Part shown: piece after piece, positions 1-64,000 of the stretch
How positions within the stretch are numbered: the first letter of the stretch is position 1
Layout of the letters: each line of letters begins with the position of its first letter
Assembly: GCA_021783995.1 (NCBI GenBank)
Contig: JAJXTH010000003.1
Location: 29,360-93,359 of the forward strand
Direction: 5' to 3'
From: Pseudomonadota bacterium
Lineage (GTDB): Bacteria > Pseudomonadota > Gammaproteobacteria > Burkholderiales > Gallionellaceae
Length of the DNA stretch: 64,000 bases
Position numbers and translations under genes: made by a program
The notes under the pieces: generated by a model
Seen by the model: the letters and a program-made list of their open reading frames with translations, nothing else
The model's database searches: none
What the model was told of the DNA's origin: nothing

Positions 1-136
1 TACTGCGACTACTGCGACTACTGCGACTACTGCGACTACTGCGACTACTGCGACTACTGCGACTACTGCGACTACTGCGACTACTGCGACTACTGCGACT
101 ACTGCGACTACTGCGACTACTGCGACTACTGCGACT
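1..136. repeat. 9-bp tandem repeat array (unit ACTGCGACT)
   Basis: Fifteen consecutive perfect copies of the 9-bp unit ACTGCGACT fill positions 2-136. Variant units in which ACT becomes GCT, CCT or ACC continue to about 215. The unit is a multiple of three and stays in frame with the gene ending at 385, so copy-number change would lengthen or shorten the Thr-Ala-Thr stalk without a frameshift. The array continues past the left edge, so its full size is unknown. Perfect identity suggests recent expansion. Confidence 0.95.
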
Positions 137-385
137 GCTGCGACTGCTGCGACTACTGCAACTCCTGCAACCGCTGCAACTCCTGCAACCGCTGCGACCG
201 CAGCGACCATTGTCAATGCAGCCGATCCTGCAATTGCGGCAGCCATCGCCTCCTATCGCATGACCGATGGATGTTTCGACATGGCAAAGCCGCATGACAC
301 AGGCACTATCCCCAAGACTCCGTTTTACAGTGAAATCGCGACCATTTCCCCGGTGCAGCCAGCCGTGCTGAACCTGCACGCATAG
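2..385 (+). CDS. C-terminal part of a Thr/Ala-repeat protein, cut by the window edge
   Basis: An open frame runs in from the left edge with no start inside the window and stops at TAG 383-385. The first 45 visible codons are a perfect Thr-Ala-Thr repeat, which degenerates through TPATAA-type units and is followed by about 55 ordinary residues ending PAVLNLHA. The non-repeat tail holds one Cys (DGCFDMAK) and no domain I recognise. The repeat may be a flexible stalk or linker of a secreted or surface protein; that is inference. The gene converges with cysQ, with 6 bp between the stop codons. The true size and N-terminal domain lie outside the window. Confidence 0.7.
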   Translation, partial: TATTATTATTATTATTATTATTATTATTATTATTATTATTATTATAATAATTATPATAATPATAATAATIVNAADPAIAAAIASYRMTDGCFDMAKPHDTGTIPKTPFYSEIATISPVQPAVLNLHA

Positions 386-391
386 ACTCTC

Positions 392-1192
392 TCAAACTGC
401 TTCCAGAACCTTCCTGAAGAACGCCTGATCCTTGGCCGACAGCACGAAGAATTCTGGATTGTGCAGATCAGCCTTGTTGTAGACCAGTTCCACACCATGC
501 CGGTCGCACACCCTGCCTCCTGCCTGCTTCACCACCGCATGCGCTGCGGCGGTATCCCATTCCATGGTGGGTCCGAGCCTGGGATACAGATGCGCCTTTC
601 CTTCCGCAACCAGACACAGCTTCAAGGAACTGCCCATGCTGATAGCCTGGTGTTCGCCCAGTTTTTGCAGCAGTCCTTCGATTCTTGCATCGCCGTGAGA
701 GCGGCTGGCGACTACCCTCAAAGCCTCTCCCGGCAATGGATTCTGAACCTGTATCGCCTGCGCTTCTCCTTTGCCGCGCTTGACGAAAGCCCCTGCACCC
801 TGTGCTGCGAAGTAGCAGACGTCAAGGACGGGCGCATAAACGACACCCAGCACGGGCTCGCCGTTCTCGACGAGCGCGATGTTGACGGTGAATTCGCCAT
901 TGCGCTTGACGAACTCTTTTGTGCCATCCAGTGGATCCACCAGCCAGTAACGTTGCCAGTTGCGGCGCTCTTCATAGGCTGTGCGGGCCGACTCTTCGGA
1001 GAGCACAGGGCCAAACGCCAGCCTTGCAAGGCTGGCACCTATGACTCGGTCAGATGCCATATCCGCCTCGGTCAGCGGTGAGCTGTCCGGTTTTTCCGTC
1101 ACGGCAATCTCTGGACTAGCATAGATTGCCATGATCGCAACCCCCGCATCATGGGCAATGTCAACAATTTCTGGAAGCAGTTCTTCAAGCAT
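392..1192 (-). CDS. cysQ: 3'(2'),5'-bisphosphate nucleotidase CysQ
   Basis: Member of the inositol-monophosphatase-like, Li+-sensitive phosphatase family. CysQ hydrolyses 3'-phosphoadenosine-5'-phosphate (PAP) to AMP, removing a by-product of sulfate assimilation. The sequence shows the metal-binding DPLDGT motif at residues 86-91 and the second signature EWDT at about 211-214, plus the upstream SEES acidic motif near 65. Length (266 aa) is normal for CysQ. I place the start at ATG 1192, because AAGGAT lies 8 bases upstream; ATG 1198 and TTG 1210 are alternatives, but the latter would put that Shine-Dalgarno inside the gene. It stands alone, converging with the repeat-protein gene. Confidence 0.9.
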   Translation of the reverse strand: MLEELLPEIVDIAHDAGVAIMAIYASPEIAVTEKPDSSPLTEADMASDRVIGASLARLAFGPVLSEESARTAYEERRNWQRYWLVDPLDGTKEFVKRNGEFTVNIALVENGEPVLGVVYAPVLDVCYFAAQGAGAFVKRGKGEAQAIQVQNPLPGEALRVVASRSHGDARIEGLLQKLGEHQAISMGSSLKLCLVAEGKAHLYPRLGPTMEWDTAAAHAVVKQAGGRVCDRHGVELVYNKADLHNPEFFVLSAKDQAFFRKVLEAV

Positions 1193-1316
1193 TGGCATAT
1201 CCTTGCGCAAATTCGTTGCTGTATTCTATCAGCTAAGCACTCAGACTAGTCTCATTGAACTCCGCTAGCAAAGCAGCTGTCGAACTGCAGTAGCAGATCA
1301 ACGGAAAGGATGCATC

Positions 1317-1730
1317 ATGAAAAAGCTATCGGCATTGCTGCTCGCGCTGCTATCGGCGACGCCAGCTTATGCAGACCATGGAGGGGGTGGACACGGCGGA
1401 TGGGGTGGACGCGGCGGATGGGGTGGACGCGGCGGAGCGTGGCATGAACGCGGATGGGGCGGCGGATGGGTAGGCCCTGCGCTGATAGGCGGCATGATAG
1501 GCTACGACCTCGCCTACCCGTATCGCTACTATCCCTACCCCTATCCGTATGCCTACCCTTATCCGGTGTATCAGCAGACATATCCCGTCTACACCCAGCC
1601 CATACAGGTTCAGCCTGCAGCTCCCGTATGGTATTACTGCGACTCTGCAAAAGGATATTACCCTTATGTGCCAAGCTGTCCCGAACCATGGCGGTCCGTG
1701 CCATCACAGCCGCCTCCCTCACAACAATAG
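1317..1730 (+). CDS. small secreted Gly-rich / Tyr-Pro-rich protein
   Basis: A 137-residue protein with a clear signal peptide (MKKLSALLLALLSATPAYA, cleavage after AYA). Next come a GGWGGRGG-type glycine-rich stretch (about 22-55), a short hydrophobic glycine-containing stretch (GPALIGGMIGYD), a run of YPY repeats (about 66-95), and a C-terminal part with two cysteines in YYCDSAKGYYPYVPSC. This tail resembles that of small proteobacterial envelope proteins often found as hypothetical genes; their role is unknown to me. GGAAAGG lies 8 bases upstream of the ATG. It forms a single-gene unit ending in a terminator shared with petC. Confidence 0.75.
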   Translation: MKKLSALLLALLSATPAYADHGGGGHGGWGGRGGWGGRGGAWHERGWGGGWVGPALIGGMIGYDLAYPYRYYPYPYPYAYPYPVYQQTYPVYTQPIQVQPAAPVWYYCDSAKGYYPYVPSCPEPWRSVPSQPPPSQQ

Positions 1731-1734
1731 CAAT

Positions 1735-1760
1735 CAGCCGGCTTACGCCGGCTGAATTTC
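1735..1760. terminator. shared terminator between the secreted-protein gene and petC
   Basis: A perfect 8-bp hairpin, CAGCCGGC (1735-1742), loop TTAC, GCCGGCTG (1747-1754), is followed on the plus strand by the T-rich AATTTCTATTTC. It lies between the convergent stops at 1730 and 1760, so it probably serves both transcripts. The T tract is weak. Confidence 0.6.
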
Positions 1761-2401
1761 TATTTCAGTCTCGACCAGATCTGCTTCTTCACGAGATAAA
1801 GCAAGCCGGACAACAGGACAAGGTAGACCATGACATAGTTGCCGAGCTTCGTGCGCTCTCCTGCATGGGGGTCAGCCGCCCAGGTAAGAAAAGACGTGAT
1901 GCTTCCGGCCGTCTTCTTTATCTCCGAGCGCTGTGCAGCGTCTGAAGCCGAACTGATGCCCAGCGGGTCCGGCATCTTGGTCTCTGGAAAGACATGGTTG
2001 CCAGCCGTGCCGTCAGGCTTCAGGTAGTAGCCGATCAGATAGGAGTACATGTAATTGGGACCGCCGTCCCGCGCCTGCGCCATCAGGCTCAGATCGGGTG
2101 GCACCCTGGCGAATGTCGCCATGTCATCGGCCTCTGACATCTGCGCGATCACCGGTGTGTCGAGGGATGCCTCGCCACGCCAGCCATCCACCTTTGCCTT
2201 GTCTATACCCAGGTTGAGAAGGTCACGGTATTTGACATACTTCATCGTATGGCAGGAATGGCAGTTGTTCATCCAGTCCTCAGCACCGCGTGCCAGCGCT
2301 GGCTTATCGGTCGCAACCTCTATCTTTTCAAGTTTTGCTTCTTCGGCATAGGCCGACATGCTGAGCAGACCCAGCAGCATTACCTTCAGCAGCGTACTCA
2401 T
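1760..2401 (-). CDS. petC: ubiquinol-cytochrome c reductase, cytochrome c1 subunit
   Basis: Cytochrome c1 of the bc1 complex passes electrons from the Rieske centre to soluble c-type cytochromes. Visible: a signal sequence ending AYA (residue 19), one haem-binding CHSCH at 47-51 followed by the c1 signature MKYVKYRD, the probable axial Met143 in ETKMPDP, and a single C-terminal membrane anchor at about 186-206. At 213 aa it is a short bacterial c1. It is the last gene of petABC; its start overlaps the petB stop by 4 bp, which implies translational coupling. In a lithotroph the complex may work in either direction, but the sequence cannot show this. Confidence 0.95.
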   Translation of the reverse strand: MSTLLKVMLLGLLSMSAYAEEAKLEKIEVATDKPALARGAEDWMNNCHSCHTMKYVKYRDLLNLGIDKAKVDGWRGEASLDTPVIAQMSEADDMATFARVPPDLSLMAQARDGGPNYMYSYLIGYYLKPDGTAGNHVFPETKMPDPLGISSASDAAQRSEIKKTAGSITSFLTWAADPHAGERTKLGNYVMVYLVLLSGLLYLVKKQIWSRLK

Positions 2402-3663
2402 ACCGTATCCCCCTTACGACGACGATGTTCTTGTTTGCGTTCTTCCAGATCGCGCTTCTCACGCTCCATCAGTTCCATGATGCCTTGAGGCAGGCCGCGC
2501 TTGATCAGCCAGCTCTCTTCCATCTTGGATACGAACGGCACGACGAAGAATGATGCGAAATAGCAGAAGGTGGCCACCTGCCCCACGACGACGATGCTCG
2601 GGTTGGTCGGAGGCTTATAGCCCACATATCCGAGTACCAGCATGTCCAGCAGAAACAGATAAAACTGGATCCTGTAGATGGGACGATAGCGCGCGCCGCC
2701 GGGAATCCTGGAGCGATCGAGAAATGGCATGAAGGCAAACATCATCACCGCCAAGGCCATCGCCACCACCCCGCCGAACATGTTGGGCACGGAACGCAGG
2801 ATCGCATAGAAAGGCAGGAAGTACCATTCCGGAACGATGTGGTTCGGCGTCACCATCGGATTGGCTGGCACGTTGTTCGCCGGTTCGATCAGGCTGTTGG
2901 GCATGAAAAACACGAACACGCTGTAGACGATCAGGAAGATGCCCAGACCATACAAATCCTTGGCTGTGAAATACGGATGGAAGGGGATGTTGTCCTTGGC
3001 CTTCAGGTCGATGCCGCTGGGATTGCTGCTCTTCACGGTATGCAGCGCGACAAGGTGGACGATCACGGCGCCTATGATCAGGAACGGGAACAGATAATGC
3101 AGCGAGAAGAAGCGCGTCAGCGTGTCATCGCCCACAGAATAATCTCCGCGCAACCAGATCACGATGTCGTCTCCGATGAATGGCGTCACCTTGAAAAGAT
3201 TGGTGATCACGGTCGCTCCCCAGAAGGACATCTGCCCCCACGGCAGAAGGTAACCCATGAACGCGGTTGCCATCAACATCAAAAGCAGACCCTGCCCCGT
3301 CCACCACAGCAGCTCGCGCGGCGCGCGGAAAGAGCCGTAATACAGGGTGCGCGCCATGTGCACGAAGATGACGAAGAAGAATGCTGACGCACCGACCGCA
3401 TGCATGTAGCGCAACAACCAGCCGTAATTCACCTCGCGCATGATGTGCTGGATGGAATCGAATGCGAGCGATGCATCCGCCTTGTAGTGCATTGCAAGGA
3501 AGATGCCGGTCGCCACCTGCATCACCAGCACGATGCCAGCCAGGAAGCCGAAGTTCCACCAGTAGCTTAAGTTGCGCGGCGTGGGATAATCCGTCAACTC
3601 ATGCTTGACGAAGCTGGTCAGGGGAAAGCGTTTGTCTATCCAATTGATGATGGGTCCTGACAT
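2398..3663 (-). CDS. petB: ubiquinol-cytochrome c reductase, cytochrome b subunit
   Basis: Multi-spanning cytochrome b that carries haems bL and bH and the Qo and Qi quinone sites. The 421-aa protein shows the usual landmarks: LSYWWNFG near the N-terminus, paired histidines in the second and fourth helices (for example HYLFPF..GAVIVHLVALH), the Qo-site PEWYFLPFYAIL motif, and a charged C-terminal tail (EREKRDLEERKQEH). It lies between petA (11-bp gap) and petC (4-bp overlap) and is co-transcribed with them. Confidence 0.97.
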   Translation of the reverse strand: MSGPIINWIDKRFPLTSFVKHELTDYPTPRNLSYWWNFGFLAGIVLVMQVATGIFLAMHYKADASLAFDSIQHIMREVNYGWLLRYMHAVGASAFFFVIFVHMARTLYYGSFRAPRELLWWTGQGLLLMLMATAFMGYLLPWGQMSFWGATVITNLFKVTPFIGDDIVIWLRGDYSVGDDTLTRFFSLHYLFPFLIIGAVIVHLVALHTVKSSNPSGIDLKAKDNIPFHPYFTAKDLYGLGIFLIVYSVFVFFMPNSLIEPANNVPANPMVTPNHIVPEWYFLPFYAILRSVPNMFGGVVAMALAVMMFAFMPFLDRSRIPGGARYRPIYRIQFYLFLLDMLVLGYVGYKPPTNPSIVVVGQVATFCYFASFFVVPFVSKMEESWLIKRGLPQGIMELMEREKRDLEERKQEHRRRKGDTV

Positions 3664-3674
3664 GATAATCTCTC

Positions 3675-4184
3675 CTAGGCTTTGCCGATAATGATCTTGT
3701 TGGCTGACTCGAAGTGATAAGGCGGCACTTCAAGATTCTTGGGCGCTGGGCCGCGCACCACGCGGCCACTGTCATCATACTGGCTGCCATGGCAGTGGCA
3801 TGTCCATCCCGGGCCTTCCTTGGTAGGCACGCAGCCCATGTGCGTGCAAATGCCAATCACGACCAGCCATTCCGGCTTGATGACACGCTTGGCATCAGGC
3901 TGAGGATCGATCACGCCGTTGGTAGCCTCTGCAGCTGCAATCTCTTCGGGCGTGCGATGCAGAACGAACACAGGCTTGCCCTGCCAGGCAACCGTATGCA
4001 CGCCTCCTGGAGGAATGCCGGAAAGATCGACCTCGGTTTCTGCCTTGGCCAGCACATCCGATGTCGGATTCATGCTCGCCACAAAGGGGACACAGGCTGC
4101 AGCAACTCCCGCCCCTCCCACCACCGAAGTCAACTTGATCAAAAAATTTCGACGGTCACCGCCATCCTTTACGTCATCTTCCAT
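3675..4184 (-). CDS. petA: ubiquinol-cytochrome c reductase, Rieske iron-sulfur subunit
   Basis: High-potential [2Fe-2S] subunit that takes an electron from ubiquinol at the Qo site. Cluster ligands are visible as CTHMGC (113-118) and CHCHG (129-133). The N-terminus has a Tat-type signal anchor, [10 protein letters not shown] (residues 10-19), followed by a hydrophobic segment, as expected for an anchored Rieske protein. The start has a strong AAGGAGGGG ribosome site. First gene of petABC; the 249 bp upstream, towards apbC, should hold the promoter. Confidence 0.97.
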
Positions 4185-4433
4185 CTTGACCCCTCCTTAG
4201 TTTATTAATGCTTACCGACCATGGGGGATATCTTACGCTCACACAGCACGGCTTCACAACAGATATTACGGGAGGTATTCGAAGGAATTATTAAAATCCG
4301 GAAAAATACAAAAAAGAACTAGCACCCAGGTATCACAACGACATAACCTGTTCGGGGGAGTGGTTTTTATCCCGTGATTGTGCACTGGCCGGTTACCCCG
4401 CCTCGAGGGGGCAGCCAGCGTATTGAGTTAAAG

Positions 4434-5525
4434 TCAGGTGTTTTGCACGACGATCTTGGGGAACACCGCACTGTGATCCTGCGCCATTTCGGCAACCTTG
4501 ACCGCGATGCGGCGCGCGATCTGCTTGTAGACGCGGGCTATGTTGCCGTCGGGATCGGCGATTACGGTCGGCGCACCGGAATCGGCCTGCTCGCGGATCC
4601 GTATGTCCAGCGGCAATCCGCCCAGGAATTCCGTGTCGTAGTCGGCGCACATCTTCTCTCCTCCGCCCGCGCCGAAGATATGCTCTTCATGGCCGCACTT
4701 CGAACAGATATGCGTGCTCATGTTCTCGACGATGCCGACGATCTTGATGCCCACCTTCTCGAACATCTTGAGCCCCTTGCGCGCATCCAGAAGCGCGATG
4801 TCCTGGGGTGTGGTCACGATCACAGCACCCGTCACGGGAACGTTCTGCGCGAGAGAAAGCTGTATATCCCCTGTGCCCGGCGGCAGATCCACCACCAGAT
4901 AATCCAGATTGTCCCACTTGGTCTGGCGCAGCAACTGATCCAGCGCCTGCGTGACCATGGGGCCGCGCCAGATCATCGGCTGATCTGCATCGACTAGAAA
5001 TCCGATGGACATCGCCTGCAGGCCGTGGCTCATCATGGGTAAAAGGCTCTTGCCGTCGTCCGATTCGGGCTGGCCTGCAATGCCCAGCATGGTGGGCTGA
5101 GAAGGGCCGTATATGTCCGCATCCAACACGCCCACACGCGCGCCTTCCGCTGCGAGCGCCAGCGCCAGATTCACGGCTGTCGTGCTCTTGCCCACGCCGC
5201 CCTTGCCGCTTGCGACCGCGATGATGTTCTTTACCCCATCGACCAACTTCACGCCGCGCTGCACCGCATGAGGGACAACCTTGCTCGACACGCTGGCGCT
5301 CACCTTGCCAACTCCGGGAAGGCTGGATTTGATGTGCGACTCGACCATCTCCCTGATCTCGTTCCACACGCTCTTTGCTGGATAGCCAAGCTGGATTTCA
5401 AGAGACACGTCGCTGCCAGTGACCTTGACATTCTTCACGGATTTTCCGCTGACGAAATCCTTTTTTGTATTCGGATCGATCAGGGACTTCAACGCATTCT
5501 GCACATCATTTTCATTCAGACTCAT
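4434..5525 (-). CDS. apbC: Mrp/ApbC-type P-loop iron-sulfur cluster carrier
   Basis: ATP-dependent Fe-S cluster carrier of the Mrp/NBP35 family that helps deliver clusters to apoproteins in the cytoplasm. The 363-aa protein has an N-terminal DUF59/MIP18-like domain (about 5-85) and a deviant Walker A SGKGGVGKST (106-115). It also has a YGPSQPTMLG motif, the DLPPGTGD switch (213-220), and the cluster-binding Cys274-x-x-Cys277 (CSKC). GGAG lies upstream of the ATG. It stands alone between petA and the gene ending at 5618. An Fe-S carrier suits a neighbourhood full of Fe-S proteins, but the family is universal. Confidence 0.93.
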   Translation of the reverse strand: MSLNENDVQNALKSLIDPNTKKDFVSGKSVKNVKVTGSDVSLEIQLGYPAKSVWNEIREMVESHIKSSLPGVGKVSASVSSKVVPHAVQRGVKLVDGVKNIIAVASGKGGVGKSTTAVNLALALAAEGARVGVLDADIYGPSQPTMLGIAGQPESDDGKSLLPMMSHGLQAMSIGFLVDADQPMIWRGPMVTQALDQLLRQTKWDNLDYLVVDLPPGTGDIQLSLAQNVPVTGAVIVTTPQDIALLDARKGLKMFEKVGIKIVGIVENMSTHICSKCGHEEHIFGAGGGEKMCADYDTEFLGGLPLDIRIREQADSGAPTVIADPDGNIARVYKQIARRIAVKVAEMAQDHSAVFPKIVVQNT

Positions 5526-5617
5526 GCTTGCTCCGGATTCAGATTAAAAGCCAATGCCGACATTATAAATTATCTCGACTTTATTTGTCGGGTATTTTTA
5601 TGCCGTCATGTGCAAAT

Positions 5618-6046
5618 TCACCTTCCCTTGTAATTCGCGTTTGCAAGGCGAACGATCTGGGAATAGGGGAAGTCTTCAAGCTCGCCATATTTACGCCCTG
5701 CGCTGTCCAGAAGCGCATGTATGTCGCCGACTTCGTCCTGCTCGTCGACCAGAATCTGCAAACCCTTGATGCCGCCACACTGCATGCGCATCTCCTGCGC
5801 ATGCGGCAAGGGACCATCTATATGCAGCTTGCCAAGCGCGAAAGTGAAACTGTGCCGCAGCCTATCCCTGAATGAGCTGCAGCGGGCATGCGCGTCATCG
5901 CTTGCACATACCACGATCTCGCGTTCGGCTATGTTGCGCTTCAGGGACTGCGAACAACCTGCGCATCGGGTCAATATGGTTTTTGCAAACGGACAGGCGC
6001 GCTCGTGCAATCCGGCCAACTGCTGACGGAAAGCGGTTTCATCCAT
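5618..6046 (-). CDS. unknown cysteine-rich protein at the distal end of the dsr unit
   Basis: A 142-aa soluble protein I cannot assign. It carries six cysteines: Cys18, the pair Cys28/Cys31 (RCAGC), Cys47, Cys56 and a later QCGG motif. A CxxC plus further spaced cysteines suggests a metal or Fe-S site, but the spacing matches no family I know. No signal peptide or membrane segment is visible. It follows the 75-aa gene by 6 bp on the same strand, so it is probably the last gene of the transcript that starts at dsrA, or of a sub-operon within it. Confidence 0.7.
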   Translation of the reverse strand: MDETAFRQQLAGLHERACPFAKTILTRCAGCSQSLKRNIAEREIVVCASDDAHARCSSFRDRLRHSFTFALGKLHIDGPLPHAQEMRMQCGGIKGLQILVDEQDEVGDIHALLDSAGRKYGELEDFPYSQIVRLANANYKGR

Positions 6047-6052
6047 CTTCGG

Positions 6053-6280
6053 TCAGTCATCGCCCAGCTCGGGCGGTCTTTCTCGCACTTCGTTGAGCAG
6101 ATCCTCGGCCTTGAGCTCCGTCTCCGCGTGTATCATCTTGATGATGGCATTTGAATCGGCAGCCTGCGCCGCACGCAGCTCCTTGACCCTCACGGAAGCA
6201 TCGCGATAGTTCTCGTGTTCTTCCAGCTTGTTCAAAAGCCTTACGGGGCGTTCCGTGATGCGATAGATGAAATAAGGCAT
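6053..6280 (-). CDS. unknown small helical protein
   Basis: A 75-aa protein starting MPYFIYRITE with a short beta-like N-terminus and then a charged, Ala/Glu/Lys-rich stretch likely to be one or two long helices. It has no cysteines and no membrane segment. I do not recognise the family. It is packed between the ankyrin gene and the cysteine-rich gene with 6-bp gaps on both sides, which argues that it is real and co-expressed. Confidence 0.65.
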   Translation of the reverse strand: MPYFIYRITERPVRLLNKLEEHENYRDASVRVKELRAAQAADSNAIIKMIHAETELKAEDLLNEVRERPPELGDD

Positions 6281-6286
6281 GGTAGC

Positions 6287-6862
6287 TTACTTGTTTTGGG
6301 GTTTCAGAAAGGTGATGACATTGGAGCCAGGCGCATTCTTGCTGCTGCAACTGCCCTCACCCAGCCCGGAAATCTGTTCGGCCTCGTGCAACAGGTTCAC
6401 CACGTCCACATAATGTTTCTGCTTGACCATCATCAGCGCGGTATAGCCGCCTTCGTTCTTTGCGAGCACATCCGCGCCCGCCTTGAGCAGCGTCTCGACC
6501 ACCGCTGTCTCTCCATAGCCTGCGGCCAGCATCAGCGGACGAACACCGTAGCCTATGGAGGCCTCGATGTCCGCCCCGGAATCAATCAGCGCTTGCACCA
6601 CATCGGCAAACCCGCGATTTAGTTCTGCGTTGTACACGGCGTGGCTGATCGCAGACCAGCCGCGCCCGTCCTTCGCATTCACATCAGCGCCCTCGGCGAT
6701 GAGAGACTTCACCATCTCGAGGTTACCAGCATGCGCCGCAAGCATCAAAAGCGTTTCGCCCTCTGCATCGCGAGCATTCACATCCGCGCCGGCCTGCAGC
6801 ATACGCACGACCTCAGCGACACTGCCTGCCTTGACGGATTGGACCAATTGTTCGCGCATCAT
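6287..6862 (-). CDS. ankyrin-repeat protein
   Basis: A 191-aa soluble protein made of about four to five ankyrin repeats (for example GADVNARDAEGETLLMLAAHAGNLEMV and GADVNAKDGRGWSAISHAVYN), with a short tail containing SCSS. Ankyrin repeats mediate protein-protein contacts; the partner is unknown. No signal peptide is seen, so it is probably cytoplasmic. It sits 22 bp after the secreted 298-aa protein gene inside the distal dsr unit. Confidence 0.85.
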   Translation of the reverse strand: MMREQLVQSVKAGSVAEVVRMLQAGADVNARDAEGETLLMLAAHAGNLEMVKSLIAEGADVNAKDGRGWSAISHAVYNAELNRGFADVVQALIDSGADIEASIGYGVRPLMLAAGYGETAVVETLLKAGADVLAKNEGGYTALMMVKQKHYVDVVNLLHEAEQISGLGEGSCSSKNAPGSNVITFLKPQNK

Positions 6863-6884
6863 GATTCCTTTCTGAACTGTTAAA

Positions 6885-7781
6885 CTATTTCTGTACCGCG
6901 TTTTGCAATGCGATGCGTATGGCTTCCGGAGATTTCATGATGTTCATGAAACTGTTCTTGCCCATCATGCGCAAGTCGGGGAAATCCATCGCAATGCGGA
7001 AACGCGCGTAAAGCGCATACACCTTGTTTCCGGACACCAGAACTTCATAGGGCAAAAAGGCGGTCGACCTGATGGGCTGGAAATCGATCTCGTTCATGAT
7101 GAACTGCTCGTCCATGTACTTGTTGTCTCCTCTGCCCTTCATCGACACGCCGAACACCGCCTCCTCCTTGCCGGGAATGTCGACGCGATAGACCTTGGCT
7201 ACGCCGCCCTTGCCTGCGGTCAGCTTGCTGTCCACGGCCTGCACCGCCTCGTTATAGCTGCCATAGGTCGCAAGCAAACTGGGCTCGTTGAAGTACTCCA
7301 TGCCTATCATGTAATGATATTTGCGTGCCTGCCTTGCCGTCATGCCCCTGGCCGAGCCGAAATCCTCTTCCTTGCCCAGCGCCTTGGCAAGCTCAGCCGC
7401 CACATTACCAAGATCGCCCTTCATCCTGTACATGTTCGCCATGTAAACCGGATTGGTGTAGCTGACCTGGATTTCCTTGCCCACCTCGGTGATCGCTATG
7501 CGCTGTATCGCGCCATAGCCGCCGCTTTCGGAGTCGGCCGCATTCTTCTTCAGTTCGTTGTTGGTGACGATGATGATCTCCGCCCCCGCATAGGGTGAAT
7601 AGTCGCCGACCACGGTGAATCCGCCCTTGACCAGCGCGGACTTCGTCTCGGCCGCTTTCTCAGCTATCGTGCCCGTTCCCTTGGAGGCCAGCACGAAGGG
7701 CTTCAACATTTCGTCAGCCTGCGCTCCCATCGCAACCAACATCAGACATGCAGATACCAGCAATTTTTTGATACTCATCAC
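6885..7781 (-). CDS. secreted DUF302-like protein
   Basis: A 298-aa protein with a signal peptide (SIKKLLVSACLMLVAMGAQA) and therefore probably periplasmic. Residues of about 40-140 resemble the DUF302 fold in pattern: a GGFTVVGDYSPYAGAEIIIVTNNEL segment, then VSYTNPVYMANMYR. The later part (RQARKYHYMIGMEYF, KVYRVDIPGKEEAVFGVSM) is conserved in style but unknown to me. No cysteine follows the signal peptide, so cofactor binding through thiolates is unlikely. It lies 92 bp downstream of the CDGSH gene, in the same direction. The DUF302 assignment is tentative. Confidence 0.7.
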   Translation of the reverse strand: MMSIKKLLVSACLMLVAMGAQADEMLKPFVLASKGTGTIAEKAAETKSALVKGGFTVVGDYSPYAGAEIIIVTNNELKKNAADSESGGYGAIQRIAITEVGKEIQVSYTNPVYMANMYRMKGDLGNVAAELAKALGKEEDFGSARGMTARQARKYHYMIGMEYFNEPSLLATYGSYNEAVQAVDSKLTAGKGGVAKVYRVDIPGKEEAVFGVSMKGRGDNKYMDEQFIMNEIDFQPIRSTAFLPYEVLVSGNKVYALYARFRIAMDFPDLRMMGKNSFMNIMKSPEAIRIALQNAVQK

Positions 7782-7873
7782 TTCCCCTTTATGTATGAAT
7801 GAATCTGGTCAATATCTACAACACCCGCTTTTGCAACACACCCTCAAACAACTTATGCAATCATGCGAGGACA

Positions 7874-8122
7874 CTAGCCCTCGATCTTGTTGTGCGACCC
7901 GTCGCAAAAAGGCTTCTTCGCGGTTGCCTTGCAGCCGCACAGCCACACTTTGCTTTTTTCAGCCAGCGTGAATTTTTCAGGGACGAACTGGCTGCCCTTG
8001 TGGGAGCCGTCGCAAAAAGGCTGCGACTTCGACTTCCCGCAGGAACACCACCAGTAATCGCCAGCGTCCAATTCCAGCGCATAGGGTGCTCGCTGCGCAC
8101 ATACAGGTTTATCCATCTCCAC
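7874..8122 (-). CDS. double CDGSH iron-sulfur protein
   Basis: An 82-aa protein with two CDGSH-type [2Fe-2S] sites, each with three Cys and one His as ligands: Cys26, Cys28, Cys37, His41 and Cys62, Cys64, Cys73, His77. Tandem CDGSH proteins of this size resemble the soluble MiNT/CISD3 class. Such clusters are redox-active and labile, and are linked to electron or cluster transfer. The gene ends 8 bp upstream-to-downstream of the HTH/2Fe-2S/FNR-like fusion gene, so the two may act as redox partners (inference). Confidence 0.92.
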   Translation of the reverse strand: MEMDKPVCAQRAPYALELDAGDYWWCSCGKSKSQPFCDGSHKGSQFVPEKFTLAEKSKVWLCGCKATAKKPFCDGSHNKIEG

Positions 8123-8130
8123 TCCTCCTT

Positions 8131-9618
8131 TTAAGTCATCAGACTGATCGAAACACGCGTCCTGGGCAAGCCCAGATCCTGAAAAAACTGTTCGGCAACC
8201 CGCACCGCCGCTTGGGGCCCCGCAAGATACACATCGCCTTCCAGCAATTCTGCATCATTTTCGGCGATGCCGCAGAGCTGTTTCATGAGGCGCTCTTCCC
8301 TGTTGGCCGTCATCGCACGCAAATCGAAACCTGCGACATGTTCCGCATGATGAAAGTTGTCCAGCGCATCTGCCCATGCCCGCACCACGTTGGGCATGTA
8401 AATGTTTTCCCTGGAAGATGCGATCCAGTGCAGGCGTATGAATTCTGCATTCAACGACATCGCATGTTCGATCACGCTCTTGATCGGCGCGAAGCCATCG
8501 TCAAACGCAAAGAAGTACAACGCGCGCGGTGATCTCTCATGCAGGATGAACTCTCCTTGCGGCCCTTCGATCTCGACTGACTCGCGAGCCTTCAGGCGGT
8601 CGAAGACATAATCCGAAAAGAGATTGCCGCTCTGGAGGCGCACATGAAACAGCACATTTCGATCGTCACAGGGACAGCTGGCAATGGGCAATTCGGCGCT
8701 GTAGGCCTGCCCTACCCTGAGCGTCACGCTCTGCCCTGCAAGAAAACGCAGGCGCTGGGTGCGCGGCGTCTGCAGATGTAGCAGCAGTATGTCGGCCGCA
8801 AGCGGTTCGACAGATTTCACTGTAGCATCAATTTGCTGGTAGGGAATGTCCTGCACGCTGCCGGCAACCGTGGCTTCCAAGGTGACATCGCTCACCGCGG
8901 TGTTGCTGCAAAGCAGGATGCAGCCCTGGCTCTTCTCGGCTTCTGTTAGCACATAGTCGTGGTGGCGCGTCTTCTTGACCTGACCCGAGATCACGCGCGC
9001 CTTGCAAAGACCGCAGTTGCCCCCACTGCAGCCGTAGTTGAGCGGAATGCCGGCAGACATCGCCGCCTCGAGCAGGGTGTCCTGCCCCTCAAGCAGAAAA
9101 TCGTGGCCGCTGGGCTGCACGGTCACATGCGCTGCCATCACGCGCAGCATGTTGTCCTTGATTGCCAGGAGATTGCTCAAACCCGGCTCCATCGCTGATT
9201 CCGCTTCATGCCTTATCCATAATCTGAGATCGCTCACCGCCTGCTGCGATGCCGCATCGCATTGCGTCTCGTCCAGCTTCTTCAACAACCTGTTGAGCAA
9301 GTTCTTCAAATTCTCCAGCATAGCCTGGCTTCGATCCAGCGTCTTGCTGAGTTCCGTCACCCTAGCTGCCAGTACTTCCGCATCGGGCAGTGCACGTTCG
9401 AATATGCGCTTGCCAAAAGCCTGCTCCTTGATGCGGGAAATCCGCTGGATTTCCACGGTATCCTCGATCTCCGCATCCGGATAGCAGGCCAGCAGATCAT
9501 CTACATCCACCATCCCGTCATGTGCATCGAGTTCGCCTGACTGTATCTTCTTCTGCAGCACAACGCGGTTCACACCGACCAGCCTTGCCGCTCTTGTCAG
9601 ACTCAGAAGCTTACTCAT
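8131..9618 (-). CDS. HTH / coiled-coil / 2Fe-2S ferredoxin / FNR-like fusion protein
   Basis: A 495-aa four-part protein. Residues 1-50 look like a MerR- or excisionase-type helix-turn-helix (LTRAARLVGVNRVVLQKKI). Residues 75-120 form a probable coiled coil. Residues 165-250 are a plant-type ferredoxin domain with Cys197, Cys202, Cys205 and Cys237. Residues 255-495 have the layout of a ferredoxin-NAD(P)H reductase module. In that module the usual Arg-x-Tyr/Phe-Ser flavin motif reads AELPIAS, and the glycine-rich GGTGxAPxxS motif reads FDDGFAPIKS, so FAD and NAD binding may be impaired. It lies between cysG (38 bp) and the CDGSH gene (8 bp). A redox-sensing or electron-relay role is inference. 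Confidence 0.85.
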   Translation of the reverse strand: MSKLLSLTRAARLVGVNRVVLQKKIQSGELDAHDGMVDVDDLLACYPDAEIEDTVEIQRISRIKEQAFGKRIFERALPDAEVLAARVTELSKTLDRSQAMLENLKNLLNRLLKKLDETQCDAASQQAVSDLRLWIRHEAESAMEPGLSNLLAIKDNMLRVMAAHVTVQPSGHDFLLEGQDTLLEAAMSAGIPLNYGCSGGNCGLCKARVISGQVKKTRHHDYVLTEAEKSQGCILLCSNTAVSDVTLEATVAGSVQDIPYQQIDATVKSVEPLAADILLLHLQTPRTQRLRFLAGQSVTLRVGQAYSAELPIASCPCDDRNVLFHVRLQSGNLFSDYVFDRLKARESVEIEGPQGEFILHERSPRALYFFAFDDGFAPIKSVIEHAMSLNAEFIRLHWIASSRENIYMPNVVRAWADALDNFHHAEHVAGFDLRAMTANREERLMKQLCGIAENDAELLEGDVYLAGPQAAVRVAEQFFQDLGLPRTRVSISLMT

Positions 9619-9656
9619 GATATCCAGTGAAGCTCATCTGTCTGCGATTCCTTCAA

Positions 9657-11036
9657 TCAGCCGCGATGCGGATGGAACCACTGCAATTTTTCGCGCAGCC
9701 TCACCACGCCGCCTATGATGATCAGCGTCGGCGCATGCAGTTGCGCGATTTCCTGCTTCTGCGGCAGATCCGCCAGCGTGCCCGTGACGACGCGCTGATT
9801 CTGCGTCGTGCCCTGCTGCACGATCGCAATCGGCGTGGATTCAGGAAGCCCATGCTCGATCAGCTTAGAGCACAGGGTATCCAGGCCGTGCAGCCCCATG
9901 TATACCACCACCGTCTGCCTGGGTCTTGCCAGTGCATCCCAGTCGAGATTCATCGTGCCGTCCTTCAAGTGGCCGGTGACGAACATGCAGGACTGCGCAT
10001 GGTCCCTGTGCGTCAGAGGTATGCCCGCATAGGATGCGACGCCGGACGCCGCAGTGATGCCAGGCACGACCTGAAACGGAATGCTCTCGGCTGCCAGCGT
10101 CTCTATCTCTTCTCCGCCTCGCCCGAAGATGAAAGGATCACCACCCTTGAGGCGCAGCACACGCTTTCCTTCCTTCGCCAGCCTAACTAGGAGCGCATTG
10201 ATCTCTTCCTGTTGCAGCGTGTGATCTGCGCGCTTCTTGCCGACATAGATGCGCTCCGCATCGCGCCTCGTCATGTCAACGATGGGCTTGGATACCAGGT
10301 TGTCATACACCACCACGTCCGCCTTCTGCATCAGGCGCAGCGCGCGGAAGGTCAGAAGATCCGGGTCGCCTGGACCTGCGCCGACAAGGTATACCTCGCC
10401 CCTGACCATGTTGTCCTCGTCCCGCAGCATCTGCTGCAGCATGGCCTCTGCGCCCTGTTCGTCGCCTGTCAGCACCTTTTCCGCAACCACGCCATCCAGT
10501 GCATTCTCCCAGAATATGCGGCGCTTTGCGGGATTGGTGACGCGCTGTTTCACCCTTTCCCTGAAACGCTCGGCAAACGCCGCGAGCCTGCTGAAGTTCT
10601 GCGGTATCATGCTTTCCAGCTTGCCGCGCATCATGCGCGTGAGAACCGGGGATGCGCCGCCGCTTGAAAATGCAACCATCAACGGAGAGCGGTCCATGAT
10701 TGCAGGCATGATGAAACTGCAAAGCTCGGGGTCATCCACCACGTTCACGGGAATGCTGCGCTCGCGCGCAAGACGGGAAACTTCCGCATTCACGCCGCGA
10801 TCGTCGGTCGCCGCGATCACGAGCATCACGCCTTCGAGATGATGCGCATCGAAACGCTCACCGATGCTTTCAATCCCGGCTTGTTCAGAAAGGGAAGGCT
10901 CTATCTCGGGTGCGACCACGCGCACCGCAGCTCCTGCCTCGAGCAGCACGCCGGCCTTGCGTTTGGCGACCTCGCCGCCACCCACCACCAGGCACAGCCT
11001 GCCTTTGACATCCATGAAAATCGGCAGAAAATCCAT
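9657..11036 (-). CDS. cysG: siroheme synthase CysG (dehydrogenase/ferrochelatase plus SUMT)
   Basis: Converts uroporphyrinogen III to siroheme, the cofactor of DsrAB. The N-terminal half is the precorrin-2 dehydrogenase/sirohydrochlorin ferrochelatase, with [11 protein letters not shown] near residue 16. The C-terminal half is uroporphyrinogen-III C-methyltransferase, with [23 protein letters not shown] and [13 protein letters not shown]. An in-frame start lies 57 bp further upstream. I choose ATG 11036, giving [13 protein letters not shown], because it matches the family N-terminus and leaves a 25-bp gap to dsrN instead of an overlap. The protein is then 459 aa. Its place inside the dsr unit provides siroheme in step with DsrAB. 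Confidence 0.95.
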
Positions 11037-11061
11037 CGTCCTTACCCTGAGTATTGATACG

Positions 11062-12474
11062 TCATCTGTTGCTGATATTGAGACCCGCCTCACAGGCCTG
11101 CTGCCTTTCCTTCTGCACGCGTCGTATGAAGGCCACGAAGCGCTGAGCCCAGCGGCAACTTCCTATCGTGCGCAAATGCGTGTAGGAGGCGAGCAGGTTG
11201 TGAAGCACGAGGCCGTCGTGCTTTCCATTTATGCCATGACCGCGCTCGACTTTGTAGGCATAGCGACTGTCCTCCGGCAGGTTCTCGAGGCTGGAATAAT
11301 GAAATTCGTGCGCCCTGATTCCGGTCGCAGGCGCATCCGGTCGGGGCCAGGGATGCGTGCATTCTTCCACAAGATGCACATAGCCTCGCCCTACAGGTCT
11401 GGCATGCATCTTTACATCGCCCGGTATCGCGCCCACCATCTCGTAGGTCCTGCCCAGGTATTCGATGCCGCGCGAAAGATACATCAGGCCCCCGCACTCT
11501 GCATAAGCCGGCATGCCGTCCTCGATGCGCCGTCTGATCTCCGCACGCAGGCTGCTGTTCGCTTCCAGCGCCTCGGCACAGGTCTCCGGAAATCCGCCGC
11601 CGATGTAGAGCGCATCCGCTTCAGGCAATGTTGCATCGCGCAACGCATCAAATGGCACGAGTTCCGCGCCTGATGCCTCGAGTGCATCGAGATCGTCCGC
11701 ATAATAGAACCCGAATGCCTGATCGCGTGCAATCGCGATGCGCACCTTGTCGCGGGCTGGCAGCGATACGACTTCGGCGCTGCGATGCACCTCCAGTATC
11801 CGCTTATCTGAAAGCTGAAGCAGCCTGTCGAGGTCTACCTGCTCTGCAATCGCATCGCCGATCTGCTTGATCTTGGCTGTCGCGACATGGGATTCATTGC
11901 TGGGCATCAGCCCGAGATGGCGTTCGATGATGGAAAGCCTGTCGTCGTGATGAATGGCGCCTATCACGGGCACATCAGTGTAGTGCTCTATCACTTGGCG
12001 AAGCTTGGATTCGTGGCGGCTGCCGCCCAGATTGTTGAGCAGCACGCCTGCGATGTTGATGTCCCGATCGAATGCCTGATAACCCAGGATCAGGGGCGCA
12101 ATGCCGCGCGTCATGCCGCGCGCATCGAGCACCAGGAATACCGGAAGGTCGAGCATCTTAGCAAGCGCAGCATTGCTGTTGCTGCCATCCAGTGCAAGGC
12201 CGTCATACAGTCCCTTGTTGCCCTCGACGAGGTTCACTTGTGCCAGATGGCGTGAAAAGGTGGCGACGATGTCCTCTTCGTTCATCAGATAAAGATCGAG
12301 GTTGCGACAGGCTCTTCCCGATGCCTGCGACAGCCACATCGGATCGATGTAATCGGGTCCCTTCTTGTAGGGCTGCACGGCATGGCCGCGCGCTTTCAAT
12401 GCAGCACACAGGCCTATGCTGACCATCGTCTTGCCCGAAGACTTGTGCGCTGCCGAAATCAGAAAACGGTTCAT
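11062..12474 (-). CDS. dsrN: DsrN, cobyrinate a,c-diamide synthase-like siroheme amidase
   Basis: Glutamine-dependent amidotransferase related to CbiA/CobB. In dsr operons the homologue DsrN amidates siroheme to give the siro-amide of sulfite reductase. N-terminal P-loop [10 protein letters not shown] (about 5-14); C-terminal class-I-like glutaminase part with [13 protein letters not shown] holding the nucleophilic Cys and a later HEFHYS motif. I start at ATG 12474, since AAGG lies a few bases upstream; the longer start at 12495 would overlap dsrP. No other cobalamin genes are near, which supports DsrN over CbiA. Confidence 0.9.
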
Positions 12475-12491
12475 GGCTGCCTTACGGCAAA

Positions 12492-13679
12492 TCAATCCGC
12501 GATGTAGGACTTGTCATGCGGCATGAAATTCAGCACATGCACGCTGACCGTGGTGATGATGAAGGCGATTGCCAAACCGCCGAAGCCCAGCAGGATTTCA
12601 TAGATGGAAGGCGTATAGCTTCCGATCTGGCCATCGCCAAAGGTGCTGCTCACCTGATATCCGGGGAAGAGATTCAAAGGATACGCCTGACCGCCGATGA
12701 TGAAAACATAAAGGAATGCAAAACCTCCCAACACAACAGCCAATGAGGCGAGCATTGCTGACTTTCGGGTCTTCATGCCCGGCAGGAAAATCAACGCAAG
12801 GGGCAATACATTGCCAATCAGCACATACCCCCACCAGAACAACGCGGGATAGACGCCGCCGTCGAGAAGTATGAAGCGTTCAAATCCCATCCTGTGCGCA
12901 AAATACAGATTGGTCATGTGGTAGGCGACGACCATGTACAAGGACCCGAGAACAAATATGCCAAGCAGGCGTTTTTTGCGCTCAAGGATCTCCGGCTCGA
13001 GCTCCTTGTCGTTCCAGGCATAGATTACCATCTGAACGATGTGGAATACCGCCATCCCCCACGCGAATGACATCACGATGAACATCGGCGGCAGCACTGC
13101 AGAACCATATGCCTCCCGCGCGGTGAGAAAGGCGAAGATCAATCCCGTGCCCGTGGTCAGCACGAATCGCCAGGCGAAAACAGCAACACCCAATGGCTTG
13201 CTGTAAACATTCATGCGCTTTTCCATCATGGACCAGAGATAGGCAATCACGAGGCCGAACATGCCGGAATAGAGCACCGTGTTCCAGGCGAAGACCGATG
13301 TGATGTTAAAATCCAGCGCGGGCAGCATGAAGCGCTCGGGACGACCCAAGTCCAGCATCAGGACGGCCAGTCCGCCCGAGAGCATCGCGATGCTCAGAAG
13401 CCCTGCAAGCGGCGCTCTCGCCTTGTAGATCGCCTTACCAAACACCGAGCCTATGGATGCGACGTTCAGCACGCCCGAGGCCGCCACGATGAGAAAGATC
13501 GCAAACACGTGAGGCATGCCCCATACGATCTGGTTGTTCATGCCGGTGATGATGTGTCCTTCTTCTTCCATCAGGCTGACGGCATAGAGCGCAAGCAACA
13601 CGACCAGGCCCGCACCTGCCAGGAGTGCATAATACAAACGATTTTTTTTGTGCTGCAAAGCAAAGGATGTCGACATCAT
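12492..13679 (-). CDS. dsrP: DsrP, NrfD-like quinone-interacting membrane subunit
   Basis: Integral membrane subunit of DsrMKJOP, related to NrfD/PsrC, that exchanges electrons with the quinone pool and DsrO. The 395-aa sequence has about ten hydrophobic segments, the family motif DLGRPERF near 125, and a short hydrophilic N-terminus. The start codon shares a base with the dsrO stop (TGATG), indicating coupling. The next gene, dsrN, follows after 17 bp. Confidence 0.95.
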   Translation of the reverse strand: MMSTSFALQHKKNRLYYALLAGAGLVVLLALYAVSLMEEEGHIITGMNNQIVWGMPHVFAIFLIVAASGVLNVASIGSVFGKAIYKARAPLAGLLSIAMLSGGLAVLMLDLGRPERFMLPALDFNITSVFAWNTVLYSGMFGLVIAYLWSMMEKRMNVYSKPLGVAVFAWRFVLTTGTGLIFAFLTAREAYGSAVLPPMFIVMSFAWGMAVFHIVQMVIYAWNDKELEPEILERKKRLLGIFVLGSLYMVVAYHMTNLYFAHRMGFERFILLDGGVYPALFWWGYVLIGNVLPLALIFLPGMKTRKSAMLASLAVVLGGFAFLYVFIIGGQAYPLNLFPGYQVSSTFGDGQIGSYTPSIYEILLGFGGLAIAFIITTVSVHVLNFMPHDKSYIAD

Positions 13680-14386
13680 CAGATTCCTTGATAGCGCACG
13701 CCGGTATTGAGATTCAGGTCGGCGCGGACCTGGGTCGAAGCAACGGCGCGTATCTTCTTGGCGATTTCACTGTTCGGGTCGTGCAGATTGCCAAACAGGA
13801 TGGACTTGTTCGGACAGGCTTCCGCACAGGCCGGCTGCTTGCCTTCATCTACGCGGTGCACGCACATCGTGCAGCTCTCCACCGTGCCCTTGCCTCTTGG
13901 CACATCCGGATTCTGATCGTGCAGCGGCGCATGCACAAAGGAGCGCGCCTTGTAGGGGCAGGCCATCATGCAATAACGGCACCCTATGCAGCGGTGCTTG
14001 TCCACCAAAACGATGCCGTCATACCGCTTGAATGAAGCCCCAGTAGGACAGACATCCACGCAAGGCGGCTCTGCACAGTGCTGGCACATCATCGGCAATG
14101 CAAACTGATGGCCGGTGCTGACATCCTTGATCTCTATCTTCCGTATCCACTGAGAATCCGTCGGCGCAAGGCCTCCTGACAAGCCGTTTTCCTTGTTGCA
14201 CGCCTTCACGCACTCATTGCACCCTTCGGCGCAATTCGACGTGTCGATCAGCATGCCCCATCTCACCTTGCTGTCATCATCCGACTGGCCATGAGCAACC
14301 TTGAACAACAGCAACCCTGGCGCAATTGCAACAGCCGCGACGCCGACCGAAGTCTTCAGGAAATTTCTACGCTGGACGTCACTCAT
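13679..14386 (-). CDS. dsrO: DsrO, periplasmic ferredoxin-like iron-sulfur subunit
   Basis: Periplasmic polyferredoxin of the DsrMKJOP complex. A Tat signal (RRNFLKTSVG at residues 6-15) is followed by four cysteine groups typical of four [4Fe-4S] clusters: CAEGCNECVKAC, CQHCAEPPCVDVCP, CIGCRYCMMACP and CTMCVHRVDEG..CAEACP. It relays electrons between DsrJ and DsrP. It overlaps dsrJ by 4 bp and dsrP by 1 bp. Confidence 0.96.
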   Translation of the reverse strand: MSDVQRRNFLKTSVGVAAVAIAPGLLLFKVAHGQSDDDSKVRWGMLIDTSNCAEGCNECVKACNKENGLSGGLAPTDSQWIRKIEIKDVSTGHQFALPMMCQHCAEPPCVDVCPTGASFKRYDGIVLVDKHRCIGCRYCMMACPYKARSFVHAPLHDQNPDVPRGKGTVESCTMCVHRVDEGKQPACAEACPNKSILFGNLHDPNSEIAKKIRAVASTQVRADLNLNTGVRYQGI

Positions 14387-14766
14387 TTCGCATTCCTCTC
14401 AAGCCATGCGCTCTTGCGTATGCCGGAGTGGCATTCAAAACAATCGATCTTGACCGCCTCGTAGCGATGGCACGCAACGCAGAAGCTGTCGCTTCTCGCA
14501 ATCACGCTGTCATCCTTGGTGCTGGCATGGCATTCGATGCAGTTTCTGAGATCGATTTCCTTGTCGCGCTTGCCCTCGCGCACCGTCAGGTCCCGCTGAT
14601 GGATCAGCAGATGCATGTGATTCTTGCGCATCCAGACGGGATCCCTCACGCAGTGCCCGCCGCGGCCTATGTCGATCTTATAGGGCAAGGCCTGATCAGC
14701 CCATACATTCGGAATGCAAAGGCTGATCAATAGCAGCAGCAACAGACGTACGCCAGGCACACTCAT
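14383..14766 (-). CDS. dsrJ: DsrJ, periplasmic triheme cytochrome c
   Basis: A 127-aa triheme cytochrome c with a signal/anchor segment (residues 5-23) and three haem sites: CIECH (76-80), CVACH (96-100) and CFECH (109-113). Cys39 in GGHCVRDP is at the place of the cysteine known in this family as a distal haem ligand (His/Cys coordination). It is the periplasmic redox end of DsrMKJOP. Its start lies 6 bp after dsrL, and its stop overlaps dsrO. Confidence 0.95.
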   Translation of the reverse strand: MSVPGVRLLLLLLISLCIPNVWADQALPYKIDIGRGGHCVRDPVWMRKNHMHLLIHQRDLTVREGKRDKEIDLRNCIECHASTKDDSVIARSDSFCVACHRYEAVKIDCFECHSGIRKSAWLERNAK

Positions 14767-14772
14767 CTCGCT

Positions 14773-16740
14773 TTACTCACCCAGGCCCATCTGTATGTAA
14801 CCTGTCGGACACACATCCGCGCAGATATGACAACCTATGCACTTGTTATAGTCCGTATCGACATAGCGGCCAAGAGTCGCCTTGGCCTTGGGCACGCGGA
14901 ACACGGCCGTCTGCGGGCAATACACAACGCAGTTGTCACACTCGAAGCACATGCCGCAGCTCATGCAGCGCTTGGCTTCGGCCACAGCCAGATCCTGCGA
15001 CAGAACACCCAGCCTGTCCTGGAAGTTGCCCAGCGCAGATTGCGCATCCAGCGTGATCACATTGCGCTTGTTGCGCTCGACCATGTTGAAATGCCCAAGG
15101 AACAGCTGATCGTGCGGAATGATGTAGCGGTCGGAACGGTTGTCGAAATTGTGCACAGCCACGTTCGAATTGCAGGTGCCGCGCAAAGGCTCGTGCGTCT
15201 CTTTGATTTCGAGCCCCTTCTCCATCATCTTGCGCATCAGGTCAAACTGGTGCGCGTCGATCTTGGGTCGCTTCTCCAGATCGTGTCCTTTCAGGAAGCT
15301 GTCTATTCCGTCTGCTGCGATAGAGCCGTGGCCGATTGCGGTCGTCAGAAGATGCGGCTTGATGATGTCCCCGCCTGCAAACACATTCGAGTAACCCGAA
15401 ACCAGATAGTTCTTGTCGGTCGAAACCAGTCCCTTGCCATTGTTGAATTCTTCAAGCCCGGTGAAATCCACCGCCTGGCCGATCGCGGAAACGATCAGGT
15501 CAGCCGGGATGTCGTGCTCGCTGCCTTCGACATTCTTGATATCCAGCTTGGCGCCCACCATCTTTGCCTCGCACTTCGCAACCCGCAGCGCTGTCGCGCG
15601 ACCGTCAGCACCCCGCACGATGCCGACCGGCACCAGGCCGCCGCGGATGTCGATGCCCTCAGCCAGAGCCTGTTCGATTTCGTGCTTGTTTGCAGCCATC
15701 TTGTCGATGTTGAAGATCGAAGTCAGCGTAACATCCGCACCCTGCTTGACAGAAATTTCGGCCACATCGTGCGCCATCTGACCTGCGATCGCCTGCTCGA
15801 AATCGGTGGGTTTGGATGATTCGAGATGTCCCAGACGGCGCGCGACGGTTGCAACGTCGATGGAAGTATCGCCGCCGCCGACCACCACCACACGCTTGCC
15901 GACATGCTGCAACCGGCCGTCGTTGAACGCTTTCAGGAAAGCGGTCGCAGTCACTACGTTGGGCGCTGCACTGTCTGCCAGCGGCAGCGCGCGCCCTGCC
16001 TGCGCACCCATGCCGAGAAACACCGCGTCGTAATCCTTGCGCAGGTCATCCATCGTGACATCTGTGCCGACGCGGCAATTCATCCTTGTCTTGACACCCA
16101 GGTCGGTGATGCGCTTGATTTCCGCATCGAGCACATCGCGCGGCGTGCGGAAGCCCGGAATACCGTAACGCATCATGCCACCCAGATGCTCATGATCATC
16201 GAATATCGTGACCTCATGGCCCTTCAGCGTCAACTGATAGGCGCAGGACAGGCTGGCAGGGCCGCCGCCGATCACGGCGACTTTCTTACCTGTGGGCTCA
16301 GCCGTCTTGTTGTACGCAAGATTGTTTGCAATCGCATACTCACCCAGAAAATGCTCGACCGAATTGATCCCCACATGGTCTTCAAGAGCATTGCGGTTGC
16401 AGCCTGTCTCGCAGGGCGCAGGGCAAACTCGGCCCATCACGGAAGGAAATGGATTGGCTTCGGTCAGACGGCGCCATGCATATTCCTGCCATGGCATGAC
16501 AGGCTTGCCATCCTTGCCGACGGGCGGCTTCTCAGTCTGGCGCACGATCGCGAGGTAGCCGCGTATGTCTTCACCTGCAGGGCAGCTCCCCTGGCATGGC
16601 GGCGTGGACTGTATGTAGGTCGGGCACTTGTGCGTGTGGCTGGCCTGAAAGATCTTGTCAGTCCATCTGCGCACTTTGCTGTCGCCATCCTTGAAGCGGC
16701 GAAAGGTGACCTTTTGGGGAGTTTCCATCGTTTCTGACAT
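14773..16740 (-). CDS. dsrL: DsrL, NAD(P)H:acceptor oxidoreductase of the Dsr system
   Basis: A 655-aa FAD and Fe-S protein related to the small subunit of glutamate synthase (GltD). In sulfur oxidisers DsrL is essential and couples DsrAB to NAD+. The sequence has N-terminal cysteines for Fe-S clusters (CPTYIQ..CQGSCPAGEDIRGY, CPAPCETGCNR), the FAD dinucleotide fold VAVIGGGPASLSCAY near 155, and the NAD fold VVVVGGGDTSIDVATVARRLG near 283. C-terminal ferredoxin-like clusters (CMSCGMCFECDNCVVYCP and CIGCHICADVCP) complete it. Placement between dsrK and dsrJ is the oxidiser-type order. Confidence 0.96.
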   Translation of the reverse strand: MSETMETPQKVTFRRFKDGDSKVRRWTDKIFQASHTHKCPTYIQSTPPCQGSCPAGEDIRGYLAIVRQTEKPPVGKDGKPVMPWQEYAWRRLTEANPFPSVMGRVCPAPCETGCNRNALEDHVGINSVEHFLGEYAIANNLAYNKTAEPTGKKVAVIGGGPASLSCAYQLTLKGHEVTIFDDHEHLGGMMRYGIPGFRTPRDVLDAEIKRITDLGVKTRMNCRVGTDVTMDDLRKDYDAVFLGMGAQAGRALPLADSAAPNVVTATAFLKAFNDGRLQHVGKRVVVVGGGDTSIDVATVARRLGHLESSKPTDFEQAIAGQMAHDVAEISVKQGADVTLTSIFNIDKMAANKHEIEQALAEGIDIRGGLVPVGIVRGADGRATALRVAKCEAKMVGAKLDIKNVEGSEHDIPADLIVSAIGQAVDFTGLEEFNNGKGLVSTDKNYLVSGYSNVFAGGDIIKPHLLTTAIGHGSIAADGIDSFLKGHDLEKRPKIDAHQFDLMRKMMEKGLEIKETHEPLRGTCNSNVAVHNFDNRSDRYIIPHDQLFLGHFNMVERNKRNVITLDAQSALGNFQDRLGVLSQDLAVAEAKRCMSCGMCFECDNCVVYCPQTAVFRVPKAKATLGRYVDTDYNKCIGCHICADVCPTGYIQMGLGE

Positions 16741-16763
16741 TTTTAGCTACCTCCAGTAAATTG

Positions 16764-18293
16764 TTACTTGTTTCCCAATTGAATCGCGTTGCTGACCAGC
16801 TGATGCACGCCGCCTATCACCTTGCGGTCGAATCCGTATATCGGGAGAACCTTGGTGAATTGCGCCTTGCAAATCGCGCAAATGCAAGCCATGAAGTTCA
16901 CACCATTTTCATCCTTCACCTGCTGCAGCATTTCCATTCTCGGCAATGCGCCCTTGACTCGCACATCCATCAGATCGTCGGTCAAAAGACCACCGCCGCC
17001 ACCACAGCAGAATGTTCTTTCAAAGGTGGTCGATGAATCCATCTCGACAAAATTGTTCGCGACCGCCCTGATGATGTTTCTCGGTATGTCGAACTGACCG
17101 CCGGGGTAACCACCCATGTTCGAACCACGAGCCACGTTGCATGAATCGTGGAATGTGATCACATATTTGTCATTCTTGGACTTGTCAAACACCAGACGCT
17201 CGTCCTGGATCATGTCCCAGGTGAATTCGCAGATGTGTGCAGGCTGCTTGTAGCGGTGATCCAGCTGCTTTTGCAGCATCTGCGCGAAGCGATCGTTGGG
17301 ATCGGCTCCGTCACCGACGCCGGTCAGCGTATTCCAGAAGCTGTACGCGACGCGCCATGCATGGCCGCATTCGCCGACGACGATGCGCTTGACCCCGAGC
17401 TCCAGCGCGGCCTGACGTATCCTCATTGCAATCGTGCGCAACTGATCGTAGTTGCCGATGAATAAACCGAAATTGCCCGCCTCGGACGACATCGAAGACA
17501 GTGTCCAGCTCGTCCCCGTCGCATGGAACACCTTGGCATAACCGATCAGGCTGTCGATGTGCGGCTCTGCGAAGAAGTCAGCAGACGGGGTGATCAGCAG
17601 CACTTCAGCGCCTTTGACATCAATCGGGAAACGCACGTCAACGCCGGTCGCATCCTTGACGTCTTCTTCCAGACCCGAAAGCGTATCCTCCAGCGCGGGG
17701 CCTGGCAGGCCAAGATTATTGCCTATCTTGTGCACCTTGCCGATGATCTCGTTGGAATACTTCTGACCATAACCCACGGAATCGAGTATCTCGCGCGCGG
17801 CCATCGTAACCTCAGCCGTATCAATCCCGTAGGGGCAGAACACGGAACAGCGTCGGCATTCGGAACACTGATGATAATAGTTGAACCATTCGTCCAGCAC
17901 TTCACGGGTCAAATCACATGCGCCGACCAGCTTGGGAAACAGTTTCCCAGGCAGCGTGAAATAACGGCGATACACGCTGCGCATCAGATCCTGGCGCGCA
18001 ACAGGCATGTTCTTTGGATCCTGGGTGCCAATGAAATAATGACACTTGTCGGAGCACGCGCCGCAATGCACGCAGGCATCCATGTATACCTTGAGCGAAC
18101 GATAGCGTGACAAAAGATCACCCATCTTCGCGATCGCCTTGTCATGCCAGTCATCCACCAGATGACCGGGAAATCCCAGCGCCTCGTTGATCTTGTCCGG
18201 GGCGACAAAAGGCCCCTTCCCTTCCATCGCCCCAGGCTTCAACTCAGGGATGATGGGGAAAGTGCGATAGGCTGGCGGGGCGATATCAGCCAT
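16764..18293 (-). CDS. dsrK: DsrK, HdrD-like catalytic iron-sulfur subunit
   Basis: Cytoplasm-facing subunit of DsrMKJOP related to heterodisulfide reductase HdrD, thought to act on the DsrC trisulfide or disulfide. Two [4Fe-4S] ferredoxin motifs are visible: Cys74-77-80-84 (CVHCGACSDKCH) and Cys143-146-149-153 (CSECRRCSVFCP). In the C-terminal half, the CCG-type domains include FCCGGGGG. The gene abuts dsrM with no gap and precedes dsrL by 23 bp. Length (509 aa) is typical. Confidence 0.96.
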   Translation of the reverse strand: MADIAPPAYRTFPIIPELKPGAMEGKGPFVAPDKINEALGFPGHLVDDWHDKAIAKMGDLLSRYRSLKVYMDACVHCGACSDKCHYFIGTQDPKNMPVARQDLMRSVYRRYFTLPGKLFPKLVGACDLTREVLDEWFNYYHQCSECRRCSVFCPYGIDTAEVTMAAREILDSVGYGQKYSNEIIGKVHKIGNNLGLPGPALEDTLSGLEEDVKDATGVDVRFPIDVKGAEVLLITPSADFFAEPHIDSLIGYAKVFHATGTSWTLSSMSSEAGNFGLFIGNYDQLRTIAMRIRQAALELGVKRIVVGECGHAWRVAYSFWNTLTGVGDGADPNDRFAQMLQKQLDHRYKQPAHICEFTWDMIQDERLVFDKSKNDKYVITFHDSCNVARGSNMGGYPGGQFDIPRNIIRAVANNFVEMDSSTTFERTFCCGGGGGLLTDDLMDVRVKGALPRMEMLQQVKDENGVNFMACICAICKAQFTKVLPIYGFDRKVIGGVHQLVSNAIQLGNK

Positions 18294-19019
18294 TTATTTC
18301 TCCGATTCCATTTTGGCAGCCCAAGGCGCGATATGACGCTTTTCTCTTGGATTGTCTGCCTGATTGCGTGAAGGCGAGAAGAACAAGCCTGGCGCATGAA
18401 GAAGCTTGCTCATCGGGAATATGAACAACAGCGTGAATACCATTGTCAGGTGCAGATAGAGCACGAAATTATCTGGCAACGATTCAACGTGCAGATGCAT
18501 CAGACCGATAAAAAAATTCTTGACCATGATGACGTCGGGATGACCGACGAATTTCATCAGCAAGCCTGACGCCGCAATGCCGATCAGCAGAATCAGCATC
18601 AAAATGTCGGAAGGGGTCGAGATATAGCGTATGCGATCGACAAAGATGCGCCGTGCAAGCAAGCCTAAAAGGCCCGCAAGCATGGTGATGCCCGCATAAA
18701 TGCCGAAAGGCTGTATGAAATCCACCCAACCCCAAACAGGCTCCGTGAAATAACGCAGATGGCGAAATACGACCAGCAGCATGCTGTAATGGAACAGCCA
18801 GCCCGCTGCCCAAGTCCACAAATTTCCCTTGAAAAGGCTTTCGAAGAACGCCACCTCGCGCGTCATGCGCAGCACGACGCCGCCGTTTGTCACCGGCGCA
18901 GGCGTGGTGGGTATCTTGAGAGGCGCCGGCGTACCGGCATAATTGCGGATGCGTTGCAACAAGCCGACAACGAACACCAGTGTCGAAATGTAAATAAAAA
19001 TCGCAAACAGTGTGTTCAT
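18294..19019 (-). CDS. dsrM: DsrM, NarI-like membrane cytochrome b subunit
   Basis: A 241-aa diheme cytochrome b, related to nitrate reductase gamma (NarI), that anchors DsrK and binds quinone. About six hydrophobic segments are seen, with histidines in helices (GWLFHYSMLLVVFRHLRYF, LYLHLTMVF) suitable for haem ligation. A short basic cytoplasmic tail follows. It lies directly upstream of dsrK and 23 bp after dsrC. Confidence 0.95.
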   Translation of the reverse strand: MNTLFAIFIYISTLVFVVGLLQRIRNYAGTPAPLKIPTTPAPVTNGGVVLRMTREVAFFESLFKGNLWTWAAGWLFHYSMLLVVFRHLRYFTEPVWGWVDFIQPFGIYAGITMLAGLLGLLARRIFVDRIRYISTPSDILMLILLIGIAASGLLMKFVGHPDVIMVKNFFIGLMHLHVESLPDNFVLYLHLTMVFTLLFIFPMSKLLHAPGLFFSPSRNQADNPREKRHIAPWAAKMESEK

Positions 19020-19042
19020 CGCAGAGCTCTGCCCTCAGTGAA

Positions 19043-19378
19043 TCAGATGCAACCTGTTGGCTTAGGAAGACCTGCGATCTTGCATGCCTGCTTGCCTGGT
19101 CCATAGGGGAACAGACCATACAGATATTCGCTGGTGCCTTTCTCGGGTCCGAGCTTCTTGCCGATCGCCTTGGTGAGCACGCGCACAGCGGGCGCAATCT
19201 GATATTCCTCGAAATACTCGCGCAGGAAGTTGATCACTTCCCAGTGCTGATCTGTCATCTCGATGTTTTCAGACTGTGCCAGATAATTCCCAACCTCGGG
19301 ATTCCATTCAGCCAAATCGACCAGATAACCTTCCTCGTCGGTCTCGTAGGACTTGCCATTTACTTCGATGCTCGCCAT
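19043..19378 (-). CDS. dsrC: DsrC, sulfur-carrier protein with both redox cysteines
   Basis: Small (111 aa) sulfur carrier that brings persulfide sulfur to DsrAB and receives it from DsrEFH/TusA. The C-terminal arm QACKIAGLPKPTGCI has both functional cysteines, Cys99 and the penultimate Cys110, so this is a true DsrC and not TusE or RspA. The N-terminal half matches the family (MTDQHWEVINFLREYFEEY). It lies between dsrH (26-bp gap) and dsrM. A cysteine-less paralogue is at 24024-24353. Confidence 0.97.
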   Translation of the reverse strand: MASIEVNGKSYETDEEGYLVDLAEWNPEVGNYLAQSENIEMTDQHWEVINFLREYFEEYQIAPAVRVLTKAIGKKLGPEKGTSEYLYGLFPYGPGKQACKIAGLPKPTGCI

Positions 19379-19404
19379 GTGATTCTCCTTTGTGTAGATT
19401 TAGT

Positions 19405-19701
19405 TTATAGCCAGGATTGGCAGGTTTTGTTGGCAGCAACCAGTTCGACGAAACCAGCATAATCGACGAATGCAGCGCCTTCGACAAGACGGTCAGCCAT
19501 GCCGCGCGCCTCGAGATCGGGGCGCAGGACACTGATTTTAAATTTGCCCATCGCTGCGCGCAACCTTGCCTCGAATGCATTGCCGGCAGTCGCAGCATAG
19601 ACCGCGTCCTCAATCAGCAATATGTCGCCGCCGGTCGCCGTATTCAGGCAGTTTTCGAGTGCCTTGTCAGACAAGGGGGATCGATTGATAATATGCAACA
19701 T
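19405..19701 (-). CDS. dsrH: DsrH, sulfurtransferase subunit
   Basis: A 98-aa TusB/DsrH-type subunit of the DsrE2F2H2 heterohexamer that relays sulfur to DsrC. Cys18 in LENCLNTATGGD sits at the position of the conserved, non-essential DsrH cysteine. It follows dsrF by 12 bp. Confidence 0.95.
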   Translation of the reverse strand: MLHIINRSPLSDKALENCLNTATGGDILLIEDAVYAATAGNAFEARLRAAMGKFKISVLRPDLEARGMADRLVEGAAFVDYAGFVELVAANKTCQSWL

Positions 19702-19713
19702 CTGGGTATCTCC

Positions 19714-20079
19714 TTAGAAACTCAAGATCACGTCTTGCTCGTCCATCAGCGCGCCCACCTCTGCGCGTGTCAACACCGTGACATCCACCAGCAAATCATC
19801 TTCGGTCAATCCCCGCTCCGCAAGCGACTCCTGATCGACATACAGCTTCTCGATGTCATAGCCTTCAAGCGCGCGATATGTTGGCGAAAAATTCTTGGTT
19901 TCTATTCCCTTCGTCTGCTGACCCTTCTTCAGCTGATAAACGCCGTCATCGGTGAACATCAGCGACACGTCCTGATCAAAAGCCGCGGTGATCAGCACAA
20001 CCTCCAGGGACTCCAGCGCATAGATCGTGCCATAAGGGGCCTTTCGGTTGACGAACATGAATTTTTTAATATCACTCAT
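19714..20079 (-). CDS. dsrF: DsrF, sulfurtransferase subunit
   Basis: TusC/DsrF-type subunit of DsrEFH. It has the family fold pattern (MFVNRKAPYGTIYALESLEVVLI..FDQDVSLMFTDDGVYQL). I choose ATG 20079 (MSDIKKFMF, 121 aa), preceded by GGAG, over the frame's earlier start at 20094. No cysteine is present, as is common for DsrF. The gap to dsrE is 11 bp. Confidence 0.95.
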   Translation of the reverse strand: MSDIKKFMFVNRKAPYGTIYALESLEVVLITAAFDQDVSLMFTDDGVYQLKKGQQTKGIETKNFSPTYRALEGYDIEKLYVDQESLAERGLTEDDLLVDVTVLTRAEVGALMDEQDVILSF

Positions 20080-20090
20080 CCCGCTACTCC

Positions 20091-20450
20091 TCAATCGCCA
20101 AAAGTGACCAGACGGTCAGATTTGGTGCCCGCCTCAACCAACTGTCCCAAACCTGAAATGCGAAAGCCTGTTGCCAGATTTTCCTCCCTGATTCCACGGC
20201 GCAGCGCAGCCGCAACGCAGACAACCAGATCAACCTTGTGCTCCTCCGCAAGCTTGCTCCAGCGGTTGACGATATTCCTGTCATCCTGAGGCGGCTCAGT
20301 CAGCCTGGACGCATTGTTCACGCCATCGTGATAGAAGAATACGCGCCAAACCTCATGACCCGCCTCGATGGCGGCCTTGGCAAACAGGTAAGCAGAGTCG
20401 CTCGCCTGGCGCTGGTAAGGCCCCTCGTTGACAACTATTCCAAATTTCAT
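20091..20450 (-). CDS. dsrE: DsrE, catalytic sulfurtransferase subunit
   Basis: A 119-aa TusD/DsrE-type subunit of DsrEFH. The active persulfide-carrying cysteine is Cys78 (DLVVCVAAALRRG), the position known from Allochromatium DsrE. It follows dsrB by 13 bp and is the first of the dsrEFH trio that identifies the oxidative Dsr pathway. Confidence 0.97.
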   Translation of the reverse strand: MKFGIVVNEGPYQRQASDSAYLFAKAAIEAGHEVWRVFFYHDGVNNASRLTEPPQDDRNIVNRWSKLAEEHKVDLVVCVAAALRRGIREENLATGFRISGLGQLVEAGTKSDRLVTFGD

Positions 20451-20463
20451 GACCCAACCCTTA

Positions 20464-21558
20464 TCAGAAACGGATATGCGTGGAAGCGTTCAGGTTTGCA
20501 CGAGAGCCGCGCCAGTCGTCGATCAGGTACTTCGTGAACGGCAATCCGGTCTTCTCGAAGAAACGCGGCCAACCGATACGGTCTATCCAGTCAGCCAGAC
20601 GCTCCCAGGGGCGCGCATCTTCCTTGTAGACACCGAGGATGTTCTTCACCACCGCAGCGACTTCCGGCCAACGCGGCGCATTATTGGGCAGACCCGATGC
20701 CACCATCTTCATGAATGTCGGCTTGCCGCGCGCATTGGAGTTTTTCCCGCCCACCCAGATCGCGAGCTTGGAGTACTCAGGATCATTGATCTGCATCGGC
20801 GGACAGGGAGGATAGCAGGCGCCGCAGCACATGCACTTCGACTCGTCGATCTCAAGGGAAGGCTTGCCATTCACCATCGCCGGACGTATCGCAGCCACCG
20901 GGCAGCGCGCGACGACCGTTGGGCGCTCGCACACGTTGGCAACCAGATCGTGGTTGATCACCGGCGGCTTGGTATGCTGAACGATGATTGCAAGGTCGGC
21001 CTGACCGCCGCAGTTGATTTCGCAGCAGGATGTCGACAGATGCACGCGATTGGGCATTTCCTCGCGCCTGAATTCGTCATACAGCTCGTCCATCAGCGCC
21101 TTGACCACGCCGGATGCATCGGTGCCGGGGATGTCGCAATGCAGCCAACCCTGAGTGTGCGCAATCATGGTCACCGAGTTGCCGGTGCCACCCACAGGGA
21201 AGCCGTTTTTCTCCAGCTCAGCAATCAGCGGCGCAACCTTCTTCTCGTCGGACACCATGAACTCGATGTTCGAACGTATCGTGAAGCGCACGCGGCTTTC
21301 AGCGTAATCATCCGCAATCTTGCACAGCTTGCGTATCGTGTGCACGTCCATCTGGCGCTGTGTGCCGGCACGCACCGTCCAGATTTCGTCGCCGCTGTGC
21401 GCTACATGATGCAGAACGCCGGGACGGGGACGGTCATGATACTTCCAGTTGCCGTAGTTCTTCTCCATCAAGGGATGAAGATACTGCTTGTTCTCCGGCA
21501 CGCCCGTCTCTTTGGGCTTGCGTTTTGCTGCTGGCTTTTCCGCTACAACTTGATTCAT
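20464..21558 (-). CDS. dsrB: reverse-type dissimilatory sulfite reductase, beta subunit
   Basis: DsrB carries the catalytic siroheme in the DsrA2B2 enzyme, which here should run oxidatively (sulfane sulfur to sulfite) because dsrEFH and dsrL are present. Siroheme-[4Fe-4S] cysteines appear around Cys141 and in STSCCEINCGG (178-183). The inserted ferredoxin domain shows CMCCGACYPPCP. AGGAG lies upstream of the ATG. Length 364 aa. It follows dsrA by 11 bp. Confidence 0.98.
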   Translation of the reverse strand: MNQVVAEKPAAKRKPKETGVPENKQYLHPLMEKNYGNWKYHDRPRPGVLHHVAHSGDEIWTVRAGTQRQMDVHTIRKLCKIADDYAESRVRFTIRSNIEFMVSDEKKVAPLIAELEKNGFPVGGTGNSVTMIAHTQGWLHCDIPGTDASGVVKALMDELYDEFRREEMPNRVHLSTSCCEINCGGQADLAIIVQHTKPPVINHDLVANVCERPTVVARCPVAAIRPAMVNGKPSLEIDESKCMCCGACYPPCPPMQINDPEYSKLAIWVGGKNSNARGKPTFMKMVASGLPNNAPRWPEVAAVVKNILGVYKEDARPWERLADWIDRIGWPRFFEKTGLPFTKYLIDDWRGSRANLNASTHIRF

Positions 21559-21569
21559 CGTCTTTCTCC

Positions 21570-22865
21570 TCAGGCAGCTTGTTTCTTGGCATTGATCTTG
21601 GCAACTTCCTCGTCCCAGCCATCGGTGCGGACATAAGGATTCATGCGCGGCGAATTGATCATGGAAGGATCGACATCGATTTCCATCGCATCCAGGAAAT
21701 TGGTCAGGCCGATGCGCTCGATCATCTCACCGGTGCGCTCGTGCTCAAGCGCATTTTCCGCAAAGAAGTCTATGGTGCGCTGCGCGAAGTCCACCAGCTT
21801 CTCCACCGCCTCTTCACTATCCAGCTTCATGAAAGGTATGACCACCGTGCCCATCAGACCGCCGATCTTGAGATGACTCTTTCCACCCACCAGTATGGTC
21901 GCACCCTTGTCATTTCCGGGAGCCAAAGCGCCCGTCATCACGTTGATGCAGTGCATGCAGCGCACGCAGTCCTGATTGTTGATTTCGATCGCATGCGTAT
22001 CACTCACCGCCACGCTGGAAATGTGTTCACCGGACTTGATCTTGGAGATTTCCTTGACCTGGAAAGTCTTGGTCGGGCAGCGCGCGACGACATCGTTCAC
22101 CAGCTCATCCATGCCATGCTTTGCGAACCACTTCTTGGCAAGCGCCTCATCGGTGCGCATATTGTCGCGCCATGTGCCAATCACCGCCATGTCTGCGCGC
22201 TGAACAGAGTTCATGCAGTCGTTGGGGCAGCCGGAGAACTTGAATTTGAATTTGTAAGGAAGGGAAGGACGGTGGATGTCGTCGAGGAAGGTGTTGATCA
22301 CTGCGCGATGCGCTCTCGCTTCATCATAGCAGGACTGCTCGCAACGCGCCGCACCCACACAGGACATCGAGGTGCGCACAGCAGGACCCGCGCCGCCCAG
22401 ATCGAAGCCCAGCTCATTGATTTCATCGAACGCAGGCTGGACGTTTTCCGTCGTTGCGCCCTGGAACATGATGTCGCCGGACTGACCATGGAAAGCAATC
22501 AGGCCGGAACCGTGCTTTTCCCAGATGTCGCAGAACTTGCGCAGAATGTCGGTGTCGTAGTGCATGCCTGCCGGAGGCATCACGCGTAGCGTATGAAACT
22601 CTGCCGCATCCTTGTATTTTGCCTCGCCATTCTCGTCTTTCAGCTCGGTAAATCGTGGGATCACACCACCGCCATAGCCGAACACGCCGACCGTGCCGCC
22701 CTTCCAGTAACCCTTCTTGGTCTCATAGGAAGCCTCCAGCTGCCCCAACAGATCGACAGCCATGTCGTTGTTCTTTGCCAGATCCTTGAGACCCGTCACA
22801 AAACTGGGCCATGGGCCGGACTCGAGTTGATCGAGATGGGGAGTGTCATATAGTTTCTTTGCCAT
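21570..22865 (-). CDS. dsrA: reverse-type dissimilatory sulfite reductase, alpha subunit
   Basis: First gene of the dsr operon. Siroheme-[4Fe-4S] ligands Cys169/Cys175 (SCVGAARCEQ) and Cys213/Cys217 (GCPNDCMNS) are present. The ferredoxin domain has a cysteine in ARCPTKTF and Cys300-303-306 (CVRCMHC). At 431 aa it has normal length. It starts MAKKLYDTPHLDQLESGPWPSF with GAAAGGAAAA upstream. The 303-bp space to the divergent gene at 23169 holds the promoters and several inverted and direct repeats. Confidence 0.98.
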   Translation of the reverse strand: MAKKLYDTPHLDQLESGPWPSFVTGLKDLAKNNDMAVDLLGQLEASYETKKGYWKGGTVGVFGYGGGVIPRFTELKDENGEAKYKDAAEFHTLRVMPPAGMHYDTDILRKFCDIWEKHGSGLIAFHGQSGDIMFQGATTENVQPAFDEINELGFDLGGAGPAVRTSMSCVGAARCEQSCYDEARAHRAVINTFLDDIHRPSLPYKFKFKFSGCPNDCMNSVQRADMAVIGTWRDNMRTDEALAKKWFAKHGMDELVNDVVARCPTKTFQVKEISKIKSGEHISSVAVSDTHAIEINNQDCVRCMHCINVMTGALAPGNDKGATILVGGKSHLKIGGLMGTVVIPFMKLDSEEAVEKLVDFAQRTIDFFAENALEHERTGEMIERIGLTNFLDAMEIDVDPSMINSPRMNPYVRTDGWDEEVAKINAKKQAA

Positions 22866-22889
22866 GATATTTTCCTTTCAGTTAGCGTG

Positions 22890-22956
22890 CCAAGTAGCTT
22901 GGACCGACAATTGATCACAATGATCCAGTTTCAAAGATTGGAACTCGCGTTTCAAA
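22890..22956. promoter_or_regulatory. cluster of repeats upstream of dsrA
   Basis: Within 91 bp of the dsrA start I see three inverted repeats: CCAAG-TAG-CTTGG (22890-22902), GATCA-CAA-TGATC (22913-22925) and CGTTT-C-AAACG (22948-22958). Two direct GTTTCAAA copies lie at 22928-22935 and 22949-22956, exactly 21 bp apart (two helical turns). Such phasing is what a tandem-bound activator would need. No convincing sigma-70 box for dsrA was found. Binding by any named regulator is not shown. Confidence 0.4.
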
Positions 22957-23064
22957 CGATATTATTGTTCTTGACTCTGCCATCAGCTGGCACGCCATTT
23001 TTGTTTCAGGCATGTTACTTGCCTTCATAATGACAGAACATCACCCATTGCGGCTATCAAATAT

Positions 23065-23090
23065 AACCCTAACGGGTTGCTTCACCCGTT
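23065..23090. promoter_or_regulatory. inverted repeats, AACCC-N4-GGGTT and AACGGGT-N6-ACCCGTT, between dsrA and the divergent operon
   Basis: Two overlapping perfect inverted repeats share the middle half-site: AACCC (23065-23069) TAAC GGGTT (23074-23078), and AACGGGT (23071-23077) TGCTTC ACCCGTT (23084-23090). They lie about 95 bp before the gene at 23169 and 200 bp before dsrA. A close copy with the same 4-bp spacer occurs upstream of tusA (31057-31070), so an operator shared by sulfur genes is plausible. Confidence 0.45.
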
Positions 23091-23102
23091 CCGCAGTAGC
23101 AT

Positions 23103-23131
23103 TTCAAAAACCAGCCCTTAAAGGATATACT
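23103..23131 (+). promoter_or_regulatory. candidate sigma-70 promoter for the 23169-26348 operon
   Basis: TTCAAA (23103-23108), 17-bp spacer, TATACT (23126-23131). The -10 box matches consensus at 5 of 6 positions and the -35 at 4 of 6. It would start transcription about 30 bp before the first gene of the plus-strand operon, just downstream of the AACGGGT inverted repeat. Confidence 0.45.
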
Positions 23132-23168
23132 CCGAAACAACATATCACAGAGTCATCGGAAATACATT

Positions 23169-23384
23169 ATGGCGCAAATTGAGGAATTAGCAAAATTCAA
23201 AATTCCACTGGGAAACCAGGAAATCGAGCTGCAGCAAATCGATCATGTCGAAGGCGGAATGAGCATGATGCGCATCCGCATACGCGAGGCACGGCGATTC
23301 ACAATTTTCGACGTCGATCCGCATACGGCAAAGCTGTGGGCAAAGGTCATGAACGAATGGGCGGATGCCCAGGAGCAAGGCTGA
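23169..23384 (+). CDS. unknown 71-aa protein, first gene of the operon divergent from dsrA
   Basis: Small soluble protein (MAQIEELAKFKIPLG...) with alternating beta-like stretches (MSMMRIRIREARRFTIFDVD) and a helical end (TAKLWAKVMNEWADAQEQG). It has no cysteine, so it is not itself a sulfur carrier or metal protein. I do not recognise a function. Its TGA overlaps the ATG of the Cas6-like gene by one base, a sign of translational coupling and real coding status. Confidence 0.75.
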   Translation: MAQIEELAKFKIPLGNQEIELQQIDHVEGGMSMMRIRIREARRFTIFDVDPHTAKLWAKVMNEWADAQEQG

Positions 23385-23980
23385 TGGACATCGCACTGAT
23401 GACAGACGCAGTGTTCGATGTCAGCGGCGACACCATACCCCCGATTTACCAGTTTGCACTATGGGATGCACTGGTGCATCATGTGCCCGAGCTCGCAGAA
23501 GATCCGCTGACAGGCGTCGTGCCGTTGCGCACCTCTGCCAGCGAGGCGGGCATGCTGCTTGCCAAACGCAGCAAACTGGTGTTGCGGCTGACCGCATCCC
23601 ATACTGGGCATTTTGACCGTCTTGCCGGAAAGCGCCTGGAAATAGGAGGATCGGCTCTGCAATTGGGCCAGGGAAAGCTGCGCGAGATCCAGCCTTACCC
23701 CACGCTGCATTCTCACCTTGTGGGAAGCAACAAGGACGAGGTGGCGTTCCTGCAGGACGTGGCGGCAAGGCTGGCTGAGCTAGGCATCGGGGGCAAGCTG
23801 CTGTGCGGCATGCGCAACAGCCTGAAAGCTGCTGACAGGACCATACATGGCTATAGCCTCGTGATCCACGACCTCAAGCAGGAAGATTCGCTGCGCTTGC
23901 AGTACGCAGGACTGGGCGATGATCGCCGCTATGGCTGCGGCATTTTCATTCCCTACAAGTCCATCACCGATCTCGAGTGA
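23384..23980 (+). CDS. Cas6/Cmx6-like RAMP-fold protein without CRISPR context
   Basis: A 198-aa protein matching, from memory of the family, the type I-MYXAN Cas6/Cmx6 endoribonuclease pattern along its whole length. Visible are VSGDTIP (13-19) followed by ALWDALVHHVPEL, LAKRSKLVLRL (59-69), LAGKRLEIGG (80-89), PYPTLHSHLV (104-113) and the C-terminal glycine-rich GLGDDRRYGCGIFIPYK (176-192). Cas6 of this family usually has an Asp-His pair after the first motif; here the site reads PIYQF, so the expected catalytic His seems absent. No array or other cas gene is in the window. Start ATG 23384 follows GGAG. An RNA-binding role in sulfur metabolism is only a hypothesis. Confidence 0.75.
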   Translation: MDIALMTDAVFDVSGDTIPPIYQFALWDALVHHVPELAEDPLTGVVPLRTSASEAGMLLAKRSKLVLRLTASHTGHFDRLAGKRLEIGGSALQLGQGKLREIQPYPTLHSHLVGSNKDEVAFLQDVAARLAELGIGGKLLCGMRNSLKAADRTIHGYSLVIHDLKQEDSLRLQYAGLGDDRRYGCGIFIPYKSITDLE

Positions 23981-24023
23981 CGGCCTCACATTTTCTTTCA
24001 TCAATAATAAAAGGAGCAAAGCA

Positions 24024-24353
24024 ATGGGATACATCATAGCAGGAGTCGAACTTGAAACAGACGCGGACGGTTATCTGCTCGAGGCGGATTTCAGCGAGGA
24101 AGCTGTGAACGTGATCGCCGCTGCAGAAGGCATGGAGCTGACCACCAGACACTGGGAAGTCATCAACTACATGCGCGAACAGTATCGCGAACACGGTGCC
24201 ACGCCCAACTTCCGCAACATGCTTAAGGGGATCAATGAATTCTGGCCCGAGGCGGACAGCAAGGCGCTTTACGACCTCTTCCCCATGGGACCTGCAAAAC
24301 AGGCAGCCAAAGTAGCCGGCCTGCCGCAACCTTATGGCAAGGGCGGGTACTGA
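24024..24353 (+). CDS. cysteine-less DsrC homologue (RspA type)
   Basis: A 109-aa DsrC/TusE-family protein: TRHWEVINYMREQYREHG and PAKQAAKVAGLPQPYGKGGY align with DsrC, but both redox cysteines are gone (the first is Ala95; the C-terminal one is replaced in KGGY). Proteins of this kind have been called RspA and are proposed to be regulatory, because they cannot carry sulfur. Start ATG 24024 has GGAG nearby; a longer frame from 23919 would overlap the Cas6-like gene. It has its own 43-bp gap after that gene. Confidence 0.88.
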   Translation: MGYIIAGVELETDADGYLLEADFSEEAVNVIAAAEGMELTTRHWEVINYMREQYREHGATPNFRNMLKGINEFWPEADSKALYDLFPMGPAKQAAKVAGLPQPYGKGGY

Positions 24354-24390
24354 ACAAAACCATACGCTGCATACCAACAGGATACTGAAC

Positions 24391-24876
24391 ATGAGCCATC
24401 AAAATCTGCAAACCAATGTCACTCTGGATATGCGGGGCCTCTCCTGCCCTGCGCCGCTGCTCGGCGTCAAACGCATCATCAACGATCTTCAGCATGAACA
24501 GATCCTGATGCTGATGTCGGACTGCCCGGGCACCAGCGACGATCTCTTTGCCTGGTCTGAACAGACAGGCAACCAGGTCTTGAGAACCGAAGCGATCGCA
24601 GATGGCGGGACAGCCTATTACGTGAGAAAAGGCACCGGGGAATCGGTAAGAGCAAACGTCGTGCTCGACATACGCAACGTGGTCTGCCCAGGCCCCATCG
24701 TCGAGGCGAAGAAACTGCTGAACGGCATGGCCAGAAATGAAGTGCTGAAGCTGATCAGCAACTGCCCCGGCATCCATTCCGATATCGTCGACTGGGCCAC
24801 CGCCACCAATGTGACGATACTGGACACCTCGGAGATTGCGGCAGACGTCTATGCCTTCTTCCTGCAGAAGAGCTGA
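24391..24876 (+). CDS. tandem TusA-TusA sulfur-carrier protein
   Basis: A 161-aa protein made of two complete TusA (SirA-like) domains of about 80 residues. Domain 1 has LDMRGLSCPAP with the sulfur-carrying Cys19, and domain 2 has LDIRNVVCPGP with Cys99. Each domain also has a second cysteine in a matching place (DCPGT, Cys45; NCPGI, Cys125). TusA normally hands persulfide sulfur from rhodanese to DsrEFH. Two linked carriers could pass sulfur between domains or bind two partners. I take ATG 24391 (MSHQNLQTNV), with AGGA upstream. A single-domain tusA is at 30718-30945. Confidence 0.92.
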   Translation: MSHQNLQTNVTLDMRGLSCPAPLLGVKRIINDLQHEQILMLMSDCPGTSDDLFAWSEQTGNQVLRTEAIADGGTAYYVRKGTGESVRANVVLDIRNVVCPGPIVEAKKLLNGMARNEVLKLISNCPGIHSDIVDWATATNVTILDTSEIAADVYAFFLQKS

Positions 24877-24882
24877 CCCTGC

Positions 24883-25485
24883 ATGCGCATCAAGAGCAAC
24901 TGGTATCAATCCGGACGCGAGCACACCCCGCAGGAGCTCGCGGGTGCTGTCGCGTTCAACATATCGAGGATAGCCGAAAACGCGCTGAAGAATACCCGCA
25001 AGGCGGACTTCGAGATTGCCATCGGCCGTCAATATTTCGATTTTCTGCGCGAGTTCCTGGTGTTCCTGATACTGATCGCTGATCGGCTGGCCTACCGCCA
25101 GTTCAGCCATGAAGACCGCGTCCTGTTCACCGGTGCACTGGCCAACCACGTGGCTGCGACCTATGCGGAGAACGAAAGCCGGCTGATGGGACTCGAGCTC
25201 GCCTCATGCAAGCAGCAGTTCATCGACGCGCTGAATGCGCGCGCCGGCGAATATGCCGAGTTCGACTACACCGAAAGCGGCCCGGAGTATGCGTTCATGC
25301 GCTACCTTGCCTACTGCATGAGCCATATCATGGACGAGAAGGACAGCGGCTGGATCATAGACCAGATCATCAGCATCGAGGCGCCCAATGCGATCGACAT
25401 GCTGGAGAAAAACTTCAGCGGCCTCATCGACAGCAAGCCTGCAAAGGTCCGCCCCGCGAGAAAGAGTCCCGCGCCAGACGCATGA
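24883..25485 (+). CDS. unknown helical protein in the operon opposite dsrA
   Basis: A 200-aa, mainly helical protein (DFLREFLVFLILIADRLAYRQF; GPEYAFMRYLAYCMSHIMDEKD) with a disordered, basic C-terminal tail (KPAKVRPARKSPAPDA). There is one moderately hydrophobic stretch but no clear membrane anchor. Two cysteines (SCKQQF, YCMSH) show no metal-site spacing. I recognise no family. It starts 6 bp after the TusA-TusA gene and its stop overlaps the dioxygenase start (ATGA). Confidence 0.75.
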   Translation: MRIKSNWYQSGREHTPQELAGAVAFNISRIAENALKNTRKADFEIAIGRQYFDFLREFLVFLILIADRLAYRQFSHEDRVLFTGALANHVAATYAENESRLMGLELASCKQQFIDALNARAGEYAEFDYTESGPEYAFMRYLAYCMSHIMDEKDSGWIIDQIISIEAPNAIDMLEKNFSGLIDSKPAKVRPARKSPAPDA

Positions 25486-26348
25486 CAGATCCGTTTGATC
25501 TTGGGCAGAAAGATGCCTATCTAGCCTGGCGCGAACGAAAACTCGTGCAGGCAGCCACGCGCAGCGCCGATCTGGTTGTCGAAATAGGCGACCCACGCAA
25601 CCTCACCTGTGACGAGAAAAGCGCAATCGTTGCCCGCTGCAACCGGAGCAACATGGCAATCTATGTCTCGCGCACCCCGATCGACGAGAGCGGCCTGCAG
25701 CAGCTGGGGCTGCAGTTGGGGCTAGCGCGACTGGATGCAAACTGGCTGGCTGGCGAGGCCGGCATCACGCGCATCACCGTGTGCAGCAGCGAACCGCGCC
25801 AGACCTATATTCCCTATACCGACCGCGCGATCAAGTGGCATACCGACGGATATTACAATCCCGAGGACCGACGGATACGCGCGATGGTGCTGCATTGCGT
25901 CAGCGCCGCAGGAGAAGGCGGCATCAACCGCATCATGGACCATGAGATCGCCTATCTGATGCTGAGGGACATCGACCCCGATCACATACGCGCGTTATCG
26001 GCTAAAGATGCGATGACCATACCCGCACGCACAGATGAAGCAGGCATAGCACGCCCCCCACAGACCGGGCCCGTATTCTTCGTTGACCATAACGCGCTCT
26101 ATATGCGCTACACGGCGCGCACCCGCAGCATTGAATGGAAACAAGATCAGGCGACACTTGCGGCAGTTGCATCGCTCGAAGCATTGCTCGCATCCGATAC
26201 ACCGCACATCCACACCGTGAAGCTGGAAGCAGGCATGGGTCTGATCTGCAACAACGTGCTGCACGACAGGAGCGCCTTCACCGACGATCCTAATAACCCG
26301 CGTCTTCTATATCGTGCGCGCTATCTGGACCGAATGTCCTCACAATAA
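25482..26348 (+). CDS. TauD/TfdA-type Fe(II)/2-oxoglutarate dioxygenase-like protein
   Basis: A 288-aa protein with the double-stranded beta-helix iron site of the TauD family: His120 and Asp122 (KWHTDGYYNP), the distal His261 (NVLHDRSAF) and Arg278/Arg280 (LLYRARYLDR), one of which probably binds the 2-oxoglutarate carboxylate. TauD itself releases sulfite from taurine, so a sulfonate or other organosulfur substrate is one possibility; nothing in the sequence fixes it. ATG 25482 overlaps the upstream stop by 4 bp. It is the last gene of the operon. Confidence 0.85.
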   Translation: MTDPFDLGQKDAYLAWRERKLVQAATRSADLVVEIGDPRNLTCDEKSAIVARCNRSNMAIYVSRTPIDESGLQQLGLQLGLARLDANWLAGEAGITRITVCSSEPRQTYIPYTDRAIKWHTDGYYNPEDRRIRAMVLHCVSAAGEGGINRIMDHEIAYLMLRDIDPDHIRALSAKDAMTIPARTDEAGIARPPQTGPVFFVDHNALYMRYTARTRSIEWKQDQATLAAVASLEALLASDTPHIHTVKLEAGMGLICNNVLHDRSAFTDDPNNPRLLYRARYLDRMSSQ

Positions 26349-26353
26349 ACACC

Positions 26354-26383
26354 TTAACCTTTTGCAAATACTGCCGATATAAT
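26354..26383 (+). promoter_or_regulatory. candidate promoter of the chemoreceptor gene
   Basis: TTAACC (26354-26359), 18-bp spacer, and a perfect TATAAT (26378-26383), about 38 bp before the start at 26421. It suggests that the chemoreceptor is expressed separately from the upstream operon. No sigma-28-type box was looked for in detail. Confidence 0.45.
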
Positions 26384-26420
26384 TCCAGCACCTCTGATCG
26401 AAAACGCCAGAAAGGAAACC

Positions 26421-27602
26421 ATGTCGCATCCATCGATACTCAGGAGACTGAAGTTTTCATTCCTCGGCTTCGGGCTCACCATGGGCTTGATCTTCCCCTT
26501 CTATGCCAACTTCTTCGTGGACTGGAAGGAAGGCATGCTGCTGTGGTTCGTTCTTGGCTGCATCATCGCCGGCATCACGATAGGCGTCGTGAACCACCGG
26601 CTTCTCGAATACCTCCTGATACGCAAACTGCGCCAGGTGGCCGTGGCGGCCGAACGCATACGCAAAGGCGACCTTAGAGAAGGCTGCGGTATACACAGTG
26701 CCGACACGGTAGGCGAAATCACCGAAGGGTTCGACAGCATGGCAAGCGGCCTGCGCAGCACGCTGCGCGAAGTGGCGCAATCGACGGACGCGGTGGAAGC
26801 TAGTTCGCGCGAGATCGGATCATCGATGCATCTGCTCGGCAACAGCATGGATGAATTCCGTCAGGACTCGCACGAGATCACCAACGTGATCAACGGCATG
26901 GCCGATGCCGCCCGATCCATACTGGACCTGTCCGATGCCGCCGGCAACAGCGCAAATTCAGCTGACAGCCTCGTGAAAAGCGGGGTGTCCGAAGTCAAGG
27001 CCACCGAACAGGCCATCTCCGTGCTGGATGGCGCGAGCCACAAGATCTCGGCCAATGCGGAAAGTCTGAAGACCTCCTCCAAGGAGGTCGAGACCGCGGT
27101 TTCCATGATACGCGCCATCGCGGAGCAGACCAATCTGCTGGCTTTGAATGCGGCGATCGAGGCAGCCAGGGCAGGCGAACAGGGACGTGGATTTGCGGTC
27201 GTCGCAGACGAGGTCAGAAAGCTCTCAGAACAGGCGGCCCAGGCCACCGCACGCATCGATGAAGTTCTGAAGCGCGTCAACATGGATGTCGCATCGACCG
27301 TCGCGATTTCCGAAGAGAACGCCAATGCCGTCCGCGATGGACTCAAGGCATCGAAGTCCTCTTCCGAGATATTCGTACAGATAGAACAGGCGACAGCGGC
27401 GATGAAAAATACGGTCGACGCGGTACGCGAGGCGGCAGACGATCAGCAGATGCTGGTGGGTATCGTGTTAAACCGCATACAGGAAAATCAGACGCGCACA
27501 GAAACGGCCGCGCAGTACACCCAGGCCGGCATCGCAGATGCTGCGCGCATGAGCGAGGTCGCCCGCACGCTTTCCGATACCACCAAGAAATTCATCGTCT
27601 GA
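26421..27602 (+). CDS. methyl-accepting chemotaxis protein lacking a periplasmic sensor domain
   Basis: A 393-aa chemoreceptor. Two membrane helices (about 12-32 and 39-58) are separated by only about six residues, so there is no periplasmic ligand domain. A HAMP-like region follows (60-115), then the cytoplasmic signalling coiled coil with the conserved hairpin tip [33 protein letters not shown]. It must sense a cytoplasmic or membrane signal, such as redox or energy state, or respond through HAMP; that is inference. AAAGGA precedes the start. Position next to sulfur genes hints at energy taxis. Confidence 0.9.
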
Positions 27603-27607
27603 ATGCG

Positions 27608-27630
27608 GCTGGCCGGTCTCCCGGCCAAGC
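27608..27630. terminator. hairpin between the convergent chemoreceptor and porin genes
   Basis: TGGCCGG (27610-27616), loop TCTC, CCGGCCA (27621-27627), lies in the 34-bp space between two convergent stops. There is no T tract, so it may be a Rho-dependent or merely stabilising hairpin. Confidence 0.4.
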
Positions 27631-27636
27631 TTAGCA

Positions 27637-28845
27637 TCAGAACTTGTAACGCAGCGTTACCGAAAAGGCTTTCTGCGAGTGCGTCGTGGTGTTATACAGC
27701 GAACCCGGAGCCAATCCTGCAGCATCGCTGACATCCACCGTTGTCGTGACCTTGGGCGCATACATCAAGGAACCCGCCAGTTCATAGTGCTTGTTCAGCA
27801 TGTAGCCGCCGCCGAAAGTGTATGCACTCTTGATGATGCCCGGGAACATCAGGTTGTTGAACAGATTGCCTATGCCATTCTGGCCATTATGCGCATTCGC
27901 CGCAACTCCATTGGCGAATACGCCGATCGGATTATTTGAATTGTTATAGCCGGCACCCAGCCAGTAATCAGTACTTTTGTATTTGATACCGATCGCGGTG
28001 ACATCTTCATTATTCCAGGCCAAATTACCATAGTCTTGCGCACTCGCCCATTGAATCTGACGATAATCCGCAGTCACCGTAAAACTCTGGTTGAGATCGT
28101 AAGAAACCCCCAGCTTGATCTCGGCAGGCTGCGTCAGATTATCCGAATAAGTTTGACCGAAACCCTGCGACGCCGCGTATGAAATCTGAGGCGCATAATT
28201 CATCTTGATCTTGGAATTGTAAGCCATACCCAAAGTCAATGCCGGTAAAGGCTTGAAGTATCCGCCCATGGAATAACCCATGCGCGTATCGGAAGTCGCG
28301 TTCTGATTTGGATTGATCGTTGTGTTTCCAATAAAAGACATAGCCAGAGAGCCGTATTGCAGCACAGGCGAGAAACCCAAACCGAAATTGGCATCGTTGT
28401 AGGCAATGGTCGGTACAACCTTCAGGATGCTCAGCTGCGTTCTTGCATCCATGGTATTGCTTGCAAGACCGCCGGTATAATCCACCCCCATGCCGGCAAT
28501 TCCCGCCATCGCGATACCATAAGTGAAATGATCGCTGATGCGACTGGAATAGGATACATCCGGAATATAACTGGTATTGGCCGTGCTGCTTTCAGTTATG
28601 CCTTGCATACCGCTATTGGTGACCGTTGGCTTGAAAAGCACCACGCCGCCGACCAGCTCGTCACCTGTGGACAGACCCAGCATCGCCGGATTGGCGAAGG
28701 CGCTCTCCGCCCCCACGTAATGAGCAACACCCGTGCCGCCCAGCGCGGTATTCTCCGAACCCACCGACATCATCGTGTCGCCGTTCGTGGCATACGCCAT
28801 AACAGGTGAGAACGCGGCCAGCAGGGATAAAACGATTTTCTTCAT
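27637..28845 (-). CDS. FadL/TodX-family outer membrane protein (first paralogue)
   Basis: A 402-aa outer membrane porin-like transporter for hydrophobic compounds. It has a signal peptide (MKKIVLSLLAAFSPVMAYA), the FadL N-terminal NPA-type motif (SAFANPAMLG), many alternating beta segments, and a terminal Phe (TLRYKF) as required for Bam-dependent insertion. Substrate is unknown; FadL relatives import fatty acids or aromatics. A second paralogue lies directly upstream, separated by a terminator, so each gene appears to have its own transcript. Confidence 0.88.
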   Translation of the reverse strand: MKKIVLSLLAAFSPVMAYATNGDTMMSVGSENTALGGTGVAHYVGAESAFANPAMLGLSTGDELVGGVVLFKPTVTNSGMQGITESSTANTSYIPDVSYSSRISDHFTYGIAMAGIAGMGVDYTGGLASNTMDARTQLSILKVVPTIAYNDANFGLGFSPVLQYGSLAMSFIGNTTINPNQNATSDTRMGYSMGGYFKPLPALTLGMAYNSKIKMNYAPQISYAASQGFGQTYSDNLTQPAEIKLGVSYDLNQSFTVTADYRQIQWASAQDYGNLAWNNEDVTAIGIKYKSTDYWLGAGYNNSNNPIGVFANGVAANAHNGQNGIGNLFNNLMFPGIIKSAYTFGGGYMLNKHYELAGSLMYAPKVTTTVDVSDAAGLAPGSLYNTTTHSQKAFSVTLRYKF

Positions 28846-28883
28846 GTTGATACTCTTTGATGGTTAAATAAAACTTCGGGCAT

Positions 28884-28910
28884 AAAAAAACCCGCTCTTT
28901 TCAGAGCGGG
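28884..28910 (-). terminator. intrinsic terminator after the second FadL-family gene
   Basis: On the minus strand, CCCGCTCT-GAAA-AGAGCGGG (28891-28910) is followed by seven T residues (28884-28890). It lies 24 bp after the stop of the 28934-30154 gene and is a textbook Rho-independent terminator. Confidence 0.92.
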
Positions 28911-28933
28911 TCCTTGAACCCTTTCAAACTTGC

Positions 28934-30154
28934 TTAGAGTTTCCAGCTGTAGGCTACGCCCAGCGAATCCTCATACATCTTGAGATTCACATTCGCGCCT
29001 GGCATAAGAGGATATGGGCCAGTCACAGTATTCTGGAATGCGTGCATGTAAGCCACAGTCAGCTCGTTGGTCTTGGTGACGTTATAGGTCATGCCCAGGG
29101 TCAGGTGATCCTGAACCACACCGGGCGCCAGGATGTTGAACATCACCTGACTTGCGGGGATGGGCTGGGTGTTGTGGCTGTAGCCCGCGCGCACGGTCAA
29201 GAGATCGTTGACCTGCTGGCTGATACCCAGCTTGATCGCCTTCACGTCCTGCCAGCCGAAGCCCGCACCGTTAGCGGTACCTAAATTTCCTGGTGTCATT
29301 ACAAGAGGATTCGCAATAGCAGGCACCCCACTGTATTGAATCACCTTGTAGTCAGCCGAGACCGTCGTGCTGTTGGTGGCTTTCACCGCAACGCCCACGC
29401 CATAGTTTGCGGGGATGTCGAAGCTGCCGCCGCCCGCAAACAGGCCGGAATATTTGTCAAAGTTGCTCATGCTCACCTTGGAAGCATAGGTCGCGCCCAG
29501 TGTGACGGCTTGGCTCACCTGTCCGGTCCAGCCTATTCGCGCGCCAACACCCGTGGAGGAGTCCGTTCCGTTGTTGGTCAGCGCATTAGCATTACTGCTC
29601 ATAGCCATACCTGCAAATGGCTGCAATCCATTCGCAGAGAAGGTCTGATAAACCATGTTCAGCGAGATGCCGATCGCATTGTTCTCGTTGATCTTCATCG
29701 CATAGGTGGGCGATACGAACAGCTGGGCCAGGTTGACCCCTACATTTTGGTTCCCAAAAGGACTATTGGCATATGCGGTGTTCATGCCGCCATTGCCATA
29801 TACGGACACACCCAGAGACTTGTTGGAATCCAGCATATGGTTGTAACCGAACTGGGGAATGACGAACATCGGCCTGCTGTTGCCCGAAAAATTCTGAGAG
29901 CCGGCAGCAGACGATATCTGTGTACTGCGACTTGGCTCGAACAGGTCCGCGCCCAGATCGACGCGGTTGCCCACCATCACCATGCCTGCCGGATTGTTGG
30001 CTGCAGCCAGCGCGTCCTGAGGCAGTGCGATGCCAACACCGCCCATGCCCTCGGCCTTCATGCCATAGCCGTCCGCGAAATAGCCATCCGTCGCATAGGC
30101 CGAACCCATCGCGCCTGCAGCGATCATCACAACCAGAATCTTCTTCATCTTCAT
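28934..30154 (-). CDS. FadL-family outer membrane protein (second paralogue)
   Basis: A 406-aa paralogue of the neighbouring porin. It has a signal peptide ending GSAYA, the family hallmark YGMKAEGMGGVGIALPQDALAAANNPAG near residues 29-56, and a beta-rich body ending VAYSWKL. GGGGAGA sits 5-6 bases before ATG 30154. Both paralogues lie between the Dsr operon and tusA-dsrE2, which raises the question of uptake of a hydrophobic sulfur compound; this is speculation. Confidence 0.9.
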   Translation of the reverse strand: MKMKKILVVMIAAGAMGSAYATDGYFADGYGMKAEGMGGVGIALPQDALAAANNPAGMVMVGNRVDLGADLFEPSRSTQISSAAGSQNFSGNSRPMFVIPQFGYNHMLDSNKSLGVSVYGNGGMNTAYANSPFGNQNVGVNLAQLFVSPTYAMKINENNAIGISLNMVYQTFSANGLQPFAGMAMSSNANALTNNGTDSSTGVGARIGWTGQVSQAVTLGATYASKVSMSNFDKYSGLFAGGGSFDIPANYGVGVAVKATNSTTVSADYKVIQYSGVPAIANPLVMTPGNLGTANGAGFGWQDVKAIKLGISQQVNDLLTVRAGYSHNTQPIPASQVMFNILAPGVVQDHLTLGMTYNVTKTNELTVAYMHAFQNTVTGPYPLMPGANVNLKMYEDSLGVAYSWKL

Positions 30155-30219
30155 TCAAATCTCCCCGAGTTGATTAGTCTTCTAAAACACTTTTACTGCA
30201 AAGGCTATTTTATTTCAGC

Positions 30220-30687
30220 TTAAACGAACAGGCAAATGTCCGTCTCGCCCGCAAAGCCGAAGAACATCGATGCGCCACCGTATTCGACGTTGTCGATGAA
30301 TTCGCTCTTGTCAAATTCGAAAAGATCGACCGTCATCTGGCAGGCGATAAACTTCACATCGGCTTCCAGGCACAGCTCGCGCAGCTCTTCGAGAGAGGCA
30401 ACGCCGTGCTTCTTCAGCTTCTGCTTCATCATCATCGTCGCCATCGATTCCATGCCGGGCAGCATCTGCACCATCACCGGCATGGGAACCGGCATGGGCA
30501 TCGCGGGATTGGCCAGCGGACTGATCATCACGCTGGACAGATCCTTGCGCAAGAGCTGCAGGCCATAGAAAGTAAAGAATATCTGCACGTCATAACCAAG
30601 GGCCGCCGCTGTGGACGCCAGGATGAACGGCGGATAGGCCATGTCCAGCGTACCCTTGGTTGCGATGATCGCCATCTTCTTAGTCAT
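30220..30687 (-). CDS. dsrE2: DsrE2-type membrane-associated sulfurtransferase
   Basis: A 155-aa DsrE/F-like family protein with the DsrE2 traits: a hydrophobic, Met/Pro-rich central part (NPAMPMPVPMPVMVQMLPGMESMATMMM) and Cys116 in KFIACQMTVDLF as the likely sulfur-binding residue, with Cys106 nearby. In sulfur oxidisers it is encoded with tusA (often also a rhodanese) and acts in cytoplasmic sulfur trafficking. It starts 30 bp after tusA; no rhodanese gene is next to it here. Confidence 0.92.
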   Translation of the reverse strand: MTKKMAIIATKGTLDMAYPPFILASTAAALGYDVQIFFTFYGLQLLRKDLSSVMISPLANPAMPMPVPMPVMVQMLPGMESMATMMMKQKLKKHGVASLEELRELCLEADVKFIACQMTVDLFEFDKSEFIDNVEYGGASMFFGFAGETDICLFV

Positions 30688-30717
30688 GCTACTCCCCCTT
30701 GTTAGTTGACTGACTTC

Positions 30718-30945
30718 TTATTTCTTCTTCATGAAGAAGATGAATTTTCCGCCTTCTTCGGTATTCGAGAGCAGTGTATTGCCGGTCTGGTCAGCAAATG
30801 CCTGCATGTCCTTCACCGCACCGCAATCCGTGGCGATCACTTTCAGCACCTGTCCAGACTGCATGTCGGCAAGCGATTTCTTGGTCTTCACGATGGGCAA
30901 AGGGCAGGACATGCCGCTGGCATCAAATTCTTTGTCAAAATTCAT
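30718..30945 (-). CDS. tusA: TusA sulfur carrier
   Basis: A 75-aa TusA with the CPxP motif (GMSCPLPIVKTKK) in which Cys14 carries the persulfide. It is the central donor of sulfane sulfur to DsrEFH and DsrC in oxidisers. A good ribosome site (TAGGAGAT) precedes the ATG. It forms a two-gene unit with dsrE2. Its upstream region has an AGCCC-N4-GGGTT site and a 12-bp palindrome. Confidence 0.96.
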   Translation of the reverse strand: MNFDKEFDASGMSCPLPIVKTKKSLADMQSGQVLKVIATDCGAVKDMQAFADQTGNTLLSNTEEGGKFIFFMKKK

Positions 30946-30985
30946 TCTTCAATCTCCTACAAGTTAATAAAACACCGCCAAAACA

Positions 30986-30997
30986 CTGCTTAAGCAG
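30986..30997. repeat. 12-bp palindrome upstream of tusA
   Basis: CTGCTTAAGCAG is a perfect palindrome about 45 bp before the tusA start, in the probable promoter or leader region. It could be a repressor operator or chance. Confidence 0.35.
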
Positions 30998-31056
30998 ATA
31001 CGCAATTAGGAACGAGCTACACCCTTTCGTCCATACCCACTTAGGAAAAAACATAT

Positions 31057-31070
31057 AGCCCGCATGGGTT
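31057..31070. promoter_or_regulatory. AGCCC-N4-GGGTT inverted repeat upstream of tusA
   Basis: AGCCC (31057-31061), GCAT, GGGTT (31066-31070), flanked by AT on both sides, is about 115 bp before the tusA start. It matches the AACCC-N4-GGGTT site in the dsrA intergenic region in half-site, spacer length and left flank. Confidence 0.45.
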
Positions 31071-31155
31071 ATTTAGAATAAAACGCTTATATTCCATCAA
31101 AATCAGCACTCTAAATTTTTTCAATCATAGCGCTGCAGATCGCTGCTCGCCACAA

Positions 31156-31587
31156 TTATTTTCCCGCCACCAGCATGCCGGAAGCGGCAAGCAGCTGAAC
31201 AGCCAGCGCGCACAGGCAAAGCACCACGAACACCCAGTCGCGTCGCCTGAAATAGATTGGCAGCACCGCGAACAGGCAGAAAAGCGAACTGGCAGACAGC
31301 CAAGCGATGCCGATCAGGCTTGCAAAGTCCCCCTGCCCAAGATCGCCAAGCCAGCTCCAGCCCGTAGGCGCACCCGTCTTTTTCAGGTATTCATCCACAG
31401 GCAACCCCCACACCGAAGGCAGCTGATCGAGCGGCACATGGGGAGCCAGCCAGCCTGTCACATAGGCAATAAAAGTAACGATGAGCATCACAAGACCGGA
31501 GCGGGCCCCCCATTGCAGCCAGCTCGCGTAGCGCTTCTGCTCGTCGGACAACAGGTTTGCAGTCTCCTCTTTCTCACTCACGGCCAT
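31156..31587 (-). CDS. three-TM membrane protein coupled to the TauE-type exporter
   Basis: A 143-aa protein, start ATG 31587 (MAVSEKEETANLL), with three hydrophobic segments at about 31-49, 91-113 and 118-140. It overlaps the exporter gene by 10 bp, so translation is coupled. The size and topology resemble DUF1634-type proteins that accompany TSUP exporters, but I cannot confirm the family. It may be an accessory subunit for anion export. A longer reading of the same frame reaching 31959 runs antisense-free but deep into the exporter gene and is not credible. Confidence 0.75.
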   Translation of the reverse strand: MAVSEKEETANLLSDEQKRYASWLQWGARSGLVMLIVTFIAYVTGWLAPHVPLDQLPSVWGLPVDEYLKKTGAPTGWSWLGDLGQGDFASLIGIAWLSASSLFCLFAVLPIYFRRRDWVFVVLCLCALAVQLLAASGMLVAGK

Positions 31588-32549
31588 ATCCCCAGTCCTT
31601 TCAGCAATGCACGGATTCCCGCAAACAGCAACAGCGTGATCACCATCTTGCGCACAACGGAAGCCTTCAACACATGCAGGAGGCGCGCACCTATCATCGC
31701 GCCCAGCATCATGCCGATCACGGATGGCACGGCGATCACGGCAAGCACGGAGCCTTCGTTGAGATATACCCAGGTCGCGGAGGAACTGGCAAGGGTCAGT
31801 ATCAGACCCGATGTGCCTGCGGCGAGCTTGATCGGCGCACCCATCAGGAGATTTAGCACCGGCAAGTTGGCCCAGCCCGCGCCCACGCCGAACAATCCGC
31901 CGATGAAGCCGATCAGCACGAACAGAAAAATACCCAGCGGCGTGCGGTGCACCTTCCATGCGATGTTCTTGTTCTGCGCGGTATCGCGAAAATAGCCATG
32001 CATGGAAAGCGCCATGGACAGCTTGTCCGCAACAGGCACGACAGGAAACTCGGATTTTCTGGCCGTCGCCATCAGCACCACGATGCCCAGTATCGTCACA
32101 CCCAATGCGATCTGCACCACATTGGAAGGAATGGCCAAACCCACCAGTGCGCCGGCAATCGCACTGGCAGACGCAAGCACGGCCAGCGGCAAGGCGAGCC
32201 TCAGATCAGCAAGACCTGCGCGCATCAGCGAAGGGCCTGCCGCAAGCGAACTGGCAAGCGCCACAAGCAGTCCTGCACCGCGCACGAAATCCAGATGAAA
32301 TGGAAAGAAGCCGCCCACGATGGGCACAAAGAGAACCCCGCCTCCCACGCCCGACGGAACCGCCACGATGCCAAGAAAGAAACAGGTGACAAACAGAGCC
32401 AAGGCCCAGCCCCACCAGGGAAGGCTGATCGCAGCCTGAGGCAGCTTATCTGCAGCATAAGCGCCACCGGCAAAGAAGGCCAGCATCAGAAAAGGCAATA
32501 TCGCCTTGAGCGATGGACTTTGCAGTTTCTGCGTAAACGTTTTCAACAT
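31578..32549 (-). CDS. TauE/SafE-family (TSUP) sulfite or sulfonate exporter
   Basis: A 323-aa membrane protein of the TSUP family with about eight to nine helices and two family repeats (PSGVGGGVLFVPIVGGFFP near 66-84 and GGLFGVGAGWANLPVLN in the second half). A hydrophobic N-terminal stretch ending AYA may be a signal or first helix. Members export sulfite, sulfoacetate or related anions. Beside Dsr, Apr and Sat genes, sulfite or sulfate export is the natural guess. It heads a two-gene unit with the 143-aa protein. Confidence 0.88.
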   Translation of the reverse strand: MLKTFTQKLQSPSLKAILPFLMLAFFAGGAYAADKLPQAAISLPWWGWALALFVTCFFLGIVAVPSGVGGGVLFVPIVGGFFPFHLDFVRGAGLLVALASSLAAGPSLMRAGLADLRLALPLAVLASASAIAGALVGLAIPSNVVQIALGVTILGIVVLMATARKSEFPVVPVADKLSMALSMHGYFRDTAQNKNIAWKVHRTPLGIFLFVLIGFIGGLFGVGAGWANLPVLNLLMGAPIKLAAGTSGLILTLASSSATWVYLNEGSVLAVIAVPSVIGMMLGAMIGARLLHVLKASVVRKMVITLLLFAGIRALLKGLGIWP

Positions 32550-33142
32550 CGGTTGTCGCCTATCCTTAAGTTAAGTGCGCCAAACCCATGGCCGACAGCA
32601 CCCTGGAACGGCTTGCCCCTATTGAAACGCCTGACCAAAGAGAACGCATATTGCACGATAAACGCGATTATGAACAGCAGAGGGTGCGGAACTGAAGCAA
32701 AAAGTGGACGCGCGTGCCTCTCGTCGTTCTCATCCAATGAGAGGCACGGTGTGAGAACAGCGCCGGAAGAGTCGCCGGATTTATGGATTTTCATTCAAGG
32801 TTCCGCTGGTTGCAATTCCCGGGCTACCGAATACCCGATCGACATCACCCGCCAACTGCAAACAATATTATTGTATCAGTCAGGCAGATCGTGCCATATG
32901 AAAAATCATGAAACAAGACGACTAGCCTTCCCGATCGCATGCGATTATGCCCAATCGCAAACTCATGCATCCATCACCGTGATGAGCTATTCGTCTATAA
33001 CCCGTAAGAGGGGTCGCGCAACCGCGAAAAATACTGATAATGAGATTAAACATAATTATAATGTGTGTATAGCAGCCCGGCACGTGTACTAGTCTCAAAG
33101 CTTCAAATCCGGCAGTTCAACCATTGATCGGGAGGAAGTAGG
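32550..33142. other. 593-bp intergenic region between the exporter and sat
   Basis: Contains the divergent upstream regions of the TSUP exporter (minus) and sat (plus). Right half: an ATAACCC half-site (32997-33003), a sigma-70 promoter (33034-33062) and the sat leader. Left half (32550-32990): open frames here lack ribosome sites and family resemblance, and I see no gene or RNA I can support. Confidence 0.6.
33034..33062 (+). promoter_or_regulatory. candidate sigma-70 promoter of sat-aprBA
   Basis: CTGATA (33034-33039), 17-bp spacer, perfect TATAAT (33057-33062). Transcription would start about 70 bp before sat. The ATAACCC...GAGGGGT sequence at 32997-33014 ends 19 bp before the -35 box, a fitting place for an activator. 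Confidence 0.6.
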
Positions 33143-34357
33143 ATGGCTTTAGTCAGACCGCATGGGGGGGGAGATCTAAATCCCCTGTTATTGGAAGGAA
33201 CAGCACTTGCAGCCGAACTGAAACACGCATCCGGCCTGCCCGGGATCACCGTCACTTCGCGCGAGAAAGGTGACCTGGTCATGATGGGCATAGGCGGATT
33301 CACACCGCTCGATGGCTTCATGTCCTACACCGACTGGCAAGGCGTTTGTGCCGGCATGAAAATGGCCAATGGTCTGTTCTGGCCGATACCCATCACCCTC
33401 TCCATAGACGAAACCCGCGCAGCAACAATACAAACCGGCAGCGACATCGCGCTGATGGACCCCGACGATGGCAGCATCCTCGCCACCATGCGCGTCACAG
33501 AAAAATACACCATAGACAAGGCCCACGAATGCGCGACCGTGTTCGGCACGACGGACATCGAACATCCCGGCGTCAAGATGGTGATGGAACAGGGCAACGT
33601 CAACCTTGCAGGTCCCGTGAAGGTCCTGTCGCAGGGCGGATTCGACAAGAAGTATGGCGAGCAGTTCATGTCCCCGCAAAAGACGCGCGAGCTGTTCGAA
33701 TCCATGGGCTGGAGCAAAGTCGCTGCATTCCAGACCAGAAACCCGATGCACCGCTCCCACGAGTACCTGGCCAAAGTCGCGATCGAAATCTGCGACGGCG
33801 TGCTGATCCACTCACTGCTTGGCAATCTGAAGCCCGGCGACATTCCCGCCGAAGTCAGGACGGAAGCCATCTCCACGCTGATAGACAAATACTTCGTTCC
33901 CAAGACCGTGATACAGGCTGGCTACCCGCTGGACATGCGCTACGCCGGCCCCAGGGAAGCCTTGCTGCACGCGCTGTTCCGCCAGAACTACGGCTGCTCG
34001 CACCTGATCGTCGGACGCGACCATGCAGGCGTGGGCAGCTACTACGGCCCGTTCGATGCGCATCACATCTTCGACAAGATACCCAAGGACGCTCTTGAGA
34101 CGCAGCCGCTCAAGATAGACTGGACATTCTGGTGCTACAAGTGCGGCGGCATGGCCTCTGCGCGCACCTGCCCTCATGAAGGATCAGACCGGCTGCTGCT
34201 TTCCGGCACCAAGCTCAGGAAGATGCTTTCTGAAAACGATGAAGTTCCGGCCGAATTCAGCCGCCCCGAGGTGCTCGCCATCCTGCGCACCTACTATGGC
34301 AGCCTGGCCGAGGATGAGAAGGTGGAAGTAAAGCTCAGCGGTCACTCCGGACGCTGA
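33143..34357 (+). CDS. sat: dissimilatory sulfate adenylyltransferase (ATP sulfurylase)
   Basis: Homo-oligomeric Sat; in oxidisers it turns APS plus pyrophosphate into sulfate and ATP, the substrate-level phosphorylation step. Catalytic motifs are intact: [13 protein letters not shown] (about 194-206) and [14 protein letters not shown] (about 291-304), plus the zinc-like C-terminal cysteines in [15 protein letters not shown]. Length 404 aa. GAGG lies upstream of the start. First gene of sat-aprB-aprA; 98 bp separate it from aprB. Confidence 0.97.
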
Positions 34358-34455
34358 ATGAGGCAATGCCCGGGATATCCTCCCGGGGGTTTCATGGTGG
34401 GTTCCACGCAGCATGTGGACATTCGTGTTTGATTTTTCAATTGAGGAGTATCAAA

Positions 34456-34929
34456 TTGCCAACATATGTACGTACCGAAAAATGTGACGGTTGCAAGGGG
34501 CAAGACAAGACCGCCTGCATGTATATCTGCCCCCATGACCTGATGAAGCTGGACAAGGACGGTTCAGAGACCGGACACGCGATGAAGGCGTTCAACCAGG
34601 AACCCGAACAGTGCTGGGAATGCTACTCCTGCGTGAAGATCTGCCCGCAGAATGCAATCGAAGTTCGCCACTACGCCGACATCGTGCCATTGGGCGGCTC
34701 CGTACAGCCCATGCGCGGCTCGGACTCCATCATGTGGACCATCAAATTCAGAAACGGCACGCTTAAGCGCTTCAAGTTCCCGATCCGAACGACTTCCGAA
34801 GGCTCCATCAATCCCTATGGCGGAAAGCCCATGCCCAAGATGGCCGACCTGACCGCTCCCGGCGTGTACACGAAGGAAGTGATGGGCGGGTATCGCGCAG
34901 GCCGCCCCGAAGAACTGATCCGCAAATAA
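34456..34929 (+). CDS. aprB: adenylylsulfate reductase beta subunit, TTG start
   Basis: Ferredoxin-type subunit of APS reductase, running in reverse here (sulfite plus AMP to APS). Two [4Fe-4S] sites: Cys10, Cys13, Cys21, Cys25 and Cys53, Cys56, Cys59, Cys63. The family N-terminus (M)PTYVRTEKCDGCKG begins at a TTG codon (34456), with GAGGAG 6-7 bases upstream; no ATG exists between. The frame continues upstream to 34366 but that part has no family match. Mature length 157 aa. Followed by aprA after 29 bp. Confidence 0.96.
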   Translation: MPTYVRTEKCDGCKGQDKTACMYICPHDLMKLDKDGSETGHAMKAFNQEPEQCWECYSCVKICPQNAIEVRHYADIVPLGGSVQPMRGSDSIMWTIKFRNGTLKRFKFPIRTTSEGSINPYGGKPMPKMADLTAPGVYTKEVMGGYRAGRPEELIRK

Positions 34930-34958
34930 GCCTAATAAAATAACAACAGGAGCAAATT

Positions 34959-36995
34959 ATGTCTGAAGGAACTTTTGGAAATCCAAGTATTGTTCAGGAA
35001 GAAGTGGATATCCTCCTGATCGGTGGCGGCATGGCATGCTGCGGCGCCGCTTATGAAATGATGCGCTGGGCGGAAGTCGTCAAGGCAGAATCCGGCATCG
35101 ATCTCAAGATCAAACTGGTGGACAAAGCCGCAATGGACCGCTCCGGCGCCGTTGCGCAAGGTCTTTCCGCGATCAACACCTACATCGGGTCCGAGCAGGA
35201 TCCTGCCGACTATGCGCGCATGGTCTCCAACGACCTGATGGGCATCACCCGCGACGATCTGGCCTACGACCTCGGCCGCAACGTCGACGATTCCGTGCAC
35301 CTGTTCGAGGAGTGGGGCCTGCCCATCTGGAAGACAGACGCGGACGGCGTGCGCCACGACGGCGCGGATTCCATCAAGGAAGGCCTGCCTCTTCTGAAGG
35401 ATGGCGGGAAACCCGTGCGTTCCGGCAAATGGCAGATCATGATCAACGGCGAATCCTACAAGTGGATCGTCGCAGAAGCAGCCAAGAAAGCATTGGGCCT
35501 GGACCGCATCGAAGAGCGCATCTTCATCGTCAAGCTGCTGAACGACAAGAACGATCCGAACCGAATCGCAGGTGCAGCAGGCTTTTCGGTGCGCACCAAT
35601 ACCATCCACATCTACAAGGCAAAGACGATTCTGCTCGCCGCAGGTGGCTGCGTGAACCTGTTCCGCCCCCGCTCCGTCGGCGAAGGCACAGGCCGCGCAT
35701 GGTACCCTGTGTGGAATGCAGGCTCCACCTATGCGATGGCGGCAGAAGCTGGCGCTGAGCTCACGATGATGGAAAACCGCTTCGTGCCGGCGCGCTTCAA
35801 GGACGGCTATGGCCCGGTCGGCGCATGGTTCCTGTTGTTCAAGGCCAAAGCAACCAATGCCTATGGCGAAGACTACATGACCAAGAACAAGGAATTGCTG
35901 AACGACTATCCCCCATACGGACAGGCTGCCGTTCCCGCTTCATGCTTAAGAAATCACCTGATGCTGAAGGAAATGAAGGAAGGCAGAGGGCCTATCTACA
36001 TGGATACCGTGACGGCTTTGGGCAAGCTGCGCGAGACACTGTCTCCCAAGGAAGTGAAGCACCTGGAAGCCGAAGCCTGGGAAGACTTCCTCGACATGTG
36101 CATCGGCCAGTGCGGCATCTGGGTGGGCGAAAACATCGAGCCCGAGAAGAAAAATTCCGAACTGATCCCGACCGAACCCTATCTTCTGGGTTCGCATTCG
36201 GGCTGCTGCGGCATCTGGGTTTCGGGCCCCACGGATGTCGGTGCGCCGACAGACGAGGAACACGAAGACCGCGACAAGATCCCGTCTCACCTGCCCAAGG
36301 GCTGGAACTGGGGCTACCGTTCGATGACCACCGTCAAGGGCCTGTTCACTGCAGGCGACGGCGTTGGCGCATCGGGCCACAAGTTCTCCTCAGGCTCGCA
36401 TACCGAAGGCCGTCTTGCTGCGAAAGCGATGGTGAAGTTCGCCATGGACAACAAGGACTGGAAACCCGAGATTGCAGAGACGGCAGATCAACTAGCCGAA
36501 GAGATCTACAAGCCCGTCAGGAATTTCCTGGAACACAAGGACTACACGACCGCGATCGACGTCAATCCCAACTACATCACGCCCAAGATGCTGCAGTTCC
36601 GCCTGCAGAAAATCATGGACGAATACGTGGCTGGCGTTGCGACCTACTACAACACCAACGACAAGATGCTGGCGGTTGCAGAGGAAAAGCTCGAGATGCT
36701 GAAGGAAGATGCCCTGAAGATGCGCGCAAAGGATCTTCACGAGCTCTTGCGCGCATGGGAAAACTACCACCGCATCATCACGGCCGAAGCACACATGAAG
36801 CACATCCAGTTCCGCGAGGAGTCACGCTATCCTGGCTTCTACTATCGCACCGACAAGAACTTTGTCGACGAGGAGAACTGGCACTGCTTCGTGAACTCGG
36901 TCTATGACAGGCACTCCAAGAAGTGGAACTGCTTCAAGCGCAAGCATGTCGACCTGGTCGACAAGTCCAAGCTTTTCAAGCCTGCCGCGCATTGA
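34959..36995 (+). CDS. aprA: adenylylsulfate reductase alpha subunit
   Basis: FAD-containing catalytic subunit of AprBA. The FAD-binding N-terminal fold is VDILLIGGGMACCGAAYEMM (residues 22-41), followed by family motifs such as GAVAQGLSAINTYIG, VRSGKWQIMINGESYKW and TTVKGLFTAGDGVGASGHKFSSGSHTEGR. Length 678 aa is a little long for AprA. No aprM anchor or qmo genes follow, so the electron acceptor of this AprBA lies elsewhere. A strong terminator sits directly downstream. Confidence 0.97.
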   Translation: MSEGTFGNPSIVQEEVDILLIGGGMACCGAAYEMMRWAEVVKAESGIDLKIKLVDKAAMDRSGAVAQGLSAINTYIGSEQDPADYARMVSNDLMGITRDDLAYDLGRNVDDSVHLFEEWGLPIWKTDADGVRHDGADSIKEGLPLLKDGGKPVRSGKWQIMINGESYKWIVAEAAKKALGLDRIEERIFIVKLLNDKNDPNRIAGAAGFSVRTNTIHIYKAKTILLAAGGCVNLFRPRSVGEGTGRAWYPVWNAGSTYAMAAEAGAELTMMENRFVPARFKDGYGPVGAWFLLFKAKATNAYGEDYMTKNKELLNDYPPYGQAAVPASCLRNHLMLKEMKEGRGPIYMDTVTALGKLRETLSPKEVKHLEAEAWEDFLDMCIGQCGIWVGENIEPEKKNSELIPTEPYLLGSHSGCCGIWVSGPTDVGAPTDEEHEDRDKIPSHLPKGWNWGYRSMTTVKGLFTAGDGVGASGHKFSSGSHTEGRLAAKAMVKFAMDNKDWKPEIAETADQLAEEIYKPVRNFLEHKDYTTAIDVNPNYITPKMLQFRLQKIMDEYVAGVATYYNTNDKMLAVAEEKLEMLKEDALKMRAKDLHELLRAWENYHRIITAEAHMKHIQFREESRYPGFYYRTDKNFVDEENWHCFVNSVYDRHSKKWNCFKRKHVDLVDKSKLFKPAAH

Positions 36996-37016
36996 ATTAG
37001 CTGTATGATGTGAATA

Positions 37017-37060
37017 CGGGTGCCATAGGTTCTGACCGAACCTTGGTGCCCGCTTTTTTT
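37017..37060 (+). terminator. intrinsic terminator after aprA
   Basis: A long, slightly imperfect hairpin (37017-37032 pairing with 38052-like arm 37038-37052, with GU pairs and a bulge) is followed by seven T residues (37054-37060). It lies 21 bp after the aprA stop and before the YkgJ-type gene, so that gene may need its own promoter or read-through. Confidence 0.85.
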
Positions 37061-37078
37061 GTAGCCAGGAAATATACA

Positions 37079-37966
37079 ATGAATCGAGCGACAGACACCT
37101 ATCCGACAAGTCCCGTGATGCCCGAGATGTTCGAGGGCGACAAGATGATACAGTTCAGCTGCCACAAGGGCATAGCCTGCTTCAATGCATGCTGCAAATC
37201 CATAGACATCAGCCTCACGCCTTACGACATCCTGCGGCTGAAAAAAAGACTCTCTCTCAGCTCCACCGAATTTCTGGAACACTTTACATTTCCTTTCGAG
37301 ATGGAAGCAAACGGCATCGCCGGTGTGAAATTAAAACCCATAGAGGGCGGATCTGCCTGCCAGTTCATGACCGATGAAGGCTGCAGCGTTTACGAGGACC
37401 GTCCTACCGCCTGTCGTTACTATCCGGTCGCACTGCTTTCCATGCGCCGCCAGGACGAATATGTAGACCGCAATGCCTATGCGCTGGTCAAGGAAGAGCA
37501 TTGCCTGGGGCATCTTGAGCCTCGTTCGCTCACGATAGACGAATACCGAAAGGAACAGGGCGTAGAACCCTTTGATGAAGCCTCTCGCGGCTGGCGCCAA
37601 CTGATACTCAAGAAAAAATCCTCTGGCCCCACCATAGGCAAGCCTTCCAAGCGAAGCCTGCAGCTTTTCTTCATGGCCTGCTATGACATAGACCGCTTCC
37701 GCGAATTCGTCACAAGCGATTCGTTCAATACGATATACACCATTTCCGATGAAGAGCGCGCAACCTGGCAATCCGACGAGGTTCTCCTGGAATTTGCATT
37801 CCGCTTCCTGCGCCAGGTCTTGTTCGGCGAGGAGAGCATCAAGATGAGCGAGGATACGGTGTTCGTCCGCCGAAAGCAGGTGGAGGATGCGCGCATGCGC
37901 CTCGAAATCGAAGCGGCCGCATTGCGCGCGCAGCAGGAAGACGGCCCGCTGGACGAAGACGAGTAA
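37079..37966 (+). CDS. YkgJ-type cysteine-cluster protein
   Basis: A 295-aa protein of the YkgJ/CxxCxxCC family (putative Zn or Fe-S site): FSCHKGIACFNACCKS, then CQFMTDEGCSVYEDRPTACRYYPV, the typical pattern of this family, and a long helical C-terminal extension ending in acidic residues (EDGPLDEDE). I choose ATG 37079 with AGGAAA upstream; an earlier start at 37010 would lie inside the terminator. Function is unknown; family members are linked loosely to metal or oxidation chemistry. The AAA+ gene follows after 6 bp. Confidence 0.85.
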   Translation: MNRATDTYPTSPVMPEMFEGDKMIQFSCHKGIACFNACCKSIDISLTPYDILRLKKRLSLSSTEFLEHFTFPFEMEANGIAGVKLKPIEGGSACQFMTDEGCSVYEDRPTACRYYPVALLSMRRQDEYVDRNAYALVKEEHCLGHLEPRSLTIDEYRKEQGVEPFDEASRGWRQLILKKKSSGPTIGKPSKRSLQLFFMACYDIDRFREFVTSDSFNTIYTISDEERATWQSDEVLLEFAFRFLRQVLFGEESIKMSEDTVFVRRKQVEDARMRLEIEAAALRAQQEDGPLDEDE

Positions 37967-37972
37967 TCATCC

Positions 37973-38791
37973 ATGATGTCGCCTGACAATCTGCTCACTC
38001 TCTCCCCACAGCACATCGAGGAGGAGCCCTATTATCAGGCGACGAAGGGCGAAGTTGCGCTGTTCGAGGCAGCCTACAAGAATCATTTGCCGATGCTGCT
38101 CAAGGGGCCGACCGGCTGCGGAAAAACGCGCTTTGTCGAATACATGGCATGGCGATTGAAACGCCCGCTGGTGACAGTTGCTTGCCATGACGATCTGACC
38201 GCATCCGATCTCGTTGGCCGCTATCTGATCATAGGTGGCCAGACGGTATGGATGGATGGCCCGCTGGTGGCCGCCGTGCGCAGCGGCGCAATCTGTTATC
38301 TTGACGAAGTCGTCGAGGCGAGGAAGGACACCATGGTGGTGATCCATCCACTGGCCGACGACAGACGCATCCTGACGATAGAAAAGCGCGGCGAAGTATT
38401 GCATGCGCCTCCGGACTTCATGCTGGTCATCTCCTACAACCCGGGTTACCAGAGCGTGCTGAAGGAATTGAAGCAGAGCACCCGCCAACGTTTCGTGGCC
38501 TGTGAGTTCGGCTATCCGGATTCAGCCACCGAAGCCGGAATCGTGATGCGAGAAACCGGGGTCAAGCCCGAGGTCGCAATGAATCTCGTGAAGTTCGCCG
38601 CGATGACGCGCAACCTCAAAGGAAACGGGCTTGACGAGGGTGCCAGCACGAGGCTTCTGGTGCATGCAGGTCAGCTCATCGCAACAGGCCTCTCGCCTGC
38701 CGATGCCTGCAATAGCGCGATTGCCGAAGCGCTGACTGACGACGCGGACACGCTCGCGGCCGTTCTGGAGCTTTCATCCTCGCTATTCTGA
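37973..38791 (+). CDS. CbbQ/NirQ/NorQ-family AAA+ ATPase
   Basis: A 272-aa MoxR-type AAA+ ATPase with Walker A GPTGCGKT (45-52), Walker B AICYLDEV (about 102-109), sensor ISYNPGYQ and arginine-finger region STRQRFVAC. Such ATPases work with a VWA partner to activate or load metal enzymes: CbbQO activates Rubisco and NorQD/NirQ activates NO reductase. No Rubisco or nor gene is nearby; AprBA is the closest enzyme. Its stop overlaps the VWA gene start by one base. Confidence 0.9.
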
Positions 38792-40860
38792 TGAACGACT
38801 TCGAGAGAATACTGGGGCAGCTCGAGTGCTGGCTAGAAGTGGAATTCTCGATGAAGGACGTCAGCGACATCGCGAAGGACATCGCCGCCCTGCCCCACAT
38901 GGACCGGGATTTCATCCTTGGATGGACCAAGCGCCTCTCGGCAGCCCACGTGCAGATCGCAACAATTTTCGCAACCCAGGCGCCCGAGATTGCTAAGCGC
39001 ATGGACCGAAGGCTGATCGAAGCCTGGGTCATGCAGGCGCTCGATGCGCACGACTGCATCGGTCTGCAGGCTGCAGTGAAGATACTGCGCGAAGCAGACC
39101 GGTTTGCAGAGCTGCACCATGAACATGCCGAAGGCGTCGTGCTGGACGACGTACGCGGCATCCTGCTCACCTTTGCCCGCGGCCTCTCGGGCAGGCGCTT
39201 GCTGATAGACGCATCCGATGAGGCATGGACTGACGGCGAGACCCTGTATCTTCCCGCAATCGTCGCGCGCATGGAAAATGTCACAAAAAATTTCACTCTG
39301 TGCAAGGCACTGGTCGCGATGCTCTGGGCGCAGGGGCATTTCGGCACGATGCGCGTGCTCTTTCAAGGATTGCCTGCAAGCCTGCCAGATCAGGATCGCG
39401 CACTCACCTGCTTCAGCAGACTGGAGACACTGCGTCTGGAGGCCTGCATCGCGCGCGAGCTGCCCGGCCTTGCGCGCGAGATGAAGCAGCTTGCAAATGA
39501 AACGCTGCCAGCGCTCTGGCAAGGTTATGCCGATCTGCTCTCATCCCCATCCGCCTCGAGCCACGACAGCCTGGCACTGGTTCATGATGCGCTGCAATCT
39601 GAAATCCCCTCTCCCGCTCCTTATCAATGCGAGCTGCGCAGGGATGCCGCAATGGCACGCATGGAACGAGAAAAGGCGCTGCTGCGACTGAAACTGTCGG
39701 AATTCGCGCAAAGCCTGCCCAAGCAGGAGGATGAAGGCGAACCACGGCAGTTCGAATTCAAGCCCCATCAAAGCGAAGCGACGGGCGAAATGGAGCTCTT
39801 GCTTGACGACATGCCCTTGTCGCCCCCAGACGATGTCAGGCAGCTCATAAGCTCTGTCCTGCTCGACTTCGGCGAGATACCTCCGGAATACCTGGTCGCC
39901 GCGGGTCCTGGAGAATACGATCCTGCACTCACGCGCGCAGCGCAGAAGGATCCGGATCAGGTCTGGCAGGGCACCTACCATGAAGAAGGCGCCACGCTAT
40001 ATCCCGAATGGGATTTCGGCCGCGCCAGCTACCGCAAAAACTGGTGCGTGATGCGCGAGAGGGATGTGCCAAAGATATATGATGGCTTTGCAGACCGCAC
40101 GCTTGTCAAGTATGGCCCTCTGGTGCGGCAGATCAGGCGCACTTTCGAAGGCATGCGCGACCAAGACAGGTTGCTCAGGCGACAGCCGCAGGGCGAGCAT
40201 GTCGACCTGGATGCGCTGATCGAGGCCCTGTCCGAAATGCAGCGTGGCAGCGAGATGTCCGATCTGCTCTATGCCAGGCTTTACCGCGCCGAGCGCAACA
40301 TCGCGGTTGCCTTTCTGGTCGACATGAGCGGATCGACCAAGGGCTGGGTGAACGATGCCGAACGAGAGTCACTGATACTAATGGCCGAAGCGCTCGAAGC
40401 GCTTGGCGACAAATACGCGATATACGGTTTTTCCGGGATGACACGCAAGAAATGCGAGCTTTTCCGCATCAAGCGCTTCGATGAGCCCTACGGGAAAGAA
40501 GTCAGGGCGCGCATCGGCGGCATCCGTCCGCAGGACTATACGCGCATGGGCTTTGCGATACGCCACATGAACGCGCTCTTAAAAGAAATCGATGCGAAAA
40601 CCCGCATGCTGATCACGATCACTGATGGCAGGCCGGAGGATTACAACGACAACTACAGAGGCGAGTATGGCATCGCAGATACGCGACAGGCGCTCATCGA
40701 AGCGCGCCGCGCCGGCATCCATCCCTTCGGCATCGCCATCGACAAGGAAGGGCGCGACTATCTGCCGCATCTCTTTGGGCCGGCGCACTATGTGGTGATC
40801 GATGAAGCGCGCACCCTGCCCCTGAAGGTTGCAGAAATCTACCGGCGGCTGACGGTATGA
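38791..40860 (+). CDS. CbbO/NorD-like VWA-domain protein
   Basis: A 689-aa protein, the partner of the upstream AAA+ ATPase. A long helical N-terminal part (1-430) leads to a C-terminal von Willebrand A domain. Its metal-ion site DMSGS lies at about 510-514 (FLVDMSGSTKGW), and later MIDAS residues are in TRMGFAIRHM and ITDGRPEDYND. In CbbQO the VWA protein docks the AAA+ hexamer onto its client. Client here unknown. A 60-130 bp space separates it from the following c-di-GMP gene. Confidence 0.9.
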   Translation: MNDFERILGQLECWLEVEFSMKDVSDIAKDIAALPHMDRDFILGWTKRLSAAHVQIATIFATQAPEIAKRMDRRLIEAWVMQALDAHDCIGLQAAVKILREADRFAELHHEHAEGVVLDDVRGILLTFARGLSGRRLLIDASDEAWTDGETLYLPAIVARMENVTKNFTLCKALVAMLWAQGHFGTMRVLFQGLPASLPDQDRALTCFSRLETLRLEACIARELPGLAREMKQLANETLPALWQGYADLLSSPSASSHDSLALVHDALQSEIPSPAPYQCELRRDAAMARMEREKALLRLKLSEFAQSLPKQEDEGEPRQFEFKPHQSEATGEMELLLDDMPLSPPDDVRQLISSVLLDFGEIPPEYLVAAGPGEYDPALTRAAQKDPDQVWQGTYHEEGATLYPEWDFGRASYRKNWCVMRERDVPKIYDGFADRTLVKYGPLVRQIRRTFEGMRDQDRLLRRQPQGEHVDLDALIEALSEMQRGSEMSDLLYARLYRAERNIAVAFLVDMSGSTKGWVNDAERESLILMAEALEALGDKYAIYGFSGMTRKKCELFRIKRFDEPYGKEVRARIGGIRPQDYTRMGFAIRHMNALLKEIDAKTRMLITITDGRPEDYNDNYRGEYGIADTRQALIEARRAGIHPFGIAIDKEGRDYLPHLFGPAHYVVIDEARTLPLKVAEIYRRLTV

Positions 40861-40975
40861 CCTCTGCACGATAGAGGCAGCACTATGGCTTTATGCTGGG
40901 AAACGATATATCCTCTTGGCGATGAAAATCGCCGAAAAGATTTGCTGCGCGCTCAGACCTGCGCGGCCATAGTTG

Positions 40976-43723
40976 ATGCGCACCTATTCGATACGCGCTT
41001 ACCTGCTGCTTCTGGTGCTTGCCCTGTCCGTCCCGCTCGTGGCAGTGGTCGGATACGGCATCTACTCCGACAGGCAGCAGACCATCGCCCACACCAAGCT
41101 TTCGCTGAAAATGCTGGTCAACACGATGGTCACCAACACGGGTGGCAAGATAGACAACACCCGGCTGCTACTCGAACGCTTGGCCCAAAGGCCCATCGTG
41201 CAAGAACTCGATCCCAAACACTGCGATCCGATACTGCAGGACCTCTACAGACTTCATCCTGAATATGCGAATGTAGACTATACCAACAAGGACGGGTTGA
41301 TGGTCTGTTCCGCATTGCCGGAACCTGGCGGAAAGCTGCTCAACATCGCAGACACATCCTGGTTCAGGAAGGTGGTCGCGGAACAGAAATTCGTCGTAGG
41401 CAATCCCCATTTCGGCCCGATCAGCGGCAAGTGGGTTTCCGTTCTCACCTCGCCCATCTTCAATGCACAGCATGAACTGATAGGCACGATACAGCTCCCG
41501 CTCAACCTGCAGTCATATGACCCCGACATTCCCGCGCAGCTCCTGGCACCCAAGAGCCATTACGGATTCTTCAATGAAGAAGGCATCCTGGTCTGGCGCA
41601 ACGTGGATCCGGATCACATGATAGGCCATCTTGCAGTATCGGACGCGGCAAGAGCGATCACTGCGATCCAGCAAGGTGAGCTGGAAAGTGTCGCAAAAGA
41701 CGGGGTGAAGCGGTTCTACGCGGTATTGCCGATACCCGACACAGGCTGGATCGCCTGGATAGGCGAGCCTGTCTCGGCAATCTATGCCGAAGCCGACAGG
41801 CGCGCGAAAATCGAAACCGGCATCGTGCTTGCCGCCGTGCTCCTGCTACTTTTCATCACCCTTTACATCGGAAGGCGCATCACCCGCCCGATCGCAATGC
41901 TGGAGAAAACTGCGCGTGCGCTGCACAACGGCGACTTCGAGGCCCGAGCCGCGGTTGAAGGACCGCGCGACATCGCCGCCGTAGCTCAAGAGTTCAACAC
42001 CATGGTCGATGCGCAACAGCTCAATCTGGAAGAGCTGCGCATCGCAGCCACCGCGTTCGAATCACAGGAAGGCATGATGGTCACCGATGCAAACCGCATC
42101 ATCCTGAAGGTCAACGGTGCATTCTGCAAGACGACCGGATACAGCAGCGAGGACGTGGTGGGAAGAACGCCTCGCCTTTTGAAATCAAACCTGCACGATG
42201 CAGATTACTACCGCGCAATGTGGAAGTGCATCAATGACACCGGAGGATGGCAGGGTGAAATATGGGACAAGCGCAAGAACGGCGAAGTCTATCCGGAATG
42301 GCTCACCATCACGGCCATCAGGAACAGCAAGGGCATCGTGACCCATTACATCAGCACGCATTTCGACATCACAGAGCGCAAAAAGGCAGAGGAAAGGATC
42401 AATGAGCTGGCCTTCTTTGACCAGCTGACGGGACTTCCCAACCGCACACTGCTGCTGGACCGGTTGAAGCAGACCATGACCGTCAGCGCCCGTAACGGCA
42501 GCTACTGCGCGCTTATGTTGATCGATCTGGATAATTTCAAGACGCTCAACGATACGCTGGGCCACGACATGGGAGACCTGCTTTTGAAACAGGTTGCAGA
42601 GCGGCTTGGCGCATGCGTGCGCGCTGAAGAAACGGTAGCCAGACTGGGCGGGGACGAATTCGTTGTGATACTCTCCAACCTGGGTCTGCAGGAAAAACTG
42701 GCCGCCACCCAGTCGGAAACCGTCGGAGAGAAGATACTCGCGGCACTCAACCATCCCTACCAGATCAGGGAAATCACCTTCCACAGCACACCCAGCATCG
42801 GTGTGACACTGTTCAAAGGCCAGGCCAGCACCGATGAGCTGTTGAAACAGGCCGATCTCGCAATGTACAAGGCCAAGGATATGGGGCGCAATGCGATGCG
42901 CTTCTTCGACCCCGCGATGCAGACGCTCGTGATAGAGCAGTCCATCATGGAAGCAGGGCTGCGCCGCGCGCTGAAGGAAAACCAGTTCGAACTGCACTAC
43001 CAGCCCCAGGTCACGACAGAAGGGCTCATCACTGGGGCAGAGGCGCTGGTGCGTTGGAATCATCCTGAGCGCGGCCTTGTCCCTCCCGCCGAATTCATCC
43101 CGATGGCCGAGGAATCCAGGCTCATACTACCGCTGGGCATATGGGTGCTGGAGGCAGCGTGCGCACAGCTGACATCATGGGCTGATCAACCCCTCCTTTG
43201 CGATCTCAGCCTGGCGGTCAATGTCAGCGCGCACCAGTTCCGCCAGGCCGATTTCGTCGAACAGGTGTTCGCTATCCTCGAAAAGACAGGCGCGAATCCG
43301 AAGCGCCTGAAACTCGAGCTGACCGAAAGCCTGATGGTACAAAACATAGAGGACGTCATCGAAAAAATGCATGCGCTGAAAGCGCACGGCGTGGGATTCT
43401 CGCTGGACGACTTCGGCACGGGATATTCAAGCCTGAGCTATTTGAAGCGCATGCCGCTGGATCAACTGAAGATAGACCAGTCCTTTGTCCGCGACGTATT
43501 GACCGACGCCAACGATGCGGCCATTGCGGGGACCATCGTGAAGCTCGCAGAAAGCCTGGGACTGCAGGCGATCGCGGAAGGTGTCGAAACGAAGGAACAG
43601 CGCGCATTCCTGATCCACATCGGATGCCATGCCTATCAGGGATACCTCTATAGCAAGCCCCTTGTCATCGCGGACTTTGAGAAACTCATAAAATCGGGAG
43701 CCTTGCGCCCCGCTGGCTTCTGA
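40976..43723 (+). CDS. membrane sensor with HAMP, PAS, GGDEF and EAL domains
   Basis: A 915-aa c-di-GMP enzyme. N-terminal helix (about 7-27), a periplasmic dCache-type sensor (about 30-275), a second helix (about 281-301), HAMP (302-355), PAS with PAC (about 360-480), GGDEF (485-655, intact RLGGDEF near 560) and EAL (660-915, intact EALVRW near 688 and EGVET). Both catalytic signatures are complete, so it could make or degrade c-di-GMP; a mixed protein usually has one dominant activity. ATG 40976 is preferred over the adjacent TTG. No clear ribosome site. Confidence 0.9.
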   Translation: MRTYSIRAYLLLLVLALSVPLVAVVGYGIYSDRQQTIAHTKLSLKMLVNTMVTNTGGKIDNTRLLLERLAQRPIVQELDPKHCDPILQDLYRLHPEYANVDYTNKDGLMVCSALPEPGGKLLNIADTSWFRKVVAEQKFVVGNPHFGPISGKWVSVLTSPIFNAQHELIGTIQLPLNLQSYDPDIPAQLLAPKSHYGFFNEEGILVWRNVDPDHMIGHLAVSDAARAITAIQQGELESVAKDGVKRFYAVLPIPDTGWIAWIGEPVSAIYAEADRRAKIETGIVLAAVLLLLFITLYIGRRITRPIAMLEKTARALHNGDFEARAAVEGPRDIAAVAQEFNTMVDAQQLNLEELRIAATAFESQEGMMVTDANRIILKVNGAFCKTTGYSSEDVVGRTPRLLKSNLHDADYYRAMWKCINDTGGWQGEIWDKRKNGEVYPEWLTITAIRNSKGIVTHYISTHFDITERKKAEERINELAFFDQLTGLPNRTLLLDRLKQTMTVSARNGSYCALMLIDLDNFKTLNDTLGHDMGDLLLKQVAERLGACVRAEETVARLGGDEFVVILSNLGLQEKLAATQSETVGEKILAALNHPYQIREITFHSTPSIGVTLFKGQASTDELLKQADLAMYKAKDMGRNAMRFFDPAMQTLVIEQSIMEAGLRRALKENQFELHYQPQVTTEGLITGAEALVRWNHPERGLVPPAEFIPMAEESRLILPLGIWVLEAACAQLTSWADQPLLCDLSLAVNVSAHQFRQADFVEQVFAILEKTGANPKRLKLELTESLMVQNIEDVIEKMHALKAHGVGFSLDDFGTGYSSLSYLKRMPLDQLKIDQSFVRDVLTDANDAAIAGTIVKLAESLGLQAIAEGVETKEQRAFLIHIGCHAYQGYLYSKPLVIADFEKLIKSGALRPAGF

Positions 43724-43808
43724 TTCGCAGTCAGAGCTTGCTTCATGATGAAACGCATGCAGTGCGGCTCGTGTAAAATTGACGCAACAAAAATATGGAA
43801 CCGCCGTG

Positions 43809-46772
43809 ATGTTTTCAAAGCCGGATGAACACAGAATCAGCCTCTTTGGCTTCCTGATCCTGATAACGCTGACCCTGATCGCCGGCATCTCCGTTTTCTC
43901 GGTGATGCAGCATCAGGCTGAATCCATGCTGGGCAAAAGCCTGACTGTCTCGCTGAAAAGCGGCATAGATCTGATTGGCAGCCAGGTCTCGCAAAGAATG
44001 AGGGATGTGCAGATGATCGCCACCCGTCCATTCATCGCCGACAATCTGCAGAATCTGGCGCAAAAGTCCGTGCAAAGCAGAAAAGACTTGCAGCGGGTCG
44101 CGGATTCCTTTGTCTCTCAGGGACTCGATGGCGTATTGTTCATGGATGCGGCAGGCAATACAGTGGCGCGCTCCGGCCGTTTTCAGCAGAACCCAAAACT
44201 GCGCATTCCGGTTTCAGGCGTACACGGGGCATACCTGATACGTGATCAAGGATTCATGCTGCATGCGAGCAGCGACATCCTCGACTCCCGGCACAAACTG
44301 ATCGGCAGCGTCGTCGTGGAAGCCGCTCTCAAACTGCCTCCCCATGCGCTGGGAGATATCGTATCCATAGGCAAGACTGGAGAATTTGCGCTGTGCAGTT
44401 CGTTGCCGAAAGACCCCAAGGACATGGACTGCTTTCTGCACAAAATGTCGAACTGGGAATTCCAGCACCTGCACAGGGTCGTGTCAGACCAGGCGTTGCC
44501 TATGGATTACGCGCTGCATGGCAAGTCTGGACTCATCCATGCAAAAGACTACCGCGGCACTGAGGTCGTCGCAGCCTATGCGCCCCTGCCAGGACTGTCT
44601 CTCGGCGCCGTTCTGAAGATAGACCAGGCAGAACTATACAGTCCGGTGACAGAACAGCTGAAATACATCTCTCTGCTGCTCGCAGCGCTGGTCGTGTTCG
44701 GCGGGCTGCTGCTGCACTGGATAATCACGCCGCTGGTAAACCAGTTGATCGCCGGCAAACTGGCCTTGCAGAAGGAAAACGAGAAGAGCCTCGCACTTCT
44801 GCACAATGCCAGCGATGGCATACACATACTCGACATGAACGGGAACATACTCGAGGTCAGCGATTCGTTCTGCGAGATGCTGGGCTACTCGAGAGATGAG
44901 ATGATGGGCATGAACGTCACGCAATGGGATGCGGAGATCAGCCTGTCAGGCCCTGAACTCACCGCAATGTTCAATAGGCATTTTTCCAGGCACGAGCACA
45001 CGCAGTTCGAAAGACGCCACAGGCGCAAGGATGGCACCGTTTTCGATGTCGAGATAAGCGCATTCCCGCTGCAGCTTGGCGGCAAACCTGTGCTCTTCAA
45101 TTCGTCCAGGGACATCACGGAGCGCAAGAAGAAGGACGATGAATTGCGAACCAGCGAAAAGCGCCTCGAGGAACTGTTCGAGAACATGAGCAGCGGCGTT
45201 GCGATTTACCGGGCCGAGGGAGATGACTTCGTCTTCACCAATTTCAACCGCGCAGCTGAGCGCATCAACAATGTCAAACGGGAAGATCTGATCGGAAGAA
45301 AACTGACTGAGGTCTTCCCGGGTTCCGAAAAGATGGGGCTGCTCGATGCTTTCCGCCGTGTATGGAATAGCGGGAAGGCTGAACAATTTCCGATTTCCTT
45401 CTATGAGGACCAGCGCATATCCGGCTGGCTGGAAAACTATATCTACAAGATAGACAGCGGCGAGATCGTCGCCATCTTCGACGATGTCACCGAGCGCAAG
45501 CAGACAGAAGCGCTGATCAAAATGCAGTCCGACGCATTGAATTCAAGCACCAACGGCGTTGCCATCGCCGATGCCTCCGCACCTGATTTACCGCTGCTCT
45601 ATGTGAACCCTGCATTCGAGAGAATCACCGGATACCCTGCGTCTGAACTGCTGGGCAGGAATTGCCGCTTTCTTCAGGGCGAGGATAAAGACCAGCCCGT
45701 ACTTGCCGAAATCCGCGCCTGCCTCAAGGAAGGCCGAGCCGGAAAGGCCACGCTGCGCAATTACAGAAAGGACGGCACGCTGTTCTGGAACAGGCTGAAC
45801 ATCTCCCCCATATTCGACAAGCAAGACAGGCTAGTCCAGTTCCTGGGAATCATCAACGACATCACCGATCGCAAGCAAGCGGATGATCACCTGAGGCTGA
45901 TCTCGAGCGTCTTCGATCATGCTGATGAAGGCATTCTGATCACTGACCAAGACGGGACCATACTCGAAGCCAACCCCGCCTGTTCCCACATCACCGGATA
46001 CAGCCACGAGGAAATGCTGGGGAAGAATCCGCGCATACTGCACTCGGGCAGGCAGGACAGGCAGTTCTATGAAATCATGTGGCAGGAAGTCACCACGAAC
46101 GGCTACTGGTCCGGCGAAGTCTGGAACAAGCGCAAGAACGGCGAAATCTATCCCGAAAGGCTGACCCTGTCCGCGGTAAAAAATGAAGGCGGCGAGACCA
46201 TGCGATTCATCGCGCTGTTTTCCGACATCTCGAGCATCAAGAGCCATCAGCAGCAGCTCGAACACATGGCACACCACGATGCGCTCACCGGGCTCCCCAA
46301 CCGGACGCTGCTCAATGACCGGTTCGAGATGGCGCTGGCCCAGGTTAAGCGTTCCAGAACCAAGCTTGCCGTGTGTTTCATGGATCTCGATGACTTCAAG
46401 CCGGTCAACGACACCCTGGGCCACGAAGCCGGAGACACGCTGCTCATCGAGGTGGCTCAGAGGATGCTTGCGATTTCCCGCAGCACCGACACCGTGGCTA
46501 GGCTGGGAGGGGACGAATTCGTGCTGATCTTCACGGATGTATCGAACAAGACCGAATGCCAGATGATGCTTGCACGCGTAATGAACACGATAAACCAGCC
46601 CTTTAACATCGACGGCCACGAGGTAAGGATCTCGGCAAGCATAGGTGTTGCCTTCTACCCGGACGATGACGAAGACGGGGACAGCCTGTTGCGCCATGCA
46701 GATCAGGCGATGTATGTGGCCAAGCAGTCAGGCCGCGGGCGCTTCCATTTCTTCGAAAAAGCTGCCGACTGA
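43809..46772 (+). CDS. membrane sensor diguanylate cyclase with several PAS domains
   Basis: A 987-aa sensor. Helix at about 12-32, a periplasmic dCache-like region (about 35-280), a second helix (about 286-309), four PAS modules (about 325-435, 445-560, 570-690 and 695-815), and a C-terminal GGDEF domain with intact RLGGDEF near 900. No EAL follows, so it should act as a diguanylate cyclase. The third PAS has NCRFLQG, which in some proteins marks a flavin (LOV) pocket; here the RNCRFLQGEDKDQP motif with Cys is present and is discussed below. ATG 43809 is chosen over TTG 43779. Confidence 0.88.
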   Translation: MFSKPDEHRISLFGFLILITLTLIAGISVFSVMQHQAESMLGKSLTVSLKSGIDLIGSQVSQRMRDVQMIATRPFIADNLQNLAQKSVQSRKDLQRVADSFVSQGLDGVLFMDAAGNTVARSGRFQQNPKLRIPVSGVHGAYLIRDQGFMLHASSDILDSRHKLIGSVVVEAALKLPPHALGDIVSIGKTGEFALCSSLPKDPKDMDCFLHKMSNWEFQHLHRVVSDQALPMDYALHGKSGLIHAKDYRGTEVVAAYAPLPGLSLGAVLKIDQAELYSPVTEQLKYISLLLAALVVFGGLLLHWIITPLVNQLIAGKLALQKENEKSLALLHNASDGIHILDMNGNILEVSDSFCEMLGYSRDEMMGMNVTQWDAEISLSGPELTAMFNRHFSRHEHTQFERRHRRKDGTVFDVEISAFPLQLGGKPVLFNSSRDITERKKKDDELRTSEKRLEELFENMSSGVAIYRAEGDDFVFTNFNRAAERINNVKREDLIGRKLTEVFPGSEKMGLLDAFRRVWNSGKAEQFPISFYEDQRISGWLENYIYKIDSGEIVAIFDDVTERKQTEALIKMQSDALNSSTNGVAIADASAPDLPLLYVNPAFERITGYPASELLGRNCRFLQGEDKDQPVLAEIRACLKEGRAGKATLRNYRKDGTLFWNRLNISPIFDKQDRLVQFLGIINDITDRKQADDHLRLISSVFDHADEGILITDQDGTILEANPACSHITGYSHEEMLGKNPRILHSGRQDRQFYEIMWQEVTTNGYWSGEVWNKRKNGEIYPERLTLSAVKNEGGETMRFIALFSDISSIKSHQQQLEHMAHHDALTGLPNRTLLNDRFEMALAQVKRSRTKLAVCFMDLDDFKPVNDTLGHEAGDTLLIEVAQRMLAISRSTDTVARLGGDEFVLIFTDVSNKTECQMMLARVMNTINQPFNIDGHEVRISASIGVAFYPDDDEDGDSLLRHADQAMYVAKQSGRGRFHFFEKAAD

Positions 46773-46792
46773 GCTGACAAAGATGGATCCCC

Positions 46793-46828
46793 AATGACAA
46801 AGGCCGGCATAAGCCGGCCTTTGTCATT
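46793..46828. terminator. long bidirectional terminator between the cyclase gene and pnp
   Basis: A perfect 16-bp stem, AATGACAAAGGCCGGC (46793-46808), loop ATAA, GCCGGCCTTTGTCATT (46813-46828), between convergent stops at 46772 and 46841. Its GC core is flanked by AAA and TTT, so it can work in both directions. Confidence 0.88.
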
Positions 46829-46840
46829 CACACAGACAAC

Positions 46841-48946
46841 TTATTCTGCGATAGACGCTCCCGATGTCTCGGGGGCCGGCAGCAGCGCCTTCATCGAGAG
46901 CTTCATGCGGCCTCTGTCATCCATCTCCAGCAGCTTCACACGCACGACCTGGCCTTCCTTGAGGTAGTCGCCCACGCTGTTCACGCGCTCATGGGCGATC
47001 TGGGAGATGTGCAAAAGACCATCCTTGCCTGGCAGGATGTTGACCAGCGCGCCGAAGTCCAGCAGCTTCACCACCGGGCCTTCATAGATCTTACCCACTT
47101 CCACGTCCATCGCGATGTCTTCGATGCGCTTCTTGGCCAATTCTCCAGCTTCCGCGTTCACGCTGGAAATCGTGATGTTTCCGTCGTCGTCGATGTCTAT
47201 CGTCGTGCCCGTCTCTTCAGTCAGCGCGCGTATCACCGCTCCGCCCTTGCCGATCACGTCGCGTATCTTCTCGGGATTGATCTTCATCTTGATCATGCGC
47301 GGAGCGAATTCTGAAAGCTGGCTGCGCGCGCCCGACATCGATGACTTCATGATGCCGAGTATGTGCATGCGCCCTTCCTTCGCCTGGCTTAGCGCTGCCT
47401 GCATGATCTCGCGGGTGATTCCGTTGATCTTGATGTCCATCTGCAGCGCGGTGATCCCGGACTCGGTGCCGGCCACCTTGAAATCCATGTCGCCAAGATG
47501 ATCTTCGTCTCCCAGGATGTCGGTCAGCACCGCAAAGCGGTTGCCTTCTTTGATCAGGCCCATCGCGATGCCGGCCACATGCGCCTTCAGCGGCACACCC
47601 GCATCCAGCATGGAAAGACAGCCGCCGCAAACCGACGCCATCGAGCTGGAACCATTGGATTCCGTGATCTCGGAGACGATGCGGATCGCATAGCCGAAAT
47701 CTTCTTCGTTCGGCAACACCGCGACCAGAGCGCGCTTGGCCAGGCGGCCGTGGCCAATCTCACGGCGCTTTGGACTGCCAAAGCGCCCCGTCTCCCCCGT
47801 CGCGAACGGCGGGAAGTTGTAATGCAGCATGAAGCGATCGGAGTATTCTCCCTGCAGCGCGTCGACCTTCTGCGCATCGCGCATGCTGCCCAGGGTTGCC
47901 ACCACGATGGCCTGGGTTTCGCCGCGCGTGAACAGCGCAGAACCATGCGTGCGCGGCAGAACGCCATTCCTGATCGTGATCGGACGCACTGTGCGCGTAT
48001 CGCGGCCGTCTATACGCGGCTCGCCGGAGAGGATCTGTCCGCGCACGATCTTGGCTTCCAGCGCGCTGAAAAGTTCGTTCACATGATTTTTCTCGATATC
48101 GGCAGGCACTGCAGACAGCACCTTCGCATGAATTGCGGAAACCGCATCCGAGCGCTCCTGCTTGGAACGTATTGCATAGGCCGCCTTCAGATCGGCATCT
48201 GCAATCTCCGCGATCTGCGAAATCAGCGCTTCGTTCTTGGACGGAGCTTCCCAATCCCACGCAGGCTTGCCGACTGCATCGGCCATCTCGTTGATCGCAT
48301 CGATCACCACCTGGAACTGTTCATGGCCATACATCACAGCGCCCAGCATCACTTCCTCGGAAAGCTGCTGCGCTTCGGATTCGACCATCAGCACCGCACG
48401 CTTCGTGCCTGCAACGACCAGATCCATCTGGGAAGTCAAGAGCTCGTTTGCGGTCGGGTTCAGAAGATATTCGCCGTTGAAATAACCTACGCGCGCAGCA
48501 CCTATTGGCCCGTCGAAAGGGATGCCCGAAATCGCGAGCGCGGCCGATGCGCCTATCATCGAAGGGATGTCGGAATCGATCTCGTTGTCGGAAGACATCA
48601 CGGTGGCGATGATCTGCACTTCGTTGTAGAAGCTTTCCGGGAACAATGGGCGCAGTGGCCTGTCGATCAGGCGCGAAGTCAGGATTTCCTTTTCGCTCGC
48701 GCGCCCTTCCCGCTTGAAGAAGCTGCCTGGAATCTTGCCTGCAGCATACGTCTTTTCCTGATAATCCACGGTGAGCGGGAAGAAATCCTGCTCGGGCTTG
48801 GCATCCTTGCGCCCGACCACGGTGACGAGTACCACGGTATCATCCAGACTGACCAGCACGGCACCGCTTGCCTGACGCGCGATCTCTCCGGTTTCAAGGG
48901 TCAGATGATGTTTACCGAACGCAATTGTTTTTTTGTAATGACTCAA
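46841..48946 (-). CDS. pnp: polyribonucleotide nucleotidyltransferase, TTG start
   Basis: 3'-5' phosphorolytic exoribonuclease of the RNA degradosome. Two RNase PH domains, a KH domain ([20 protein letters not shown]) and a C-terminal S1 domain ([23 protein letters not shown]) are visible. The conserved N-terminus (M)[20 protein letters not shown] begins at TTG 48946, with AGAGG 6 bases upstream. The frame's earlier start at 49000 adds 18 non-family residues. Length 701 aa. It follows rpsO, the usual pairing. Confidence 0.96.
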
Positions 48947-49019
48947 GATAGACCTCTTTTGCAGGCGTGATGCGCCGACGAATTGAACAACGGGCCGCAT
49001 CCGCGACCCGCCTGAAAGA

Positions 49020-49289
49020 TTACTTGCGAATTTCCAGACGCTTGATCAGGGTCTGGTAGCTCGCCTCGTTTTTTCTTTTCAGGTAGTCAAGCAGCTTGCG
49101 GCGGCGGCTGACCAGTCGCAGGAGGCCGCGGCGTGAATGGTGATCCTTGGCGTTGTCCTTGAAGTGCTCAGTGAGGTAAGTAATGCGCGCAGTCATCAGT
49201 GCGATCTGAACTTCGGGCGAGCCCGTGTCGGCCACGGCACGTTGATATTCGGTGACGATTTGCGCTTTTTGCGCGGCGGTGATTGCCAT
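49020..49289 (-). CDS. rpsO: 30S ribosomal protein S15
   Basis: An 89-aa S15, binding the central domain of 16S rRNA. Family motifs: [24 protein letters not shown] and [21 protein letters not shown]. The gene has a good AGGAGAA site upstream and sits between truB and pnp, the classic order; S15 often represses its own translation in related bacteria. Confidence 0.98.
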
Positions 49290-49340
49290 TGGTAATGTTC
49301 TCCTAAAAAAAGTGACGTATTGTACTCTCGAATGTGGTGA

Positions 49341-50294
49341 CTACTCAACCACTTCCGTGAATTCCTTGAGTGATGCCTGTTTTGCAACGGAAGACAGCAG
49401 GCGTTCGGACGAGATGCGACGCCCCTCCTGCTTCCCTGTTCCAACAAAGCCAAGAGGACCGTACAAGGCAAGCTTGCCATCGGGCAGCCCGGTATCAAGC
49501 CCCAGCCGCTGCCCCTGTGCCAGCCGCATGACCTCTTTCGCGTCGAGGTTCAGCCTTGGCATATCCGGCATCAGACAGGTGATCGGCAAAAGGCGGGCTT
49601 CTCGCTCTGCCTCGGTCATCGAAATCAACGCCTCCAAATCGCAGGCATCCTTCAAGTCAAGATGCGCAATCGCCGTTCGGCGCAGTGCGGCAAGGTGAGC
49701 GCCGCATCCCAATGCATTGCCGATGTCCTCGGCCAGCGTGCGCACATAGGTACCCTTGCTGCAGCGCACCGAGATGTCCATTTCATTGCCCGACCAGCGA
49801 TGCAAGGTCAGCTCGTATATCTTTACCCTGCGTATGCTTCTTTCTACGGTGATGCCCTGGCGTATGTATTCGTAAAGCGGCTTCCCCTGGAATTTGAGCG
49901 CACTGTGCATGGGCGGCATCTGGTCGATCTCGCCTCTGAACTGCATCAGCACGCGATCCAGGTCTGTCCTGGAAAAACCGACCGCAATTTCCGACACGAT
50001 CTCGCCTTCCGCATCGCCTGTCGTCGTCGTCTGCCCAAGGCGCAAGGAGGCGTCATAGGACTTGTCCGCATCCAGAAGCCCACTCGAAAACTTGGTTGCC
50101 TCGCCGAAACAAACCGGCAGCAACCCCGTGGCCATCGGGTCCAGCGTGCCGGTATGTCCCGCCTTTTCCGCGCTGAAGAGTCGGCGTATCTTTTGCAGTG
50201 CGCTGTTCGAGCTCAATCCCTTGGGCTTGTCGAAAAGCAGTACGCCATCGAGCTTACGCCAGCTGCCTGCCATCCGGTCACTTGTTTTCGTCAA
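49341..50294 (-). CDS. truB: tRNA pseudouridine-55 synthase
   Basis: Makes pseudouridine at position 55 in the T-loop of tRNAs. Catalytic Asp is in the [13 protein letters not shown] motif (about 47-60); C-terminal PUA-like domain follows. Length 317 aa. Its first codons overlap the end of rbfA; a later ATG at 50273 ([10 protein letters not shown]) is an alternative start and would remove the overlap. Confidence 0.95.
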
Positions 50295-50643
50295 GATGCA
50301 AATCGCTTGCGACTGCCTGATCGATGAGCTGCGACAGGTGGCTGCCGCGCTCGACCGATGCGTCGTAAACGAAATGCAATTGCGGCATCACGCGCAGCTT
50401 GAGGCTGTGCGCAAGCCGGCTGCGCAGAAAACCCGCAGCGCGTTCAAGCCCCTGTTTCGCCTCGTCCTGTTTTCCGTCGAGGCGTGTGAAGAATACCTTC
50501 GCGTGCGAATAATCGCTCGCCACATCGACGCCCGTGATGGTGACGAGCTTCACCCTCGGATCGTTGATCTCAAGGCGTATCAGTTCTGCGATCTCGCGCT
50601 GGATCTGTTCGCCGACACGCTCCGTTCTCGCAAAGTTAGCCAT
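50278..50643 (-). CDS. rbfA: ribosome-binding factor A
   Basis: Small 30S maturation factor with a KH-like fold. The family pattern [17 protein letters not shown] and [11 protein letters not shown] is clear. I start at [10 protein letters not shown] (50643), giving 121 aa; the TAA of infB and this ATG share a base (TAATG), so translation is coupled. Confidence 0.95.
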
Positions 50644-53270
50644 TACAGTGTACGCGCAACCTCGATGATTTCGTAAGCCTCGATCTTGTCGCCAACCTGA
50701 AGGTCGTTGAAATTCCTGACTGACAGACCGCACTCGAAGTTCGCGCGCACTTCCTTGACGTCGTCCTTGAAGCGCTTCAATGAATCGAGTTCACCCTCGT
50801 GTATCATTTCGTTGCCGCGCATCACGCGCACCTTGCAACCGCGCTTGACCATGCCTTCGAGCACCATGCAGCCTGCAATGGTGCCTACCTTGGAGACCAC
50901 GAATACCTGGCGCACCTCGACCTGTCCAAGTATTACCTCCTTCTTTTCGGGTGCAAGCATGCCGGACAGAGCCGCCTTGATGTCGTCAACCATCGCATAG
51001 ATAACGCTGTAGTTGCGTATCTGCACGCCGGTCGATTCTGCAAGTTTCCTGGCCGGCGCATCGGTGCGCGTATTGAAGCCGATCAGGACCGCCTTGGAAG
51101 CCAGCGCCAGATTGATGTCCGACTCGTTGATAGAACCGACACCGCTGTGTATCAGGTTCACCTTGACTTCGTCGGTAGAGAGCTTCAGCAGCGTCTGCGC
51201 AATCGCCTCTGCAGAACCCTGAACGTCGGATTTGACGATGAGGGAAAGGGTGCGGACTTCGCCTTCGGCAAGCTGATCGAACATGTTTTCAAGCTTGGCC
51301 GCCTGCTGCTGCGCAAGCTTTACGCCGCGGTATTTGCCCTGGCGGAACAGCGCGATCTCACGCGCGCGCTTTTCGTCGGAAAGCACCATCATCTCTTCGC
51401 CCGCGTCAGGCACTTCGGAAAGGCCCTGTATCTCCACGGGTATCGAAGGGCCCGCCTCGAGCACGGCCTTGCCGTTTTCGTCCAGCATCGCGCGCACGCG
51501 CCCGAAGACCGAGCCTATCAGCACCGCATCTCCCCGCTTCATCGTGCCCGACTGCACCAGCACGGTTGCCACCGGACCCTTGCCCTTGTCGAGACGCGCC
51601 TCGATCACTAGCCCCTTTGCGTTGCAATCGCGAGGCGCCTTCAATTCCATCAGTTCCGCCTGCAGCAACACGGACTCCAGAAGCTGGTCTATGCCCTGGC
51701 CGGATTTGGACGAAACCTCGACGAACATCGAGTCCCCGCCCCAGTCTTCGGGCACGACGCCTTCGCTCACCAGTTCCTGCTTGACGCGCTCCACATTGGC
51801 ATCAGGCTTGTCCACCTTGGTGATCGCAACCACCAGCGGCACATTGCCTGCCCTGGCATGCGCGATCGCCTCCTTGGTCTGCGGCATCACTCCATCGTCT
51901 GCCGCTACCACGAGAATCACGATGTCGGTAGCTTTCGCGCCCCGCGCACGCATCGCGGTAAACGCCTCGTGGCCCGGCGTATCCAGAAACGAGATCATGC
52001 CGCGCGGCGTCTCCACGTGGTAGGCGCCGATATGCTGCGTGATGCCGCCCGCCTCGCCAGATACAACGCGGGTGCGACGTATGTAATCGAGCAGCGATGT
52101 CTTGCCGTGATCGACGTGGCCCATCACGGTCACGACCGGGGCGCGCGGTTCGAGCGGCGCATCGTGATGCTCCTGATCGTCCATCAGATAGGCGTCCGGA
52201 TCGTCAAGCTTGGCCGCCTTGGCGACATGACCCAACTCTTCCACCACGATCATTGCCGTTTCCTGATCCAGCACCTGGTTGATCGTCACCATCATGCCCA
52301 ACTTCATCAGTGACTTGATGACCTCGACCGCCTTCACGGAAAGTTTCTGCGCCAGCTCAGCAACGGTGATGGTTTCAGGAATGGATATCTCGCGTACCAC
52401 CGCCTCGGTCGGCAGCGTGAAACCGTGAGCGGGTTCCTCCGGCGCATGCTTCTCGTGTCTGCCATGCTTGGGTGCACGCACCGGCATCGCCCAGGATTTC
52501 TCCTTGGTCGTTTTTGCTGGCGCGCGCAATGCCGCCTTCCCGGGTGCACGTTTGCCCGGCATGTCGTCACGGGCAGCAGGCGCCTCTTTGGCCTCCGCCT
52601 TGGGCTTTCTCTCGGGCCTTGCCACCTTGTCACCGGGCATCATCGCTGGCTTGTGCAGGGTTCCCTGGCCGGACTCGGCTGCAGGTTTCGCCTCAACCGG
52701 CTTTTCCGCAACGGGCTTTTCTTCAACAGGCTTCCCTGCCTCTGCGGCGGGCTCAGTCACTCCCGGAGATGGCTCCTTGATCGCTTCAGCCTGCACCTGT
52801 TTATCCACCTTGCGCTTGCTGTATGCCTGTCTGGCCTGCAATTCCGCTTCCTGGCGCGCAGCCAATTCGGCCTGCAGTCGCGCTTCCTGCTCGCGCGCCG
52901 CCAACTGCTCGCTATCCAGCACCTTGATCTTTTCAGCTTGAGCTTGAGTTTGAGCCTGCGCAGCCTCCAGAGGCGACAGAGGTGCCACGACGCGGCGCTT
53001 GCGCACCTCGACCTGGATGGTGCGGGAACGCCCCGACCTGTCCGAGCTTTGGATCTCCGTCGTTTCGCGACGCGTCAACGTGATCTTTTTTGCGCCCTGC
53101 TCCGCGCCATGCGCCATGCGCAGGTGCTCGAGCAGACGCGCCTTGTCTTTTTCGGACACCGGATCCGTAGGCTTGGTCTGCGCACCACCTGCCGCATGCA
53201 GTTGTTCCAGCAGCAATGTGACCGACAAGCCAAGCTCAGTCGCAAATTGTGCTACGTCTAATTTTCCCAT
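50643..53270 (-). CDS. infB: translation initiation factor IF-2
   Basis: GTPase that places initiator tRNA on the 30S subunit. It has the IF-2 N-terminal domain ([24 protein letters not shown]), a long Lys/Glu/Ala-rich linker, and then the G domain with [22 protein letters not shown] and TKVDKP, followed by domains II-IV. Start ATG 53270 has AAGGA upstream; length 875 aa. Part of rimP-nusA-infB-rbfA-truB. Confidence 0.98.
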
Positions 53271-53298
53271 TACCATCCTTTTGACAACTCCATCTGCG

Positions 53299-54771
53299 CT
53301 ATGCGAACCAGGGCGCACGCGCTGCCATGATCAGCGCGTTGGCTGCATCAGCATCCATATCAGTCAATTCCACGAGCTCATCGACATCCAGATCCGCCAG
53401 TTGTTCCTGCGTGTTCACGCCCTTGGAAGACAGCACCCGGACCAGGTCCTCGTTCATGCCATCCAGCTTGAGAAGATCATCGATTCCATGCTCGAGCTTT
53501 TCTTCCTTGACCAGCGCCGCATTCAGAAGCGCATTCCTTGCGCGGCTGCGCAACTCGGTAACGGTCGCCTCGTCGAACGTCTCTATCTCAAGCATTTCCT
53601 CTTCGGGCACGTATGCCACCTCTTCCAGCGTCGCGAAACCCTCCTGCACCAGAATATCCGCCACTTCCTCGTCTACATCCAGCTTCTCCATGAAGACGGC
53701 GCGTATCCTGTCAAACTCCTGATCGTGCTTCTCACGAGCCTGCTCAACAGTCATGATGTTGAGCTCCCAGCCGGTCATCTCGCTGGCCAAACGCACATTC
53801 TGTCCGCCGCGCCCTATGGCCTGAGCCAGATTCTCTTCTTCCACCACGACGTCCATGCTATGGCGCTCTTCGTCTACCACAATGCTGGAAATCTCTGCTG
53901 GCGCCAGCGCATTGATCACATATGTCGCAGGATCATCCGACCAAAGGATGATGTCCACGCGCTCGCCAGCCAGTTCGTTGGTCACGCTTTGCACGCGCGA
54001 ACCGCGCATTCCCACGCAAGTTCCAATAGGATCTATGCGCTGATCATGCGACTGCACGGCGATCTTGGCGCGCGAACCGGGATCGCGCGCAGCACCGATG
54101 ATCTCCAGCAGATGCTCTTCGATCTCCGGCACCTCCAGCTCGAAAAGCTTGATCAGGAGCTCGGTCGAGGTTCGCGAAAGGATCACCTGAGGACCTCTTG
54201 GTCCGCGGTCGACGCGCAACAGATGCGCCCTGACGCGATCGCCGACGCGTATGTTCTCCTTGGGTATCATCTGGTCGCGCGGCAACAGCGCCTCTATCTT
54301 GCCAAACTCGACGATCGCATTGCCGCGCTCCAGCCGCTTCACAGTCCCGGATACCAGGTGCTCCCTGCGGCTCATGAAATCTGCCAATATCTGCTCGCGC
54401 TCCGCATCGCGTATCTTCTGGAAGATCACCTGCTTGGCAGCCTGAGCCCCTATGCGCCCGAAGTCGATGGACTCGAGCGGTTCCTCGACAAATTCGCCCA
54501 GTTGAATATCGGGATTCTGCTTCTTAGCCTCTTCGAGCTTGATGTGCAAGTCAGGCGTCTCGAAGGTCTCGTCGTCCATCACCTCCCAGCGGCGGAAGGA
54601 CTCAAATTCGCCTGTGTTGCGATCGATCGCAACGCGCACATCGGCTTCATCCTCGAAGCGTTTCTTGGTTGCCGATGCCAGCGCGGATTCCAGCGCAGCA
54701 AACACGATCTCCTTGTCCACATTCTTTTCGCGGGACAGCGCATCAACCAGCAACAATACTTCACGACTCAT
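53299..54771 (-). CDS. nusA: transcription termination/antitermination protein NusA
   Basis: RNA polymerase-associated factor. N-terminal domain, S1 ([18 protein letters not shown]), two KH domains ([39 protein letters not shown]) and two C-terminal acidic repeats are visible. Length 490 aa. Lies between rimP and infB. Confidence 0.98.
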
Positions 54772-54809
54772 ACCATTCTCCTGCTATTTTCCCTCTGCGG
54801 GCATAAATT

Positions 54810-55235
54810 CTAAAAAGTCGGCACCAAACGCGCCTTGTCCACATTTGCAAGCTCTATTGCAACCGCGGCGCCATCCACATCGAGCCGCAACACACCCGCA
54901 TCGAGATCGCCTATCGTTCCGGTGAAATTCTTGCGCGTCGCGATCGGCATGCGCAATTTGATATGCGCCTTTTCACCCTTGAAGCGAATGAAATCCGCCT
55001 CCTTCTTCAGCACCCGGTCAAGCCCGGGAGATGACACCTCCAGCCTTGCATAGTCGACATCCTCGACCGCAAAGAGTCTGGTCAACTGATTGCTGACCAA
55101 CTGGCAATCCTCTACCGCAATCCCTTCCGGCTTATCGATGAAAACGCGCAACAGGCCCCGGCCTGCCCGCTCGACATCCACAAGCTCATAGCCCAGACCG
55201 GTAACCGTTTTTTCTATCAGACTGACCAAGTCCAT
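54810..55235 (-). CDS. rimP: ribosome maturation factor RimP
   Basis: 30S assembly factor. RimP pattern [31 protein letters not shown] and [13 protein letters not shown] start at [11 protein letters not shown] (55235, 141 aa); the longer start at 55274 would lie within the leader hairpin. First gene of the operon. Confidence 0.95.
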
Positions 55236-55252
55236 GATCGCAACCCACAAAT

Positions 55253-55275
55253 AAAAAACGGGCATGAAGCCCATC
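55253..55275 (-). promoter_or_regulatory. possible leader attenuator before rimP-nusA
   Basis: On the minus strand a short hairpin GGGC-TTCAT-GCCC, extendable by GU and AU pairs, is followed by TTTTTT at 55258-55253. It lies downstream of the likely promoter (55288-55296) and before rimP, so it could prematurely stop transcription. The stem is short, so termination would be partial. Confidence 0.35.
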
Positions 55276-55287
55276 TAAACCACGCGG

Positions 55288-55296
55288 ATTATAGCA
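55288..55296 (-). promoter_or_regulatory. extended -10 promoter of the rimP-nusA operon
   Basis: Minus-strand TGC-TATAAT (55296-55288) is a perfect extended -10 element. No good -35 is present, which is acceptable for extended -10 promoters. Transcription would start near 55281. Confidence 0.5.
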
Positions 55297-55346
55297 AATA
55301 CCGGAGCCAAAAGAAAGAACGAAGCATCAGATTGTTCGGCCGCCTC

Positions 55347-56951
55347 TCAGAATCCATCCTGATACCTCACCGTGATCGGATAACGCCAGTCCTTGCCGTA
55401 ACTGCGCTCAGTGATGCGCACGCCGACTGCCGACTGCCTGCGCTTGTATTCGCTGACCCTGATCAGCTTCACCACACGGCGGACATCAGCTTCAGCAAAA
55501 CCCAGGGCGATGATTTCCAAAATGGAGAGATTCCTCTCAACATAGCATTCCATGATCGCATCCAGCACCTCGTAGGGCGGCAGGCTGTCCTGATCGAGCT
55601 GATCAGGACGGAGCTCAGCGCTGGGCGGACGCGTGATGATGCGCTCAGGAATCACCTTCCCTATCCGGTTGCGATGGCGCGACAAGCGATACACCTGCAT
55701 CTTGCTCACATCCTTCAGCACCGAGAATCCGCCCGACATGTCCCCATACAGCGTGGCATAACCCACACTCATCTCGGACTTGTTGCCCGTGGTCAGAACC
55801 AGAGAACCCAGCTTGTTGGAAAGCGCCATCAGCAAATTGCCGCGGATACGCGCCTGCAGATTCTCTTCCGTCGTATCCTGCTCCAATCCCGCGAAGCTTG
55901 ACTTCAATGTCTCGAGATAGCTCCGGAATATCGGCTCTATGAAAAATTCGTCATATCTCACACCGAGCAGCTTCGCCATCTCGCGCGCATCGTCAAGGCT
56001 GATCTGCGCGGTATAAGGGGATGGCATCATCACAGCATGAACCCGCCCCTTTCCCAATGCGTCCACCGCGACAGCCAGCGTCAGCGCGGAATCTATTCCG
56101 CCAGACAGACCCACGAGCACGCCAGGAAAACCGTTCTTGCCGATGTAGTCCCTTAGTCCCAGGCAAAGCGCGCGGTATATCTCCTCGTCCTCATCCGGCA
56201 ATGCAATCACGCTTCCAGAAGGTTGCGCATCTTCGGAGAATTCCAGCACGGACAGGCACTCCTCGAAGGCGGGGCTCTGTGCAGTCAGCGCGCCAGAACC
56301 GTCCATCGCAAATGAACCGCCATCGAAGACCAGCTCGTCCTGACCGCCCACCATGTTGGCGTAAACCACGGGCATGCCTGTCTCGGCAATGCGTGCGCGC
56401 ACTGTTCCATAGCGGGATTCCTGCTTGCTGATTGCGTATGGGGATGCATTCAGGACCAGCAGCACATGGGCTCCCGCCATGCGCGCATCCCTTGCCGCAT
56501 CGGACTTCCACACGTCTTCGCAGATGTTGATTCCAAATTTTGTGCCAGAAAGCTCAAACACCAGAGGTTTGCTTCCCGGCGCAAAATAACGCTCTTCGTC
56601 GAACACCGAGTAATTGGGCAGCAGGCGCTTGCAGTAGGTCGCGACGATGCGTCCATCCTGCAGCAATGAGGCTGCGTTGTAGCGCTTGCCATCCTGTTCG
56701 TGCGGATGCCCCACGATCACCGATATGCCGGAAACCCTGGCTGCCAGATCGTTCAAGGCCTTCCGGCAGGCGTCAAAGAACCCGTCACGCAGCAGCAGGT
56801 CCTCCGGCGGATAGCCGCAGAGACTGAGCTCCGGAGTCAACAAAAGCTCGGCGCCGGCAATCCTGGCATCACCGGCATAGCTCAGGATTTTTTCCGCATT
56901 GGCTGAAAGATCGCCCAACACGCAGTTGATTTGTGCAATGGCCAGTTTCAT
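55347..56951 (-). CDS. nadE: glutamine-dependent NAD+ synthetase
   Basis: Last step of NAD synthesis: amidation of nicotinate adenine dinucleotide. The N-terminal nitrilase-like glutaminase domain (Glu in LLTPELSLCGYPPEDLL, Lys in CKRLLPNY, Cys in INICEDVW) supplies ammonia. The C-terminal synthetase domain has the P-loop VGLSGGIDSALT (about 290) and TTGNKSEMSVGY. Length 534 aa. Single gene, upstream of the nusA operon on the same strand. Confidence 0.96.
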   Translation of the reverse strand: MKLAIAQINCVLGDLSANAEKILSYAGDARIAGAELLLTPELSLCGYPPEDLLLRDGFFDACRKALNDLAARVSGISVIVGHPHEQDGKRYNAASLLQDGRIVATYCKRLLPNYSVFDEERYFAPGSKPLVFELSGTKFGINICEDVWKSDAARDARMAGAHVLLVLNASPYAISKQESRYGTVRARIAETGMPVVYANMVGGQDELVFDGGSFAMDGSGALTAQSPAFEECLSVLEFSEDAQPSGSVIALPDEDEEIYRALCLGLRDYIGKNGFPGVLVGLSGGIDSALTLAVAVDALGKGRVHAVMMPSPYTAQISLDDAREMAKLLGVRYDEFFIEPIFRSYLETLKSSFAGLEQDTTEENLQARIRGNLLMALSNKLGSLVLTTGNKSEMSVGYATLYGDMSGGFSVLKDVSKMQVYRLSRHRNRIGKVIPERIITRPPSAELRPDQLDQDSLPPYEVLDAIMECYVERNLSILEIIALGFAEADVRRVVKLIRVSEYKRRQSAVGVRITERSYGKDWRYPITVRYQDGF

Positions 56952-57012
56952 GTCTGCTTCGCGTCAAATGAATGCGCGCATCATCGCCCCGATTGAAAGG
57001 ATGCGCAAATAA

Positions 57013-57040
57013 AAAAGCGGGCTGTCGCCAGCCCGCTTTT
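57013..57040 (-). terminator. intrinsic terminator after the OmpA-family gene
   Basis: AAAAGCGGGCTG (57013-57024), loop TCGC, CAGCCCGCTTTT (57029-57040), with six A residues (T on the minus strand) at 57011-57016. It lies 16 bp after the stop at 57057. Confidence 0.9.
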
Positions 57041-57056
57041 CAGGCGCAACAGGAAC

Positions 57057-58079
57057 TTACTTGTTTACGCGAACCTTGGATTCTTCCCTGACAACGGAAG
57101 TGATCTCTACGCGACGGTTCTTCGCACGGCCTGCCTTGGTCTTGTTGCTCGCGACAGGATCGGCCTCGCCCTTGCCCTTGATCGAGATGCGGTCAGCCGC
57201 CACACCCTTGCCCACGAGATACGCCTTGACCGATTCAGCACGCCTCTCGGAAAGCTTCATGTTGTATGCCTTGGATCCGGTGCTGTCGGTATACCCCGTC
57301 ACAGCCAGGTTTGACTCGGGATGATGCGCAGCAAAATCCACCACTTCGTTCAGCTTCATGTCGGCGGTGTGTTTGAGATTAGCCGAATTGGTGTCGAAAT
57401 TGGCACCTTCAATCGTCACAGGCTTGTCAGTGAATATCGTCTTGTATTCCGGCTTGGGAGCAGGAGCCGGAGCAGGCGCCGGGGCGGGAGTTGCAACAGG
57501 CACGGCGGCTGCTACAACCGGCGCTGCTGCAGGCGCTGCATGCGCGCCGAAATAATAGTTGACGCCAACAGATAGAACATTGTTTCTCATCTCGATGCCA
57601 TTGGTCTTCGCGGAAGTGGTGGTATATTCACCCGCCAGGCTCCAGCTTGGCGCAAACTTGTATTCCACGCCCAACCCCATCTGCGGACCGCTGGTGCCAA
57701 AGGCGCTCACAGCATTGCTGCCGTTGGTTCTGCCATAGCCCAGCTTGGCGTAAGGCATCCAGTTGCCATAAGGCAATCCGAGTTTGGCATCCAGACCATA
57801 GTCCTTGCTGCCGATGCTGACAGGCCCGGGGTTATGGGTTTCAGGTGAGTTCTTGTCCCAGAAGCCATTTGCGCCCAGCAGGAAGTTGCTGCCCAGATCC
57901 CAGTTATATCCGCCCTGGAAGCCGTAGGTATTGCTGTTCTGGCTGTCATAACCTGTCATGCTGGAACGGTCGGAGCCTATCTTTGCGCCCAGCCATCCAC
58001 CCGAAAATTCACTGGCCTGCGCCGCAGAAATTCCGAACAGGGCCGCCGAAAGCGCGATTGCCAAAGTAGTCTTTTTCAT
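57057..58079 (-). CDS. OmpA-family outer membrane protein
   Basis: A 340-aa porin/anchor. Signal peptide ending AAQA (residue 21), an eight-strand OmpA-like barrel (about 22-185, e.g. GWLGAKIGSD and GVNYYFGA), a Pro/Ala hinge (APAPAPAPAPKPE), and a C-terminal peptidoglycan-binding OmpA domain with NTSAN-like ANFDTNSANLK, TGYTDSTGSKAYN and the final RRVEI. ATG 58079 is chosen because the frame's first start lies 165 bp upstream without family match. Links the outer membrane to peptidoglycan. Confidence 0.93.
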   Translation of the reverse strand: MKKTTLAIALSAALFGISAAQASEFSGGWLGAKIGSDRSSMTGYDSQNSNTYGFQGGYNWDLGSNFLLGANGFWDKNSPETHNPGPVSIGSKDYGLDAKLGLPYGNWMPYAKLGYGRTNGSNAVSAFGTSGPQMGLGVEYKFAPSWSLAGEYTTTSAKTNGIEMRNNVLSVGVNYYFGAHAAPAAAPVVAAAVPVATPAPAPAPAPAPKPEYKTIFTDKPVTIEGANFDTNSANLKHTADMKLNEVVDFAAHHPESNLAVTGYTDSTGSKAYNMKLSERRAESVKAYLVGKGVAADRISIKGKGEADPVASNKTKAGRAKNRRVEITSVVREESKVRVNK

Positions 58080-58197
58080 TTTCTTGTCCTTTTTTAAGTT
58101 ATCGATCAACTGATGGGGAAATTCTACTCCAACAACACAAATCCAATGCATCCGTTGCAAAAATACAACATTTCTCTCCCCTGCGGGTGCGAGCTTG

Positions 58198-58938
58198 TCA
58201 CATCGCCCGCTGCCGTCTTGCCTCAAACAGAAGAATCCCTGCACTCACCGATACATTCAGGCTTTCCACGCTGCCCAGCATGGGGATGCGCACCAGCTCG
58301 TCGCAGGTTTCCCTGGTCAGTCGGCGCAAACCTTCTCCTTCCGCACCCAGAACTATCGCTAGGCTACCTTCATGCCTGAAGCCGTGCAAGTCCTGCTTGG
58401 CTTCGCCTGCGGCACCCACCACCCAGATTCCCGCCTCTTTCAATTCCCGCAGCGTGCGCGCCAGATTGGTCACCGTGATATAGGGCACCGTTTCCGCAGC
58501 TCCGCATGCGACCTTCTCGACAGTGGCGGTGATCCCCACCGCCCGATCCTTGGGCGCGATCACCGCATGCACGCCGAATGCATCCGCGCTGCGCAAACAC
58601 GCGCCCAGATTGTGCGGATCCTGCACGCCGTCCAGCACCAGCAGCAATGGCGGCTCGGTCAGGGTCTCCAGAACATCGGAAAGATGCATGATGCGCTTTG
58701 AAGCATCGACCCTTGCGGCCACGCCCTGGTGCCTGATGCCGCCAGCCATGCCGTCCAGCCTCGCCCCTTCGACAGGGATCATGCGCACGCCGCTTTCCTC
58801 GCACAGCTTGATCAGGTCGCGCATGCGCTGATCGTGGCGCTGGGACTGCAGATAGACCTCCATCACGCCTTCCGGATTCTGGCGTATGCGTGAGGTCACT
58901 GCGTGAAAACCGTATATCAGCCGAAGCTCCGCCATCAC
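58198..58938 (-). CDS. rlmB: 23S rRNA (guanosine-2251-2'-O)-methyltransferase RlmB
   Basis: SpoU/TrmD-fold (SPOUT) methyltransferase modifying the peptidyl-transferase P loop. Motifs: [38 protein letters not shown] and [22 protein letters not shown], forming the knot that binds S-adenosylmethionine. Length 246 aa. Its start overlaps the rnr stop, as in many proteobacteria. Confidence 0.96.
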
Positions 58939-61163
58939 TTGCGCCCCTTGGATGACTTCTTCCTGGGTTTGGCTTCAGGCTTGGCTTCGGGCTCGACTTC
59001 TTTTTCATGCAGCACGAAGTCGACCTTGGTGCTTTCCATGTCAACTTTTACCACGCGAACCTGCACGCGGTCACCCAGCCTGTAGCTCTGCCCGGTGCGC
59101 TCCCCCAGAAGAAGGTGCTTGGTCGCATCGAAGTGGAAATAGTCCTTGCCGAGTTCCGAGATATGCACCAACCCCTCGACATAAAGATCGTCGAGCGAGA
59201 CGAACATGCCGAAACTTGTGACGGAAGACACGGTACCCGTGAAAACGCTGCCCAGATGGTCGCGCATGTAAAAGCACTTGAGCCATGCCTCGACATCACG
59301 CGTTGCATCGTCAGCGCGGCGCTCTGTCATCGAACAGTGCATGCCGAGCTCGGTCCATTTCTGCGCGGGCTTGTATTGCTTCTTTTGCAGCACTGCCTTG
59401 ATCGCGCGGTGCACCAGAAGATCGGGATAGCGGCGTATCGGGGAAGTGAAGTGCGTATAGGCATCGTAGCCCAGGCCGAAGTGGCCGATGTTCTCTGGCT
59501 CATATCTGGCCTGACGCAGAGAGCGCAGCATCACGGTCTGCAGCAAACCGGCATCGGGACGACCCTTGATGCGCTTGAGCAATTTTGAATAGTCTGCCGC
59601 CTGCGGCTCATCGTCGCCTGTCAGCCCCAGGCCGAACTCCTTCATGAATTCGCGCAAGGCTTCCAGCTTCTCGGGTGTGGGTCCCTGGTGGATGCGGTAA
59701 AGCACGGGATGATGATGTTCCTGCAAGTATCCCGCCGCACACACGTTCGCGGCCAGCATGCACTCCTCGATCAGCTTGTGCGCATCGTTGCGCACCACCG
59801 GCACGATGCGCGCTATCTTTCCCTGATCGGTGAAGATCATCTGAGTCTCAACCGTCTCGAAATCGATCGCACCGCGCTTCTCTCGCGCCTTGAGCAACTT
59901 CTGGTACAGCTCATGCAGATGCTGCAGATGCGGCACGATGGCTGAATTGCTCTGTGCCAGTTTGCCATCGGGTTCTCCCAGCATTTCGGCGACCTGGTTG
60001 TAGGTCAGCCGCGCATGGGAATACATCACGGAAGGGTAGAAGCGGTATTTTCCGATTTCGCCCTTGCTGCTGATCTGCATGTCGCACACCATGCACAGAC
60101 GATCTACCTTGGGATTCAGGGAACAAAGGCCGTTGGAAAGTTCTTCGGGCAGCATTGGAATCACGCGCCTCGGAAAATAAACGGAGTTGCCGCGACTGAT
60201 CGCCTCCCTGTCCAGCGCATCGTTGGTCTTGACGTATTGACTCACATCCGCAATCGCAACCACCAGACGATAGCCGCCTTTCACCGGCTCGCAATACACC
60301 GCATCGTCGAAATCGCGCGCGGTCTCGCCGTCTATGGTCACCAGCGGCAGATGGCGTATGTCCTCACGTCCCGCCCAATCGTTTTCCGTCACGACAGGCG
60401 AAATCGCCTTGGCCTGACGTTCCGCATCCTTCGGAAACTCGTAGGGCAGATCGTGCTTGCGCAGCGCGATCTCGACTTCCATGCCAGGATCGGCATAATT
60501 GCCCAGCAACTGAACGATGCGCCCTATCGGCTGCGCATGCTTGTCGGGCTGCTTGAGTATTTCGACGATCACCACCTGGCCCGGTTTCGCCTTGCCCGAC
60601 TCCCCGGATGCAACGAGGATGTCCTGGGTGATGCGGCGGTTTTCAGCCACCACGAACTGTATGCCGTGCTCCTCGTAGAGACGGCCGACCACCTTGCTGT
60701 TGGCGCGCTCCAGCACCTCAACCACCTTGGCCTCCGGACGCCCCCTCCTGTCCACTCCGCTTTGCCGCACCATCACCACATCGCCGTGCAGCACCTGGTG
60801 CATCTCCTTTTCAGACAAAAACATGTCCGGGCTTCCGTCTTCCGGAATCAGAAAACCGAACCCGTCGGGATGACCCTGCACCTTGCCCTTGATCAGGTCC
60901 AGCTTGTCCATCACGCAGATCGCTCGTTTCCTGTTCCGCATGATCTGGCCGTCGCGCTCCATCGCGCGCAGCCTGCGCGAAAACAGATCCACCTCATCGC
61001 GCTCGATGCGCAGCATGTCCAGAAGCTCATCCTCGCTCATCGGCGCACCCTGCTCGGTCAGTATCTGCAGGATGAACTCCCGGCTGGGAAGCGGATGCTC
61101 ATATTGTTCGCGTTCGCGTTCCAGAAACGGATCCTGCAAACGCAAATTATTTTTCTTTTTCAT
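58935..61163 (-). CDS. rnr: ribonuclease R
   Basis: 3'-5' exoribonuclease that degrades structured RNA. Helix-turn-helix-like N-terminus, two cold-shock domains, the RNB catalytic domain with [18 protein letters not shown], and a C-terminal S1 domain ([20 protein letters not shown]) and Lys-rich tail. I prefer ATG 61163 ([10 protein letters not shown], 742 aa); the TTG two codons upstream has its ribosome site too close. The start region overlaps the tRNA promoter on the other strand. Confidence 0.95.
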
Positions 61164-61191
61164 TGACAAATTGCCCTATAACGATTAAATT
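61163..61191 (+). promoter_or_regulatory. promoter of tRNA-Leu
   Basis: Perfect TTGACA (61163-61168), 17-bp spacer, TAAATT (61186-61191), 23 bp before the tRNA. It lies over the first codons of rnr on the opposite strand, so the two units are divergent with almost no spacer. Confidence 0.65.
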
Positions 61192-61213
61192 GCGCGGCTT
61201 CAGCAAGTCGCAT

Positions 61214-61298
61214 GCCCAGATGGCGGAATTGGTAGACGCGCACGGTTCAGGTCCGTGTGCCGCAAGGTGTGGAGGTTCGAGTCCTCTTCTGGGCACCA
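61214..61298 (+). tRNA. tRNA-Leu (anticodon CAG)
   Basis: 85 nt including an encoded CCA. The acceptor arm GCCCAGA pairs with TCTGGGC; D-arm with GGTAGACGCG; anticodon arm CACGG-TTCAGGT-CCGTG with CAG at 61248-61250; a long type-II variable arm; T-arm with GGTTCGAGTCC. The variable arm and GGTTCGAGTCC make it a class II leucine tRNA reading CTG. Confidence 0.97.
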
Positions 61299-61310
61299 AA
61301 CAAAACATAG

Positions 61311-61336
61311 CTCGCATACGCGGGCTTTTTTGTGCC
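61311..61336 (+). terminator. terminator after tRNA-Leu
   Basis: AGCTCGC-ATAC-GCGGGCT (with one GU pair) followed by TTTTTT, about 13 bp after the tRNA. Confidence 0.8.
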
Positions 61337-61458
61337 CGGAACAACGTGTTTCGCGCCAGGACTCGAAAGGCATCCTATGCCGGGGTCTCGCTTGCGTGAC
61401 CGGTGCCTCTTTCAAACAACTGCATTCTACACGATAAGCGCATCGCGTCGTAGTCCGC

Positions 61459-62448
61459 TCATTTTGCAAGCAGCTTCTCCACATATCGGCCCACACCTTC
61501 TTCCACGGTAAAAAAAGGCACGGCATAACCGCTCCTGCGCAGCGCACCGATGTCGGCCTGGGTATAGCTCTGGTACTTTCCCTTGAGTGCATCCGGAAAC
61601 GGCATATACTCTATGAGGCCTTGCGCCTGCAACTCGGAAAGAGTCAATGCGCTTTTTCCTTCGAAGCGGCGCAAGGAGTTGATGGTCGCCACCGCAACAT
61701 CGTTGAAGCTCTGCGCTTGCCCTGTGCCCAGGTTATAGATGCCGGATATCTCAGGGTGATCCAGAAAGTGCAGATTCACTCTGACCACGTCCTCTATCGA
61801 CACGAAGTCTCGCAGCTGGCAGCCGTTTTCGAAGCCATCGCTACCCTCGAACAGCCTGACCTTGCCCTCGGCACGGTACTGATTGAAGAAATGATAGGCA
61901 ACCGAAGCCATGCGCCCCTTGTGCTGCTCACGCGGCCCATACACATTGAAGTAGCGCAATCCGACGACCTGCGCGGTGAGCTTGTGGCGGCGGCGCATGA
62001 TCTGGTCGAACAGGAACTTGGAATAGGCATACACGTTGAGCGGCGCCTCACATTCCCGGCTCTCCCTGAAGTCTCTTCCGCCCCCATACACGGAAGCCGA
62101 AGACGCATACAGAAACGGTATCTCTTCCTCCTGGCAGTAGTGCAGGAGCTCCAGCGAATACTGGTAGTTGTTGTCCATCACATAGCGCCCGTCTGTTGCC
62201 ATCGTGTCGGAACAGGCGCCCTGATGCAGGATCGCGACGATGAGCCCGTCGAAGTACCCCTCATGTATCTTCTTTCTAAAGTCCTCCTTGTCGAGAAAAT
62301 CGGCAATGTCGCAATCCACCAGATTCCTGAACTTTTCCGCGCTCTTGAGGTTGTCAACCGCGATGATGTTTTTTTCACCGCGCTCATTGAGCGCCTTCAC
62401 CAGATTGGATCCGATAAAGCCGGCCGCACCCGTAACGATATAGTACAT
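61459..62448 (-). CDS. hldD: ADP-L-glycero-D-manno-heptose 6-epimerase
   Basis: Last step of ADP-heptose synthesis for the lipopolysaccharide core. Short-chain dehydrogenase fold with NADP site [12 protein letters not shown] (6-17) and catalytic Ser/Tyr in SSASVYGG and [15 protein letters not shown] 62448 ([10 protein letters not shown]) is chosen with GGGAG upstream; length 329 aa. It follows the kinase gene almost directly. Confidence 0.96.
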
Positions 62449-62449
62449 T

Positions 62450-63433
62450 TCATTTCTCCCAGTCGGTTTGGCGTGCAGTGCGGCCCTCATCGCCCTTGTT
62501 CATGCCGCCCTCGATCTCATTGCGGGTGGCGACCGCCGTGCCCAGCTTGCCGACCACGATGCCCGCCGCGCGGTTGGCCACCCGCATCGCCTGAACCATG
62601 TCCGCGCCGCTGGCCAGCATCACCGCCAGCGTTGCAATCACCGTATCGCCCGCCCCGCTCACATCGAACACCTCGCGCGTATAGGTCGCCTCGTGCTGCA
62701 CACCTTCTTCGCGGAAAAGACTCATGCCCTCTTCGCTGCGCGTGATGAGCAGCGCAGCGAGTTTCAATTCACGGCGCAAACGTTGCGCCTTGGCTTCCAG
62801 CTCGGCCTCGTCCTGCCAGCTTCCCGCGACCTCGCGAAATTCGCTGCGATTGGGTGTAAGCAGCGTAGCCCCCATGTAGCGCCCGTAATTCTCGCCCTTT
62901 GGATCGACCAGAACCTGCTTGCCTGCCTTCTTTGCCATCTCGATCATCTGGGCGATATGTGCAAGCCCCCCCTTGCCGTAATCGGACAATATCACCACAT
63001 CGGCCAGAAGCAACTGCGCCTCGAAATCCCTCAGCACCGCATGCAGCACTTCATGGCTGGGCGGCTTCTCGAAGTCGATGCGCAGCAACTGCTGATGGCG
63101 CGCCACTGCGCGCAGCTTGATGATCGTGGAGATGCTGGCGTCGCGATGCAGAATCGCATTAAGATTGACATGCTCCTTGAGCAATCCCTCAAGACAGGCC
63201 CCAGCCTCGTCGCCCCCCACCACTGACAAGAGCGTCGCATGTGCGCCAAGTGCCGCGATGTTGCGCGCCACGTTGGCAGCCCCCCCGGGTCTTTCGTCGA
63301 CCCTGTTCACCTTGAGCACCGGCACGGGCGCCTCCGGCGAGATACGCTGCACGTCACCAAACCAGTAGCGATCCAGCATCACGTCGCCAACAACCAGCAC
63401 CCTCGCGTCATCGAAATCCGGCAGCCCGTTCAT
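62450..63433 (-). CDS. rfaE1: D-glycero-beta-D-manno-heptose-7-phosphate kinase (RfaE domain I)
   Basis: Ribokinase-family kinase that phosphorylates heptose-7-phosphate in ADP-heptose synthesis. PfkB motifs: [13 protein letters not shown] near 50 and [14 protein letters not shown] in the C-terminal half. At 327 aa only the kinase domain of HldE is present; the adenylyltransferase domain must be a separate gene elsewhere. The start overlaps the pyrF stop (ATGA). Confidence 0.93.
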
Positions 63434-64000
63434 GGCACACACCCGATCTGCGCATTGATATCGAGAAGCGCCTGCAAGGGGTCTGCTGCCTTGGTGATAG
63501 GCCGCCCTATCACGAGATAGCTGGAACCCGAACGCAGCGCCGCCTCCGGTGTCATCACCCGGGACTGATCGTCGAGGCTCGCGTCAAGCGGGCGTATGCC
63601 TGGCGTCACAAGGCAGAACCGGTCACCGCACTGCTCGCGAAGCAGCCTCGTTTCCTGCGCCGAGCAAACCACGCCGTCGACTCCGCAGACCTGCGCAAGA
63701 CGGGCCAGCCGCAGCACCATTTGTTCAGGGGATTCTGCAATGCCGATGTCTGCAAGGTCTTCAGCACCCATGCTGGTCAGTATCGTGACAGCGAGAAGTT
63801 TCGTATTGCCCGTCACAGCCCCCCTTGCCGCCTCAAGCATTTTGCGCCCGCCCAGCGCATGAACATTGATCATCCAGACCCCCAGGCTCTGGGCCGCCCT
63901 GCAGGCCTGAGCAGTCGTATTAGGTATGTCGTGGAATTTCAGGTCCAGAAAAATCTCGAACCCGCTCTTCATCAATTCCTCAAGCAGGCCCGGACCTGCA
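63430..64000 (-). CDS. pyrF: orotidine-5'-phosphate decarboxylase, 5' end beyond the window
   Basis: Final step of UMP synthesis. The signature [16 protein letters not shown] with the catalytic Asp-Lys-Asp pattern and the C-terminal [10 protein letters not shown] phosphate-binding motif are visible. The frame stays open to the right edge, so about 45 N-terminal residues are missing. It heads the small cluster with the heptose genes. Confidence 0.95.

Follow-up and report, generated by a model that had tools for sequence, protein, structure and literature searches.

What does a gene of the CRISPR-associated Cas6/Cmx6 family do in a sulfur-oxidation operon with no CRISPR system beside it? The question is raised by one open reading frame in the window, the whole 64-kb stretch of Gallionellaceae DNA analysed here, whose first codon overlaps the stop codon of the DUF6967 gene before it (ATGA). 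Its product is a member of the Cas6/Cmx6 family in all respects but its Asp-His site. The curated model TIGR02807 (cas6_cmx6) matches with 146.5 bits (9e-43; curated cut-off 98.85), aligning residues 7-190 of the protein with positions 4-197 of the 197-position profile, and PF09559 (5.9e-53; 180.1 bits against a cut-off of 26.7) and the PADLOC Cas6 profile (7.8e-54) likewise bear out the proposal of an earlier note, made from the sequence alone, that the 198-aa product follows the Cmx6 pattern from end to end. The GLGDDRRYGCGIFIPYK reported near the C-terminus is indeed in the translation, as is a C-terminal G-rich loop (GxGxxRxxGCGxF). A whole-genome profile search found this to be the single PF09559 gene of the window's genome.

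Structure prediction, suggested in that note as a check for a RAMP/Cas6 fold, gave a confident answer in its favour. The AlphaFold2 model built from the window protein and 61 relatives has a mean pLDDT of 91 and a pTM of 0.85, its top Foldseek matches in the PDB are the Cas6 chains of a type I-B CAST Cascade (8fcu_B, TM 0.87; 8fcj_B, TM 0.86), and all 43 matches at E <= 0.001 are, judged by title, Cas6, Cse3, RAMP or Cascade chains. The model made for a relative from Thiothrix agrees with this (TM 0.79). The CAST Cas6 (8fcj/8fcu chain B), which belongs to Cascade, is the closest solved relative by sequence as well as by fold, being the sole convincing match in a PDB sequence search (1.8e-19), with 26-27% identity to the window protein in the structural alignment. 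Further sequence matches to caspase-1 (from 0.021), CasE (from 0.25), PSMD5 and a T-cell receptor chain were set aside as chance or too weak for use.

Table 1. Features of the dsr-linked cas6 locus, with two examples from relatives; dsrB is named by position, and rspA is the name that we assume for the gene of the Cys-less DsrC.
Feature	Coordinates	Strand	Basis
dsrC with C-terminal Cys	19043..19378	-	PF04358 8.7e-47
dsrF (DsrE/F family)	19714..20094	-	PF02635 3.1e-31
dsrE	20091..20450	-	PF02635 4.8e-32
dsrB	20464..21558	-	same homology group as dsrA; position
dsrA, divergent from the cas6 operon	21570..22865	-	TIGR02064 4.0e-150 (own genome)
Conserved dsrA/cas6-operon intergenic element of the window's family, putative operator	23013..23108	-	holds AACCC-N4-GGGTT dyad
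DUF6967 small protein, 71 aa, first operon gene	23169..23384	+	PF22295, 1.9e-30
dsr-linked Cas6/Cmx6-family protein, 198 aa	23384..23980	+	TIGR02807, PF09559, PADLOC Cas6, fold model
rspA, DsrC/TusE family without C-terminal Cys	24024..24353	+	PF04358 6.4e-32; TIGR03342 97.2 bits
Tandem TusA sulfurtransferase	24391..24876	+	PF01206, two stretches
Protein of no recognised family (working label 'torD-like'), conserved in this operon type	24883..25485	+	conservation
TauD-like dioxygenase-family protein, dsrQ of the literature	25482..26348	+	PF02668 4.3e-19
~65-aa protein of relatives	L128 2936-3139; L234 7693-7917		L234 copy: no family above cut-off

The genes around cas6 are those of a Dsr system (Table 1). 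Sequence and family matches agree with the earlier identification of dsrAB, dsrEF, dsrC and a Cys-less DsrC next to it, and the description of the remainder of the operon as sulfur carriers is incomplete in that the DUF6967 protein, the TauD-like dsrQ and the 'torD-like' product are encoded there too, the last of which gave zero family matches above cut-off in profile searches. A passage of PMC10734462 reports oxidative-type DsrAB in Gallionellaceae. The section of PMC7596348 on dsrQ, after Lenk et al. 2012, gives this TauD-like gene as divergent from dsrA, so that an additional gene, of a dioxygenase family and thus unlike cas6, is already known where the cas6 operon of the window lies. No Cas6-like neighbour is mentioned in that section, and searching the paper for 'CRISPR' gave no match.

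A comparison of genomes revealed that cas6 and dsrA go together. Among 369 genomes of the window's class, searched with PF09559 and with dsrA counted at E < 1e-25, 118 have PF09559 and 119 have dsrA; 111 have both, 7 cas6 only, 8 dsrA only and 243 neither, which amounts to an odds ratio of 482 (p 7e-75) for genomes that are phylogenetically non-independent. About nine-tenths of the dsrA carriers (111/119) thus also have PF09559, and the match is single in each class carrier except one (G264), where it comes in two pieces on one contig. The two genes share a contig in 84 of the 118 carriers, lying 570-4511 bp apart in 82 of these and divergent in all 82, while two carriers have a distant dsrA on the contig, 27 have it on another contig and seven are without a dsrA match. 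Contig edges account for seven of the eight dsrA-only and six of the seven cas6-only genomes: in the former the upstream side of dsrA is at a contig edge or within ~2 kb of one, and in the latter five contigs end ~0.4 kb or less from cas6/TauD (G067, G093, G127, G186, G317) and one genome (G318) has a dsrA fragment. Left over are G211, in which 12 kb upstream of dsrA lack cas6, and G299, with a different arrangement.

Linkage was likewise found in 330 genomes of the window's order, some of them, including the window's own, common to the class sample. Here 67 genomes have cas6 and 74 have dsrA, with none cas6-only and seven dsrA-only, and every one of the 67 carriers has the two genes divergent within 6 kb (median gap 603 bp). 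The expectation that orthologues always sit beside dsrAB therefore holds for 67/67 order carriers and for 82 of the 84 same-contig class pairs, but not for the two distant pairs; in the 27 carriers with dsrA on another contig the two genes may or may not be adjacent. Three genomes have neither gene, two of them from the window's genus and the third from elsewhere in its family. Five of the dsrA-only genomes of the order (G582, G642, G671, G449, G497) keep DUF6967 and other operon neighbours and are without cas6, for which loss is the simplest reading; of the other two, G487 has its locus at a contig edge and G510 has one dsrA at an edge and a second without recognised neighbours.

Beyond the class the picture changes. 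A phylum-level sample of 249 genomes (dsrA at E <= 1e-40) contains 50 with dsrA and three with PF09559, all three from the window's order, and none of the 47 dsrA genomes of other classes has PF09559. We took 20 loci from 18 of these 47: four (L232-L235), from four genomes, have dsrAB-dsrE-DsrC, with a Cys-bearing DsrC, and divergent TauD and DUF6967 without cas6, one of the others has dsrE only, and 15 have none of these genes except for one TauD. Since only L232-L235 are clear clusters, most of the 47 genomes are perhaps not of the oxidative type, and the four make the fair comparison. Many of the other-class dsrAB genomes behind the 20 loci (L230-L249), several of them with two copies, had no dsrE or DsrC detected nearby. 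Four other-class oxidative clusters and five genomes of the order are without cas6, and we therefore reject it as a universal or core Dsr component; organisms with a Dsr cluster and without cas6 exist, so the gene is not needed for Dsr chemistry and is an accessory of the system.

Gene order was compared in relatives. A scan with one peptide pattern, which is no census, yielded 203 relatives, and the best 80 of these are assigned to Gammaproteobacteria, to its groups or genera (Thiothrix, Thiohalobacter, Thiogranum, Thioploca, Thiomargarita, Cocleimonas, Sulfuricaulis) or just to Proteobacteria/Pseudomonadota, with one Candidatus Muproteobacteria and one unplaced bacterium; carriers include Thiothrix fructosivorans, Cocleimonas flava and Thiohalobacter thiocyanaticus. 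Loci of the best 80 of 203 have divergent dsrA/dsrB within 5 kb in 45 of the 53 whose flanks are long enough, TauD directly upstream in 59/67 and a Cys-less DsrC downstream in 60/72. In two further sets of 20 loci, partly overlapping with these and with each other, the counts are 15/18, 13/18 and 16/20 for the class sample, and 19/20 for dsrA, 15/17 for TauD on either side and 17/20 for rspA in the order sample. Orthologues thus usually lie beside rspA, as the proposed neighbourhood survey had anticipated, and queries from one I-MYXAN locus found no other Cas protein of that type in 180 fetched dsr-type loci. Two layouts can be distinguished, a gamma-type one (dsrA <- -> TauD - ~65-aa protein - (~230-aa protein) - cas6 - rspA) and that of the window's order (DUF6967 - cas6 - rspA - (TusA) - protein of unknown family - TauD). 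The ~65-aa conserved protein of the divergent operon occurs in 91 of 100 gamma-type loci and also in other-class loci, whereas the 21 loci from the window's order all lack it. The ~230-aa protein between TauD and cas6, present in 26 loci (e.g. L034 10444-11154), is at best weakly TPR-like and belongs to no known family. 'torD-like' matches lie several kb downstream in many gamma-type loci.

Conservation of individual residues bears on what the protein does. Counts were made over 162 rows, 154 dsr-type and the remainder CRISPR-linked, after rows with identical C-terminal stretches had been dropped; the CRISPR-linked comparison set consists of eight cyanobacterial plasmid proteins only, one of which (L103) is without other cas genes listed. 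The Asp-His pair that opens helix 1 near the N-terminus, which we take to be the catalytic His site of Cas6, reads IY in the window protein, and the earlier observation that PIYQF stands there is correct, most relatives having P-x-D-H. As a general statement, loss of the Asp-His does not stand, being confined to some lineages: His is kept in 143 of the 154 dsr-type rows. The site is DH in 7/7 CRISPR-linked rows covering it, DH (35) or EH (10) in 45 class rows, and DH (62), EH (2), HH (1) or NH (1) in 66 rows from the relatives scan, while the 43 order rows, window included, comprise 31 DH, one NH and eleven without His. Those eleven are six of the seven rows of the window's family (the window, L082, L084, L085, L086 and L087; L083 keeps its His) and five others. 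The CAST Cas6 of the solved structure has P-L-D-N, with Asn at the His position, so that the Asp-His is no strict family marker and its loss need not mean loss of function. The G-rich loop is kept, as are R68 (154/154) and Q173 (149/154) in the dsr-type rows, residues of types that presumably contact RNA in Cas6.

On this basis we give an even chance to the reading that a CRISPR-independent branch of Cas6/Cmx6 has become a stable accessory of the Dsr system, exapted as an RNA-binding and possibly RNA-cutting Dsr regulator. In the window's class, a branch of this RAMP family would have settled with the Dsr system as an accessory; judging from its fold, the protein would still bind RNA, the target probably being part of a Dsr-tied transcript, and Dsr expression would be adjusted post-transcriptionally, perhaps together with RspA. 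RNA binding is argued from the Cas6 fold and the conservation of the loop, and regulation rather than chemistry from the dsr linkage, the rspA neighbour and the dispensability of the gene. Because most lineages keep a Cas6-like His, RNA cutting is possible there, and because both Asp and His are gone in the window's lineage, binding without cutting is more likely there. RspA, whose gene is the usual downstream neighbour of dsr-linked cas6, is a DsrC-family protein and thus of a different, non-Cas6 family; DsrC-type proteins have regulatory roles and bind DNA, and we know of no tie of the RspA/DsrC family to RNA. More tentatively, and on the improbable side of even, a CRISPR RNA-processing enzyme may have been taken over by energy metabolism and fixed next to dsrAB in most dsr-bearing members of the class, an endonuclease or RNA-binding switch setting the output of the sulfur-oxidation operon and possibly reading the state of the sulfur carriers via RspA, with a binding-only form in the window's lineage.

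The likeliest alternative, though an unlikely one in our view, is that the Cas6 fold serves as a protein-binding scaffold or sulfur-relay partner of RspA, TusA or DsrC and handles no RNA. It would fit the conserved neighbourhood of cas6 with rspA, joined by a double TusA in some members of the window's order, the loss of the Asp-His in the window's family, and conserved positions not common to CRISPR-linked Cas6. The latter include R62 (154/154) and K192 (151/154) of the dsr-type rows, which the CRISPR-linked rows mostly lack (R62 in 2/8), and, in gamma-type rows additionally, W36, H46, H49, S60 and H191; the window protein has none of these five and keeps only R62 and K192 of the dsr-type-specific residues. 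Such residues may reflect a changed function. A scaffold is harder to reconcile with the retention, in almost every row, of the G-rich loop and the Arg and Gln positions of Cas6, and with a model that closely follows Cas6 structures.

An improbable alternative is that the protein serves an RNA-modification or tRNA-linked sulfur pathway, with a Tus/DsrE relay and the TauD-like oxygenase, instead of acting on dsr mRNA. TusA and TusE/DsrC families are known from the tRNA 2-thiouridine relay and are operon partners here, together with a dioxygenase family, which is what recommends the idea. TauD and DUF6967, however, accompany dsr clusters also without cas6 and are thus independent of it. DUF6967 itself turned up in 20 of the 21 loci from the window's order and in one of the 100 gamma-type loci; across 24 whole genomes searched it is present in 6/6 of the order, 4/4 of other classes and 0/14 of the rest of the class.

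The preferred reading, of a CRISPR-independent Dsr accessory, draws in part on the absence of CRISPR-Cas around these genes. The statement that 64 kb hold no array and no other cas gene was upheld by I-MYXAN queries and a simple array finder: seven proteins of the Gloeothece locus, used as single-sequence queries, matched cas6 only in the window, and the finder's only result in the window was a repeat of short period in its opening bases. Searched in the same manner, the 180 dsr-type loci (2-20 kb, partly on the same contigs) gave 180 matches, all to cas6, and neither in them nor in the window did these queries find cas3, cas8a1, devR/cas7, cas5, cas1/4 or cas2. The finder did detect arrays beside three CRISPR-linked loci (L184, L185, L189), and in dsr-type loci it returned three-copy repeats in L040 and L157 only and otherwise runs of N. 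By these searches, the dsr-linked cas6 is not part of a functional type I-MYXAN CRISPR-Cas system. Phage records had zero matches to one relative at E <= 0.01, and two plasmid records matched another relative; the first carries a full I-MYXAN locus, and the second lists no further cas genes. On a Gloeobacter morelensis plasmid (L103), a Cas6/Cmx6 gene has no other cas genes listed within 10 kb and lies near phosphoadenosine-phosphosulfate-reductase-family and DNA methyltransferase genes, a possible second CRISPR-free context.

Processing in trans of arrays elsewhere in the genome is accordingly very improbable, and we regard this role as largely refuted by Cas1 absence and dsrA linkage. In its favour, the proteins exceed the equivalog cut-off that NCBI sets for CRISPR Cas6/Cmx6, and Cas1 is present somewhere in 23 of 49 carriers, picked mainly for few contigs from 184 known carriers; in G239 Cas1 is ~22 kb from cas6 on the same contig. 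Against it, the other 26 of the 49 are Cas1-free, including 12 single-contig genomes and that of the window, for which a whole-genome search found no Cas1, and cas6 is linked to and co-inherited with dsrA, with no I-MYXAN partner found in the 180 loci.

Inheritance was assessed with pairwise distances: those of cas6 and dsrA correlate with r=0.85 (mirror-tree, 79 loci; Mantel p=0.001), those of cas6 and TauD with 0.38, and cas6 is mostly inherited vertically with dsrA. It is also under purifying selection, with dN/dS of 0.035-0.278 in 13 chosen pairs, in several of which dS is above 1 and near saturation, and of 0.21 for the window gene against a congener. The idea of a gene decaying after the loss of its CRISPR system, recommended by the Asp-His loss in the window's lineage, is refuted by this selection and by the distribution, with one gene per class carrier in a stable divergent order, and we give it practically no weight.

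How far the dsr-type proteins differ from CRISPR-linked ones can be gauged from type I-MYXAN Cas6/Cmx6, for example that of a Gloeothece citriformis plasmid. Both belong to the same curated family and share the G-rich loop, the Arg and the Gln, and in most dsr-type rows the His. The Gloeothece citriformis gene lies in a cas3-cas8a1-devR-cas5-cas4/1-cas2 locus, whereas dsr-type cas6 is without cas neighbours and linked to dsrAB. In a tree of 90 rows without outgroup, a branch with SH-aLRT 99 splits the 8 cyanobacterial plasmid proteins from 82 dsr-type proteins, which thus stand on the opposite side from I-MYXAN Cas6 with conserved residues of their own. TIGR02807 scores of six dsr-type proteins are 104-152 bits, compared with 172 and 255 for two CRISPR-linked proteins.

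The window protein and all six dsr-type relatives tested pass the NCBI TIGR02807 cut-off, and since this curated model names them CRISPR-associated Cas6/Cmx6, dsr-linked cas6 genes are likely annotated as immunity genes, even in organisms possibly without any CRISPR, while the data tie them to dsrAB. Lone PF09559 genes should accordingly not be counted as CRISPR. Among the open-access literature matches listed, a scope outside which subscription journals and preprints fall, no description of a Cas6 linked to dsr was found; PF09559, TIGR02807, DUF6967 and PF22295 are not mentioned in the open-access literature searched, and 'Cmx6' occurs in unrelated papers only. A Cas6-family gene fixed beside dsrAB without CRISPR suggests that bacterial sulfur metabolism has a partner so far overlooked, one that probably handles RNA. 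If it does so, lithotrophic sulfur oxidation would have a regulator acting at the level of RNA, and metabolism would have domesticated a Cas protein.

Folding, Rfam and consensus folding gave no candidate target RNA for cas6. Local folding z-scores over 77 intergenic regions had no consistent position for a structured RNA upstream of dsrA, Rfam gave two matches on positions 10000-40000 of the window, both far below their gathering scores, and consensus folding in sliding windows, done for five groups, produced gap artefacts and terminator-like hairpins, each group having 16-21 windows at z < -3. What the region between dsrA and the cas6 operon does contain is a CCC-N4-GGG dyad, AACCC-N4-GGGTT within 23063-23080 of the window, with 56 sites in 42 of the 77 regions compared with 15.4 +/- 3.6 in shuffles. 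Its commonest form is TATCCC-N4-GGGATA, and in some regions it is accompanied by a second dyad at a distance of 32-33 bp. In L087, from a relative in the window's family in which several kb separate the dsr operon from the cas6 operon, copies of the conserved element lie at 4891-4961 and 9307-9392. Because of the second dyad and of the element at both split operons, we judged a DNA operator the better reading and set aside a Cas6 RNA hairpin; the dyad is probably the operator of a dsr regulator. With one mismatch allowed, TATCCC-N4-GGGATA occurs 2-8 times per genome in 15 genomes (reversed-pattern control 0-4), the window's own genome having four sites against three control sites and none at its own dsr promoter. 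Five of the eight exact matches listed lie directly upstream of dsrA.
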